Assembly (NCBI GenBank): GCA_000611775.1
Contig: KK106984.1
Span: forward strand, 154,364 to 218,363
Source: Umbilicaria muhlenbergii
Lineage: Eukaryota > Ascomycota > Lecanoromycetes > Umbilicariales > Umbilicariaceae
Direction: 5' to 3'
Length of the DNA stretch: 64,000 nucleotides
Both the position numbers and the translations under genes were made by a program. Positions 1 through 64,000 of the stretch are shown here, one piece after another. The notes beneath the pieces were generated by a model that saw only the letters and a list, made by a program, of their open reading frames with translations, made no database searches and was not told the DNA's origin. Each line of letters begins with the position of its first letter. Positions within the stretch are counted from its first letter, which is position 1.

Positions 1-1247
1 AGCTGCCTCAACGCAGAGAGCAGACAAAACAAACTCCCATGTGAGCCAGAGCACATGAAGAGTCCGCATACACCAAGAGAGATAGAAGACGCATGACGCC
101 GCAGAGTAATGTCATCAAAGGGGCCCCAAAGGCCTGAAGTCGGCCGTACCCACAAGCAAAGATACCAAGAAACCAAAAGCAAAGCCAGGAGGACAAGATA
201 CGGGTATTTAAGAAGGCGGATGACATCTCAACCAGGGAATGCAACGAATGAATGGAGGGCCCCATTGTGTTCACAACGGAATGGATGAAAACAATCATGC
301 ACTATGGTTGTGAAGACACAATAGAAGTAAAGGAAGAGGTGAGGCGCCGTAAGGGGAGGTCTGCCGAATTAAGCGGCTCTTTGCCTTTTTCGGCATCAAG
401 CCCATGCACCGTCGGGCATGTGAGAGCCCGTGATGCCCGTGATGCCCGTACAACGTGGGATGTGAGACTATAGTGAACATGAGCCGGAGAGTTTGATGAG
501 TTTGCTCTGTGATGTGCGGACTTTGGGAAGGCTTGGAGAAAGGTCTACGGACAGTTTGCGCCTGGTCGTAGAAGTCCTGGGTTTACTTTGCAGGTACACA
601 ACCCGGAGAATATTCATCCGCCCCGGCTATGCAGCAGCCACGTATGCCCGAGTCGGGCATTGCCCGAGAGGCGCTCAGGTAGGCTAATAAGCCCTCGGTC
701 ACTCTAGGTGAGCCCTCAGGAGGCTGAAATGAGGGGTATTTGGCATGCCCTCAAGTCTATGAGACTACTTTTCTGTACGTTTATTACTAGTCAATAATGG
801 AATAATGGATGGAGTTTTAGGTAGAATTGATACATTTATTTGGCCTCTAAAATTGTTCTATGCAACCTAGGGTAGTACCACGATCAGGCGGTTTGCAGAA
901 CTAGTGATCGATTCTGGGGGCCAGATTTCACGATTGGTCATACTTCAAGGTTTCCCGTAGAAGTTAAGTTACTACGTAGGTAGTCAAAGGGCAGTTTTGT
1001 AGGTGCGGGCGATCCGAGCTCCACTCCCAGACGTGATGATTGGAATATATATAATCATACTCATATTGTCTGTCACATACGACCACAGACTCAAGAAAAC
1101 TGGGCATCCCGTCCGCTCTGCCATACATAAGCTTGAGATCGGCAGACTAGTAGTTGGGTGGGTGACCACCAGCGAATCCCTGCTGTTGTATGTTTTTGTC
1201 TTTTTGGCCCTCTAAGAGTTCTTTTGTCGAATAAAGTAACGATGATA
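1..1247. other. Intergenic, no gene recognised
   Basis: No open frame here looks like a known protein and none has convincing splice partners. Short GC-rich direct repeats of a TGATGCCCG-type word occur near 425-450, and related GTCGGGCAT words near 411 and 651. The 3' end of the CLC gene on the minus strand begins at 1248, so the right part probably holds its 3' untranslated region. Confidence 0.5.
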
Positions 1248-3790
1248 TCAATGCTTCAACCGTTCTAACCAAACAACCATGCGTTTCTTAATGATTACCT
1301 GCGATCAAAGTCAGTATCAATCTCATCAACGAAGCCGCAAACTCCCGTCAACGAAGCCACACACTCCACAAGCAACTCACCCCAAGTAACCTGCTGGACC
1401 CCTCCTCAGTCACACAGAGATACCTCAATCCCAACTTCCCAAACATCTCCACCGCATACTCCATCGGCGCTTTGGCACAAATGGTCAAAGGCGTCCGATC
1501 GACAAACATAGACATATCAAACTCGCCCTCGTCCGCATCCCCCAGCAACCTCACCCTCGTACCCGCATCCGCCCATATCTTCCCCAGATTATTCAACCCG
1601 AAGTCCAATTCTCCTTCTGCAAGATAGCCCTGCAACATTCCATCCTGCACAAGTACCAAGCCCGCATCAAGCAGGCCTCTTCGTTTCAATTGCTCCAGCT
1701 TTACGTCCAAGACTCTGCGTGATATCAAGCCGTCTTTAGGAACCTCGACAGTGATTTCGTGCATGGTCTGTTCAGGCGGGATCAAGGTCTCGACGAGCTC
1801 ATTGGCGCTCTGAACGAGGCTCATGGCGTGGTCGAGGTCGAGGAAGGGGTGACCGAGTACTGTCTGCGCGAGATCATAGACGCCTTCACGTTCTAAAGCG
1901 TCGGCGACCCACTTTGCAACCATGATGGCGATCATGTGCGGAACGATGTCTAAAGAACGACGTTAGTAAACAGTTCGTGGGTGGAAGATCAGACGTTACA
2001 AGACGCACATTCTAGCTCGCCAGTAAGCTGTATGGGTCGTTAGCAGCAATACTGGAAAATCTGTTCTCATGCTTACCTCAAACATGATGACACATAGTGA
2101 GATTGTCATCCTCGATACGCCCGCAAGGAACGCGGCTGCTCCGACCATGGCAAAAATGCCGGGCGAAATAGTTGTTATCCATTGCCCAATGAGCCTACCG
2201 AAGAAGGCTCCAGCATCAAGTGCGGGTATAATAACGCCTGACGGGACTTTGCATCCAAAAGTGATGATGGTAAGAAGAAGCTTGACGACAGTTCCATGTA
2301 CCAACCAGCCTATGTATTTGAAATCATTTTCGTCCTCCATTTGGCATACCCAAGAATAATCATCTGGATGCTGGCAATCGACGAGGAGGTTCTTGAGGAT
2401 GGCATCGCCAGGCTCTCTCGTCAAAGGATTGGGATACTGGAGAAGAGTAGTCGCCAGTACTACGAGAAATACCTCGAAGACTGGATAATCCTTGATGATG
2501 GAGTACTTTCGAAAGGTCTTCGACCAGAAAAAGTTTGCTTTGCAGAACACACCCCCAAAGAGGCCTCCGGCAATCCCAAGTACCACGAACACCAGGTAGT
2601 GGACAGCATGATATGAGGTGCCGTAGTTTGTCTCGAATAGGACAAGCTTGCCAGTGCCGGTCGGGTTCAGTGCTCTCAGCACCACAGCTGCGAATAGAGA
2701 ACATACAAAGGCGCGCCACAGCACTTTTCGAGGAAAGTATGTGCTGATTTCCTCGTAGGCAAAGAGAACTCCACCAATAGGGGCCCCAAAGGCTACAGAG
2801 AGGCCCGAAGCGCAACCGGCACTGAGCAGTTCCCTCATCTTCCGACCATTGTCACGGTATTTGGGCAAACACTTGCCGACTAGATATGCGACGCAGGTCG
2901 AGATGTGCACGAAAGGGCCTTCTTTTCCCAGACACATGCCAGTGGCAACCGCAAAGATTGCCCCGAAGGCCTTGACTGCAAGAACTTTGAAATCGAGGAA
3001 GTTTGGGATGACGAACCCGGACAAGATGGTCTTGATCTCCGGAATGCCTGAACCTGCAGCCATGTACATCGACTTGCCCATGATGCCCTGCGGCCCGCCA
3101 ACGGCAACACCATGATGCTTGTCACCATGACCAGGCGATGCAACAGGTAGAGAGCTTTTCGTGAGCATCGTGGCGGACGAAGCTATGATCCCAAATAATA
3201 GGGCAAAACCCACGTATATGCCATAAGCTCCCCAGTATTCGAACGTCCACGTATGCCATGCTTCGCAGCTTTCATCCATGTTGTCCCAGGTGACCACAGG
3301 TTTTCGAACTGTACAGCAGCTTTCTCTGTTCCAGAAGAAATTTGTTTTGCAGTAGCCCAGCTTCCAATCGCTAACGGTTGCCTCCGCGACATCGACGAGG
3401 AAAGCGACGCATGCTGTTAGAACACCGATTATTGCGGCCGCTACCCATCCTTGGCTGGAGTCCCAGGCCGAAAGTAAGTTGTTGCGGATTCCTCGGCGCG
3501 AATGTATAGCACGGAATCTGAAAGAGTCCTTGATCTAAGCAGGGTCAATATTGTGCTTCAAGTAAGCGCTACATTCGTACCAGATCATGAAGCCAGTCAA
3601 TCGTCGTGTAGTCATTGTAAGGCAGCCGCTCGCCCACAGCGGTGGAAAAGAGAGCTCGTTCATCCTTGCTCAAGTGACTCGATAGCGCCGAGATGGCATC
3701 CTCCTGCCGAATGATGCCCAAGCGCCTGTCGTTGGCGGCATTTGGCAGCAGCTGGGTGCGTTCGTTGGCTTGCTCCTCGTCTGTTGGCAT
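1248..3790 (-). CDS. CLC-family voltage-gated chloride channel / Cl-/H+ exchanger (Gef1-like)
   Basis: Membrane protein that moves chloride across endosomal, Golgi or vacuolar membranes. Five exons on the minus strand: 3790-3581, 3534-2077, 2027-2009 (only 19 nt), 1949-1381 and 1298-1248; phases close to give 768 aa, a normal length for eukaryotic CLCs. The selectivity and gating signatures are GSGIPE near residue 231 and GKEGPFVH near 273, the latter with the gating glutamate, followed by GAPIGGVLF. The region after about residue 560 fits the paired CBS domains of this family, ending IKKRMVVW. Hydrophobic segments run through residues 90-560. The start MPTDEEQANERTQLL, with an acidic/TQLL cytosolic head, suits the family, though a further 5' exon cannot be excluded because an acceptor-like TTGCAG precedes the ATG. 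Channel versus exchanger cannot be decided from this reading. Confidence 0.93.
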
Positions 3791-4654
3791 ACCTGCAACT
3801 GTAGCGAGGTTTGCTCGATGTATGATGGAGCCGATGCCATGCTGAAGATAAAAGCTTCTGACCCAAGCCCTCCGCCCCGAGTCCCCGCCATGGCCGATGA
3901 GTTGCTTTTCCGTCGGTGCAGCTCACCTATCAAAGCGTGGGTCGAGATAAGGCTGTGATACCGCGATACCGATAAGATACGGAGGCACGATCCGCCCACT
4001 CCACGTCTCGAATGCGCCCGCTGACAATGCACCAATCAGAACTTTTCGGTTCATGTACCCTCCAATATAGTCATCATGCAGCGGAGAATGGGAAGAAAGC
4101 GGAACGAAAAGAATGTAGAGGACGAGTACTCCGTACATGTCGAGGATGCATCACTCCATCATGATTCCATGGCTGCCAAACGAGGGGAGGAGGGGGTTTG
4201 ATGTTCCTGGAATCAGTGGAGGTCTCCTCAGTCTTGCGTTCTCGCCTCCGCCAACGATGTGCTAAGCCAAGCAAGCTTCTTGAAGCGTGGGGGTGAAAGA
4301 GGGTCTTTTCACGCCAACTCATTCGACACGAGACCCTTTTTCAACCCCCACAACCTCAACTTGACCTACCCTTCCTGCTGCTACAACCGCCCACACCTGT
4401 CCTACTCAGCTCCCTTTCGAAGTATCATTTGGCCATCTGTCAGCTGCATTGGAACCGTAGCGGCCTCCAAAATGTATGTGTTTCTATGATTCATAATGCC
4501 AACATCTACAAAGTCGGTGGAACCCATTTGTTCGGATGACACGTGCTTGCCCGGACCAAGGCAAACACGGTGGCTAACTCTTGATTCTTACCACTGAAAG
4601 CCTAAATAACAACAAGTTGCGACGTCTGAACGCCCTGATGAACCTCGCTTTAGC
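3791..4654. other. Divergent intergenic region between the CLC and kinase genes
   Basis: An 860-bp spacer between two start codons facing away from each other, so it should carry both promoters. Pyrimidine-rich stretches occur upstream of the kinase start (about 4310-4420). The open frames on either strand have no recognisable content. Confidence 0.5.
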
Positions 4655-6100
4655 ATGTCCGCCAACGGTTACAGCAACGGAGTAACCGACCACCTACGAT
4701 ACGTGTCTCTAAGCTACAACAACGCCGAATCACAAACGTCGGCACTACGACTCATCCTGACACTCTTCCCGGACTGGGAGCATGCAGAAGGCAATGTGGA
4801 ATTTATACGGTTTACGGATGGAATAACAAACACGGTATGCAGAGCTCAAGCTGGATTGGAACACTGTGGCCGTTGCTAAGGGTACAGAACCTTAGCTTCT
4901 GAAAGCCGTCAAAAGAAGGCCAGGCTACACGGATGAGCAGATCGATAAAGAAGCGGTACTTTTACGAGCGTATGGAAAGGGGACGGAAGTTCTCATAGAT
5001 CGAGAAAGTGAGGTTCAGATCATTTGGCTCCCCCCGACACTTGCTAACGCAGTTACAGGAGAGGCCACCTCACACTCCTTGCTCTCACAGCACAACCTAG
5101 CCCCTCCACTTCTTGCCAGATTCCACAATGGCCTCATGTACAGATTTATAGAAGGACGGGTGTGCAGCCCCGAGGATTTGACAAATGAACCGGTCTGGAG
5201 AGGGGTAGCTAGAAGACTGGGAGAATGGCATGCTGTTTTGCCAATCATCTCCGAAGGCTCAACAGCCACGAAAAATGAGGATCACACCAAAATATCACTT
5301 CTAGACTCGCACTCAAAATCTGTGCCTTCGTCGGAGACTATCAACGCCATAACTCCCGGTAAACCGACCCCGAACATCTGGACTGTGATGCAAAAGTGGA
5401 TTCTCGCCCTACCAGTTGACACCGAGGCCGAAAAGAAGCGACAACCACGCCTACAGAAAGAGCTCGAACGAACCGTAAAAGAGCTCGGAGATAGGCCTGG
5501 TCTCGGCAAGAACGGGGTACGGTCCTAACTCCGCTGCCTGAATCATCCGACAACTCACTAACGCCTGTCCCACAGCTCGTCTTCGGCCACTGCGACCTCC
5601 TCAGCGGCAACGTCATCATCCACCCCCACAACCCCAGCCAACCCCCCACCGACGCCGTCGAAACCGTCACCTTCATCGACTACGAATACGCCACCCCCTC
5701 CCCCGCCGCCTTCGACCTCGCCAACCACTTCGCCGAATGGGGCGGCTTCGACTGCGACTACCGCGTCCTCCCCACCCGCTCGCACCGCCGTCGTTTCCTG
5801 CGCGAATACCTCGCCAGCTACCGTTCGCACCTCTCGCCACCGAGCGACCCTGTCGCCGACGACGGCGAAGTCGACGCGCTGTTCGACGAAGTCGACCGCT
5901 TCCGCGGCGTCCCGGGGTTTTACTGGGGCGTCTGGGCGCTCATCCAGGCCACGGTTTCGCAGATCGATTTCGATTACGCCGCGTACGCCGAGGTGCGACT
6001 GGGTGAGTACTGGGCCTGGCGCGACGAAGTGGAAGGGACGAGGGCGGGGGCGGGGAAGGAAATGCCGTTGAGAGAGCGGCGGTGGGCGCAGGAACAGTAG
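4655..6100 (+). CDS. Ethanolamine kinase / choline kinase family protein
   Basis: Phosphorylates ethanolamine (or choline) with ATP, the first step of the CDP-ethanolamine (Kennedy) branch of phospholipid synthesis; cytosolic. Exons 4655-4834, 4896-5007, 5059-5516 and 5576-6100 give 424 aa with phases 0, 1 and 0. The catalytic Brenner-type loop FGHCDLLSGNVII lies at about residues 253-265, and the metal-binding FIDYEYA, followed by AFDLANHFAEW, lies at about 280-300; both are hallmarks of this kinase family. The N-terminal lobe has the nucleotide-loop-like stretch RFTDGITNT. The order of blocks (a GVWALIQATVSQIDFDY segment, then a C-terminal helix) is nearer to ethanolamine than to choline kinases, but substrate specificity is inferred. 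The last exon is strikingly C-rich and then G-rich (see findings). Confidence 0.9.
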
Positions 6101-7186
6101 GGTGGATGAGGGATGGATGGATGGATGGCTGGGGCTTTTGATTGGGTCTCAACACCCCCGTTTCCGCCACCTTTGGCGCGGTGGATTGGAGATGCATTGG
6201 GGGGCGGGGGTTGCTAGGGCGCTGGGAATAGAATCAATGAAGCGATGGGATGGGATGGGAAGGGATGGGCATTGCGGTGGCGTTTGTCTTCAACGACGAT
6301 ACCCGGCTATGCGTGTGCGGTTCGGACGCGGAAGACGCGCTTGAGCTTTGATGTAATAAATGGAGAGGAGACTAATGGGGGAAGTGGGTGCTTCTAGCAG
6401 TGCCGGGCCGTAACCGACATGACATGGCTTTTGCCGCCTTTGAGGTTCTGTCCTCACGCTCTCTCTTTGGGTGACGACTCCCATCATCATCGAAGGGGGA
6501 AAAGAAAACCCCACCTATTTCTGCTGCAAGGAAACCCACCGTTTCCATTCACCAGCACCCTACACCTAACCCACATTCCAAACATCTTCCTAATCCCAAC
6601 ACCACATCACCAAACCCCCACCTCGCCTTCCTACTCACTCCCACGTCCTCCGCTGGATTCCCAGTCTCGTGCAGTAAAATGCACTGGGTACAGTGCCGAT
6701 TCTCAGAGGTGCAGTGGGGGCGGGCATAAGTCAACGTCCCGCCGCTCTCCTCCCTTTCAGGCAGCGCGCCGAACATAGCGTATCCTCCCGAAACCCGCTG
6801 CGTCAATCTCATCCGGCGCTCCTTCCGACAGTCTCAGCCAAACAAGCGCAGTAGAAGGCACTCCCACCGGCTGTCTCCAAGTTTCCAAGTCGTCAGGTCA
6901 GTGGACAAAAAGGGGCACGCCTCGAATTGGAAAGGGAATCCGATTGATTGTCGAGAGAGTACGTATGCGCTCAAACGCCCCGGGAATGCCGAAAAGAGCA
7001 GAGGATTAGACAGTAAAGAACAAGCTAGAGCTGGAACATGCAAACCGGCGCCAGAAACCAGAAGTCAGAAACCAGAAGCCAGAACACCGTGCCATGTATG
7101 CTTGCCCAGCCGAGAAAAATGAAAATAGCACCCGCAAGCACGCACGCTTCACGACGAAGACAAACCTCAGTCCTTCCGCAATTCCC
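6101..7186. other. Intergenic, no gene recognised
   Basis: Begins with a G-rich 3' flank of the kinase gene, including a GGAT microsatellite at 6111-6128. The rest is unremarkable up to about 7180, where a strongly C/T-rich tract starts that belongs to the doubtful 3' end of the neighbouring minus-strand gene. No coding region could be supported. Confidence 0.5.
6111..6128. repeat. GGAT microsatellite
   Basis: Four and a half tandem copies of GGAT just after the stop codon of the kinase gene. Confidence 0.8.
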
Positions 7187-7360
7187 TCATCCTCGCCCTT
7201 TTCCCATTCTCTCAATCTCCCCCCCCCTCTCCCCTCCTTTCATCCCAACTCCACCTCTCTCCTCAGTCCTTCCCTCCCAACCCTCCCCCTTAGTCCACCC
7301 CCTCCCTCTCCCCCTCCGCCCCCAAATCCCCCAAACTCGCACACCCCACCCCCTTCCCCG

Positions 7361-7379
7361 TTGTCTCTTATACACATCT
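7361..7379 (-). other. Probable Nextera/Tn5 mosaic-end adapter sequence left in the assembly
   Basis: The 19 bases here match the Tn5 mosaic end used in Nextera libraries (CTGTCTCTTATACACATCT) at 18 of 19 positions; only the first base differs. Read on the minus strand they give the peptide DVYKRQ, which I recall as a common adapter-contamination peptide in predicted proteins; the plus strand gives SLIHI, another such peptide. The flanks are extreme low-complexity C tracts, where reads often end. The sequence that follows is neither the i5 nor the i7 adapter body. A chance genomic match is very unlikely, but only raw reads can settle it. Confidence 0.85.
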
Positions 7380-8173
7380 AACACACACCCCCCCACCCAC
7401 CACACCCCCGCCCGCACAATCTCCATCAGCACCCCCACCTCCCCCTCCCACCGGGGCGCATAAACCATCACGAACCCCCTCGGCACCCAAACCTCCCCGA
7501 ACCAGCCTCCCCCGCTCAGCGGATGGCGCTGGCCCCAACCCCGCTCGATCACGAGCGCCGCGTCCGCCGGGTGCAGCGTGAGGTGCATGCTGCTGTCCGT
7601 GGCGTGCACGTGGCAGATCTCGCCGCTGGAGCCGCAGGTGGGGTTGAGGGCGTGCGCGTACGGGTGCGCGGGGGAGCCGAAGTTCAGCGAAAGGCCGTTT
7701 TTCTCGAAACAGGAGATGCCCGTGCGGAGCCGAGTGGGGTGGGTGGCCGCCAGCGAGTGGATGGCGTGGCGCATCGCGTGATGTAAATCGGGCGGGGATT
7801 TCTGGTCCGTTTGGCGCTGGGGGGCGATGCCGGCGACTTTGGGGCGGGGGCCGGCGCGGTGAGGGAGGGAGAGGAGGTAGGGGGTTGCGGGACAGAGGTT
7901 GGCGGTCAAGGGGGGAGGGATGAAGGGGTTGCGGAGGGCGAAGAAGCGGAGGTAGGTTATGCGGAGGTAGCCGGGGAAGGTGCTGGGGGTGCCGCCGGGG
8001 CCGAGGGCGAGGAAGGCGTGGTAGTCGCGGTGGATGAGGCGGTAGGTGGGGAGGAGGAGGGAGAGGAGGAGGGTGGAGTAGAGGAAGTAGTGGAGCTGGG
8101 GGGGGCCGTTGAGGAGGAGGCGTTTGAGTTGGGTGATTTGCTCGGTGAGCGGTAGGGTTGTTGTTATGGCCAT
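7380..8173 (-). CDS. Luciferase-fold (DUF5519-like) membrane protein, 3' end uncertain
   Basis: Starts MAITTTLPLTEQ at 8173. A hydrophobic segment at about residues 28-47 (YSTLLLSLLLPTYRL) predicts a membrane anchor. The conserved block after about residue 175 reads GEICHVHATDSSMHLTLHPA, then VIERGWGQRHPL, VPRGFVMVYAPR and VRAGVWWVGG. That series is typical of the fungal family annotated as luciferase domain / DUF5519; its biochemical role is unknown to me, and luciferase activity is not implied. The reading frame stays open to 7187, but from 7379 it enters the adapter-like sequence and then a glycine/arginine-rich low-complexity tail, so the true C-terminus cannot be given. About 264 residues before the adapter are credible, which is near full length for the family. 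No intron was needed. Confidence 0.75.
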
Positions 8174-10020
8174 GGTGGAGGTTGGTTGAGGATGGCGAGG
8201 TAGAGGTAGTGTGGGAGGAGGTGGCGGTGTCTAGACTTAGGCTGTTAATGGAACGTTAGGGCGGACGCGGAAGGAAGCAACGCTCTTAGCTTGTACCAGC
8301 ATACTTTCTGTTCTTATGTCGGAGTGGGTTCGATTACTATGCAGAAAGAAGACAACGGTCTTTACGATGTACAGCAACTATCAAACGTAGTTGCGGATAT
8401 CACAAATCGAAGTGAGTCAATTGAGATGGCGGAGATTTATAGCAGTGACAAACATGGAGAAACGGGTGGCAAGCAGTAAGCTGATGAAGGATGACAAGCA
8501 GCGGAAAAGGCAAAGAGGAAAGAGGAAAACAGAAAATGCGTCATGTGTCAGACGCCTTCGGTCAGGAAAGTAAGGGTCTCGCAACATGAGGATGAGGGAA
8601 GTGGGCACGGAAATGGATCCGAATGGCAAAGCACAAACATGACAGCAGCCCGCTGGGTGCCAGAACCGTGTTTGGGCACCTGCCAGCGCCGTCCAAGTTG
8701 GATGTAATTGGACCTTGTTGACCCGGAACACGACGCCTGGCCAGAAGCGCGCTGGCCAGGTGAGTTGGGTCCTGCAATTGACTTTTCCCGTGGTAGCACG
8801 AGGTCGGTTGTCAAAGATTACCTTAGATACCAGATACCTCATACCCACGTCACATGCCAGGAAAGTAAGGTACAAGCCACACGAAGGTGAAGATCAACCG
8901 AAGCGAGGGCCCCATTCCACCCTCCGCCCTCAGCCCATCGGTGGCATGCGCAAGCAATAATAATTGCACATGACTTTTCCCCTGCGCACCGAGGATCGCT
9001 AAGCACGGCAGGAGGGATCTGCGGCCATTAATATTGGTGCGACGGATGGGCTCGTCTAATTGACCGTCTTCGCTCCAGCCATGCCTCTGCCATCCAAGCA
9101 AGCCGTCCGCCTGAGGTCACGACCTCCTTGGACAGTCGGCAGCAGTGCCTTGATCAAGGACAGCACCACGACCGAGTTTCGCCATAGTTTGCGGCATCAT
9201 CGAGGACGAAATGAGACGGCCGAACAAAACCCATCAGAGCCAGAGTTCCGATCCCGGTTGGCAGAAGAACAGGGCCGTGATGTCCATGTCGAAGATTGCG
9301 CCGTCTCGCTCGTTGCCTCCACGGCGCCGCTTCTGCGCGAAGACAGCCGTGTGGGAGAGGGTCCGAAGTCGACTGCAGCACTGAGGGTGGGACGATGCGC
9401 CTCTTATGATGATTGCGACGATGCTGGATGCCGGATGATGGATGATGGATCTCTAGCTGCCAAATGAGAAGACTGCACGAGATGGCGGCCTCTTGTGCGA
9501 AGCTGTCGACTCGGCAAGTGGAGGCTGAAGATTGCTGGCAGAGCGGGCAAGTGGAGGCGAGCGTCAGAAGGGTCAAGTTCGAACCTTAAGGTACCTTCCA
9601 TTCCCCTCGCTCTAACCTGTTCTGCTCGGTTGCCCCGTGCAGGGGCCCCCAGCCGTTGTTTTGGTGACGCCGGCATCCGGCGAATAAGGTAAGATCTTAC
9701 CTTACATACATGTACCTCAGCCAATTGGCGCATGCATGTGAGCGAAAGGGACGAACACCATCAACATTGATGGTCTACTCTTGCACGAACCAAGTACCCC
9801 AATTCGAGGGCGGCCGTCTATCTTCCCAATCTTCCCTCCGCGGTTTCTTCCCGCACTCATCCCTCCCTTCCATTGTACATACTTCTCGTCCACTCTCCAT
9901 CTTCATCGCACTATGCTATACGTCGGTCAATATACTCACTTCCGGCCCATCACGAAAGTCTGATGCGGACAACAACATTACTCATTGTTTGTTGACTGGG
10001 AGCTACTCTCGCCACTCGCA
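8174..10020. other. Divergent intergenic region, no gene recognised
   Basis: Carries the promoters of the luciferase-fold gene (minus) and the DUF3405 gene (plus). The short open frames on both strands resemble nothing known and have ordinary non-coding composition. GGATGATGGAT-type repeats lie near 9430-9450, and a perfect 20-bp palindrome at 9685-9704. Confidence 0.5.
9685..9704. repeat. Perfect 20-bp palindrome
   Basis: The sequence taaggtaagatcttacctta equals its own reverse complement. It lies 316 bp upstream of the DUF3405 start codon. It could be a dimeric factor-binding site or chance. Confidence 0.6.
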
Positions 10021-12456
10021 ATGCCGATGCGCAATGCTAGGCGATTGTCGCTGCAGGACCCGGAAGACCTCCACAACGAAGAATCATACCTCGGAAAATA
10101 TGTCTATGACCGGCGGAATTCACTGAGCGACTATGGCGATCACAAGTCACCGTCCTCATACTCGAACTCCTCGCGAGAAACCTCCGGCTCCCATCAACCA
10201 ATGCTCCGCACATATCCTCCCCGGCGAAAACAATGGGGTAGCCAATCCTCCTACTTCTATCGCTTACCCAACAAAGTCGTTCGATACCTGTGTTGCGCCC
10301 TCATGTCGGCTGTGATACTGTTCATCTTATTTTTGATACGGATGAGCTGGGTGTCTTCGAGGCAACTGGAAATGTTGCCTAGACCTCCTTCACCACCAGC
10401 CGAATGGGAAAGCTTCGAGTTCTTGAAGAGATACTACGGTGGAATACGGACATTGGTGCCCAGGGAAAAGAACATCCCCGAATATCCTCATGATCCAGAA
10501 GCAGACCCGGCGCCGGAGGTGAATTCGACCCTTACCGAACGCCAGACGAGCACATTTCCGTCCAGCGACCCTTTCAACCCATACCCGGACTACACATCAG
10601 CGGTGTATCTTTCACAGTACGCAGCGAAGCAAGACTGCTTTCTAGATTCCGAAGACCGTATCCGAATACCGAGTGTGCAGTCATACTCGGGGGTACCTCA
10701 AGGTATGCCAGACCATATCGTGGGATCATATGACCTGCTAGGTCTTCGAAATGATATCTGCTTCGAGCGGTTTGGCAGACTGGGGCCTTATGGTTTCGGG
10801 TACAGCAAGAAGACAGGAGGCATAGGAGCAGGTCTGCATGGTGACAGGGAAGGCGCCGAACAAACATGGTCGGGAACTCAAGAGGTTAATTACAGGGATG
10901 TCCGTTGGGCGGAAGCGCAAAACCGGTGCATGATGAAAAACAGCGGGCGGTTCAAGCGACCTGGTACCGATGAGCACCCAGTTGTGCCTGCCGAGCAAGA
11001 TCGCCGGGGTCCCAAAAGAGACGCTGAGACCGGAGAGGAGTCACCTTCCGACTCTGCGCCGCTCATGGATCCAACAGGTACCAGACTACCTGAGAGTGAC
11101 AAAACTCTGCTGCCCCGAACGGCGGCCCTGATTCGGACTTGGTCGGATTTTGAGTACACCCAAGAGGACATCCTATACTTGCGGTCACTGATCTCTGAGC
11201 TCTCACTATTGTCTGGAGCAGAGTATACTGTACACTTCCTCATCCATGTGAAGGACAACAATATCCCAATCTGGGCCGACGAAGAAACCTATGAGCGAGT
11301 CCTACGAGAGGCCACTCCACCGGAGTTCCACGGCATGGGTACATTATGGAGTGAGGCTCAGATGGGTCTCATCTATAGCGGACTCCCAGAGAGCTTCTAC
11401 CGCGGCCTGCCTGTGCATGGCGTGTACCGAAGCACCTTCATGCCCGTGCAATACTTTGCCCACAAGCATCCCGAGTACGACTACTTTTGGAACCTCGAAA
11501 TGGACGCTCGATACACCGGTCATTGGTACCACCTTCTCGACAGCGTCCGGCAATGGGCCAAAGAGCAACCACGCAAGGGACTGTGGGAACGCAACGGCCG
11601 CTTCTACGTGCCCTCCGTCCACGGCAGCTGGGAAGACTTCAAGCAAATGGTGCGCGTGCAATCCGAAATGGGCACCTCCAACCCCACCAACATCTGGTCC
11701 GGCCCAAGCGCCCCGGGACCCCCCAAACCCCCCGGCGCCCCCCCACCTCAAGCCGAACCCCCGATCTGGGGGCCCCTCCCACCCCCCGACTCCCACCTCG
11801 ACCACTCCCACGATCCCGTCCCGCCCACCTCCGCCGACAAAGACAAATACACCTGGGGCGTCGCCGAAGAAGCCGACCTCATCACCTTCAACCCCCTCTT
11901 CGACCCCGCCGGCACCACCTGGCTCCTCGCGGCCGACCACTCCGGCTACAACACCAGCGGCGGCCCGCCCCCGCGCCGCGCCGCCATCATCACCTTTTCG
12001 CGGCTCTCGCGCCGCCTGCTCGCCGCCATGCACGCCGACACCGCCCTGGGCCACACGACCATGTTCTCGGAGATGTGGCCGGCGTCGAGCGCGTTGCACC
12101 ACGGGCTCAAAGCGGTGTACGCGCCGCACCCGGTGTACGTCGACCGCGACTGGCCCCCCCGTTATCTGGCGGGGGTGATGAATGCGGGCCGGGACGGCGC
12201 GAGCGGCGGGGCCCGGACGAGCGTGTTTGGCGAGAGGGAACATAATTTCCGCGGGGTCAGTTGGTTTTATAATGCCGGGTTTGGGGCGAATTTGTGGAGG
12301 CGCTGGATGGGGTTGAGGGTTGATGGCGGGGGCGGGGAGGAGGAGGAGGGGGCGCGAGAGGGGAGGATGTGTTTGCCGGGGGTGCTGGTGCATCCGGTTA
12401 AGGGGGTGGGGTTGGTGGTGGAGGGGGAACGGGAGGGGGAACGGGAGGGGGGGTAA
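10021..12456 (+). CDS. DUF3405 family type II membrane protein (glycosyltransferase-like)
   Basis: A single-exon gene of 811 aa. I chose the ATG at 10021 (MPMRNARRLSLQDPEDL); the open frame extends further only through a non-ATG codon. A cytosolic basic/serine-rich head is followed by one membrane span at about residues 86-108 (VVRYLCCALMSAVILFILFL), then a long lumenal domain, the type II layout of Golgi enzymes. The conserved core HPEYDYFWNLEMDARYTGHW and the later TFNPLFDP stretch are characteristic of DUF3405, a fungal family often loosely called glycosyltransferase-like; NLEMDAR resembles a DxD-type sugar-nucleotide site, but activity is inferred. Residues about 560-620 are a proline-rich insert. 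Codon use changes sharply inside the gene: ordinary to about 11,560, very C-rich to about 12,000, then G-rich to the stop, ending in a repetitive GEREGEREGG tail. Confidence 0.85.
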   Translation: MPMRNARRLSLQDPEDLHNEESYLGKYVYDRRNSLSDYGDHKSPSSYSNSSRETSGSHQPMLRTYPPRRKQWGSQSSYFYRLPNKVVRYLCCALMSAVILFILFLIRMSWVSSRQLEMLPRPPSPPAEWESFEFLKRYYGGIRTLVPREKNIPEYPHDPEADPAPEVNSTLTERQTSTFPSSDPFNPYPDYTSAVYLSQYAAKQDCFLDSEDRIRIPSVQSYSGVPQGMPDHIVGSYDLLGLRNDICFERFGRLGPYGFGYSKKTGGIGAGLHGDREGAEQTWSGTQEVNYRDVRWAEAQNRCMMKNSGRFKRPGTDEHPVVPAEQDRRGPKRDAETGEESPSDSAPLMDPTGTRLPESDKTLLPRTAALIRTWSDFEYTQEDILYLRSLISELSLLSGAEYTVHFLIHVKDNNIPIWADEETYERVLREATPPEFHGMGTLWSEAQMGLIYSGLPESFYRGLPVHGVYRSTFMPVQYFAHKHPEYDYFWNLEMDARYTGHWYHLLDSVRQWAKEQPRKGLWERNGRFYVPSVHGSWEDFKQMVRVQSEMGTSNPTNIWSGPSAPGPPKPPGAPPPQAEPPIWGPLPPPDSHLDHSHDPVPPTSADKDKYTWGVAEEADLITFNPLFDPAGTTWLLAADHSGYNTSGGPPPRRAAIITFSRLSRRLLAAMHADTALGHTTMFSEMWPASSALHHGLKAVYAPHPVYVDRDWPPRYLAGVMNAGRDGASGGARTSVFGEREHNFRGVSWFYNAGFGANLWRRWMGLRVDGGGGEEEEGAREGRMCLPGVLVHPVKGVGLVVEGEREGEREGG

Positions 12457-13300
12457 GTGGTGGTGGTGCTGCGGCGGGTGGAGTGCATTTGTCGGGCATT
12501 TTAGCGGGGTTCTTGGATTGGGGAGTACAGGGTTTGGTATTGTACCGGGTTAGGTCCGTCGGGGTGTACGAATTGCGTGGTCGCTCTTGGCAGCGAGTGT
12601 CGGACAGAGGATACGAAGATCATTGCACCAACATCCCTTCGTCATCACGGATATGGAATCACTTGCACCGCTAATATTACAAGCCATCGTTCTCTAGTCT
12701 TCTTCACCAGGCCAGCCTTGATCATGATGGTAAAGTCACAGATCAGCTACACTACCGCTCTACTCTGCTCTTTTTCCAAGCCCCGGCGCTTTGATGTGTT
12801 GGGGTTTGCGATTCGTTCATGCTCCATCTTCACTCCGCCGAGTTGTCGCATCCGTCGCCGTCGAGCGGCGTTGTAAAAGAGACCGACCTGTTGGTGGATC
12901 CTATGGCTGTGTGCGGCGCTACTGGACTCGCGAGCGCTGGCTCGCTTTCGGAGTGGTGGCTTTGGGGGCCTGCTGGAGCGGCTGGCGGCAGCTTTGAAAT
13001 AGAGCACTGGTTCATCCGTTTAGCAGGGGGTCTGTAGTGGAGCATTGATATATCTGTTTAGCAGGGAGTCTGTACTGGAGCACTGACTCATCTGTAGAGC
13101 AGGGGGTCTGGTGTGGGGCACTGACTCATCTGTTGAAGTCTCAAACTTCAGAAGGTCGGCAGTTGAATGGATTAAAGTCTTCGGGTAGCGAGGTTCCAGA
13201 ACTTTTGACGTAGGGATTTGGTTGTGTGGGCTTCGCCGTTGGAGCTTCTTTTATGGTGCTGGAGACCGGGTGGGAGTGTGATACGGTGACAGCTGGTGCC
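12457..13300. other. Intergenic with tandem repeat
   Basis: No gene is supported between the DUF3405 stop and the DUF7924-like fragment. Apart from the 38-bp tandem repeat listed separately, nothing stands out. Confidence 0.5.
13003..13138. repeat. 38-bp tandem repeat, about 3.5 copies
   Basis: Three full copies at 13003-13040, 13041-13078 and 13079-13116 plus a partial at 13117-13138. Each unit begins agcactg (or a close variant) and holds an agcagggggtctg core; all full copies are exactly 38 bp with several substitutions. The array is non-coding. Confidence 0.85.
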
Positions 13301-13912
13301 TCAGCTTGACGAATTCTTTGCTCCCCTTTTATTGGCGGCATCGATGAACTCATTCCATTTCTCCTTTGTCCAGTCTCTGGCGTTTCGGAACGCAGTCGCT
13401 CCTTGGCGGAAGGTTTCAGGAGTGTCATCCATGGCAAAGGATCGCAGCTGGTTCATATGATACTCGGGCCGATCTCCAGAGCTGGTCGGCCGGACCGGAT
13501 GTGTGGTGTACATTGTGAGTTTGCCAGAGGAATAGGTCGAAGCAATGGAATAAGCATTGTTGTCATAGACCGGTTCGCCTTGCCCGTATGACTGAAGACT
13601 GTGTATGCCCCTCGCACCCAATGCGTTATCGTAGCAAGCCTGTCTATTGGCGACTGTGCCGGCTCCATCTGGCCCCTTTACTCCCAAGAAAAAGCTGGGC
13701 GCCATGGGAAGGTCCTCCTGCGTTGAAGGGACAATATGACCACTCAGCTTGTTACGAACTCGTCGATCGAGTTGTTCAGGGCGTGCACCATGATAGAGGT
13801 CCGGGTTGCCAGGGACAAGTGTGCCGTCTGTCAGAGGGTCAAGATTCGTAAAGGGGATTCCTCCTTCTATATCAGACCATCCTTCTTCTTTTAAGAACTG
13901 TTTCTTCCCCAT
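13301..13912 (-). pseudogene. C-terminal fragment of a fungal DUF7924-like protein
   Basis: The frame from the ATG at 13912 (MGKKQFLKEEGWSD) to 13301 codes for 203 aa. It contains blocks I recall from a large family of filamentous-fungal hypothetical proteins: PDLYHGARPEQLDRRVR, LSGHIVPSTQEDLPMAPSF, QACYDNALGARGIHSLQSYG, EPVYDNNAYSIAS, then the repeated-looking FRQGATAFRNARDWTKEKW end. In the homologs I remember this is the C-terminal half of a longer protein. The open frame continues upstream of the ATG for about 22 codons with family-unlike sequence and then meets stops, so the N-terminal part seems absent or lies in an exon I cannot find. The function is unknown; the domain name is from memory and should be confirmed. 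It may be a truncated duplicate or a short expressed gene. Confidence 0.6.
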
Positions 13913-14302
13913 GAAAGGGCTGAGGAGGCAGCAGTTAGCGCTCGTGTGGCACACAACACCAACTTCTGTCTGTGCCAACCCCGCAGGCTTACTATTTCAG
14001 GCCCCAGCTGATGGCTCGGCCTCGTGCGACAATCGATCCGAGTATTTCCTCTCTCCGACTTTGATAATGTCACGCAACCTACAATGCCTCATCGGCACGC
14101 CTTGTGCACCCGGCGCCTGCTGTTTCATGCACTCATGACTCCGTGCGACATCCTGATGATGTCTCCTAATAAATTCGCAAACCTGCGAAGCACACTCTCG
14201 TTCTGACTGTCAGCGGAAGCACCTCCTGTGCTATTGATTTCCTCGATGATACGTCTTGCAGCGACGTTTTGACCTATCGTTATATTACTAGAACCCCCAA
14301 TC
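13913..14302. other. Divergent spacer upstream of the CorA-like gene
   Basis: A 390-bp spacer that must hold the promoter of the CorA-like gene. A minus-strand open frame at 14313-14125 has plausible composition but no recognisable content and overlaps the next gene's start, so I do not call it. Confidence 0.45.
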
Positions 14303-16481
14303 ATGTCTACCACTGTATCGAGTCCTGCGCTCTCGCATCAGCCTTTGCCTTTCAAAGACTTCGATGAAGAGTCCGTCTTCAAGAATATTGAAGGCCACTT
14401 CTTAAACCCGGACGCTCTCAATCTGGTTATCAAGTTTGACAACTCCACAGCTCGTGCTGCGGTTGACCTCGGCCACGAGCAGATCAAAGAAGTTTTGAAG
14501 GCTGAGGTAAGACACAATCCGGGGAACCCTTGAAGAAGGATTGGGTGTACCTGTGGTAGCCTCTTAACTGATCCTAATAATGTAGCCTGGGCGGCCAGAA
14601 GCTTTACCCACCAAGTGGATGTACGTATCCAGTCTACCCACCCTTTAGGCACTTCCAGTGACGGGAACGACTTGCAGCAGCATATGGGCTCCCGAACGGC
14701 AAAAGAACCTTGTAAAGGTGAGTCGGCCACGTAACGTGGAAGAGTATAACAATACTAACCTTCCGCCTTAGGCAATCGGGGCACATTATCAGTTCACACC
14801 TCGATTACTGGGCGTCATGTGTACCGATCCTTTAAAGCCTGCGCCTGCGCCTGTTGTGCCGGATACCCCTCGAAGCCGCATGCATGAGATGTGGCATCAT
14901 CAGAAAGAGATGGAGCAGACATCTCGACAGAGCCAGACCTCCGATCCCGAAAGCCTTTTAGAGATGGCAAGAATGGAACCAGACAAGCCTCATGCACTCG
15001 ATCTCAGCCATTACAACATTATCAACGAGGTGTGGCATTACTCCTCGGTCGATTGGGGCCACAAGTGTAAGTGTACACCGCTGCGGCCACACAGGGACAG
15101 GCTGACCACCGGCAGACCTTTGTGTGGGCTACAACTCCCTGTTCAATACCCACACCGGTCAAGGAACGCGACCCGCGTATGCTAAACAAAACCATCCCGA
15201 AGGAAAGCGGCTGTGGACCTGGCTAGTGCTCTGCGATGACGGTACGTAAACTTCATGTCTGATTCTATTGATGGGCTTTGCCTAACCACAGACCTTTAGG
15301 GACCGTCATTTCAATGCATGAAAACCCTTTTCCAGGCCATCAAGGTTCATGGGGGCCCATGCACGAGGAGGAACTCAAGATCATCCGCCGCAACACGTTG
15401 AATGTGTTCCGACAGCTCTCGAAAGCCAACAAGGTGCAAAGCCCCATTATGACCCTCGCTATCAGAGCTGGTCTCAAATCCGTCGAGACCCTCTCGGATC
15501 ATAAACACGAGGACTCGGCCAGCTTGCTATTCTTCTACCTATTCGACGACTGGCACACGACCTACAGCCTCGTAGCGAGACGCGAACACCGGTATGGTGA
15601 ACAGTTGGAACGACTCGTACGTAGTCTCACCACGCACCCACTTCACAACTAACGATTCCCCCCTTCCAGCGCAAAAACATGTTCGAAAAAGCCGAACTCG
15701 ACAGCATCGACCGCCTGCACCACATCGGCCGCCAACTCTCGACCCTCAAACGCATCTACCAAAGCTACACCGTCATCATCGAGAGCATCCTCGTAGCGCA
15801 AAAGCCCGTGCACCCAGCCGCCGACGTCAGCGTGACCAGTTCGCAGGTCCTCGGCGCCCTGAAGACCGCGCAGCAGCAGGAGGACAATACGATGGATCAG
15901 AGCGTCACGATGGGCGGCGACACGAGCCTCGGCGTTGCGCTGGCCTCGACGGCGATCGTGCGGTTCGCGAGACTCAAGGATCGCATTAATTTGTATGCGT
16001 TGAGCGAGATTCAGGAGTGTTTGGACGAGAAGGAGTCGTTGGTTTTCTTGGTCAGTACCCGCGCATCTCGTCTCCTCTTGCTTTCTTTCAAAATACATAC
16101 CCTACAAGCCTTCTCCACCCACTGACACCCTAACAACAGAATTTCAATCTCATCGCCCTCAAAGAATCCCAAGCCGTCGAGCGCCTCACCCGCATCACCA
16201 TCCTCCTCGCCAAAGTAACCATCCTCTTCCTCCCCGTCAGTCTCCTCACCGCCTACTTCTCCGTGCAAAGTATCACTCAGGGCTACACGAAAGCCACGTA
16301 TTGGACGTCCTTCGCGGTGATCATGACGCTTTCGTTTATCTTCCTCGCCGTTTTCGGGAAGTTGAGCGGTACGGTGGAGGGGAAGCCGATTTATCGTTCG
16401 CTAAGCCAGACTTTTTTTGATAAGTTTCTATTCGCGCGGTTTAGGGGCGCTGGGCAGAGGGGTGGGCGCAGTGTGGGCTAG
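14303..16481 (+). CDS. CorA-like Mg2+ transporter family protein
   Basis: Predicted divalent-cation transporter or CorA-fold membrane protein. Eight exons: 14303-14506, 14586-14620, 14678-14717, 14772-15066, 15116-15241, 15300-15616, 15670-16050 and 16140-16481; all phases close, giving 579 aa. The long N-terminal part is soluble and includes NEVWHYSSVDWGHKYLCVGYN, a stretch common in filamentous-fungal CorA-like proteins. A helical region (FEKAELDSIDRLHHIGRQLS) leads to the signature approach KESLVFLNFNLIALKESQAV, then two closing membrane spans: TRITILLAKVTILFLPVSLL and YWTSFAVIMTLSFIFLAVFG. The short loop between them lacks the GMN motif of true CorA/Mrs2 channels and has YFSVQ and later GYTKATYW instead. 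Magnesium transport is therefore a family-based guess. Confidence 0.85.
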
Positions 16482-19128
<2,647 letters not shown>

Positions 19129-19443
19129 GAAGACAATAAACGGGTCCCCTTTGGCTTCTGGACATTCTCTCTACCTCTACCCCCTGTTGCGTTATCGTGC
19201 CACCTCGGCATCCTCGCTATTCTCGGCAATCGAAGTACTACTGATTTTGTCTTGCATAAGGGGATGTGGAGAGGATTGCATCCATCTTTGTAGAGCATGA
19301 GTAGTCTAGCTTCATTTTCCCATAGGTTCTCGCTGCTGCTGCTGTTGTTTGTTACATGGAATGACGGGTGTTTATTCAGTAATGTTATGGTTGTGTTCAT
19401 TGCGACTCTGGTTTGGTTGTACTGAAAAGTGAAGATAGTTCGA
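19129..19443. other. 3' region of ARF1, convergent with the DUF4470 remnant
   Basis: About 315 bp without coding content; presumably the ARF1 3' untranslated region and terminator. Confidence 0.5.
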
Positions 19444-19843
19444 TCATACACTCATACAATCATAGAGGGAGGCTTTGTCACTGCCAAGAAAGCCAACTTT
19501 CGCCTCGACAGCTTTCTGAATGCTTGACTTAAAGCGTCTATCGTAAGTTGCCTTCTCATCCTCGGTCAAATCCGAGGTAGAGTAAGAGCTCCAGATCTCC
19601 CCTGATCCCGGTGAGGGTTTCATTGTCACAGAATCTCAGCAGTCCGCCATATTTGCTGCCGTGCCAGCTCTGCACCGGAGCCGCGAGGGCAGAAGGCTTC
19701 TTCGATTGAATGTGCAGGAGTTCAAGGGATTTAGTATCAAGGAACAAGTGGTAATAGATATTCCAAACGGCCGAATCATTTAGGCCCGCTTCGTAGTCAA
19801 GGAGAAGGGTGAGTAGCAAGATGTTGCGGGCTACAAACATCAT
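19444..19843 (-). pseudogene. DUF4470 family gene fragment, frameshifted
   Basis: Two overlapping minus-strand frames together resemble the core of DUF4470 proteins, a fungal family often joined to MYND zinc fingers. The first frame (from about 19843) reads ARNILLLTLLLDYEAG, then WNIYYHLFLD, SWHGSKYGGLLRFCD and LTGIR. The second reads IWSSYSTSDLTEDEKATYD and RRFKSSIQKAVEAK, which in the family follows directly. The change of frame is near 19605-19625, with no intron-like signals there. The fragment lacks the N-terminal zinc-finger part and most of the C-terminal part, so I read it as a broken, truncated copy. Function unknown. Confidence 0.65.
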
Positions 19844-19925
19844 CAGCTAGATGTTAAAGAAGGCTAAAAGGTATCCAGAACTAGTAACACCGACATTAAA
19901 CCAGCAATGTGCCACAAAACGGATA

Positions 19926-21053
19926 TCATATAACGTCCCTAGACGAGCTTTCTTCTAGCCCGTCAGACCTCCTACACACTTTCCGAAATAGCTCCATCAA
20001 CTTCTCCCCATCCTCTTTATCCACGGCCCCATTCATCAGCACGCCCGCGGCCGTTGAACTAAGCAACACTCCCCCTCCCGTCACCCCAGCCGCAATAATG
20101 CCATTCACCGCTGCGCCCCCCATAGCCGCACTCTGGCACCACGCAAACAGACTCCCCGCCTCCACAGCTCCTATCGATGCCTGCCACGCCGCAGCCGACG
20201 AGCCCGCTACAGGACCCAGTGCGCCGAACCCTGCAGCTCCAAGAACCGGCATGGCAACAGCTGCTGCGATCCCAACGGCGGCGCCGGCGCACTGGAACCC
20301 GAAGCGGAACGGGTGCGCGGAAATATAGGTGCCGGCGGCGCGGCTGAAGCGCTTGAACTTGCCTTCTGCACCACAATGGTCTGTGAGAGGGATGAGTTAG
20401 TTAGAGTTGTATTTCAGTGTCGGTGGCAGGGATAGATACAGGAGCGTGAATGGTCACTTACTCAGGATAGCGTAAAGCTCTCGCGCGAACTCGACACTCC
20501 AGCAACATAGGATGATGGGCCATTGCGGGAGATGCGTCACGTTCGGGAACTGTGCACGGCGGTACTGGGCCTGAACGTCGCTGTCCCTGAGGCTCTCGAA
20601 AGGTGCCTCGTTGGCGTAAATTTCGTAGATCAAGCTTCCGAGCGCAAAGAGCTCAGCGCGGCGGACTTTTTCATTGGGTTCCAGGTCGGTGATTGTCTCT
20701 GGGGGAATGCAGTATGGAGAGCGGTAAGTGGTTGGGGGGGGTTCAGGAGGTGTTTGATCGGAGGAGGGTTGGATTTCAACGGAGCCATCAAGAGAGAAGA
20801 GGAAATCGAGGGGGCGGATGTGTTGATAGTCAGTCCCGCTCTCGACAAACCGTTTCATGCAGTCGACCCAGGATTTGCGGGTTGAGTCACTTATGTCGGG
20901 GACGTTGCGGGGTCTCAATAAGGTCGGACTTTCGTCCTTCTCACCTGGTACCTTGATAAGAACGCGGCACAGCATCGTATCGTTGTCTTCGAATTCGGAA
21001 AACATATCGCAGTCTGAGCTGCCACCAGCGCCAGCTTCCCCCGGGGTTAGCAT
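19926..21053 (-). CDS. Pseudokinase-like protein with C-terminal IFI6/ISG12-type membrane domain
   Basis: Two exons, 21053-20462 and 20380-19926, with a GTAAGT donor and CACAG acceptor, give 348 aa. Residues 1-90 are acidic and family-specific (DMFSEFEDNDTMLCRVLI). Residues 90-195 look like the C-lobe of a protein kinase: DYQHIRPLDFLFSLDGSVEI sits where the catalytic loop would be but lacks HRD, TTYRSPYCIPPE resembles the P+1/APE region, and AELFALGSLIYEIYANEAPF resembles helix F. No glycine loop, VAIK lysine or DFG is visible, so catalysis is unlikely. After the intron comes a glycine/alanine-rich membrane domain (about residues 220-305) with GFGALGPVAGSSAAAWQ and VEAGSLFAWCQSAAMGG, typical of interferon-induced 6-16/ISG12 proteins, then a charged tail. 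The role is unknown; membrane-directed signalling is only a guess. Confidence 0.75.
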
Positions 21054-21432
21054 CGTTATGGCTGAGATATCTCAATCTGGACGTAGCACGAAAGGCACTA
21101 AGTCCACGTCACATAGAACAAGCCTTAGTGGCTTTTTACCCCTGTTGGTCAGAAATAAACGTGAAGCGAATCCGACCTTCTAGATTGGATTCTTGCTCAG
21201 TCCGGGTACACATTGACTTCAAAGCAAGTACTGAGCTTGGTCTACGCCAACATCCAGTTGCACTTGACACTTCGATTGGATTTAACGGAAAATCCACTTG
21301 ATGTCTTACATACCAATCTAAATGTATATGCCCAGGCTAAGCGCTGAGGTCGTTACATGTAAGCTAATGTTGTCAGCCATTTCAACCACTCTTCTCGATA
21401 CAACTAGACCCATTTACCTCTGAAAATAAACC
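21054..21432. other. Divergent promoter region
   Basis: A 379-bp spacer between the pseudokinase-IFI6 gene and the small gene at 21433. Nothing specific recognised. Confidence 0.45.
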
Positions 21433-22125
21433 ATGCCCAACGGACCTGGTGCAAATGTTGAGGCTGCTCTTGAACTAGCTTCCGCAAAGAAGCATATACG
21501 TGTCCTTGAAGCAGTAAGCCTCACTCTGCCTGCTCATTTCATCTTTCGCCGTTTATTAGAAGAGTTATACAGATGATACTATTTCTCCACGAGACTGATA
21601 CTATGACTACGGAGATCGAAGATATGCTGTCCTCATTAGTGGTGGTTATCCAAAACGCCTCTACGAAAGTCGCGCAACCTCAAAGAAGACCTTCAACCTT
21701 AACAACGCAGGTCTTACCAATGTCTCTAACGTTCTCAGTCAAATGTGAATACGTTGGCACGAATATTCAGCATCTTATAGCACAGCCCTGCGTTCACATT
21801 GTTGTGTACGCGTGAACGGAATAGCCAGAAGACGGCTATAGCATATAATCCACGAAATGACATGGCTGGGAAACTTCCGGCTGATATATTGGAAAAGGAT
21901 GAGCAGCAGCCAATAACAAGCCCTGAGATCTGCATGTCGCTTCAGGGTAATTCGGGGATTGTGTCTTCTCAGGTTGGAGATCTTACCTGGAAAGCTGGGG
22001 AGTACATCAGAATCTGCAAATGGAACAACGGTTACAAAAACAGCGGCATTGGATTTAATCTGGCCACAGCGAGGATCGGGCGATTCCATGTACAAGTGAA
22101 CAGCCTCAAGGTCTTAGAACCTTAA
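21433..22125 (+). CDS. Hypothetical protein, possible SH3-like C-terminal domain
   Basis: Proposed exons 21433-21513, 21573-21710 and 21781-22125 (187 aa). The first two junctions are sound (GCA|GTAAGC and TTATACAG). The second intron (21711-21780, GTCTTA..TTATAG) is weaker, but keeps frame and has a CTAAC branch-like word. The C-terminal stretch VGDLTWKAGEYIRICKWNNG, then SGIGFNLATARIGRFHV, has the alternating pattern of an SH3-type barrel, where the DLTW and G-x-IGRF spacing is common; this is a guess from pattern only. I do not recognise the family. Confidence 0.45.
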
Positions 22126-22996
22126 GGTCAATTGAATACCCTCACATATAGAAAATCGTCACACCTCCTGGTCTTACCCCCAGTTGAACTAGCTAAGCAT
22201 GAGATCCCCGGTGAGAAAATCCTCGGCGTCCTGTCCTCTGGATTCTCCTACTGTGCAGGGCAATATCTCGTTCGATGGAGAGAGTACTGGATGGGTGCTG
22301 CTCGTCTCACCGCGCCGGTATCGGTACAAAGGCGGAGGGAGACGAGGACGTTGTGAGGTCGGCGTTGAGCTCTGGGTACCCAGGCAATAATGTTGTGCTT
22401 GTTGTTGCAGTACTTGGTGGGTAGACGCGCCCTGGCTGACAGCGGGCTGTGCAGACAACACCTAAGATCTGGCAAGGTTAGATATCTTGTGCGCCGGCAT
22501 TTTCTTACTGCGTAGTCCAAGGAACTCCCTTATCTCACTATTACCAAGTCTATCAAATGGAGATAATCTCATGATCCCCGCCTCCGCAATACATATGTAT
22601 CTGGGCAGAAGCATCCTTGAGGAAGCTCCATATCCTGCGGAAAATAGGAATTGACTACTCGTATAACTTCGACTTCGTGCTTTGACCTATAAAACTCTCA
22701 CTTGCGCATAATGACTTGATAGTCGAGCATGCTCCACTGCCAAGCGAATGACTCAGTCACACAGCCCTGGCAGTCGATTGTGTTACTAGATGTCAAACAC
22801 GAAAATCCTCCTCTAACACTCGCAATTCTGTAGTACTCTCTAGTCCTCTCTTCATGTCGTACACATCATCGTCTGTCTAAGTGCTGTACAACAAGTTCAC
22901 CCTGCATCCGCACCCGTCCTTTTCCACTCTCTGTCCATTCCCTCGAACCCCCTCTGACCGTCTCAAACCTGCTCAAGCCTAACCCCAAGCGGCAAT
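22126..22996. other. Intergenic upstream of the RtcB gene
   Basis: No coding region supported. The last 200 bp before 22997 are pyrimidine-rich, as is common in fungal core promoters. Confidence 0.5.
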
Positions 22997-24808
22997 ATGC
23001 CCTCCACCCGCATAACCGTTGCTTCAAATTCCAAGCAGTCCCAAAAATCCCCTCTTCTCATCCCTTCTTCTACATCTCTAGATCCTTCTTCTTCAAATTC
23101 ATGTAGAGCGCTGGTCATTAAAACAGCCCAGTCAAAGCTACGTCTTAAAAAAGCGAATAGGGTTTTTGTTGCCGGTACTGGCCAGGAACTGCTGGACGAA
23201 AACGATTGGAAGAGTGTGCTTAAGGACGATGTGGTACTTTTGGTGTCGGCGGGAGAAGAGTATGTCGGAGCCAGGAAAGAGGAGACCTCTGTGAACGGTG
23301 GTGGCCAAGGTAGCGGTCCACTATCAACTCAAGGAAACCCCGACTGTCCAGTCAACATCCTCGCCCACAATGCCTACGTCGACCCCTTATCAATCACCCA
23401 AGTCGAAACCACAGCTCGCACCCTCCCGGGCATCATCCACGCCGTCGGCCAACCCGACCTCCACCCCGGCACCAAATTCCCCATCGGCGCCGTCTTCGTC
23501 TCCAAAGGCTGGATCCACCCACCCCTGATAGGCGGCGACATCGGCTGCGGCATGGCGTGGTACAAAACCACTCTCTCCCGCAACCAAGTCGACGGCGACA
23601 AAGGCCGCAAGATCGCCGAGAAGCTTCGAGGCCTGGAGGGTGCCTGGCGAACGCAGTCCGATCGAGAAGCATGGCTGAGCGAGCACGCAACGGAGTCGAG
23701 TAGTGCTGGCGAAGAATGGGACGCCTCTCTCGGTACTATCGGCGCAGGGAACCATTTCGCCGAACTCCAAATCATCGAGGAAGCCAACACATCCACCCTC
23801 CCCGGTCTCACCCGGCAGCAAGCCCTCCACACCGACGACGTGGTGCTGCTCGTGCACTCCGGCTCCCGTGGCTATGGCGGGGATATACTAAAACGCTACA
23901 CGGCCGACAACCGCACCAGCATGCACGAGAGCGAGGCCCTTGCCACAGAATACCTGACCGAACACGCCCGCGCCTGCGACTGGGCGACCAAGAACCGCGA
24001 CCTGATAGCTTTGAGGTTCCTAGCGTGTCTGGAGCCCGGGAACGAGGCGTGGGATCTCGGCATCAACGATCGGAACGCTGGCGCAACGGATGCGACCAAG
24101 GTTGTTGCGGCAAGAGAGAGTGTTAGGCAGAGGAAGGTGGTGGATATCTGGCACAACAACGTCGAGCGAGCGATGTGGCCGCCCGCCGCCCCTCCCCCCG
24201 CTGCCACCTCCACATCCTCCGCCCCCTCCGACCCTTCCCACCCACCAACTACGCCCCACCCCGTCTTCATCCACCGCAAAGGCGCAGCCCCAACCCTCCA
24301 CCCCCGCACCCACCTCCCCCTCGCATTCCTCCCCCTCCCCGGCTCCCGCGCCACCCCGACCCTCCTCCTCCACCCCCTGCACCCCCCCTCCACCGCCCAC
24401 GGCCTCACGAACGCCCTCTCCCTCGCCCACGGCGCCGGCCGCGCCATGTCCCGCGCCAAAGCCAGCACCGCCATCGCCCACAAATACGCCGGCAAAAGCG
24501 ACGACCTGCTCCGCGGGGACTACGTGCGCGCCGACAAGTGGGGGAATAAAAAGACCGCGGGTACGGGTGCGGGTGCGGCGGGAATGGGCGCGGAGACGGG
24601 GCGGCAAGGAGGGGCGGCGGAAACGTGGGGGAAGGGTTTGCGCGGCGGGACGTGGGTTGTTTGCGACGAGAAGGCGCTGGTGTGGGAAGAGGCGCCGGAG
24701 GCGTACAAGGACGTTTGGGCCGTGGGGGAGGATTTGGAGAGGGCGGGGGTGGCGGCGAGGAAGGGGTGGGCGAGGGGGGTGGTGAGTTACAAGGTTCGGT
24801 TTGATTAG
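22997..24808 (+). CDS. RtcB-family RNA ligase (fungal type)
   Basis: Intronless, 603 aa. RtcB enzymes join RNA 2',3'-cyclic phosphate (or 3'-phosphate) ends to 5'-OH ends using GTP and Mn2+. The signature blocks are all present in order: VGQPDLHPGTKFPIGAVF, GGDIGCGM (about residue 180; metal-binding Asp and Cys), GAGNHF (about 250), HSGSRG (about 287), FIHRKGA (about 425) and SLAHGAGR (about 478), whose His is the guanylylated residue in characterised RtcBs. The region between HSGSRG and HRKGA is atypical and includes a proline/serine-rich insert. Residues about 30-95 before the catalytic domain (ALVIKTAQSKLRLKKANRVF, then GEEYVG) look like a ubiquitin-like fold. Such proteins are often labelled release-factor-H-coupled RctB. 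The canonical fungal tRNA ligase is Trl1, so the substrate here is unknown. The 3' half is very GC-rich. Confidence 0.88.
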   Translation: MPSTRITVASNSKQSQKSPLLIPSSTSLDPSSSNSCRALVIKTAQSKLRLKKANRVFVAGTGQELLDENDWKSVLKDDVVLLVSAGEEYVGARKEETSVNGGGQGSGPLSTQGNPDCPVNILAHNAYVDPLSITQVETTARTLPGIIHAVGQPDLHPGTKFPIGAVFVSKGWIHPPLIGGDIGCGMAWYKTTLSRNQVDGDKGRKIAEKLRGLEGAWRTQSDREAWLSEHATESSSAGEEWDASLGTIGAGNHFAELQIIEEANTSTLPGLTRQQALHTDDVVLLVHSGSRGYGGDILKRYTADNRTSMHESEALATEYLTEHARACDWATKNRDLIALRFLACLEPGNEAWDLGINDRNAGATDATKVVAARESVRQRKVVDIWHNNVERAMWPPAAPPPAATSTSSAPSDPSHPPTTPHPVFIHRKGAAPTLHPRTHLPLAFLPLPGSRATPTLLLHPLHPPSTAHGLTNALSLAHGAGRAMSRAKASTAIAHKYAGKSDDLLRGDYVRADKWGNKKTAGTGAGAAGMGAETGRQGGAAETWGKGLRGGTWVVCDEKALVWEEAPEAYKDVWAVGEDLERAGVAARKGWARGVVSYKVRFD

Positions 24809-25302
24809 GGGGTGTGTGAAGCCGGGTGGGGGGCGGTCGGTTTGATGGGCAGGGCAGAACAGAAGCATGGGCAGGGAAAGTGCCGAGGACGAGGTTTGAA
24901 GAGAGTGAGTTGGATTGGGGTGGACCTTGAATGTGCGACGGTGTGGGCGCTGATGTTCGGTTTTTATAGATCAGGGCGTCAATCAGAATCAGCAGCTCGG
25001 GTGGTGTGGCTCTGCGGACGTGGAAAGGCGACTGTAGAGAAAGGTAGGGTGAGATGCAAGGATGTTTGACGACCACGAGATGCGTGGAGCTCAAGAGTTA
25101 AAAGTACATTTTTGAAGTAAAAGCTGGAACTCGGATCCCACTTGTCCATCCTCAAGTCTCTTCCTTCCTTCCGTTGATGCCATTATGTCCACGTTCCATA
25201 TGCCATGCTCACACACTGCCATTACCAATACCAGTTCCGAATTCGATTCTCTTATGCAATATCACCAGGAAGTTATCTCACACTTCTCAGTCGCCCATCT
25301 CC
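24809..25302. other. Convergent spacer between RtcB and SOD genes
   Basis: G-rich just after the RtcB stop, then ordinary. No gene supported. Confidence 0.5.
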
Positions 25303-26118
25303 TTACAAGAACAACGCCATTCCAGCCGCCACCACCGCACCCAACCCGACAACATTCGCCGCCGCACCACCGGTATACGGCACCTGAGTCGAAGTCGGTC
25401 CCGCCTTCGTCGCCGACGCCGAAGTCGAAGCATTGCCCGCCTGCAGCGTGAAGTTGGCGCAAGTCAGTCTCGTGGTGTTGGAGGTGTGAATGACGATACT
25501 CCTATTGCCGAAGAATGACTCGGGACCCTTCAGGGTGGAGACGTAGAGGTCGAGGTAGCTGGTCTGGAAGGGCGATGTGGTAATGTTGCCGTGCTTGCCT
25601 GCCAGGTCGCCGACTTGGCATGTTTCGGGCTGGGTGGGGTCGCAGGGGGGGATCTCGCCGCGGAGGTAGGGGTCAAGGTGGGCTTTGGTGCCGGCGCAGG
25701 AACCGTTGGTCGGGACGGGTTGGTCGTGGATGTGGTAGACTGGTGGGGGGGAGGTTTGTTAGTCTCTTTCTTGTTCTTTGCTTTCCTTCTGGCAACTGAT
25801 GGCTCAGGTATAGGAGTGCGAGGAGATGGACTTACGGAACGGTCCCAATGCCGCAGATGGGAACCCACTCAAGTTGACGGTGAAGACTACACCGGTTCCG
25901 TTGGAGTTCGAGGTGCCCGACACGTACCCGCGGATGTTGGTCGTGTTGCTGTTGGGGAGAGTCGCGGTGTAGGTTACGCCGAGCGGGTTGTTTTGCGTGA
26001 TGGCTGCATTTCCGAGTTTGCCAGTTGTGCCGGGGATGACGGGGCCGTCGATGGAGCCGACTTGGGCGTGGGTGAGGAGAGCGAGAGGGAGGATAGAGAG
26101 GACGGTTGAGGCACGCAT
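25303..26118 (-). CDS. Secreted GPI-anchored Cu-only superoxide dismutase-like protein
   Basis: Extracellular superoxide dismutase of the cell wall or plasma membrane, expected to detoxify superoxide. Exons 26118-25836 and 25739-25303 give 239 aa. A signal peptide MRASTVLSILPLALLTHAQ starts the protein. The SOD-fold core has the copper-ligand motifs YHIHDQPV near 95-102, GKHGN and RSIVIHTSN, plus paired cysteines (NGSCAG, IPPCDP, ETCQVG, LTCANF). The zinc loop of cytosolic Cu/Zn SOD is not recognisable, as in Candida SOD5-type Cu-only enzymes. The end has a Ser/Thr-rich stalk, then a small-residue omega-site region and hydrophobic tail (VVGLGAVVAAGMALFL), a typical GPI signal. Confidence 0.87.
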
Positions 26119-27511
26119 ATTGGTTGGTGAGGTTCGGGTATGCTTGGTGAGGTGGAAAAATGGAAAATTGACTGAGCTGGTGAGGTACCTTCGTCAGCCT
26201 CTTTATGAGACCTTTCAAGGCAGTTTTCTGGGGGAAGCAGAGGTTGAGGGTGAGCTTTGAGGGCTGAATACTTAGCAGTGAACGAGAGACTGTGTCTTTT
26301 GGAACGAAGGTGGCCGGTGGAACGAAAGATGTGAGCGAGTGGGAAGGAGATGGAGGCGAGAAAACAAGAGAAGACGGACGGCTTGAGTGTCTCGTTACCT
26401 GGAACAGGGGCGTGGCAGAGGGGGCTGGGAGTGCGCGGCAAGGTGACGGGTTGCTCGCTGCTTCGACCATCAACACGCGCGTTCAGGCAGCCGATGTGAT
26501 TGGCGAGCCAAGGAAGTTGCCGGCCTGTCCACCCCAGGAAACTCGGATGCACTAAAAACACCACAGGGCGACAGCAAGGCATCATATTGGCTCGGTTTCG
26601 CATCTCGCCATCGGATCGTTTTATGCTTCTTTGATGCATCTTGGATTGCGAACGCAGCTTTTCGGTTCTATCATTGGTCCCAGCAATCCATTGATTCACT
26701 TGTGATGATGTTCATTATTGTTTTTCATTATTGTTTTTTGTCTCTTGCTCATCTGCGACGAGGACTCGTGCAGAAGTGCATTTCCCCACGGTGCGGGGAT
26801 GCGGCGTTGGTGCCTCGCCTCCCGGCAGGATCGTGGCGCTAATTGCCTTGTCCCCTGCGCCCTGGCTCTGCCACCAACTGGTGCCTGACTGCGGCCTGAC
26901 TCCGATTGCGGGACGTCGCATTATTTCTAAGCCTTGTGGACACGGGGACCTACTGGATATCCCGCTGTGATTTCCAACCACGTGCAAGTATCTCATATCT
27001 TCAGAAGTTCAGATGCTTTCAATCGCTCCGGACCGGAGTCCGGAAGGTTGGTGGCGATGGCAAGTAGAGCTGCAGTAAGCGCACTGCTGCTCCGATGCAA
27101 GTCAGCGTTGTCATCATGTTGGTGGAATCATTGGGTGGAATCCTAGCCGGAGCAGTATCTCATCCTCTGCGAAAATAATAATAAAATGAAGATGACGTCA
27201 CGACTCCATCCTTCGAATCCCATTTTTTGATGTGTGCGGTGCGCAACCCGAGGGTCGGCTCGACGAGTCCACTGCGACCCAGTGGCCGTGCCGCTTCTTA
27301 GTCCATGTGCCGTCGCCACGATCTTGTCGGAACATTGTCTCGTTTGAGACAGATCCGGGCACTATTGAAGTGCAAATACTAAGGTACGCATCAAAGTCTT
27401 AATACGTAATATGGATTGTGAAGGACGGCATGTTTCACTACTCTAAAGTGACCTCAATTCGTCATTCGGACAACTGCTCAGACCACATGGAAGCGGAAGT
27501 GAGCAGTCACA
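26119..27511. other. Intergenic, no gene recognised
   Basis: Divergent spacer of 1.4 kb between the SOD gene and the acetyltransferase. Open frames on the minus strand around 25970-26700 are opposite or upstream of the SOD start and show no family resemblance. Confidence 0.5.
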
Positions 27512-28201
27512 ATGAACGCCCCTTCCCTAGATCTGACCGAGCCCCATATCAACATAGTGCTCTTGCCACATGGCTGCCCAGATCAGAAGGCGGAGGCAGA
27601 GATGGTTCTCCGTCTTCGAGACTTTCGCCTCGAGTCGTTGCAACTAGCGCCAGAAGCATTTGCATCCAGCTACGAACATGAGAGTCAATTCACAGATGAT
27701 GTTTGGCGCCAGCGCCTAGAAAATCCCCGTGCGCAGCACATCATCGCTGTGCTGGGTAATCCTGGGAATTTTGATTTGGACAGGGGCCTAGCTTCAAAGA
27801 CATGGGCGGGTATGATAGTAGTCCACCATAGGTCAAGCACGGAAGACATTGAGCCAGCAAGGTCACCCTGGGAAACAACATCCTCCCAGACATCCAAGAC
27901 ATTATCTACATCGTACCATCTCAACGGTTTCTTTGTCCATCCCTCTGCTCGGCGAATGGGTCTAGGGCAGCGGCTGCTTCAAGCGGCCTTGCAATATGTG
28001 AAGGATGCCGCCGCAATGGAAGGGTTGCCATCCTCAAGAATCACCGTGATTGTTGACTCCTCGAATCAGGCGGCGCTAGCCGTATATGAGAAATGTGGTT
28101 TCATGACTGTTAAAGAAAGTGCTTACCAGATTGGAGAGGGACCTCTGAGAGCCGCGCGAAGTATGATTCAAAATATTGCGGTGCAGAAGGAGCGAACGTA
28201 G
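27512..28201 (+). CDS. GNAT-family N-acetyltransferase
   Basis: A single-exon protein of 229 aa. The GNAT motif A is clear: LNGFFVHPSARRMGLGQRLL at about residues 140-159, with the acetyl-CoA pyrophosphate loop RRMGLGQ. Motif B-like strand/helix ITVIVDSSNQAALAVYEKCG and FMTVKES follow, as expected. The N-terminal part VLRLRDFRLESLQLAPEAFA resembles fungal GNATs that act on small molecules or protein N-termini. Acceptor unknown. Start: the first ATG in frame, MNAPSLDLTEPH; a different-frame ATG lies just upstream. Confidence 0.85.
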   Translation: MNAPSLDLTEPHINIVLLPHGCPDQKAEAEMVLRLRDFRLESLQLAPEAFASSYEHESQFTDDVWRQRLENPRAQHIIAVLGNPGNFDLDRGLASKTWAGMIVVHHRSSTEDIEPARSPWETTSSQTSKTLSTSYHLNGFFVHPSARRMGLGQRLLQAALQYVKDAAAMEGLPSSRITVIVDSSNQAALAVYEKCGFMTVKESAYQIGEGPLRAARSMIQNIAVQKERT

Positions 28202-28625
28202 GATACCCACGATCCGAAGGCAGTACAGGTTTTCTCGAGACGTTCGTTGTACGATGTATACCGTGGACAGTGCTACATCGCGGTGCTGCTCTTGCTTGTG
28301 ATTGTGAGCGCGCCACTCCTTTTAGTCGCTCACGGATGTTTTTCAATCGATGCGTACTTCTTCACAATACTCGCCACCATGTAGGCACGCTCTTTATGAG
28401 TCAATTTGGAGCTTTGAATAATCTGTGAATTAGCCTCCCAAGCTTGTTTCTTTCTACTAGCGGCCTTTGGGTTGTGACTACTAGTGCAACCTTGCCGTAC
28501 AGGGCATGGAAGAGGCTGTAACGAAAGCTGTTTCTTCTAAGATGTATTGCCCTGATCCCCATCTATTGACCTATTCGTGTTCTTCTTATCAATTAATCCA
28601 TTGTTGAGTATTTCAGTTGTGTAAT
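28202..28625. other. Intergenic
   Basis: A 424-bp spacer in which I see no gene or distinct signal. Confidence 0.45.
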
Positions 28626-29661
28626 ATGTCTCCTTCAGAACTGATCGCCATGACCTATTTCGGCCAGCTTCATGTTAATTGCAGATGTCCCACAAGTGAT
28701 AGAACCGATGACTTTGCATATACCCATTTGGAGTTGCCCACGTCAAAAGCTGCATGTACGTCGGGCCTGGGGGCACTTTCCAAGTTACCGCCGGAAATAA
28801 GGCGTCTAATCTGGCGATACCTTATGCCTGAACACTGATCGAAACGCCAGAAAACCCTACCGCTGTACCTTGATCCTCGCTATTCTTATTGCTACGCTTG
28901 CCAGATCCGCGGAACTGCAACGGATCGAAGTGGTTTTGTTCGAAAACGATCCGTCGACATGGTACAACCACGATTTAGCCCAACGCTCAGTTGACTGGTT
29001 CAACGATACCGATCTTGAGCAGCTTCTGGGACCTTTCCGGTACCTCCGAAGGGTGCATCACGCTAAGATCGAGTTACCGCCTCACACTAAAGCTGGGGAG
29101 CATCTGATGTGGTTTTCCAAAGAGATTGCAAACAGCATGATGACACCTAGAACCTTTGGTGCCAAGAAGGACGAAGAGGGTTTTGATGACGCAGATATGG
29201 ATGACACAGAGCGAACAATATCCATTCGACTCGACCTGGCCCTGGATACTTTGGAAGGCTCGACAACCGCTATTCTCCGACGAGACCGGTTCGACAACTG
29301 GTATGATTACACAAGGGAAATACTCAAGCTCATCCATGGCAACAACGATCTTTCTCATCAGGAGTGCATGGGGGTCGACGCGAGTTTGTATGCTCGCTAC
29401 AAGGCCTATCGCTCGTGGGACCCTTATTCCGAAAGAATGATAAAAGCTATGGGTTATGACTCGTACGATCTTGAATACTTTGAAGTCCAGAATCAGTGGA
29501 TACAACACTACCCTGGGGGTATTCCTGCCAGGGGATCTCATGGGTGGCAACGACACATGACCAGGTTTCCCTGGGACGAGAAGCGTCTTTCCTGCGATGA
29601 TGCGGCGAATCCAGTCGTGGTCTATCTAGAAGTTTTTCCTAAGTTTTCGTCCTCTGACTAG
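28626..29661 (+). pseudogene. 2EXR / F-box-like domain gene with a frameshift
   Basis: The first frame, 28626-28838 (MSPSELIAMTYFGQLHVN), ends LGALSKLPPEIRRLIWRYLM then a stop; the LPPEIRRLIW block is the hallmark of the fungal 2EXR/F-box-like domain. The protein-like sequence continues in another frame to 29661, with NTDRNARKPYRC just after the break, then ELQRIEVVLFENDPSTWYN and LLGPFRYLRRVHHAKIEL, and a C-terminal part ending VYLEVFPKFSSSD. The two frames meet near 28830. No GT donor precedes the stop, so an intron does not explain it. Either the gene is a recent pseudogene or the assembly has a one-base error; the rest of the sequence shows no other damage. Such proteins are of unknown function in fungi. 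Confidence 0.65.
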
Positions 29662-30169
29662 TATCGATCCAATAGAAAGACGTTGTGCAATCGTTGAGTG
29701 TACTCGTATTCAGACGTTTTCACAACTGCTGCCCATCTAGATACATTTTATCCCCATATTAGCTCACTCGCATCATGCTACTGGTTTAACAGTCCTAGAT
29801 CAGGGCTTATAGTCCAGTCTCCACCTTTCTCGGTTCCCCCATTGTTATCCATGCAGATATCAGCTCGAGATCAGGAATTGAAAGCTCCGCATCCAGAATT
29901 AATTCCCTGGGCACCTCACATTAGCTTGTAACACCGTAGCTTCAGAGAAAACACATAGGACTGCTTCGATGTTCGATGAAATCAACATTAAGAGAAAGCA
30001 TTGAGGCTTTCCCGAAGGCCTTCCGTAGGGCTATTGCGCTAGCGCAGAAACTAGCTCGCCACACATTGTCCATAAGCGACTCATCTCGACCGAACTTCCT
30101 TAACCACGAGCCACGAAAAGCGCAAATCCTCACCAAAAGAATTAATCATTCTTCTGGAAGACTGTCATC
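29662..30169. other. Intergenic, promoter of the uL1 gene
   Basis: About 500 bp upstream of a ribosomal protein gene; no gene or clear named motif seen. Confidence 0.45.
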
Positions 30170-31024
30170 ATGTCCAAAATCACAGTCGGTATGTCGTCCA
30201 TGAAGCGCTCTCCTGTCAGAAATCAAATCGACTAACAGATTTATTTTCCAGCCGGAGTGCGCACGAACGTGCAGTCGCTACTCGATTACTCTCTCAACGA
30301 GAAGAAGCGAAACTTCCTCGAGACCGTCGAGTTGCAGATCGGCCTCAAGAACTATGACCCGCAGCGTGACAAGCGTTTCTCCGGAACCGTCAAGCTTCCC
30401 CGTGTCCCCCGCCCTGGGATGAGCATCTGGTATGTGGCTGCGGATACCGAGCGGATAATACTTATGATGGCTTGATTGCAATGGCAAAGGCTGACGTTTC
30501 TTGGTGGATAGTGTCCTTGGTGACCAGCACGACATCGACCGAGCCAAGCATCACGGTGTTGACGCCATGTCCGCCGATGACTTGAAGAAGCTCAACAAGA
30601 ACAAGAAGCTCATCAAGAAGCTCGCCCGCAAGTACGATGCCTTCGTTTCCTCCGACACCCTGATCAAGCAGATCCCCCGTCTCTTGGGTCCCGGTCTCTC
30701 CAAGGGTAAGTCATTGGCGCCATACTGCTCCTTGTGACGGGTTTGCTAAACCTAACACCAGCCGGCAAATTCCCAACGCCCATCTCGCACAACGAAGACC
30801 TGGCCTCCAAGATCACCGAAGTCAAGTCAACGATCAAGTTCCAATTAAAGAAGGTGCTGTGCTTGGGTGTTGCTGTTGGAAACGTAGGGATGACGGAGGA
30901 CGAACTCATCTCGAACATCATGTTGGCCATCAACTACCTCGTCAGTCTGCTCAAGAAAGGTTGGCAGAACGTGGGCAGTCTTACAGTGAAGGCATCGATG
31001 TCACCGCCGAAGTGTCTGTACTAG
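30170..31024 (+). CDS. 60S ribosomal protein uL1 (RPL10A / L1)
   Basis: Component of the L1 stalk of the large ribosomal subunit, which helps release deacylated tRNA. Exons 30170-30188 (19 nt), 30252-30429, 30512-30705 and 30762-31024 give 217 aa, exactly the usual length for eukaryotic uL1. The N-terminus [19 protein letters not shown], the [20 protein letters not shown] block, the [18 protein letters not shown] junction across the last intron and the [16 protein letters not shown] end are all standard. A short first coding exon split after the sixth codon is common in fungal ribosomal protein genes. Confidence 0.96.
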
Positions 31025-32005
31025 ATGTTGGTCACTGTGTGAATGCTCGCCATCGCTTTCGCACATAGCCTAGCATGCATGCCGGTGGTAACTCGCCGGT
31101 AGACATAGTCAAGATGACCAATCTATGTACAAGTTTCCAAAGCTTGCAGTCTTTGGCCAACTGTAGATTTGAACTTTTGATTAGATGGAGCTGTAATAAA
31201 TTGTGTTATGAAGTTTTCAGTGGTATGACTAGGAGGATACGACTGTAGAGTCTGGCTAACAGAACATATAAAAGCCCGACGATGAACGCTCTACACACAG
31301 CTAGCAAGGCGGCCTGCAGTTATGACACCAAGAGCTGGCCAACAGGGCTTGAGCTCGACCGTAACAACCAGCAGACGAAGTTTTCGGCTTCGACTAGGAG
31401 GACGTCAAATTCACAGACAGCCACCCGGCCTTCACGGCGACAACCCGTAAGCTAAGCCTCAAGCTAACATCGCACGAATAGTTCACTCCGTCAACACACA
31501 AATGTAGCGTCCATCCCACAACTCCGATCCATCTTCCACGGAACACGCGCAGTTGGTAGGAAAGAACGAACGCCTTCTCTCAAGGGAGGCGGGAACGGAA
31601 GGAAACCCACATGAGAGCGACTCTTGCGAGAAGCTCATCAGAATAACCCTCAGCAAGCCGCCGTAGCGGACCTCCCAGATGAAGGTTATTAGAATTAATA
31701 GCCTCTACTGATGATGAGGGGAAAAGAAGAGAGGAGAGGGACGGTGAGGTGCGTTTTAAGGACTTTTTTCGTTAGCGCAGATTAGGCGAGGTGAGAGAGG
31801 GTTTGCGCTAAGCCTTGGAGCAAGGGGAAGAGGGAGCTTTCCGCCCTGGAAGATACGGAGCGGGGGGTTCACCCCGCTGGACCGTTCCTCGAGTTGTGTA
31901 TATAATATATCATAATGTGAAGCTCCGCGGCCTCAGGGCTTACCGTGGGCCCTACGTCTTCAGCCTCTCTCAGTTCTTTCCACGCGAACAGCAATCCCAC
32001 CCACC
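31025..32005. other. Intergenic upstream of the thioesterase gene
   Basis: No gene supported. A TATA-like stretch (tgtatataatatat) at 31897-31910 lies about 95 bp upstream of the thioesterase ATG. Confidence 0.5.
31897..31910 (+). promoter_or_regulatory. TATA-like element upstream of the thioesterase gene
   Basis: An A/T stretch tgtatataatatat in an otherwise GC-rich neighbourhood, about 95 bp before the start codon at 32006; position and sequence fit a core promoter element. Confidence 0.4.
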
Positions 32006-32900
32006 ATGGCGCAAGCCCCCCCAATCTCCATCGAGCCCATCTCCCCATCCTCAAACCCCGCCACCATAATCTTCCTGCACGGTTTCGGCGACGACGCCGA
32101 AGGCTGGACCGGTACCTCCCCTCCCCTATCCCCTTCAATCGCCTCTCTACCAGCTCATCTAACCCCACCATGCAGGACTCGTCCAGCAATTCCAAACCGC
32201 CCACAAACTCCCGCACATCCATTGGCTCCTCCCCAACGCGCCCCACAACCACAACGCCATGACTCGCGCCTGGTTCGAACCGCACGCCTTCTCGCCTATA
32301 CCCATGCCCGTGCGCTCGTCCGATCCCTCTTCCTCCTCCTCCAATAACGACGCAGAAGAAGAAGAAGACGAAGACGAAGAAGGCCAGCGTCGAAGCGTAG
32401 AATACATATGGAGCCTAGTGGGGCAAGAAATAGAGAGAGGAGTCAAGCCTGAGAGGATCATAGTCGGGGGATTCAGTCAGGGCGCTGCTATTAGTTTAAT
32501 GCTCGGACTCGGCGTCGGTCGTAGCGACAAACCTCGGAGGAGTGTCGGCGGGGTGGTGGCACTCTCCGGCTACCTACCCTGGAACAAGTCCATTCGGGAG
32601 GATGTGACCGCCGCGAAGCATGAGTCATCGAACTCTGAGTCCTCGTCGCATGAACCCTCGCATCCCAAACCCCCGCAGCAAACTCTGTCCTCCAACCCGT
32701 CCCCGCGGTTCTTCCTCGCGCACGGGACGCGCGATCAATTGGTGCCAATGCGGATTTTTCGGCAGACGAGAGAGAGGGTGGAGGGGTTGGTGGGGGGGGG
32801 GAGGTGTACGGTGGAGGTTTATGAGGGGATGGCGCATTCGACGGCGGGGGCGGAGGTTAGGGATTTGTGTAAGTGGTTGGAGGAGGTGCTGCCGGAGTGA
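32006..32900 (+). CDS. Acyl-protein thioesterase 1 (serine carboxylesterase)
   Basis: Alpha/beta hydrolase that removes palmitoyl groups from proteins such as G-alpha subunits and Ras; cytosolic. Exons 32006-32111 and 32176-32900 give 276 aa. The fold landmarks are IIFLHGFGDDAEGW at 21-34 (oxyanion loop), HWLLPNAPH, the nucleophile elbow GGFSQGAA with Ser136, GTRDQLVP with Asp222 and GMAHST with His256, completing the triad. Two low-complexity inserts stand out: a serine run followed by about a dozen acidic residues around 86-106, and a Ser/Pro-rich loop around 183-212. Both are surface-loop positions. The 3' end is strongly G-rich. Confidence 0.92.
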
Positions 32901-35287
32901 GGGCTTATAGGAGGGTGGGGGTATGCATGCGGAAAGGGCCTCGATGGGGTAATGGTCGTGGTGCAGACGCAGTAGGCGAAGTCTTTGGTGGGGGGTTTGG
33001 TCTGTTGCAGAGGTATCGGGAGATCGCCTCATGAATCAGTGCGGGGAAATGGGTTGGAGTATAGCGAATGTTCAAAGGGTTTGATGAAGACGTTTCCCGT
33101 TGTGTAAGTATTGGGGGAACCCCTCGACGAAGTAACTGTCCCAAAGAAGTTTGCTCATTCCTGGAAGATTTCCAATTTACGAGAATTGAAAGGCCCGTTC
33201 ATTATAGGGCTAACCGGAAGACGCTCAATAGAGATCCTCAATTGTTGATCTAGAATCGGAGCCTTCAGCACTCGGCTGGATAACCATCGTACCTAGAGAC
33301 CACAACACCCGCTCAAAGCTCGTGAGGGCCCTCACAGTATCTTTTTATCGAGCAGCCCCTATCACATCTACACCCATTGCCCGCCTCACCACAAGCTAGC
33401 ACTCCGATCACCAATCCGCCACCTCCCCTCCCAATCAACAACGAGGTTGTTCTTAAAGAAATCCACCGGCTTTATCATCTTCTCCTCCGTCACAGCCAGT
33501 CAGTCCTCCATACCTGGATCATGGGCCCAGCCAAATGTATACACAGCACTACAGCATCCCTATTTTCCCCATGCAGTGTTGCTGCACGAGGGTCGAAGGC
33601 CTACGAGACGATGCCCTCGCCACCGACCTCCCATAACGACCGCCAGTCACTTTGGCTCCACGCCCAAGGCGTCAATAAATGACCGCATCATCCTCAACAA
33701 CGTATACCTCTTCCAAGCCAGAGGAACGCCGTACTGCCCTATCGCTAACCGCTACGCACCGGCTTGTGTATAAAACAGCACTTCCGCTCCTTTCCAAAAG
33801 CGCGATCCCAAAACCCCCGCACCCCGGCCTGATGGTGCAGAGGTAGGCAGGGCAACCCCTTACGTGCATACACGAGATACTTCGAGGATCCACACCTAGA
33901 CAGGGTATTGTTACTATCTTCCTCAGCCGCCAGCGAAGTCTTCCGCCGACGCACACGCATCAATATCTCGCACGTTCTCTCCCGCCTCTCCCCCCATCCT
34001 TCCTCTCCCCCCCCAACCGCACCACCGCTTTCTCCTGCGCCTCCAGCCACCACTCCTAACCCCCCAAGCTCCGAGCACCTCACCCACCCCCCCAACCCAC
34101 GCCACCATCCAGCCCCCAACAACACTCTCAAGCCCTATCCAAATGACCACACCCAACAAGCTCACAACTTCCACATCCATCCCCACCCAACGCACATGCC
34201 CGCATTCGCCACACTGTTCAATCTCGCTAGACGAGCTAGCTTACCCCCGACGTGCTGAACAGAGTGCCCATGTCAGAATAGATGCCTGCCAGCCATACGG
34301 TGGTTATGGACGCAGACTAGGGTGGGGAAGGCTTGGGTATGCCCTCCTGCTGGGTAAAGATTGCGGTAGGTGAGGAAGTTAGTTCCTCGACCCAACAACC
34401 GAAAGAAGTACCTGCACACGGGCATTGAAAAAAAAAAAATTAGGGATGACACCTTCTGTCGAACACAAGCACCGTCAGCTTTCAGGAGTCACATGTGGGG
34501 GCAGCTTGAGGGGTTTCAGGGCTTAGGCAGTCACAAGCGGGGGGCCTTATATAGTTGGGGCGGTTCCCACCTTGTTCGAAGGGAGTTGATCGCTCTTGAC
34601 ACGAACTCTGGAAGTGAGTCAACATGTAGGAACAGAGTACAAGTGCAAGAGCGACGATCTAGACAGCAACCCCTTGGCTCCCCCAGCCCGCCATCTAGCG
34701 GTAGTCTCGCGGCTTCATCGGGATCTAAGAGTCCTCGTACCTTGGCGATGCCGATTTTCATCTTCAGCAACACCGACGATTGTCCGCTGGAGGACGCCTG
34801 AGGACGCCCCGACGGTGGAAAAGAGGATTGTTGAGCATATGTGCGGTCAGTTGTCGGATATCGGGCGTAGGCAAGGTCCAGCGGTCATGGCGGACCTTAT
34901 GGTATATCTAGGTCATTCCCAAATTCTTTCCAGCCAGCGGGTAGTTCTGTACACAAACAGCCAGCCCCATGCATCCAAAGGCGGTAAATTTACAATTCCC
35001 AACCTGCTTTAAGCATTTTGTATCTTGAGATTTCATCCAAGTAAAGCGTCCCCGAAAAGAGTGGAGAGTGCCATCCCTAAAGAGTAGGCGGGTTATAAAG
35101 TATCTGAGTACAATGTAGTAAAAGTAAAGTAGGCCTATTCCTTTCTTCTGACAAAACAGGGGTATACGTAAAAACAATCTGGTTGGAACGAAGAGGAATA
35201 TAAATCTGAAGGATTTGTTTCCGACCACAATATATGCACATAAGTCTCTCGCGATTATTCCAAACGGTGGAAGATACAGATCCAGGC
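32901..35287. other. Long intergenic region with a possible broken gene
   Basis: Nothing firmly supported over 2.4 kb. The only coding-like signal is the two-frame trace at 33679-34258 listed separately. A run of 12 A lies near 34428-34439. Confidence 0.45.
33679..34258 (+). pseudogene. Possible broken or unresolved gene of unknown family
   Basis: From the ATG at 33679 a frame reads MTASSSTTYTSSKPEERRTA, then HRLVYKTALPLLSKSAIPKP to a stop at 33844-33846. Protein-like sequence goes on in another frame from about 33848: LRAYTRYFEDPHLDRVLLLS, then AASEVFRRRTRINISHVL, followed by a proline-rich end at 34258. The junction word has a duplicated TAGG-like step. An alternative 57-bp intron (33843-33899, GTAGGC..CCTAG) keeps a frame but gives a less natural peptide. 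I do not recognise the family, and the minus strand has competing open frames, so this may be spurious. Confidence 0.3.
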
Positions 35288-38200
35288 TTAGGCTGTAATA
35301 CTCGGTCCAAAGGGCTCGTCCCCATTCCCTTCTCTTTCCGCACCGATCTGGCCGTCATCGCCCCCCCCCTCCCCGTCCATACTAAACGACCTACTCTCGG
35401 CATCTTCGTCATACGACACCATCCGCAATAGCGGCGGCGTCGCAGGCGGCTCCACGTCTCGCTCCTTCTCCTCCTGCCTCGACAAGCTCTGCCTCGGCGT
35501 ACTGTACTGCCTCAAGGGCCTGCTACCCGCCGACGCCGGCCTCAACGCCGTTGGCATCCCCATTGGCGGCGGAGGCGTCTGCCGCAGAGTCGTACTCGGC
35601 GGCGTCATAAGACCCGACAGAAAGCCCTGTGCAGAAGGCGATGATTTCGACGGAGTCTCACTCGCCCCGAACGCGCCGTTGGCGATCTCAGATAGATTAC
35701 CAAAAGAGAGATCTCTGGCTTTGCGCCAATTGCCCCAGGCTGCTGCGGCAGCAAGAGGCAGTGCACGTGGTGATGAGGCCAGATTGGTGATACTGCTCAA
35801 GGACGGAAAAGTTTGGCCACCTGCCATGGCTCTGTCCTTTTCCTGCTGCTCCATTTGCAAGTTTGCTCTCAGTCTTATTGCGGCGTCTTTGACCGCTTCG
35901 CGGTCGTAGGTTGGTTGAGAAAGGGTGGCGATGATATCTTCCAAGTCATCATTGCGGACAGCTAAGAGTTCACGAAGCCAAGAGATCTCCATGTCGCGGT
36001 CTTTGATCTTAGTCGGAGCGTCTTTGTCAATTTGGGAAAGTTCGTGTTCAAGCTTCTCAATGCGCCCTTCACGTTCTTGGAGCTGTTCCTGAAGTACTAA
36101 AATTGATTCACGCAAGGCTTGCGGTGATATTTTCTCCGGAATGTCTGATCCTCTTGCAAATGGAATGGACGGGCGGGTAGAGGGAGGGCTTGCCGTGCTC
36201 CTTGCCGATTGAGCCGCTTGTGCAGCTGCGTGTGCTGCAGATTTGGTGATTTCGAGCTTTTCTTCGAGGTGACCGACCTTTTCCCGATAGTGCTCCATCT
36301 TCTCGTCCGACAGGGCGAGTCGGTCCTGAAGATGCGCCTCAGATCGCCGCTTATCTTCCAAAACATGTTTTAGTGCTCGTTCATGCTCAGCTCTCAAACC
36401 CTCCAAAGTCCGCTCATGGAAGCGATAGTGCTCTTGCAAAGCAGCCTCCCTCGCATCGGCAGCCTCTCGAAGTGCATCACTCCTTGACTCCGAGGCTTCT
36501 TCCAGCATAAGTTCGTGTCTTGCTCTAGCTGTATCGGCATCAAGCTTTGAGTTTTCACGTTGCTCCTGCAGCCTTGCTATTTCACTCTCGAAGTTTGCCC
36601 TGATGATGTTGACTTGATTATTGGCAGCCTCGATGTCGGCAGACATCGCTAATCTCGTGCGTTGGACTTCAATTTTTGCGGTTTCTCTGGCATCGTGGAA
36701 CTCACGCTCGAAGCGAGTGGCGGTCTCTTGGTGTTGGCGAGTTTCTTGTCTCAGCACAGCGATGATGTCTTCTAGCCTCGCGTTCGTCTTCTGTATCTCT
36801 TCTGCAGATATTCTCGACCGAATTGCATCTTTTTCTTGCACCTTAAGCCTTTCAATCTCTGCCTCGAGCTCTTCGCGTGTACGGGCTTCAACCTCAAGCC
36901 TTGCGCGAAGCAGCTCGTGCTTACCCTTGTGCTCCTCTTCGCGCCTGCGCCACATGGATTGATCTTGAGCTATATCTTGAGCCGCCAAGGCCATGTCCTC
37001 TTGTAGTCGATCGAACTTCGTTCGAAGTGCATGGCGACCTCTTATGCTATCTTCCATCTGAGCCTTGAGCGTGTTCACTGCGCGTCTGAGGTCTTTATTC
37101 TCGTTCTTGGATTCTTCGATCTCTGCACGCCATTGAATACTTGACAGCCTATACTCCTCCAACGTTCCCTCAAGTGCACCGTTCTTCTCTGACAGTTCAG
37201 ATACCGTTACCTCCAAGCTCTCTTGAGCGGCCTCGACGAGTGCTGTGTGCCTCAGTGCCTGTTGACGCTCATCGTGGAAAGCTCGGAGGCTGCGCTCCGT
37301 TTCTTCCGCAGACTCACGCTGTTGTGCAGCCTCTTGCTCGGCGTGTCGAAGCCGACGCTGACTATCAGCCAACGCGTCCTCCGCTGCTCTTCGAGCCTTG
37401 AGTTCGTCTTCGGCACGAGTATCAGCTATTGTGAGCATACTCTCCAGCCCAGAAATCTGGAGCTGAAGTTTCTCGGCCGCGGCGGAGCCTTGGCTCTGTG
37501 TAATTGGAACAGATCTGCCCCGCATCTGCTTCGCCACGGCTTCCTCAACGACGGTTTTCATATGACCAGATGAGGCGTTAGAGATTTGTTGAATTGATGC
37601 CTTTAGATCTGCGAGCTCCTTCATGAATTCCGACGCATCAGCAATTGGTGCAGCCACTTGCTGAGCAGCTATGGCTTCTAGAAGCGACGCCTTCAACTTA
37701 TCATACTTCCGCTCTCTCAAAGGAGACCGAACCCTTGGTTGGAACATTTCGTCAACGTCGTCCTCATCATCAGCGTCACTATGCTTGGTCTCTGCTGAGC
37801 GGCTTCTCTGTTCTCTAGTGCTGGCTACTCTGCTGGATAGAACCTCAACAGCATTTTGTATGGTTGCTAGTGTTTTCTCCAACGGATTTAATCGTTCTTG
37901 TACAACGCCACCAACAAGGTCATCAATGCGTCGGTCAAAGAATCTGCTTCTTGATTGTAACGTGGTCTCTTCAACTGACGAGACTGCATCGTCCCAATCA
38001 CTGATAGGAACATTGTCAGGACTATCCGGCCGGTGACTGCGTGATCTTATTTGGTTACCGACATGTTGCGGGCTGCCAGAGGGCCTGAAACGCTCATGAG
38101 AGCCTAGAGATTTGATCTCAGCAGTGTTAGCACTTTCCGACTCGTTGTTGACGGAATCATTGACGTCAGATCCATTGCCAGACAGATACTGATATTGCTG

Positions 38201-41200
38201 CTGATCCCGCTCCGGACTTGAAGAGAGTTCATCGGTTCTTAGATATGTAGCAGACAGCAGCTGATGGGCAGTACCAGACTGCTTAGGAAGAGAGCTTCGT
38301 CGTGGGCTGGAGCGTTGCCATGGGCTGCCGGTCCTCTCCACGCCAAGATCTGGGTCTTGCTCGTTGAGATGCTTCATCACAGCATCTATCTCTTGAAAAG
38401 ATGGCTCAAGATACGTAACACCCTCAACCTCCTCGCTCTCGGAGGCCGGTTCTTGTCCGAGAGAATCCAATTGGTCAGCTCGCAACGGCTCTAGTCTGCC
38501 GAATTGTGATCTGCCCCGCAGGCCCTGCTCCGGCTGGGCAGGACGAAAGGTATTAGCAGGGGATTTGAACTGGAATGGTGGCGAGGCTGCCAGCCCCGGC
38601 GTCCCATTCGAATAGCTCGATATGCCATCCATATTTGGCTTAGTTCCGTTTTCGAAAACATCAGTGAGTGTGGCTGAAGTAGCATATTGCTGCGGGGCAA
38701 AATCTGATTGTGTATCTTCCGTATCCTCTCGCAATGTTGAGCTGGCGGCTGCTTGCGCTGGCACGTAGGTTCTAGGCAGAGCCGAACTGAAGCTTGCAGC
38801 GTCCACAACATCCCCGAACTCATAGGGTTCCCAAGGTTTTCCATCTGCATCGACAGGTTCGTGGTCTCCTGTCAGGCTTGATGTATCTGAGGCTTGGTAA
38901 TCGTCAATCAATTCTTTCAACTGGTCCGCAGCCTTTTCAAGCGATGTCGCGCCCTCCTCATCAACTCTAAGAGGGGTGATGGAGTCTGATACGTTTGTTA
39001 CCGGGGATCCATCCATGCCAATAGTCGTGTCTAGCGTTGGTGTAGCAAACAGAGGCACTTGATCGCCCTCGTCATCGTTTCGTCGCATTCTCTTCTGTCG
39101 CCCATCTGCTTGCGTAATGCGGCCGGATTCATCTTCCTGGCCATCGGTGTCTCTGTCGACGGCCTTCTGATCCGAATCTGGCCGAATTATGGGTATAGCC
39201 TTTGACCTCCTTGCTGGCTTGATGATTTCAGGGAAGTTGATGTTTCCGAAGATTTTCTTCGCTCCGGTCTCTGAAGCTTCGGGGCCGAATTGCCCACTTC
39301 CACCTAGGTCGCTCGGTGCACTACCAGAAGGTACGAAGCTCGGCGCGTCGGTCTGAAAAGATAGTCCTCCTGATGAGAAGCTGAATTCACGAGTGGGAAC
39401 AGCGGATTTTCGGATGACTCCCGGCGTAAACGCAGGTGCGTCAACATTGAGAACACCAGCCAAAGCGCCAAACAAAGCGCCCGACGTATGCTTCGAGTGA
39501 CTAGTAGGTTGCATTGAGCTAAAACCCCCAGAGGCGTTCATTTCAGAGCTGGGTTTATTCCCGAGGAACGAAAAGACGGTTGACGTGGTAGCCATCCTGG
39601 GTTCGAATCTAAATTCTGGGGCTTGCACATTCAGCTTGGACAATGAAGATTTAGATCGATGTCCGGTTGTGAATGGTGTCTGTTGGCTTGCGCTCTGTAA
39701 CGGAGGTTCTGAAGTTCCGGCAATGCTTGGATTCGTATCCAGATCAGAGGCATGAGCCCTGAAGCCTCCCCCGGCAGCAGAATGCGACATGCCGCTAATC
39801 TCGCGACGTCCCCCTATAGGTTCGGAGACCTCATCATCTTCCTCGTCTAATTGCCTTCGTATAGAATCTTCGAGGTGATACTCAGCTTCATCAATCTCTT
39901 TCTGTAGGGTCTCGCTCAAATTGTGACGGTGGCCTTGTGGTGCTGGGCTGGCTATTACAGGCTGGCTAACATACCGCGGCAGTCTGCTCTCGTCGAGATC
40001 ATGAAAATCGGGAGTATTGATGAAAGACCTTGGGTTTAGCTGCTGTTGTTGCTGATGTTGCTGCAGGTGAAGCTGATCCTGCAGCTGTGCTTGCCGATTT
40101 CGCATCTTAGTGAGTAAGTCCTCTGTTCCCGGATGACCGTGGAACTGGCGAATCTCGGACACGGATGGCGATGATGGCGAGACCACACATCCTAGGCTTC
40201 GCGGCAGCTCCAGCGAAGGGTGCATCAAGTCCCTCGAGTCAGCTCGCGAAGCGAAAGGCTGCGCGGGAGGTAATGTGCCGTGCAGAGGAGGTGTGGATTG
40301 ATGTTGAGGTACATGAAACATCGGCCCAAAGGACTGTGTGCCATTGGAATAGAGCATTGCTTGCTTTGGATTGTGTATTTCTTCAGGGAATCCATTGTAA
40401 CGGAAATCAGGCGATTCCGTAGAAGCTAGCAAAGCGCCTGTGTGTGTGGACCCCCTGAAAGGTAGCGAGAATAAATTCAAGTGATGCATGCCCTGAGCAC
40501 TCCCGACTGAAGATGAAGCTAATGATGGCAACATGGGAAGTGCAAATGTCGGAGAAGAAGGTTGACGACCCGTGGAAGCCATCGGAGAGGGTGCCCTTGA
40601 TACTGGCTCTTCATCACTGAAACTAACTCCAAGAGCACGCAATCTTTCTTCGTTTAACCGCTTGACGTAGGTTTCCCACTCTTCGCGGTTGGGAATGCTG
40701 ACCCGGTATATCCCCTGCTGCCATTCCTGTTTTCCATCGTCAGGATCCGGGTATATTTCTCGGCTCTGTCCATCGGATGGAAGGCCACAAGGTTCTTTGT
40801 TGGTAGACGAGAGAACAAAGCCTTCGGTATTATATCCATTACGTTTCCAGTGAGCAAACATTTCAGCTACCTCTTCAGGTTTTAAGAAAGGATACCGACC
40901 CTCTTCAGTCCGACCATCTTCCAAAGGAAGCGCAATTATACATGCTTTCCCGCGCCAAATCACCTTCTTTTTGGATCTTTGGAATGACTGAGTAGAACTG
41001 ATCGAGGGCCTAGATGGAGTTGACATGGGACTGGGCACATTGCTCGCCATAATCAACACAGGCTCTTCTGATGCTGTGCGCTCAAAGCGTGGCCGAGGTG
41101 GGGGTAACGGCTTGTCTGTTCGAGGCCCACTTTCAGTTGATACACAGGATGATGGAGAAGGCGAGTTGGTGGATCTCGTTCCAGCCATTTTAGTTGGGAC

Positions 41201-42205
41201 TGAGATGCGACCTAGCGTGTTACGGTCTTCCTCCCAGATCTCGGGCCGCCTGACCGTTGCGTCGCTGACCTGAAACCTGTGTCGCCTTGGGTTACTTGGA
41301 CTGGTAATCGAAATTAGCTCCACGGGCACTCTTTGATCCGCAACCGAACTGCGTCGCTCGGAATTTTGCTTCTGCTTGATCCCTTCTGCGGATTCCGACC
41401 AGCTCTCTCCTCGTTCTAGTGGTTCAAGATCAGTCGAGCCGACAGATTGTTTGTCCGACTCGTCACTCCACCAATTGCCCCTTTCAGAAACTCTGTGTCG
41501 GGTAAGATTGTTCTTAAGCCAGTCCTCAGTGAAGCCGTATCTTGGTCTTCGCTCCTCTCTGTTCCTGGCCGTACCGGATAGTGGACGCCTTAGCGTTCTG
41601 GAAGCGTAGAAGCCAGCTTGATCTCGTCCGTGAGTGGTAGCACAAGCCGGCGCGGACCCAGGCGTTGTATTTGGTGCCTTGCTAGACCTCCTGTGAAGTG
41701 TTGGTGAACCGGCCGTAGAAACTTCGCTAGAGACTCGTTGGTGATACAAATTCCCAGATGTCGCTTGAAACGGCGAGTGATAGTCGTACGGGGATCCCCA
41801 TAGGGCCGTATAGTACGCGCTACTATCAGTCCTCGGATGAGATAGCGGCGGCTCTGGGGTTTGCGGGTCAACTTCCCAGGTTGCAGGTCCGGGCAGACGA
41901 GGTAGAGTAGGAGACAGAGAGGCAAAGGCCTGGCTTGGTGAGGGTGCAGTCCATACACCCCAGGACCTTGCGTGAGAGCCCCGGCCTGCCTCGGTTCTAG
42001 CAAGACTCGATGGAGTATCAGCTTCGATCTGTCCGGACGATAAATCCGGCGGTGAACGAGGGAAAGCGATAGGAGTTGGGTTGAATCCTAAAAGAGAATG
42101 GATTAGCTTGTATCTGTGTCTGGAACGAGAAATAGACTGAATACCTTCCACCTCGGCGGTCTCCAGCAGGAGATTGCTCCCTAATAGTTGGCTGTACCTG
42201 TACAC
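35288..42205 (-). CDS. Very large fungal coiled-coil protein, N-terminus uncertain
   Basis: An open frame of about 2,300 codons. One likely 57-bp intron (42144-42088, GTATTC..TTTTAG) near the start keeps the frame. No in-frame ATG is near the 5' end (the frame begins with a GTG at 42205), so a start exon farther upstream is missing from this model. Layout: about 1-400 disordered and Ser/Pro-rich with a YYTALWGSPYDYHSP motif; about 410-540 a compact conserved-looking block (KKVIWRGKACIIALPLEDGR, FLKPEEVAEMFAHWKRNGYN, WETYVKRLNEERLRALGVSF); about 560-1490 disordered with a short glutamine run; about 1500-2150 nearly continuous heptad-rich coiled coil (for example EARTREELEAEIERLKVQEK); then a Ser/Pro-rich tail. 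Such proteins are sometimes labelled myosin-like, but no motor domain is present. A cytoskeletal, spindle-pole or septal scaffold is a guess. Confidence 0.8.
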   Translation of the reverse strand: MYRYSQLLGSNLLLETAEVEGIQSISRSRHRYKLIHSLLGFNPTPIAFPRSPPDLSSGQIEADTPSSLARTEAGRGSHARSWGVWTAPSPSQAFASLSPTLPRLPGPATWEVDPQTPEPPLSHPRTDSSAYYTALWGSPYDYHSPFQATSGNLYHQRVSSEVSTAGSPTLHRRSSKAPNTTPGSAPACATTHGRDQAGFYASRTLRRPLSGTARNREERRPRYGFTEDWLKNNLTRHRVSERGNWWSDESDKQSVGSTDLEPLERGESWSESAEGIKQKQNSERRSSVADQRVPVELISITSPSNPRRHRFQVSDATVRRPEIWEEDRNTLGRISVPTKMAGTRSTNSPSPSSCVSTESGPRTDKPLPPPRPRFERTASEEPVLIMASNVPSPMSTPSRPSISSTQSFQRSKKKVIWRGKACIIALPLEDGRTEEGRYPFLKPEEVAEMFAHWKRNGYNTEGFVLSSTNKEPCGLPSDGQSREIYPDPDDGKQEWQQGIYRVSIPNREEWETYVKRLNEERLRALGVSFSDEEPVSRAPSPMASTGRQPSSPTFALPMLPSLASSSVGSAQGMHHLNLFSLPFRGSTHTGALLASTESPDFRYNGFPEEIHNPKQAMLYSNGTQSFGPMFHVPQHQSTPPLHGTLPPAQPFASRADSRDLMHPSLELPRSLGCVVSPSSPSVSEIRQFHGHPGTEDLLTKMRNRQAQLQDQLHLQQHQQQQQLNPRSFINTPDFHDLDESRLPRYVSQPVIASPAPQGHRHNLSETLQKEIDEAEYHLEDSIRRQLDEEDDEVSEPIGGRREISGMSHSAAGGGFRAHASDLDTNPSIAGTSEPPLQSASQQTPFTTGHRSKSSLSKLNVQAPEFRFEPRMATTSTVFSFLGNKPSSEMNASGGFSSMQPTSHSKHTSGALFGALAGVLNVDAPAFTPGVIRKSAVPTREFSFSSGGLSFQTDAPSFVPSGSAPSDLGGSGQFGPEASETGAKKIFGNINFPEIIKPARRSKAIPIIRPDSDQKAVDRDTDGQEDESGRITQADGRQKRMRRNDDEGDQVPLFATPTLDTTIGMDGSPVTNVSDSITPLRVDEEGATSLEKAADQLKELIDDYQASDTSSLTGDHEPVDADGKPWEPYEFGDVVDAASFSSALPRTYVPAQAAASSTLREDTEDTQSDFAPQQYATSATLTDVFENGTKPNMDGISSYSNGTPGLAASPPFQFKSPANTFRPAQPEQGLRGRSQFGRLEPLRADQLDSLGQEPASESEEVEGVTYLEPSFQEIDAVMKHLNEQDPDLGVERTGSPWQRSSPRRSSLPKQSGTAHQLLSATYLRTDELSSSPERDQQQYQYLSGNGSDVNDSVNNESESANTAEIKSLGSHERFRPSGSPQHVGNQIRSRSHRPDSPDNVPISDWDDAVSSVEETTLQSRSRFFDRRIDDLVGGVVQERLNPLEKTLATIQNAVEVLSSRVASTREQRSRSAETKHSDADDEDDVDEMFQPRVRSPLRERKYDKLKASLLEAIAAQQVAAPIADASEFMKELADLKASIQQISNASSGHMKTVVEEAVAKQMRGRSVPITQSQGSAAAEKLQLQISGLESMLTIADTRAEDELKARRAAEDALADSQRRLRHAEQEAAQQRESAEETERSLRAFHDERQQALRHTALVEAAQESLEVTVSELSEKNGALEGTLEEYRLSSIQWRAEIEESKNENKDLRRAVNTLKAQMEDSIRGRHALRTKFDRLQEDMALAAQDIAQDQSMWRRREEEHKGKHELLRARLEVEARTREELEAEIERLKVQEKDAIRSRISAEEIQKTNARLEDIIAVLRQETRQHQETATRFEREFHDARETAKIEVQRTRLAMSADIEAANNQVNIIRANFESEIARLQEQRENSKLDADTARARHELMLEEASESRSDALREAADAREAALQEHYRFHERTLEGLRAEHERALKHVLEDKRRSEAHLQDRLALSDEKMEHYREKVGHLEEKLEITKSAAHAAAQAAQSARSTASPPSTRPSIPFARGSDIPEKISPQALRESILVLQEQLQEREGRIEKLEHELSQIDKDAPTKIKDRDMEISWLRELLAVRNDDLEDIIATLSQPTYDREAVKDAAIRLRANLQMEQQEKDRAMAGGQTFPSLSSITNLASSPRALPLAAAAAWGNWRKARDLSFGNLSEIANGAFGASETPSKSSPSAQGFLSGLMTPPSTTLRQTPPPPMGMPTALRPASAGSRPLRQYSTPRQSLSRQEEKERDVEPPATPPLLRMVSYDEDAESRSFSMDGEGGGDDGQIGAEREGNGDEPFGPSITA

Positions 42206-42502
42206 TCGACTTGAAGATGGTGTGCAGCGTGGGTCTCTCTACAAGAGGTGACGTAGACAGAGCGCGTTTTTATAGCAGAAGAGACAGCAAGACCAAAGGG
42301 ATCAAAAATATGGTACAAGCACCTCAGCATTGTCGTTTGGACCAGCCGATAGCATAGCAGTAGGCAATTACCTTGCTTCCAAGTGCTCAGGGAAGTGTTA
42401 ATGTTGATGTTGGAAAGCTTCTTGACCGAGTCGCGAAGCTCGTTTGTCGTGTTGGTTCCTCCTATTCATTGGTGCGACAGGGATTCCGGGATGGAAGCTC
42501 CG

Positions 42503-42526
42503 GGACTGGCGGACTGGCGGACTGGC
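42503..42526. repeat. 8-bp tandem repeat (3 copies)
   Basis: Three exact tandem copies of ggactggc. Confidence 0.8.
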
Positions 42527-42647
42527 GCGTCCCGCTCCCAAAGCTCTCCTTCAAATTCCTTGGCTAAGATGGTGGGGGATGCGACGGATAGTGGAGCTCA
42601 TCTCCACGTGGCAGATGCAATCATCATACCGATCACAGTCAAAGATA

Positions 42648-42680
42648 CATCATCGTCATCATCATCATCATCATCATCAT
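42648..42680. repeat. CAT trinucleotide microsatellite
   Basis: Eleven triplets of CAT with one CGT interruption at the third position. Confidence 0.9.
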
Positions 42681-43074
42681 TTATCAACAGCCGGAATAGC
42701 GATCTGAAGCAAAAATGTATTTAAGGTCTCAATTGCAAGTTGGCGACGAGGCGCACATTGTTATTCAGCTAAATCAAGTGGTGAAGCCCAAATAGGGCTT
42801 TCGATACTTACATCCACGCACTTGATCATCTTCGTAACTTTCCTCGCGGTCAAAGTCTTTGGGGGTCCTGCCCCTCTGAGATTTTGCACTTGATTCGTTG
42901 TGCGCCTGACGCCTTTTGCGTGACAACAACCCGGATTCCATGCCCAAACCCGGATTTTCGTAAGATGCTGCGGCCGAAGAATCGACCAATAACAGAACCT
43001 CTTTAGTACCAACCTAATGTGATGAATCCGTCCAATGTTGCACGACATGAGGTCTGGATAAAACCACAGATCTG

Positions 43075-44171
43075 CTAGCAGGTCAACGGGAATTTCGCGC
43101 TACGGTCCGAAGTGAAAGCACCCCAGTGAGTCTCGTCGGCCAAAGACCCATCAAGCCCCTTACTGGCCGGCTTCCATGGCTCATCGAAGGCCTCAAAGTA
43201 GAAGACGTTGAAGCCCCAGTCAAGAGCTGCACAGACAGCTTTCGAGAAGAAAGTTTGAGCGTTTGTGGTGCCGGCTTTAGCAGATCCATAGTCGGTACCA
43301 CCTTGGCTATGCGTGAGTAATGCCACCACTATTCGACACGCATTCATGCTCACCATTGGACGGCCACCCACTCTCCCCGTTCCAGATCTCAATTGCGTCG
43401 ACCGAGCCAGCAAGTTCTTGAATATGACCGAAGGCTTGCTGGAGGTCGTCCAAATAGGTAGATGTAGCATTGTTGACCGGCTGGCCTTGCCAGTATGCAA
43501 ATGCGTTCACCAAGCTACCGGACAAGTTAGTATACGGGTGATGGAACGGCACAAAAGTAATAGCTTACAGAAGCTTAACGCCACCCTTGATGAGCGGATC
43601 GGCAGTACCATCCGCGTATTTATTCCAGCTATCTGCTGTCCCAACTTTTACCGTGGGGAACATTTTTTGGACCGACTGAATACTCGAAAGGAGTTGTTGA
43701 GCAGTCAAGCTTTTGCGATAGAGAGCTTCCGATCCAACAGTGATGGCATAAACGTGAGGGAGCGTTTCTGATGTCAAAGCGCTTTGCAGAGCTGCAGTGT
43801 CCGCATTGAACGAGGCCTCGGTGTCGGGCCTAATGGAGGTCTAGTTAGCTTCGTGGATAGAAGGTCTCAGACAGCTTTACCAACGGGGCGTCCACTGTTG
43901 TATCTTACCAAACACCAAGTACGACCTTGAAGCCCTTGCTGGCTGCTGCAGGCAGAATTTCTTGGGCAGTGTTGCACTCGTTCGACGAGTAGGTTCGAAC
44001 CAGCTTGCTGGAGCCGCCCAAAGCGTCGAAGTCGGCTTCATAGTCGACAGTGAATTTACACGTGCCATCAGCCTTCTTGTCCCCTAATGCATACCCCAAA
44101 GTGCCCCCTGCAGATACAGTGATTGAGGCAGCCAGAAGAGCAAGCGGGAAGAAAACAGCAAAAACACGCAT
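43075..44171 (-). CDS. Secreted GH17 beta-1,3-glucanase / glucanosyltransferase
   Basis: Cell-wall enzyme that cleaves or remodels beta-1,3-glucan. Exons 44171-43909, 43829-43569, 43514-43354 and 43301-43075 give 303 aa, near the Bgl2/Scw size class. A signal peptide MRVFAVFFPLALLAASITVS opens the protein. The family blocks are present: LGYALGDKKADGTCK, KLVRTYSSNECN, the acid/base region AITVGSEALYR with Glu near 122, NAFAYWQGQPVNNA, and the nucleophile region IEIWNGESGWPSNGG with Glu near 222, then VFYFEAFDEPWKP. No GPI tail follows; the protein ends soon after HWGAF, so it should be soluble or wall-bound. Alternative labels (Scw4/11-like) cannot be separated here. Confidence 0.92.
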
Positions 44172-45963
44172 GGTAGGCGAGCTTGGATGCTGCTAAGCAA
44201 AAAACATCAGAACAACGTTGGGAAGGGGTGTATAAAGCGGTACTCGTTCAAAAGACTATCCAAGGACTACCGAATGCTAAAGGAGTGACACGACGTTGGC
44301 GGCAAGGTAGAGAGCTGCACGGTAAGGTACAACGTATGCGGAAAGAAAGAAGGTTCAACGTTGTTTGGACACCTTCCATGCCTCGCAGCTTCCCCTGACG
44401 CCAAGGCGGCACGAATGTGGGCTACGACCAAAAGGGCAAGGTCGAGCTCTATAAGGCGATTCTTAATGTACCCTACTCGTGTGGTACTTTCTTCAGCACC
44501 ATCTCGTACCTTTATCAGGAGTTGACTCCGGTATCAACAATAGCCTCACTCTTGCTATTGGGACCATTACTTGCAGATTCCAATCAACTATGCGTTCCAA
44601 GCGCAGATTCAACAGTCACTGGCAGTCGTCCTTATGAGCTCGCCTCCATGACTTTAGAACGAAATGCGGTGTCCAGAAGACCTAAACCTAATTCCGCAGC
44701 AAATGAGTCGAGCCAGCAGTACTTCACGATACATAGCACACACATCCATCGGGTTACTCGGCACTCATGAGCCAGGGATTTACAGATAACGTGTGGCAAA
44801 CGACTTGGTGGCGCTATCCCCGCGTCTTGCTATTGGAACGGTTCTACACATTCACGAGGGTGACGTCTGCAGACGAATTTTGAATATTGTAGTTTCCGGA
44901 GGGTTTGCAAAGGGACTGAAGTTCAATTCTAGCTGAGCAGCCGTATATATACGCGAACTGCTTACTAAAACTGACTAATTCCTACAATATAAAATACGTA
45001 ATGATCAACCGAGTTTCGACTGCATACCATCAATTGTCCGGCGAAGCCGCGGAAATGGCTCCAACAAGCCTATTATTCCACCAACATGCATTTTGCAATC
45101 GACTTTGGAAGGCAAATCACAGCGACGAGCATATAGTCAGACCGCAATTCTGTTGCGCTCCGTGTTACAGTGATATCAGCTCCTCAAAAAACACTAGTCG
45201 ATGTTTAACTTCCCAGGGTTGAATCTGGGCCGAACCTCCCAAGGTTCAGGATGAAGCTTGGCCAAGCTTGACCACAAGTCAAGATTGTTCGAAGGACAGT
45301 AAGACAACTAGGTTTGTGAATAATAGCAGCTTGTCCAACCAGTGCATGAACTTCGCGCATACAGGGCGGCTATAGGCTGAAAGACAGTTCCCAGTCCAGT
45401 ACAAAGTACCTGGGGGAAGACGCAGAGTTTTCACCTCTCATACTCAGAGTACATTAAATAACAATAATCGAATAAGCAAATAGCTAATACATAGCAGGCG
45501 CCCTCGCCTGTGAGCGGTGAGTGAAACTGGAAATCCGTGATGTGGGGGAGACACGGTTGACCTCGCTCAAAAGCCCAAAGTTGGTCCAGCGACTGATGAA
45601 AATACAGGGTTGTCCTTGCAGAGACCCAGGCTGCATTCCAGGTCCAGGTTCATTTTTGGGCTTTGTGAACATTCAGGCCTATCGTTAGGCCACACGTCCT
45701 CAGATCCCCGCCAATGACTGGCTGCCGCATGATTGCCCTTCGCAGACCTGATTCAAAATTTTTAACGGCGCTACTATTACTTCGTTCAATGGTGATACAA
45801 TAAATGGACCAGTCTCAGGCCTTCAACGTCGAGAAAGAGCAGATTCGCTTTTCCCCCTTATGCATTACTTCTCCCGCATTGTTTCTGGTTCTGGATTGCG
45901 AGAGTGTCTGGTAATGCTGTCATTTCTAAGGTTATAGAGACAGGCCCATCATGAAATACAACG
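44172..45963. other. Intergenic, no gene recognised
   Basis: Divergent spacer of 1.8 kb between the glucanase and the P450. More A/T-rich than the flanking genes around 44,880-45,010 and 45,440-45,490. No supported coding region or repeat. Confidence 0.5.
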
Positions 45964-47746
45964 ATGTGCAAGCCAGTATGTTACATATCTTCCAGGGTTT
46001 CTCATCTGCATTTCCGTCTTACCATAGTTCTAGTCATCCCGACCATTCCACCATGTTTTGCTGCACTGGTGATCGCTGCAGTGTTCTTTACCGCCTACCA
46101 ACTCTTCTACGTCCCTCTTGTTTGGACCCCTTTGAGCAGCGTCCCCGGCCCAAAAAGCTTCGCTCTAACCCGTTGGCGTCTTATGTACGAGGACTGGAAG
46201 GGAACCAGGACTACGAAAATTCACAACTTGCACTTAGAGTACGGTCCTGCCGTCCGCGTTGGCCCAAATGAGGTGTCATTCAACAGCCTGGCGGCTTTAC
46301 GTACCATCTACGGAGCTGGAAGCAATTTCGAGAGAACTGAGTTCTATCGCATGTTCGACGTTTACGGGCGACAGAACCTGTTCACCTTTTCCTCCTCCAA
46401 AAAACATGCAGCTCGAAAGAAGTTAGTGAGCAATGCTTACTCAAAATCACGCATCCTCAAGCACCCTACAGCGACTGCAGTCCAAGATAAGACGAGACAG
46501 TACCTGCAACTTCTCGACTCAGAGCCAGACACTGCAAGCGAGATCTTTACCAGTCTGCATTACTTTTCATTCGATGCCATCTCCAACTTTCTATATCCCA
46601 AGGACTACGGCAGTACTTCCGCTCTTACCGGTTCTGTGGCTGATCGCGCCCTCCTTGACGACATGATCGATCCAGCTCGCCGGGCACTCTCGTGGTGGGC
46701 AGTGCACTTCCCCAGATATACCAAGTGGCTGTACACTCGTACAGGTCTGATGGAAAGAGTCTTGACTCGGGCGGGTGTGCTGCCGATGCGTAAACCAACT
46801 GTTTACTCCGGCATTCGCGCCCATGCCCTCGATGCATGGGTGAGGTTCAAGGACGCTGCTCTCAAGGAGTCCAATGCGCCTGCGCAAGGTAGTATCTTGG
46901 GACTGCTTTGGAAGCATCACGAGAGTCAGAAAGAAAGTGGTCTTGAAGATATGGATATTGCTTCCGAATGTGCGGACCAACTCCTGGCTGGAATCGATAC
47001 GACTAGTAATACCCTGATGTTTCTGATCTGGGCACTATCGTTGCCAGAAAATAGAGCATACCAAGAGGAACTCATCTCAGAGGTCTCCAAGATAGATGCA
47101 AGTCTACTGGATCAGAACGGAATACCTTCAGTGCAAGCAACCGACAGGCTTCTATACCTCGATGCCTTGATGAAAGAAACCCTCCGTCTTTACGTTATCC
47201 TTCCAGCTTCAGAACCACGATCGCTTCCAGTGAATAGCGTCATTGACGGATATCATATCCCCGCAAGAGCAGTCGTTGGCATGTCGCCGTACTGTCTGCA
47301 TCGGAACGCTCAAGTCTTTCCTGAACCTTTGAAGTTCAACCCGGAGAGATGGTTTGGCCCGGCGGACGAAGTAGCAGAGATGAGAAAGTGGTGGTGGGCA
47401 TTCTCGAGCGGTGGGAGGATGTGTATCGGCCTGCAGTAAGTCTGAGAAACTCTTTATAGGGTTGTTTGTTGCTCTGTGCCCCATAGCTGACGGACCTGTC
47501 ATAAGCTTGGCAATGGCCGAGATGACAACTTTGATGGCCGCTATCTATAGGAACTACAGTACGACGATCAAGTCAGGCTACGAGGGGGTCTCACCAGGAG
47601 TCACTAGTCGCTTTGAAGTGTTCTTCGACGAGAATTTTACACAGATCGAGGTCAGCGGTGCTATCAATTTTCCCCGCCACTGTGTCAGAGACTAACATTG
47701 ATGTGTATAGAACCATGCCTGCTGGATTGATTTTCACAAGCGGTAG
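45964..47746 (+). CDS. Cytochrome P450 monooxygenase
   Basis: Haem-thiolate monooxygenase anchored to the ER. Exons 45964-47435, 47506-47650 and 47711-47746 give 550 aa. An N-terminal hydrophobic anchor (FAALVIAAVFFTAYQLFYVP) is followed by the proline hinge SVPGPKSF. Helix I has AGIDTTSN near 341, the ExxR is KETLR near 405, PERW follows, and the haem loop is FSSGGRMCIG with the axial Cys near 487. The last exon codes for only 11 residues. A start at 45951 in a different frame also exists but would break the frame; 45964 is used. It resembles fungal P450s of unassigned substrate; I see no biosynthetic core gene nearby, so no cluster is claimed. Confidence 0.92.
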
Positions 47747-49243
47747 AAGTATGTTTAGCCCGGGGGTATTTTGCTAGACTTTGAATATGTTAGCTTTCAG
47801 CGTCTCCTAGATTATGATTCTGTAAACTACAATGAGCTAGACCCAGTGGCACCTGACCCTAAGCCATTGGGAATCCAGAGAATCGCATCTAGCATCTCCC
47901 ATTCCAACATCAAGCCACTGTAAGTTCCAGAGCAATGGTTACCGGGCGCGGAACCGCAGCGGAATGCCCTCTTGGTGTGAATTTCGATGCAACCGGACGC
48001 CATGCAGCAGCACATGGTCACGGGGGTGTTAATGCGGCTAATTGCTCATCCAATGGCATCTTTTCTCGGGGCAAGCTCGTTGGCTTGAAGTACGCGTCAA
48101 TCGCTAATGTCCCCCATTCAGTGGCCTAGTACCAATTTGCACGGGCTTGGGATCTCTAACTACGCTGCGGATTGGTCAAACTATGAAGGGAGCTGACTTT
48201 ACACGCGATTGGCGCTCCTCTTGCACATGTATTTATGGACTCTCCAACATCATCTTCAGTCTCACTCCTCAGAATAGAAGAACCAGAGCGAACAGCAAAA
48301 AAAACCGAAATCCCCCACCAAATTGTAGCAGGCTTCCACTCCCCCAAAATTAAATTGTTTATGGATCAAAAATTATAGATTTAGAAGCTTTTAATTGCTC
48401 CGCCGCTATCTATACAGTCTTTAAGCCTCTAAGGCATAGAATGCACCTGTTTATTAATGAAATCCTATGAGACAGTCGCCCACCCCTCCCGCTACAATTT
48501 GGTGGGGGATTTCGGTTTTTTTTGCTGTTCGCGTGCCTGGGCAGCTACTGCGCATCCGCTGAAGACTTTGATAATCATTGTGCCCGTTGGAGCTGCCCTT
48601 ACTGTTCCAAAACTCCCGACTCTGGTATCGGTCCTGATGTGCTTGGGTTTTCGCTGATAAGGACAAGCAATAGTGAGTTCCCTCCAAGGTGCTTACTTGC
48701 GGACACTGAATTGACATCACCGAAGGTCTCTATGACTCGGTGTTGCCTGTCTGAAAAGCATTTATGGACTAACAGGAGAGCAGCATAGTAAGGGTGTCTT
48801 CGATCTTCTTGTCCCGGATGTCTCTCGGTCGAGCCTTACACCGTTGAGAGTTGATCGTCATATTATCTGACCTTCGTGGTTATTAAGGTAAGCTCTGTCA
48901 TACTTGCACAATGTTGAGAGAGACCTCATAGCGGAAAACAAGGCATGCGGATCTGGCTCATTCGATAAAACGACATCCAAATTCTGCAAACACCCGAGTC
49001 TTTTCAATTGCTTCTGATTCAGTACATTGGCCCCTCACATGTTACACAAAACCTCAGCCTAACCTCAGCCTTCTTCTATTCCCACACCGACAGACACCTT
49101 CGCAATTTCAGTCCTCGCTTTACGGATCAACAAAACCAGAAATTGCGAACACAAAGGTAAGCCAAAAGCAAGCCACGACGATATTGACAACATGTTCTAA
49201 CATCCAGTCCATCATTTCTAGCACATCCCACTCAAATTCAAAC
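47747..49243. other. Intergenic with a perfect 42-bp inverted repeat
   Basis: No gene supported between the P450 and the small IFI6-like gene. The main structure is the inverted repeat at 48288-48532. The stretch between the arms is A/T-rich. Confidence 0.5.
48288..48532. mobile_element. MITE-like element or foldback: 42-bp perfect inverted repeats
   Basis: The arms at 48288-48329 and 48491-48532 are exact reverse complements over 42 bp (outer ends gcgaacag / ctgttcgc, each with an eight-base A or T run), separated by 161 bp with no coding content. The size and form fit a miniature inverted-repeat transposable element. I could not find a convincing target-site duplication at the outer edges, so the element boundaries and the superfamily are open. 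Confidence 0.6.
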
Positions 49244-49591
49244 ATGGCTCAGTACATAGAAACAGCCGCAAACCTTGCCTACACCGCTGGGGCCGCCACT
49301 GTCAACTATGTCTCTGCACACCCTGTCCAAGCCGGCGTATCTGCAGTTAGCGTCGGTCTTACACCAGTTCTCGGCCCAGGATGGCTCGTCGCTCTGCCTC
49401 TGAAAGCTGTAGGATTTGGCGCCGCGGGCGTGGGAGGTGGTAAGTAGACCTACTGTGAACAGAAGATTAAAGGGCTGATACGCCCAGGTACCCTTGCCGC
49501 TTGGTGGCAGGCTACTGCGTACGGGGGTTCTGTGCCGGCGGGCAGTGTTTTTGCGGTTTTGCAGGCGGCCGGAGCGACGATGGGGATTTGA
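49244..49591 (+). CDS. Small IFI6/ISG12-like glycine-rich membrane protein
   Basis: Exons 49244-49439 and 49488-49591 give 99 aa. It consists almost entirely of hydrophobic Gly/Ala-rich segments: SAHPVQAGVSAVSVGLTPVL, GPGWLVALPLKAVGFGAAGV, and GTLAAWWQATAYGG, then SVPAGSVFAVLQAAGATMG. This pattern matches the interferon-induced 6-16/27 (ISG12) family, whose animal members sit in mitochondrial or ER membranes and affect apoptosis. The core GFGA-x-G, then AAxWQ, then AGS-[VL]-FA is shared with the C-terminal domain of the pseudokinase fusion at 19926-21053. In fungi the role is unknown. The ATG at 49244 is the first in frame. Confidence 0.75.
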
Positions 49592-49917
49592 GGTGGTCGG
49601 AGGGGGAAGTTTGGGGGCGAGACGGTGATACTTGGAATGGGGTTTGGGGGTACTGGATTTTGTGGGTAGCCTAAGATCCCATGCTCTTCTTCCTTGTTTC
49701 AGGCTCTTCTCGTGAAGCAAGGCGTACAATCGCGCATAGTGCATCGACTTGGCTGCGTTCAGAAACATTTTAATGCAATAAACTTCGTTTTCCTTGTACC
49801 ATATTCCGTGGCGTCAGTGAAGAGAATATGTTAGGTAGGGTTATAGTAAATATGGATAATAGCGTGGCAGCTTATATGCACGAAGAATCATAACGCTCAA
49901 ATCAACAACGGTAAATG

Positions 49918-50525
49918 CCTAAAATGACCCCCCCCAACTTATAAATTCCCGGAATAACCCCCAAAACTTCATAATTCCTCGTTTGACCCCCTACAAATAT
50001 TGAAGTATAGAAATGTCTCCACAGTTCTTTCCTTAATCAAGTTAATATTAGGGGACAAATTGATGACAGTGTTTCACAATCTCTCAAGACTTATTTCTCA
50101 GAGACTGAGTCAAAGGTGGGTGCAGAAAACATTTGTGTTGTCGCATACTTATCATGTCATTGTAAGTAATCGTGCCACGCCACGCCCGCCTACTAATAAT
50201 CATTCGCTTATGAGAACGATTATTAGTAGGCAGGCTCAGCGGGGCATGATTTAGTTAAGATCATAGTTATAACTCAACCGAGAGTGCTGAATTCTAGTTG
50301 ATGAGGCATGATTACATGAACCTATTAAGAGCTTCACAAAGATAAGAGGCAGGCGAGCCAGTGTGACAAGTAGACTGTAGACTCTTTAAACAACCTGAGA
50401 CATACAAATAAATGCATGAAAGACAGCCTGAAAGCACCTCGATAGAAGGCTGAGGGTCAAACGAGGAATTATGAAGTTTTGGGGGTTATTCCGGGAATTT
50501 ACAAGTTTGGGGGGGTCATTTTAGG
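49918..50525. mobile_element. MITE / non-autonomous DNA transposon with about 72-bp terminal inverted repeats
   Basis: The ends at 49918-49989 and 50454-50525 are reverse complements over about 72 bp with only a few differences, starting cctaaaatgacccccc and ending with a gtttgaccc block. Total length is about 608 bp. No transposase-like reading frame lies inside. A weak 8-bp target duplication may be present if the repeats start one base in (gtaaatgc / gtaattac, 6 of 8), which would hint at hAT, but this is not secure. Near the middle is a hairpin with 14-bp arms (50188-50201 and 50218-50231). The high similarity of the ends suggests the insertion is fairly recent. Confidence 0.85.
50188..50231. 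repeat. Internal hairpin inside the MITE
   Basis: Arms gcctactaataatc and gattattagtaggc are exact reverse complements, with a 16-nt loop; an imperfect extension continues outward on both sides. Confidence 0.8.
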
Positions 50526-50985
50526 TAATTACAGAATCAATAAAGAGGCCCAGTCAGCTGCAAGGTTTTGTGCAAGCTCTTCCGTAATGCGAAAACTAGG
50601 TAGCTTAACACCAATCGATCAGTAGATATAATTTCATCCTACACTGGTAGATAAATCTCTACCAATCATGGTAGCTATAAACAATAGGGTTGAGGCGTCG
50701 AAGCTTCCGCCGCGTTGTTGACAGTGGAAGCGGACTAGCGTCTTGGCATTAATCTAGCGCGCATCGCTCGAAAAGGGCAGTCGCGAAAGTAGATCACAAC
50801 ACTTTGATAAAGGATAAAGGACTGAACTCGCATCAGGCCTTTGCCATTGACGTCCCGCGTTCTCTTCGACGTATTCATGTCAATGTTCCGTTTTCGCTTC
50901 TAGCTAAGAGTGTTCTGCTTTGCACATACCTCAATCCTTCTGCACATACGACCTGCTTTTGCAGTGCCACATACCGCCTGTAGCC

Positions 50986-52461
50986 ATGGTGAGCTGTCTT
51001 GGGGCCTAGAATCTTTATTGATGATGCTAATCGGTATGGGCAGAGCTCTTCCACATTACGCCGGCTGGCAAAAGACCACAAATCACTACATGCGGACCTA
51101 CCGCCGAATTTCCTGTTCCCACCTTCCAGCGCACCCGACTCAGTTCCCGACGATCTTACACGGCTCACTATCCTGCTAGCGGGACCCCAAGGCACTCCGT
51201 ATTCAAGAGGTGTTTGGAAGCTACAAATAAAGATCCCAGACGACTACCCGAGAAGCCCACCAAAAGCTGCTTTCCGCACCCGGATATGGCATCCAAATGT
51301 CGAAGAATCTACTGGGAGTGTATGCGTTGAGACGTTGAAGCGTGACTGGGATCCAAAACTGACACTCCGAGATGTTCTGATTGTGAGCACAACAAGGAAA
51401 ATACTGCGCAGCAATGGCCCGCTGATACTTTTTGGTACTCATAGACCATCTCGTGCCTCCTCATACAACCAAACCCCGACTCTGCACTCAACAGTTCAGC
51501 CGGCCAACTTTTACAAGAGGACTACGAGGCCTATGCCCGCCAGGCGAAGCTCATGACTTCCATACACGCTATGGTACCAGCAGAACTAAGAGAAGTTGTG
51601 GTGGAAGCGAAGAAGCGAGGTGAAGAAGTCGGCACAGAACTCCGAGAAGAAGAGGAGCAAGAATCGAAAACAACTCGTCACGCCTCCTCATCAAGCGTAG
51701 TGATGAAAACCCGACCAACTCTCACACCCAGAACACATGCACTACCAGACAGCTCCTCAAGCTCAGAAAGCGCGCGACCAACTCCCCACCACCTAACGCT
51801 CCACCCCGCCCCCACCACAATCTTATCCAACGCACCCACCACCGAAGCCCCCGACCCCGACTCCGACACCGAATCCTCCCCCCACAAAGAAAACGACCCC
51901 TCCCTCTCCCCCTCCCCAGTCCCGCCCCCCACACCCCGCAAGCCCATCCTCGGCAAACGTCCCCTATCCGACCTACCCACCCCACCCGACCCCGAAGACT
52001 CCTCCGCCGAGGACCAATCCTCCTCCACCCAAAACATCGCAAACAACACCCCTCCCTCCACCACCACCACCTCCCCCCCGCGCCGCTCCCCCAAACTAGT
52101 CGAACGCAGCAAATCCCTCAACGCGCCCCGCGCGCACGACTCCTCCTCTTCGTCTTCCTCCTCGTCTACGGCCCAACCGCTCATCACGCCCTTTGAAGAC
52201 GCAGACACCCGTTCCCACGACCACGACCACGAGGATGACGGCCCAGCGCCTAAGCGTGTCTGTTCTGGCGAGGGGAAGGAGAATTTCTCTGCTGCTGCCG
52301 GGGGGGTAAAAGGCGAGAGGCCGGCTGCGATGGCCAAGGCGGGGGCGGTGGTGGGTGCGGGGGTGGTCAAGGTTGGGGGGGTGAGGTCGGTCATTGTGGG
52401 TGGGGTGGGGGGAGTGGGGGGTGGAAGGGGGAAGGTGAGGGTGGGGTTGAGGAGACTTTAG
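50986..52461 (+). CDS. Ubiquitin-conjugating enzyme E2, UBE2S-like, with long disordered tail
   Basis: Transfers ubiquitin from E1 to a RING E3. Proposed exons: 50986-50988 (the ATG alone, donor GTGAGC), 51044-51382 and 51445-52461; 452 aa. The one-codon first exon is supported by an ATG|GTGAGC donor, a TGCTAATC branch-like word and a GGGCAG acceptor that restores the family start [13 protein letters not shown]. The UBC fold spans about 1-150: [37 protein letters not shown] with HPN at 84-86 and catalytic Cys95, then [16 protein letters not shown]. The long C-terminal extension (about 165-452) is Ser/Pro-rich, with [12 protein letters not shown] and [14 protein letters not shown], and ends in a glycine/valine-rich tail encoded by a G-rich tract. 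Homology to UBE2S is by resemblance; link to the anaphase-promoting complex is inference. Confidence 0.85.
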
Positions 52462-52927
52462 AGTTGGGTTCGGGAGGGGAGGGAAGGGCGGTTGGGTGGC
52501 TGGGTGTGCGTGAGGTAGGTGTTGAGATGGTTTGTTTTGGGGGGGGAAGGCATAGCGTGGGATTAATCGTGCGGAGGCTTTTGAGGGTTTATTGGATAGC
52601 GAGCGGGTTATTATGAGAGGTACATGGGCTGGGATACCCCGTCGTTGTTACTGGTGCGTAAATGGTAATGGTAAAGGTATGGATAAAAGAAATGGATGTA
52701 GTTCACTTGGTAAACATAGTGACACTGAGGGTTTCAGAATCTGTTCTTGACTTTTCGTGATATGCGTGACGTGCAACGCACGCAACCTCTGCTGTTGTAG
52801 CAACACCTGCAAGATACAGCCGGAAGACTAAGGCTTGCGTGCTGAAACGAGCTAACTAAATTTCAAGTCAGATGCTCATGATCCCGTTCATGGTCTAAGG
52901 TTGCCTGGAAGACAGATCGGATACAGT
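52462..52927. other. Convergent spacer between E2 and eEF1B-beta genes
   Basis: Very G-rich for the first 100 bp, then ordinary; 3' ends of two genes meet here. Confidence 0.5.
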
Positions 52928-54022
52928 CTATAGCTTTTGCATAGCAGCCTAAGTGAAAGTCACATGTTAGCAAATCACAGATAAAGCGTGGTAGACTGGG
53001 ATTACGTACCACGTCAGTAGACTGGACATGGTCCTCGTCCTCCTCGATCTTAGCCTGGAGGTCGTCGATGGAAACTTTTTCATCTTCGACAACCAGGTTG
53101 ACCTGAAGCTTCTTGATACCGAAGCCGACGGCGACGAGCTTGCCGGCACCCCAGGTGAGACCGTCCATCTCGATGGCGCGCATGTTGGCTTCTAGCTCTT
53201 TCATGTCGGTCTCGTCGTCTAGAATTGAGGTCGCGTGAATAACCTGATCTAAAGCCTCATACGGTCAACAGGGGTGAGGGGTGTGCATACCCCAAGGTTT
53301 GACATCCAGCGTCACCATCGACTTGGCAGCCGGCTTATCTTTACCCTCCTTCTTCTTCTTGTATGCCGCCAATCTCTCCTCTCGTATCCTCACAGCCTCT
53401 GGGTCCTCTTCTTCCTCGTCACTGCCGAAGAGGTCGTCATCCTCTTCTTCCTCCTCTGCGTCCTTTGGTGCATCCTTGGGGTTCAGAGTCGCCTCGCTCT
53501 TCTCTGGGCCGTAGGTTGTGTAGGCTTTGGATGGGTCACCCGGGAGTGTTGAGAATTCGGACTCGTAGGTCGTCATGTGCTTGTACCAGCGGTAGGCGTG
53601 GGGGTATTTGGCCGGGTTGGGTTGTTCTTTGAGGGCCTTGAAGCTGGTGACATCGGCTTGGGAGGGGCCGTAGCTTGAAAGTTGTTAGCATGATTTCTCA
53701 TGAACTAGAAAATATTCTGCAAAAGCTATTTGAATCATTATTACAAGGGCTCAGAGGTGCGCAAAGCGCGATTGGAAGTAGTCATTCGACGGGGTCTTAA
53801 GCCGCCTCATCAACACGGACCAAATTAATCTCATCATAGAGAAAATAGCGGGATAGTACGAGCTCGGGTAGGAGCACTGTATGCACATACCCAACAATAT
53901 AGCTTCGGGTGGTCATCCAGCTGTTCAGCACTGCAGAGTGTGTAAGCCAATGCCTGAGTTCACGGATGTCGCCAATGCTTACTGGAAAGACCCGCGTCGG
54001 AGAGGAAATCGGCGAAACCCAT
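52928..54022 (-). CDS. Elongation factor 1-beta (eEF1B-alpha GEF)
   Basis: Guanine-nucleotide exchange factor that recharges eEF1A with GTP during translation elongation. Exons on the minus strand: 54022-53983, 53930-53891, 53673-53291, 53218-53010 and 52948-52928 (only 21 nt: AAMQKL and stop plus one Ala/Val junction residue); 230 aa. The N-terminal GST-C-like part starts [13 protein letters not shown] and contains [18 protein letters not shown]. The acidic hinge [18 protein letters not shown] is typical and precedes the catalytic domain: [40 protein letters not shown] and the end VQSTDVAAMQKL, whose final residues insert into eEF1A. Confidence 0.96.
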
Positions 54023-54404
54023 CTTTGATATTTATTTGCGTTTAGTATGGTGATGGCAGTTTGGGTAGAGGTATTGGAGTGAGTGTTGAAGTTGTGGATA
54101 TAATTTTGTGTCTTCAATTTTGTGTCTTCTCACGCACTGATCTGAAATTGACATGCGCTAGAGCCCGGTCACGGTCTACCTGTTTATCCGGGCGCCAAAC
54201 TCTAATGCCATCTCTGACAGCCAATGATTTGCGAGAGCTTCTCGTAGCTTCGAGATGGATCTGATATCATAGTTGCGTTATGTGACCAGTCTTCATATTT
54301 GCCAGAGAGCTTTCATAATGGCCAGACTTCTCTCACTCACTCTCGATCACCGATAACATCTGCTTCCATTTCCCATCGACTGCTGGGAATTAATACAGTA
54401 CGAG
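54023..54404. other. Divergent promoter region of eEF1B-beta and Hsp78
   Basis: A 382-bp spacer between two start codons. I looked for a clear heat-shock element (inverted nGAAn units) and did not find a perfect one. Confidence 0.45.
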
Positions 54405-56786
54405 ATGTTTACTTCACGAGCGCGTGTGGCTACCAGGAGACTTTCAACTTCGCTTTGCACAAAGACTCCTCGACTCTCGCAATACGGCCTTATAACTAAA
54501 GGCGCTCCTCGTCTCACAATAGTAGAGCCCCCTCTCATACGCTCGTTCTATCCAGCTGCTGTCAGAGGTTATGCAAATGGCCGACCTCATCCGCCAGGTG
54601 GCACACACCGCATGAACCTTGGAGGAGAGCCTGAGAAGCCTGCGTTGGAACAATATGGGGTGGACTTAACAGCTAGGGCGAAAGATGGGAAGTTAGATCC
54701 GGTCATAGGCAGAGACGCGGAGATACATCGGACGATACAAATCTTGTCGAGGAGAACGAAGAACAACCCTGTATTAATTGGCGCTGCTGGTACCGGCAAG
54801 ACTGCAATCTTGGAGGGTCTCGCGCAGCGTATAGTACGAGGGGATATACCGGAGAGTATCAAGAACAAACGGGTTATATCACTCGATCTTGGACAACTGA
54901 TCGCGGGCGCTAAGTTCAGAGGCGACTTCGAAGAGCGTCTGAAGGCTGTCTTGAAAGAGGTGGAGGATGCCCATGGAGGCGTGATACTCTTTGTCGACGA
55001 ACTACATACACTGCTGGGACTTGGCAAAGCTGAGGGCAGCATTGACGCCAGCAACCTTCTGAAACCCGCTCTGTCCCGAGGCGAGCTGCAATGCTGTGGA
55101 GCGACTACCTTGAACGAGTATCGACAAATCGAAAAAGACGTCGCCCTAGCTCGAAGGTTTCAGCCTATCCAAGTTGGCGAGCCCTCTGTACAAGATACCA
55201 TATCTATCCTTCGAGGTATCAAGGAACGCTACGAGGTTCATCATGGTGTGCGAATCACAGACGGCGCTCTGGTAGCCGCTGCAACCTACAGCAATCGATA
55301 CATAACAGATCGATTCTTACCCGACAAGGCCATTGATTTAGTCGACGAAGCCGCCTCTGCGCTTAGGTTGCAGCAGGAGAGCAAACCGGACGCTATACAA
55401 GAGCTAGACCGGCAAATCATGACCATCCAGATTGAGCTAGAATCTCTCAGGAAAGAGACAGACGTGGCTAGTAAAGAGCGGAAAGAGAAGCTGGAGGAGT
55501 CACTGAAGTCGAAGCAAGAGGAAGTAGCGAAACTGACTGAGATATGGGACAAGGAGAGAGCTGAAATTGAGGCAATCAAGAGTACCAAGGAAGAACTTGA
55601 AAAGGCACGAATCGAGCTCGAGCAGGCGCAAAGGGAAGGTAACTTCGGCAAGGCGAGCGAGCTAAGATATGCGACAATACCAAAGCTACAGCAACGTCTG
55701 CCACAAGAAGGCGGGACTGGTCCGACGACTGGAAAGGACGGGCAGACGCTCATACATGACTCTGTTACAGCCGACGATATTGCAAACGTCGTCTCCCGGT
55801 CCACAGGCATCCCCGTCACCAAACTCATGGCTGGAGAAGTCGAGAAACTTGTGCATATGGAGGACTTCCTTCGTCAATCTGTTCGCGGCCAAGACGAGGC
55901 TTTGACAGCAGTAGCCAATGCTGTGCGCATGCAGAGGGCGGGCCTCAACGGAGAGAATCGACCTCTCGCGTCCTTCATGTTCTTAGGCCCCACCGGCGTC
56001 GGGAAAACCGAACTTTGCAAAAAGATGGCCAACTTCTTATTTTCTACGGAAACAGCCGTAGTGAGATTCGACATGAGCGAGTTCCAGGAAAAGCACACTG
56101 TGTCAAGACTTATCGGTAGTCCAGCTGGCTATGTGGGCTACGACGATGCTGGCCAGCTTACCGAGGCTGTTAGGAGAAAACCATATGCAGTCTTGCTCTT
56201 CGATGAGTTCGAAAAGGCACATCGCGACATCTCATCTCTCCTGTTGCAGGTCCTTGACGAGGGTTTCCTGACTGATGCGCAAGGGCACAAAATTGACTTT
56301 CGCAATACTCTTATCGTATTGACCTCCAATTTGGGAGCTGACATACTAGTGGGCGCTGATCCATTGCATTCGCACAAGCATAGCGGCGACGATGAAATAT
56401 CGCCTGAAATTAAAAAAGCTGTTATGGATGTTGTCGGAGCGTCATATCCTCCGGAGTTCCTCAATCGCATCGACGAATTCATCATATTCCGACGACTCTC
56501 ACGCTCTGCACTACGGGACATAGTCGACATTCGTCTCAAAGAACTACAAGCACGTCTCGATGAGCGCCGCATAGCCTTGACGGCTAGTGATGCCGTAAAG
56601 GATTGGCTGTGCGAGAAGGGCTATGATCCTAGGTACGGGGCCCGACCACTAAACCGATTAATTGCAAAGGAAGTCGGCAACGGACTTGCAGACAAGATCA
56701 TCCGTGGGGAGATCCGGGGTGGTCAAGAGGCGAAGGTGGTTGTCAAACCCTCGGGAGATGGGCTGGAAGTGATACCTGTTGTGTAA
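54405..56786 (+). CDS. HSP78: Mitochondrial ClpB-type disaggregase Hsp78
   Basis: Hexameric AAA+ chaperone of the mitochondrial matrix that dissolves protein aggregates with mtHsp70. Single exon, 793 aa. The first 60 residues are Arg/Ser-rich without acidic residues ([18 protein letters not shown]), a clear mitochondrial presequence. As in Hsp78, the N-terminal Clp_N domain is absent and the first AAA domain begins almost directly: Walker A GAAGTGKT at 126-133, Walker [14 protein letters not shown] middle coiled-coil domain (about 310-440) follows, typical of ClpB/Hsp104. The second AAA has GPTGVGKT near 528 and [11 protein letters not shown], and the C-terminal domain ends [14 protein letters not shown], then a basic/acidic tail. 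Confidence 0.95.
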
Positions 56787-57157
56787 AAACTGGTCTCATG
56801 GGTAATTGTTTGAGTTGATGACTTACGAAAGCATCTGTCGGCGCTGGAACTGGGCTGGTAGACATTCTCTGCTCATTCTAAAAGTGTCTTGTATTATACC
56901 TTTCTAGCGGCATGACCTTTTGGGGCCTTTGAGGCGTTCTTTTGGCTCATTGCTAGGTACTCCACCACGAGTTGTGTATGAAATTATGTTCTTTGTCAAA
57001 ATTGATACGTCTTGTAATATACCTTATGTATCAAATCAGGGTTTCGTTAGTGAATCCCGTGACTTGTTTCAGTCCTTCACTTATTCGACGAAAGCGGGCC
57101 TCCTCTCAATTTATTATCTTCATCCCTAAGTCCGTCCAACTGCATAGTAAATGCAAG
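56787..57157. other. Spacer between Hsp78 and MSH5
   Basis: A 371-bp spacer, A/T-richer than flanks; no coding region supported. Confidence 0.45.
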
Positions 57158-60100
57158 ATGGCCTTCAAAGTCCCCTCAAAACGTCAAAGAGAGACGTCCG
57201 GATCTGCTACACCTAGGCAAGAGAACAGCAGCTCACGGCCGACGTCTGTGGCTCGCTCCACGCCTACACCTCCTGTGAGATCAACACAAAATCCCTCTCA
57301 GCAACATAGGAAAAGGGACAGCTTGCATCCTCGTACGAGCAGGGCAACATCTGTGAGTCCATCCCATCGTGCGGTTTCTACAGCTCTCTCGTCACGTGCG
57401 GGATCAACCACTGCTGCAAATCACGACGTTCATCCGGAGGACGAGGCCGACATTGAGGAACGAGAGGAAAATGATGCTCTCAACGAGGTGGTTATGGCTG
57501 TGGACTTGAGAGATAGAGGAACGGTGGGTTGCTGCTACTACGTTGCCAGAGAAGAAAAGCTTTACTTTATGGAAGATGTTAAACACGGTGGTTTGGACAT
57601 CATTGACACACGTAAGCAAACTACAGACTCAGGATGTTCGACCGGCACGCTGATTACGGTGCAGTGAAGTTGCATGCGAACCCCACGGTAATACTGCTCT
57701 CAATGAGGGTGGATGACAGTGTGGATGCACATCTGGATCCAGAGGGGGTTAGCAGAGGTTCGGTCAACGGAGAGGGTAGGAATCATCTCGCTCAGAAAAG
57801 AGATCTACTTACACTTATATAAATAGCTGAACAGTTTCGCCTACCGTACGTCCTTGAAGTGCGCCCTTCTCCAGAGTTCGGTTACGAATCTGGAAAGAAC
57901 AAGCTCATTAACCTCCGCATTGGTTCAGATGTTGGACCGCGTGTAATTTTCATCACTCCTGGCGATGCTGACGCTTACGACGACTACGGTGATGGTAGTG
58001 GCGCTGGCTTCGTGGGACGGCAAGGGCAGTTCCTCAGATTATCAGGCTGGATCGATGTCGAAAGCCGCCTTACAGTGGGATGTGCTGGAGCTGTTCTTAC
58101 GTATTTGCAGCGACGTAAAGCTGTCCAGTATCTGCCTGGTGATATTGACTCCGAACTAGCCTACCGAGTCTCGACAATTGAAATGTTCAGTCTAAGTGGC
58201 ATGATGTAAGTGAAGCTGTTCATATCCAACTAATAGTATATTAATGGTTCGCCTAGGTTCGTCAACGCAGATACGCTTGCCTCTTTGCAAATCATGCAAT
58301 CCGAGTCCCATCCTCACTCTCACAATCAAGGGCCCACTGAAGGCACTTCCGGCTCGAAAGAGGGCCTTTCAGTCTACGGTCTCTTCCATCATTTAGCACG
58401 TACTCCTCAGGGGAAGTACCTCTTACGGCAATACTTTCTTCGCCCTAGCCTCGACATGGCCGTCATCAACGAACGTTTGGATACCGCAAGTGTATTTCTA
58501 CGACCAGATAATAGCGTACCTCTTGAGAGTTTAATCAAAAGCCTCAAGCAAATCAAGAACATGAAGACCGTCCTGATACACCTGCGGAAGGGGATCAGTA
58601 ATGGCGCGAACAAATCGGGAGGTATCAGGAGCGGCGTATGGGCCAGCCTACGCTCGGTTTGTTTTCGAGAAACTATATCCCTGCAAAGATCATTTGTTAA
58701 TTGAACTTGAAGTTTGCCTTCCATGCCTTGCGTATACGAGACGCTCTCGACGAGGTAGTGGGTGCGGGAGCACTTGCTATAAGGGCTAAGGTGGGTCTGA
58801 CTGCACCCGCTGTATATTTTTAGCTCACTCTAAGGCTTTTCAGGTTTTCGAGGGATTTGGAAAACGTGAGCTTGCAAACCTTGGAAGAATGATCAGCGAT
58901 ATCGTGCGTTGACAGCTCTACCAGTTACTCGGCCATTGGTAGAAACTGATTTCTCTCCATCAGGTCGACTTCGATGCCTCTGCCGATGCGCACCGGACAG
59001 TTGTAAACACCGGCGTTGACGACCAGCTCGACACCATAAAACAGACTTACAACGGTATTGAGGACCTCCTCAACCATACCTCTCAGGTCATAGCGGCTAG
59101 CGTTCCCCCGCAGCACAGTCTGGATCTGAACGTTATCTTCTTTCCACAGATCGGTTTCTTGATCTCCATGCCCATTGATGAACAGACTGGAAGATGTAAT
59201 TACGAGGGTGGCGAGTACGAAGATCAGCAATGGGATCGAGTCTTTTCTACAGAAGCTAGGGTATATTACAAGGACTACCGAATGCGAGAAATGGACGATA
59301 CGCTCGGGGACATGTATGCCTTAATATGCGGTACGTTATAGTTGTTCATGTTTCACAACTTCTACTAAAAGTCAATATTCAGACAAGGAGATAGAGATCG
59401 TCCACGACCTCGCTCAGAGGATACTACAATATGAGCCGATGCTCAACATTGCGTCTGACACCTGTGGTGAATTAGATAGGTATGTGTACTCTGTCACTCT
59501 AGATGTTGCAACACTTTCCTGACTCCCCAAGTCTTTTGGCGCTCGCTCAAGGAGCCAAGATGTACAAGCTCACACGTCCTCGAATCACTAAGGAGAACGT
59601 AATCCATATCAAAGGCGGTCGGTAAGTATCGACAAGACATCCGAGAAACAACGAGCTAAATGAGAGTAGCCATCTTCTACAGGAACTCACAGTTCCATCC
59701 TATATTGCTAACGACACCTTCTTAGTGGGTGGTCCTGGACAACAGCCTGCTGATGAGTCAATTCAAGTCGAAGAGCTTTCAGCGGGCCCTTCACAACAAA
59801 CATCAGTCATGGAAGCCGCCGAAGGACCGAGTATGCTGATGCTGACGGGGCCAAACTATTCTGGCAAAAGCGTCTATCTCAAACAGATCGCCCTGATCGT
59901 GTATATGGCCCACGTTGGCTGCTTTGTGCCGGCGGAGAGGGCCAAGCTCGGGCTCACAGATAAGATCCTGACACGTATTGCGACGAGAGAGACAGTCTCC
60001 AAGATCCAGAGTGCATTTATGATTGATCTTCAGCAAGTGGCGCTCGCCATTAACCTGGCAACTCGTAGAAGTCTTGTCATCATCGATGAGTTTGGAAAAG

Positions 60101-60830
60101 GCACAGAATCGACCGGTATGTAATACTTTGTTCCAAAACAAGCTGGCCATGACTCGTACTACAGACGGTGCTGGATTGGCGTGTGGTGTCTTCGAGCATT
60201 TTCTAGGTCTGGGTGACGAGCGACCGAAGGTGTTGGCTGCAACCCACTTTCATGAGATCTTTGAAAACGGCTTCTTGAAGGAACGACCCGAATTAGCGTT
60301 TGGTTATATGGAGGTGCTAGTTGATGAGAGTGCAGATTCTGTTGGTGCCCAAGTCACATACCTATACAAGTAGGTTCGATCTTCCTTGGACGTGGCGGCG
60401 CCAGCTCATTCGCAGTGTAGCTTCCGACCTGGTCGCAGTCTCGCCAGCTTCGGTACTAGGTAATGTCCTCTTTTCTCAGCCCCGCTTTCAACCATGAAGC
60501 TAATAGGGATCATAGCTGTGCTGCTCTGAATGGCATTGATCCAGCAATCGTCGACCGAGCAGAGGAGCTCATACGAATCACGGCAAGAGGGGAAGACCTG
60601 GTAGGTGCTTGTACAACAATGTCTGAGGAGGAGTCCGCAGAGCTTGAGATTGCTGTAAGTTCTCATCTCGCGAAGTTTAGTATGTGCGGAATCTAAGAGC
60701 TGAACAGGAGAGTATTGCTAGAAGATTCCTGAGCCAAGATTTTCAAGGTCCAGATGCTGAGGAGTATGACAGCGAAGAAGGCGATGATCCACGAATCATC
60801 CTCGACCGGATTCTGGACGAACTTGAATGA
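57158..60830 (+). CDS. MSH5: Meiotic MutS homolog MSH5
   Basis: With MSH4 it forms a clamp on meiotic recombination intermediates and promotes crossovers; nuclear. Fourteen exons: 57158-57611, 57665-57775, 57827-58205, 58257-58656, 58713-58790, 58844-58903, 58964-59330, 59383-59479, 59532-59621, 59670-60115, 60165-60369, 60421-60459, 60516-60654 and 60708-60830. Phases close throughout, giving 995 aa. The N-terminal 110 residues are disordered. The connector and lever domains run from [20 protein letters not shown]. The ATPase has Walker A GPNYSGKS, Walker [14 protein letters not shown], and the ATHFHEIF switch, followed by the MSH5-like FGYMEVLVD and [12 protein letters not shown] end. The lack of a mismatch-binding N-terminal domain separates it from MSH2, 3 and 6. 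Confidence 0.93.
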
Positions 60831-61510
60831 GCGTGAATCTTTGGCTTCGCCAGGCAGAGATGTTTCCTGGATCCCCGTCTGCTTGGACGCTTGTGATTGC
60901 GGGGCTCGGTGACATATGCTATGGGAAAGACCGTGTAAGTGTGTTTACAAATACATAGTGAATTGTTCTTTTCCCGCTGTCACCCACCACTTCTGAAACA
61001 ACCTCGTCTCTGGTCATCGATATCTCTGCGTCACTCCATTTCCGTGAACCTATAAAAGGCTGATGAATGCTCCTTCTGCTTCTCCTATGTCTCCGTGCTC
61101 CTTGATCAAAACATCCCATAACTTCAAAGCCGGGTTCTTGTTGGGTTCTTTGACTATGAGATATTCACACTCAGTTAACATCCATCGTTCACTTCTCAAA
61201 GTTCGGACACCATATTTAGGACCTCAAGAGAGTCACACTCGATCGACGCCCGTCATCCACGTCTAGGGGTTACTCCATCTCTTCGAACGCCAAGCTCCAC
61301 AAGCCAGAACAGAATCAGCCCGCTTGACCAGACCTCCAGCCCTCTTTACAGTCATCACCAGCATTAGCACTCCCATTCACGGCACCCTCTATCATCATCC
61401 ATGACTTTGTGCGCCTAGCTCCTACATACGAAACAGAATCAGTACAGCAAATCGGACCACCAGCCTCTTCTCTCTACTCTGGAACCTAATAACACCAAAC
61501 CTTTCTATCC
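60831..61510. other. Intergenic
   Basis: No gene or clear motif over 680 bp; holds the MSH5 3' region and the upstream region of the small zinc-ribbon gene. Confidence 0.45.
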
Positions 61511-61714
61511 ATGCACATATCAAGCATGACTCCAGGCTCTTCTTCCCTGCCCATCGGGGAAAAGCCTTCCTCTGTCAAGGCACCTAAGGGATTGGTTCAA
61601 CATGCAGTCACTGTCACTTGCTGCCAGTGTGGGACTACGAGAAAGGCGCCGCGGATGCCGTTGATGTGTTCGTCCTGTGGGCATCATTTCTGTGGAGGAT
61701 GTCCATCTGCTTAG
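61511..61714 (+). CDS. Small zinc-ribbon-like protein
   Basis: A 67-aa frame (MHISSMTPGSSSLPIGEKPS...) with four paired cysteines and histidines: TCCQCGTTRKAP, then MCSSCGHHFCGGCPSA. CxxC..CxxC..CxxC spacing fits a small zinc ribbon or treble-clef finger. Fungal genomes hold many short proteins of this kind with unknown roles. The start could also be the second Met at residue 6. No introns. The cysteine pattern is the only strong evidence for coding. Confidence 0.6.
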   Translation: MHISSMTPGSSSLPIGEKPSSVKAPKGLVQHAVTVTCCQCGTTRKAPRMPLMCSSCGHHFCGGCPSA

Positions 61715-62115
61715 GCATTGAGGGGAATAGGGATAAGGGTGCACGGGGATTTAGAGTGTTCGGGGAGAAATGGAATTAATGGGTGGTGGGTGTGGAGTGT
61801 AGAGGGTTTTGGATGGATGGGGTCGTCGTCTTGAGGAGTTTTGGTACAAGGGACGTGCTTCGGGCTTGGTGGAGGTGTTTCGTGGTTGAACCTTTGTCAA
61901 AATTGTTTAAGAGAAGCAGCTAGTTGTAGGGTTCTGCAATCCAATAAACCGAAATAGCACTTTGGGTCTGAAACGCCCGCCGTATTCAACTTCCGTACTT
62001 CATCATAACCCTAAATCTTCCAATACCCTACATCTACCCATACCAACTCTCTACTATTGTCGTTTCGTTATCTATCCTAACTACGTCTCAACAATCTCAA
62101 CCACAGCTGCCAACA
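61715..62115. other. Spacer before EMC5
   Basis: A 401-bp spacer; G-rich for about 150 bp after the stop, then pyrimidine-rich before EMC5. No gene seen. Confidence 0.45.
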
Positions 62116-62754
62116 ATGCCCTTCCTCGCGAAATCCCTCACGAGCTTCGGCATTCTCCTCCTCGCCCACGCGTAAGCCCCCCCGTCCTCTGCCCTCAAAC
62201 TTTCACCTCTCCCTCCTCTCCCTCCCATCCTTCCCCATCTCCCCCGAATCCTCGCAACTAACAAACCCCCTTAGATGCTACTCCGCTCACGAACACTCCT
62301 CCCTCCTCGCCCTGCACACCTCCTCCCTCTCCTCCCCCTCTCTCATCCCCTCCCTTACGACCTCTTCCACCACCACCACACCCTCCCTCCCCCTAGACAT
62401 CACCCTCGAAACAATCATCTCCGTCCTCGTGATCTGCGTAGGCGTCGTCTGGAGTGCCGAGGCGCTGAAGCCGATAAGTTGGCGCGTGTGGGCTGGGATG
62501 ATAGAGCGGGAGAAGGGAAGAGGGCCGTATGAGGGGTTGGAGGGGAGGGTCGGGTTTTGGGACGTTAGGGTGAGTTGGAGGGTTTTCTTTCCGTGGGGGG
62601 GGGAGGGTGGGGTTGATGGGTGGGGGGATATAGGGGACATGGGGAGGGGGGAGGGGGGAGATGGGGAGTAAAGGCTAATGCGTTTGGGAAACAGGCTAGT
62701 AGGAAGGAGTTTGCGGACTGGGTGCGAGAGGGCGGAAGGGCTGCGAAAGGGTAG
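62116..62754 (+). CDS. EMC5: ER membrane protein complex subunit 5 (EMC5 / MMGT-like)
   Basis: Subunit of the ER membrane complex that inserts transmembrane helices into the ER. Exons 62116-62171, 62275-62569 and 62695-62754 give 136 aa. The N-terminus MPFLAKSLTSFGILLLAHAC is the first membrane helix, followed by YSAHEHSSL, a hallmark of this family. The second helix is TLETIISVLVICVGVVWSAE, then the conserved LKPISWRVWAGMIEREKG, GPYEGLEGRVGFWDVR and RKEFADWVREG. The linker between the helices is Ser/Thr-rich and longer than usual. The last intron is very G-rich. Confidence 0.9.
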
Positions 62755-63668
62755 GGAGGGCCTGTGGGATGAGGGGCCGGGCTGGTTGGTTGATGGGTAT
62801 GTGGCTGCGTGTGGGGTCGAGGCCGGGGCTGATAGTATGCGCGGGTGGTTGGGTCCGTTGGGGGGAAAGTGGAGATGGATTGAGATACCCTGATATCGGT
62901 ACTGCAAGCGCTCGAGGATTTATCGAGAAGACGCATACATATCTGTCCCGTGGACAACGGGAAGTTACTCGTCCTCATCTGGTTACATGTCCACCAGAGG
63001 AAGCGCACCAGGATGAAGCAGGGCGGTCTATTGGGGCTGTGTCGGGAAGAGACACTTGGGTAGGGAATTGGTGGCATGGGCGAAGACGGGCATGACGAGA
63101 TAGGCCTTGGTATGGGAGAGAAGAGGTTTCAACATCCATTGCCCACTACAACGCTAGAATCACGAAGAAAGGTGTCAACGCAGCTGCATATGCAACGATC
63201 AAAGTGTTCTTTCTGTTTGCCGGTGGCATACGAATGCCATATCCAACCCCCATGGTCCCAGTCCCTAACCTAGCAGTTAAATCGAGTGCACTATGCTGAC
63301 CATCGCTGCCAATCCCTATGTACAAACGCATCGCCTCCGAAGACTGGGCGCCGCATGTCATGTGCTCCACGGAGCCGAACAGCTGCTGTGGTTGGGATTA
63401 TCCGTCACTCCCGACCGTCGCACGAGGGCCAAGACACAAATCATACTTGGTCACCAGCGACCGCCCCTCCCTCCAGCACAGCTGCTCAAGTCTGTGGCCT
63501 CGTACGTGGGAGCTTCCGCAGTGCCCCGACCGGGTGTCCGGCCGCTCTATCCCGTCCTGCCCTCAATCACCGCGCTTGTGTGCTAGCCCCCCCTCCGCAT
63601 CTCCTTCCTCATCCACTCCCTTCACCAGGCCCCTCACCATCCCCCCCCCCATCCCCCCAACAAATCTC
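62755..63668. other. Convergent spacer between EMC5 and LSM8
   Basis: More than 900 bp with no supported coding region; C-rich runs lie near 63,590-63,720 (3' side of LSM8). Confidence 0.5.
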
Positions 63669-63940
63669 TCACGAATGTTTCACCCCCCCAACCACCGCCC
63701 CCCTCACCCTCCCCCAATCAATGCTCCCATCCAACTCCTCATCCACCAGCCCGCACACCGCCACATTCTCCCCCCGTATCAAATACAAGCCATGACTGAC
63801 CTCCGCGCTGGGTTCTTCGTCGTCGGCGGGGCGGATGATGCGCTCGATTGTGGAGGAGAGGACGAGGTTGGTGAGTTGGTCTGTGGAGAGGAGGGTTCCC
63901 AGGAGGGTGCGGCCGTCGGTGGTGAGGATGAGGACTTTTT
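63669..63940 (-). CDS. LSM8: LSM8, 3' terminal exon (5' part beyond window)
   Basis: Subunit of the nuclear Lsm2-8 ring that binds the U6 snRNA 3' end. Only the last exon is in the window: after a CCTAG acceptor it encodes KVLILTTDGRTLLGTLLSTD, then LTNLVLSSTIERIIRPADDE, HGLYLIRGENVAVCGLVDEE, IDWGRVRG and VKHS-stop, 90 codons. The Sm1 motif, the IIRP-DDEEPS insert, the LYLIRGENV Sm2 motif, and the IDWxxVRG end are specific to LSM8. The exon starts two bases into a codon (probably Lys), and upstream exon(s) lie beyond 64000. Confidence 0.92.
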
Positions 63941-64000
63941 CTAGGAAGGGAAAGGGGGGGGGTTAGTTTGGGGGAATTGGGGGCTTAGGTGGAGGAGGGT

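Follow-up and report, generated by a model that had tools for sequence, protein, structure and literature searches.

A two-exon gene joining two modules

The window, a stretch of 64,000 nt from Umbilicaria muhlenbergii (C4:154364-218363), carries a two-exon gene on its minus strand with a predicted product of 348 aa. Exon 1 (20462..21053) begins with an ATG at 21053, encodes aa 1-197 and ends after the first base of codon 198. Exon 2 (19926..20380) supplies the rest of codon 198 through aa 348 and the stop. The 81-nt, phase-1 intron between them (20381..20461) has a GTAAGT donor, a CTAACTAAC branch site and a CAG acceptor. Inspection of the sequence showed all three signals to be consensus, with splicing preserving the reading frame. 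In either exon, the annotated frame is the sole stop-free frame among the six, and codon-usage scores were highest for the annotated frames (+0.117 for exon 1 and +0.092 for exon 2). The runner-up (+0.055) was a frame on the plus strand of exon 2 that contains one stop. Thus, the clean two-exon frame described in the initial annotation, which gave no strand, is confirmed on the minus strand. The first 50 residues of the product are predicted to be disordered.

A stand-alone ISG12 gene, separate from the fusion, lies ~28 kb away on the plus strand of the window (exon 1, 49244..49439; exon 2, 49488..49591). Its product of 99 aa matched the Ifi-6-16 family (PF06140) with 40.2 bits when the two exons were joined.

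A degenerate kinase C-lobe and an ISG12-type domain

The N-terminal module of the fusion (aa 56-197; 20463..20888, minus strand) was assigned to a degenerate kinase C-lobe by profile, hhalign and predicted fold, with helices E, F, G, H and I present in the model. The Pfam family Pkinase (PF00069) matched aa 108-210 with an E-value of 0.0046, but the 16.8 bits fall short of the cut-off (31.7). In a search with a profile built from 26 kinases of the same genome, the fusion C-lobe scored 19.8 bits. Of 2000 shuffled sequences, 1095 received a score with this profile and none exceeded 2.3 bits; among 1916 ORFs of the window, the fusion ORF ranked first, followed by a runner-up at 5.0 bits. Comparison with kinases by hhalign reached 95.7% over aa 75-188, and a PDB sequence search returned KSR2 as the best match, albeit a weak one (aa 117-189; E 0.012). 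The predicted structure of the module resembled kinase C-lobes; note that the input alignment included kinases, biasing the model toward the kinase fold. Identity with PD-T4-6 (PADLOC) was considered and rejected: the best E-value for exon 1 was 0.00068, a weak match attributed to generic kinase similarity, and exon 2 gave none.

The initial annotation had described a region resembling a kinase C-lobe and lacking HRD, DFG and N-lobe motifs. Both the C-lobe and the missing N-lobe were borne out, but the HRD and DFG segments can still be aligned, in the form of degenerate loops at aa 76-83 and aa 93-98. In the kinase alignment, the HRD position is occupied by YQH (aa 76-78; 20820..20828), with His in place of the catalytic Asp, and the DFG position by PSS (aa 96-98; 20760..20768), with Pro in the Asp column. 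The catalytic columns for the HRD Asp, the catalytic-loop Asn and the DFG Asp hence hold H78, D83 and P96. Structural positions are retained. The APE position reads PPE in alignment and profile, with Pro and Glu kept (aa 117-119; 20697..20705), and the helix F core, AELFALGSLIYEI, is recognizable in alignment and model (aa 133-145; 20619..20657). A profile of ten kinase N-lobes detected no N-lobe (Gly loop, VAIK Lys) among the 1916 window ORFs. A hidden upstream N-lobe exon was likewise rejected, as the best window ORF scored 5.2 bits (E 2.1) and none lay upstream on the minus strand. Since the N-lobe and the HRD and DFG residues are missing, the protein is not an ordinary kinase. Judged by sequence and model, the N-terminal module is a kinase C-lobe, making the protein a pseudokinase devoid of an N-lobe.

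The C-terminal module is an ISG12-type hydrophobic module. The Ifi-6-16 (ISG12) domain spans aa 231-302 (20067..20282, minus strand) and scored 33.4 bits against PF06140 in the whole protein and 36.0 bits with exon 2 alone, above the cut-off of 29.1. None of ten shuffles of exon 2 with the same composition matched any Pfam family. The IFI6-like domain named in the initial annotation is thereby upheld. In a hydropathy analysis, means over 19 residues exceeded 1.4 in two hydrophobic stretches (around aa 222-257 and aa 286-311). The module shares 51% identity (44/86 aa) with one of the Ifi copies on contig C6, which itself scored 30.7 bits, above the cut-off. A PDB profile search with the ISG12 half gave Adhesin P1 as the sole match (E 0.46), which we took as chance.

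Profile searches and structure prediction had both been proposed at the outset. The Ifi half passed its Pfam cut-off, while the kinase half was recovered by the own-genome profile but not at the PF00069 cut-off. The N-terminal module was modelled with a resemblance to kinase C-lobes; the model of the ISG12 half was poor (pLDDT 44.0).

Related genes and neighbourhood

The genome, of fungal type by its intron signals and gene content, comprises 34.8 Mb in seven contigs. Own-genome searches scored the best candidates, and the fusion was found once. A scan with PF06140 gave a count of four places, which is a lower bound since the gene in the window went undetected. Two further Ifi copies of the same subtype lie ~2.4 kb apart on contig C6 (L012 4314-4653 and 6745-7206). 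The first (C6:1998813-1999173) is frameshifted, its sequence being divided between two frames with an overlap where it breaks. The second (C6:2001244-2001702) has an open frame but no ATG before the domain; just upstream is a CTAAC/AG signal resembling an intron end, and a 5' exon may be missing. A BTB_2 (KCTD-type) gene adjoins the first degraded copy (L012 3484-4185, minus strand; 45.9 bits). No kinase-like ORF was found around the two copies within C6:1985000-2013900. No relative was confirmed in viral contigs (two scans) or in prokaryote genome contigs.

The closest kinases in the genome were C6:1899152-1900078 (33.6 bits) and C1:9310108-9310824 (30.6 bits), with the next candidates at 19.1 and 18.4 bits. 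These two kinases share an FP[DN]VT...CW segment with the fusion C-lobe. They differ from it in retaining the N-lobe and catalytic motifs (HCD/DFG or HGD/DFA) and in carrying no Ifi domain; no Ifi match was found in the roughly 8 and 9.5 kb surrounding them. When a tree of 26 rows was bootstrapped 200 times, the fusion grouped with the two kinases in 54% of the replicates; in the drawn tree, exon 1 paired weakly (38/53) with another kinase. The branch of the fusion C-lobe had a length of 4.63, versus a median of 0.82. The kinase tree leaves the placement of the fusion C-lobe unsettled.

We scanned 20 neighbouring ORFs, comprising 18 of the 46 listed window ORFs and two shorter ones. Those recognized included an Arf, RtcB, DUF3405, a CLC channel, a P450 and a ClpB-like ATPase, among others. 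A NACHT match in the ClpB-like ORF (24.4 bits; cut-off 26.7) was discarded as reflecting the shared P-loop. The RtcB-like RNA ligase (22958-24805, plus strand; 158 bits) is two genes away from the fusion. A DUF4470-like fragment immediately downstream of the fusion gene (19559-19846, minus strand) did not reach the cut-off (21.1 bits versus 25) and may be a gene relic. Elsewhere, an uninterrupted ORF of 2316 aa (35291-42238, minus strand) had a short PAM2 motif as its sole Pfam match. The initial annotation had likened the gene to fungal cell-death and self/non-self systems. What speaks for such membership is architectural analogy; no NLR, HET or other immune-type gene was recognized among the 20 scanned ORFs, and the fusion was found once in the genome searches. 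The claim at the level of a system has so far found no support; the observation of the fusion itself has become somewhat stronger than the letters alone could show.

Interpretation and comparison with known systems

As a tentative reading, one that we hold with well under even confidence, the protein may be a membrane-tethered, non-catalytic kinase remnant, with the ISG12 module as the tether and the C-lobe docking a partner. By analogy with animal IFI6/ISG12 proteins, the ISG12 module would insert into an intracellular membrane, of the mitochondrion or the ER. The remaining substrate-docking side of the C-lobe (helices F to I) would bind a partner, and either of the two related kinases on C6 and C1, which look catalytic, may be that partner. 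Its binding would then place or restrain the membrane module, and the outcome could be cell death, signalling in response to stress, or an effect as a decoy. In more general terms, the kinase remnant may plausibly sense for, or place, the membrane module. A cell-death role of the fusion, modelled on MLKL and the fungal HELL-kinase proteins, would be a guess.

Given the very long branch of the pseudokinase, decay is a serious rival to a functional reading, although we consider it somewhat doubtful. A duplicated kinase piece would have landed by accident upstream of an Ifi gene and been spliced onto it, yielding a product of little or no function that is being lost. The loss of the entire N-lobe and of the catalytic residues fits such a history, as do the frameshifted relic and the ATG-less copy of the same Ifi subtype, the sub-threshold DUF4470-like fragment next door and the single occurrence of the fusion. 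However, 348 codons have stayed open across both exons with clean splice sites, codon usage is coding-like, and the structural positions PPE and helix F persist.

It is also conceivable, but unlikely, that the protein is a single-chain executioner resembling MLKL, in which the pseudokinase would restrain the ISG12 module until a signal frees it to permeabilize a membrane and kill the cell. Very improbable is an error in the gene model, with two transcripts encoding a short pseudokinase and an ISG12-like protein that has its own unseen first exon. If exon 1 is extended into the intron, two codons ('SK') precede a stop, so a separate product is possible, and the window does hold a stand-alone ISG12 gene. 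Yet the consensus donor, branch site and acceptor preserve the frame, and the Pfam kinase match in the joined protein continues to aa 210, across the exon junction, with helix I at the end of exon 1. Moreover, exon 2 has no usable start codon: its first Met comes no earlier than the middle of the first hydrophobic stretch, and exon 2 is therefore unlikely to stand alone. In the related stand-alone ISG12 gene, by contrast, an ATG lies a short way upstream of the corresponding HP segment.

The importance of the gene depends on which reading applies. A lone decaying gene would be of little importance. Should the fusion prove to be conserved and expressed, its kinase part would offer a handle on the control of fungal ISG12-like proteins and allow a direct test of IFI6/ISG12 modules in membrane-linked death outside animals. 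An independent MLKL-like design, if true, would connect kinase-controlled cell death with IFI6/ISG12 proteins beyond the animals.

With the Ifi-6-16/ISG12 family (PF06140; IFI6, IFI27) the fusion has in common the domain, above cut-off, and the Gly/Ala-rich hydrophobic stretches. Animal IFI6/ISG12 members are small stand-alone proteins, whereas here the domain sits C-terminally in a fusion protein of 348 aa, behind a kinase C-lobe. KSR2 and other pseudokinases have full two-lobed kinase domains, unlike the C-lobe alone found here. MLKL, the executioner of necroptosis, likewise combines a pseudokinase, including the C-lobe fold, with a membrane-acting helical module. However, the fusion has no N-lobe, the order of its parts is reversed, and an ISG12 domain replaces the four-helix bundle. 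That a fungal pseudokinase C-lobe controlling an ISG12-type membrane module represents a second, independent evolution of the MLKL principle seems to us quite improbable.

Fungal HELL/HeLo proteins resemble the fusion in being fungal and in pairing a kinase-like part with a membrane-targeting domain; according to a review of fungal cell death, HELL domains occur in kinase and pseudokinase proteins (PMC12881547). No 4HB, HeLo or HELL domain was matched in the fusion by Pfam at E-values up to 10. The available part of the same review makes no mention of ISG12, IFI6 or interferon, and that of PMC10197012 none of ISG12 or IFI6. The only paper naming PF06140 in the open-access literature searched describes a fungal protein with Ifi-6-16 and Ferritin_2 (PMC10051545). 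Among the matches listed from that literature, none described a kinase/Ifi-6-16 fusion, which may stand in subscription papers or domain-architecture databases. Subject to checks of such databases and of its conservation, the architecture appears to be a new combination of known parts.
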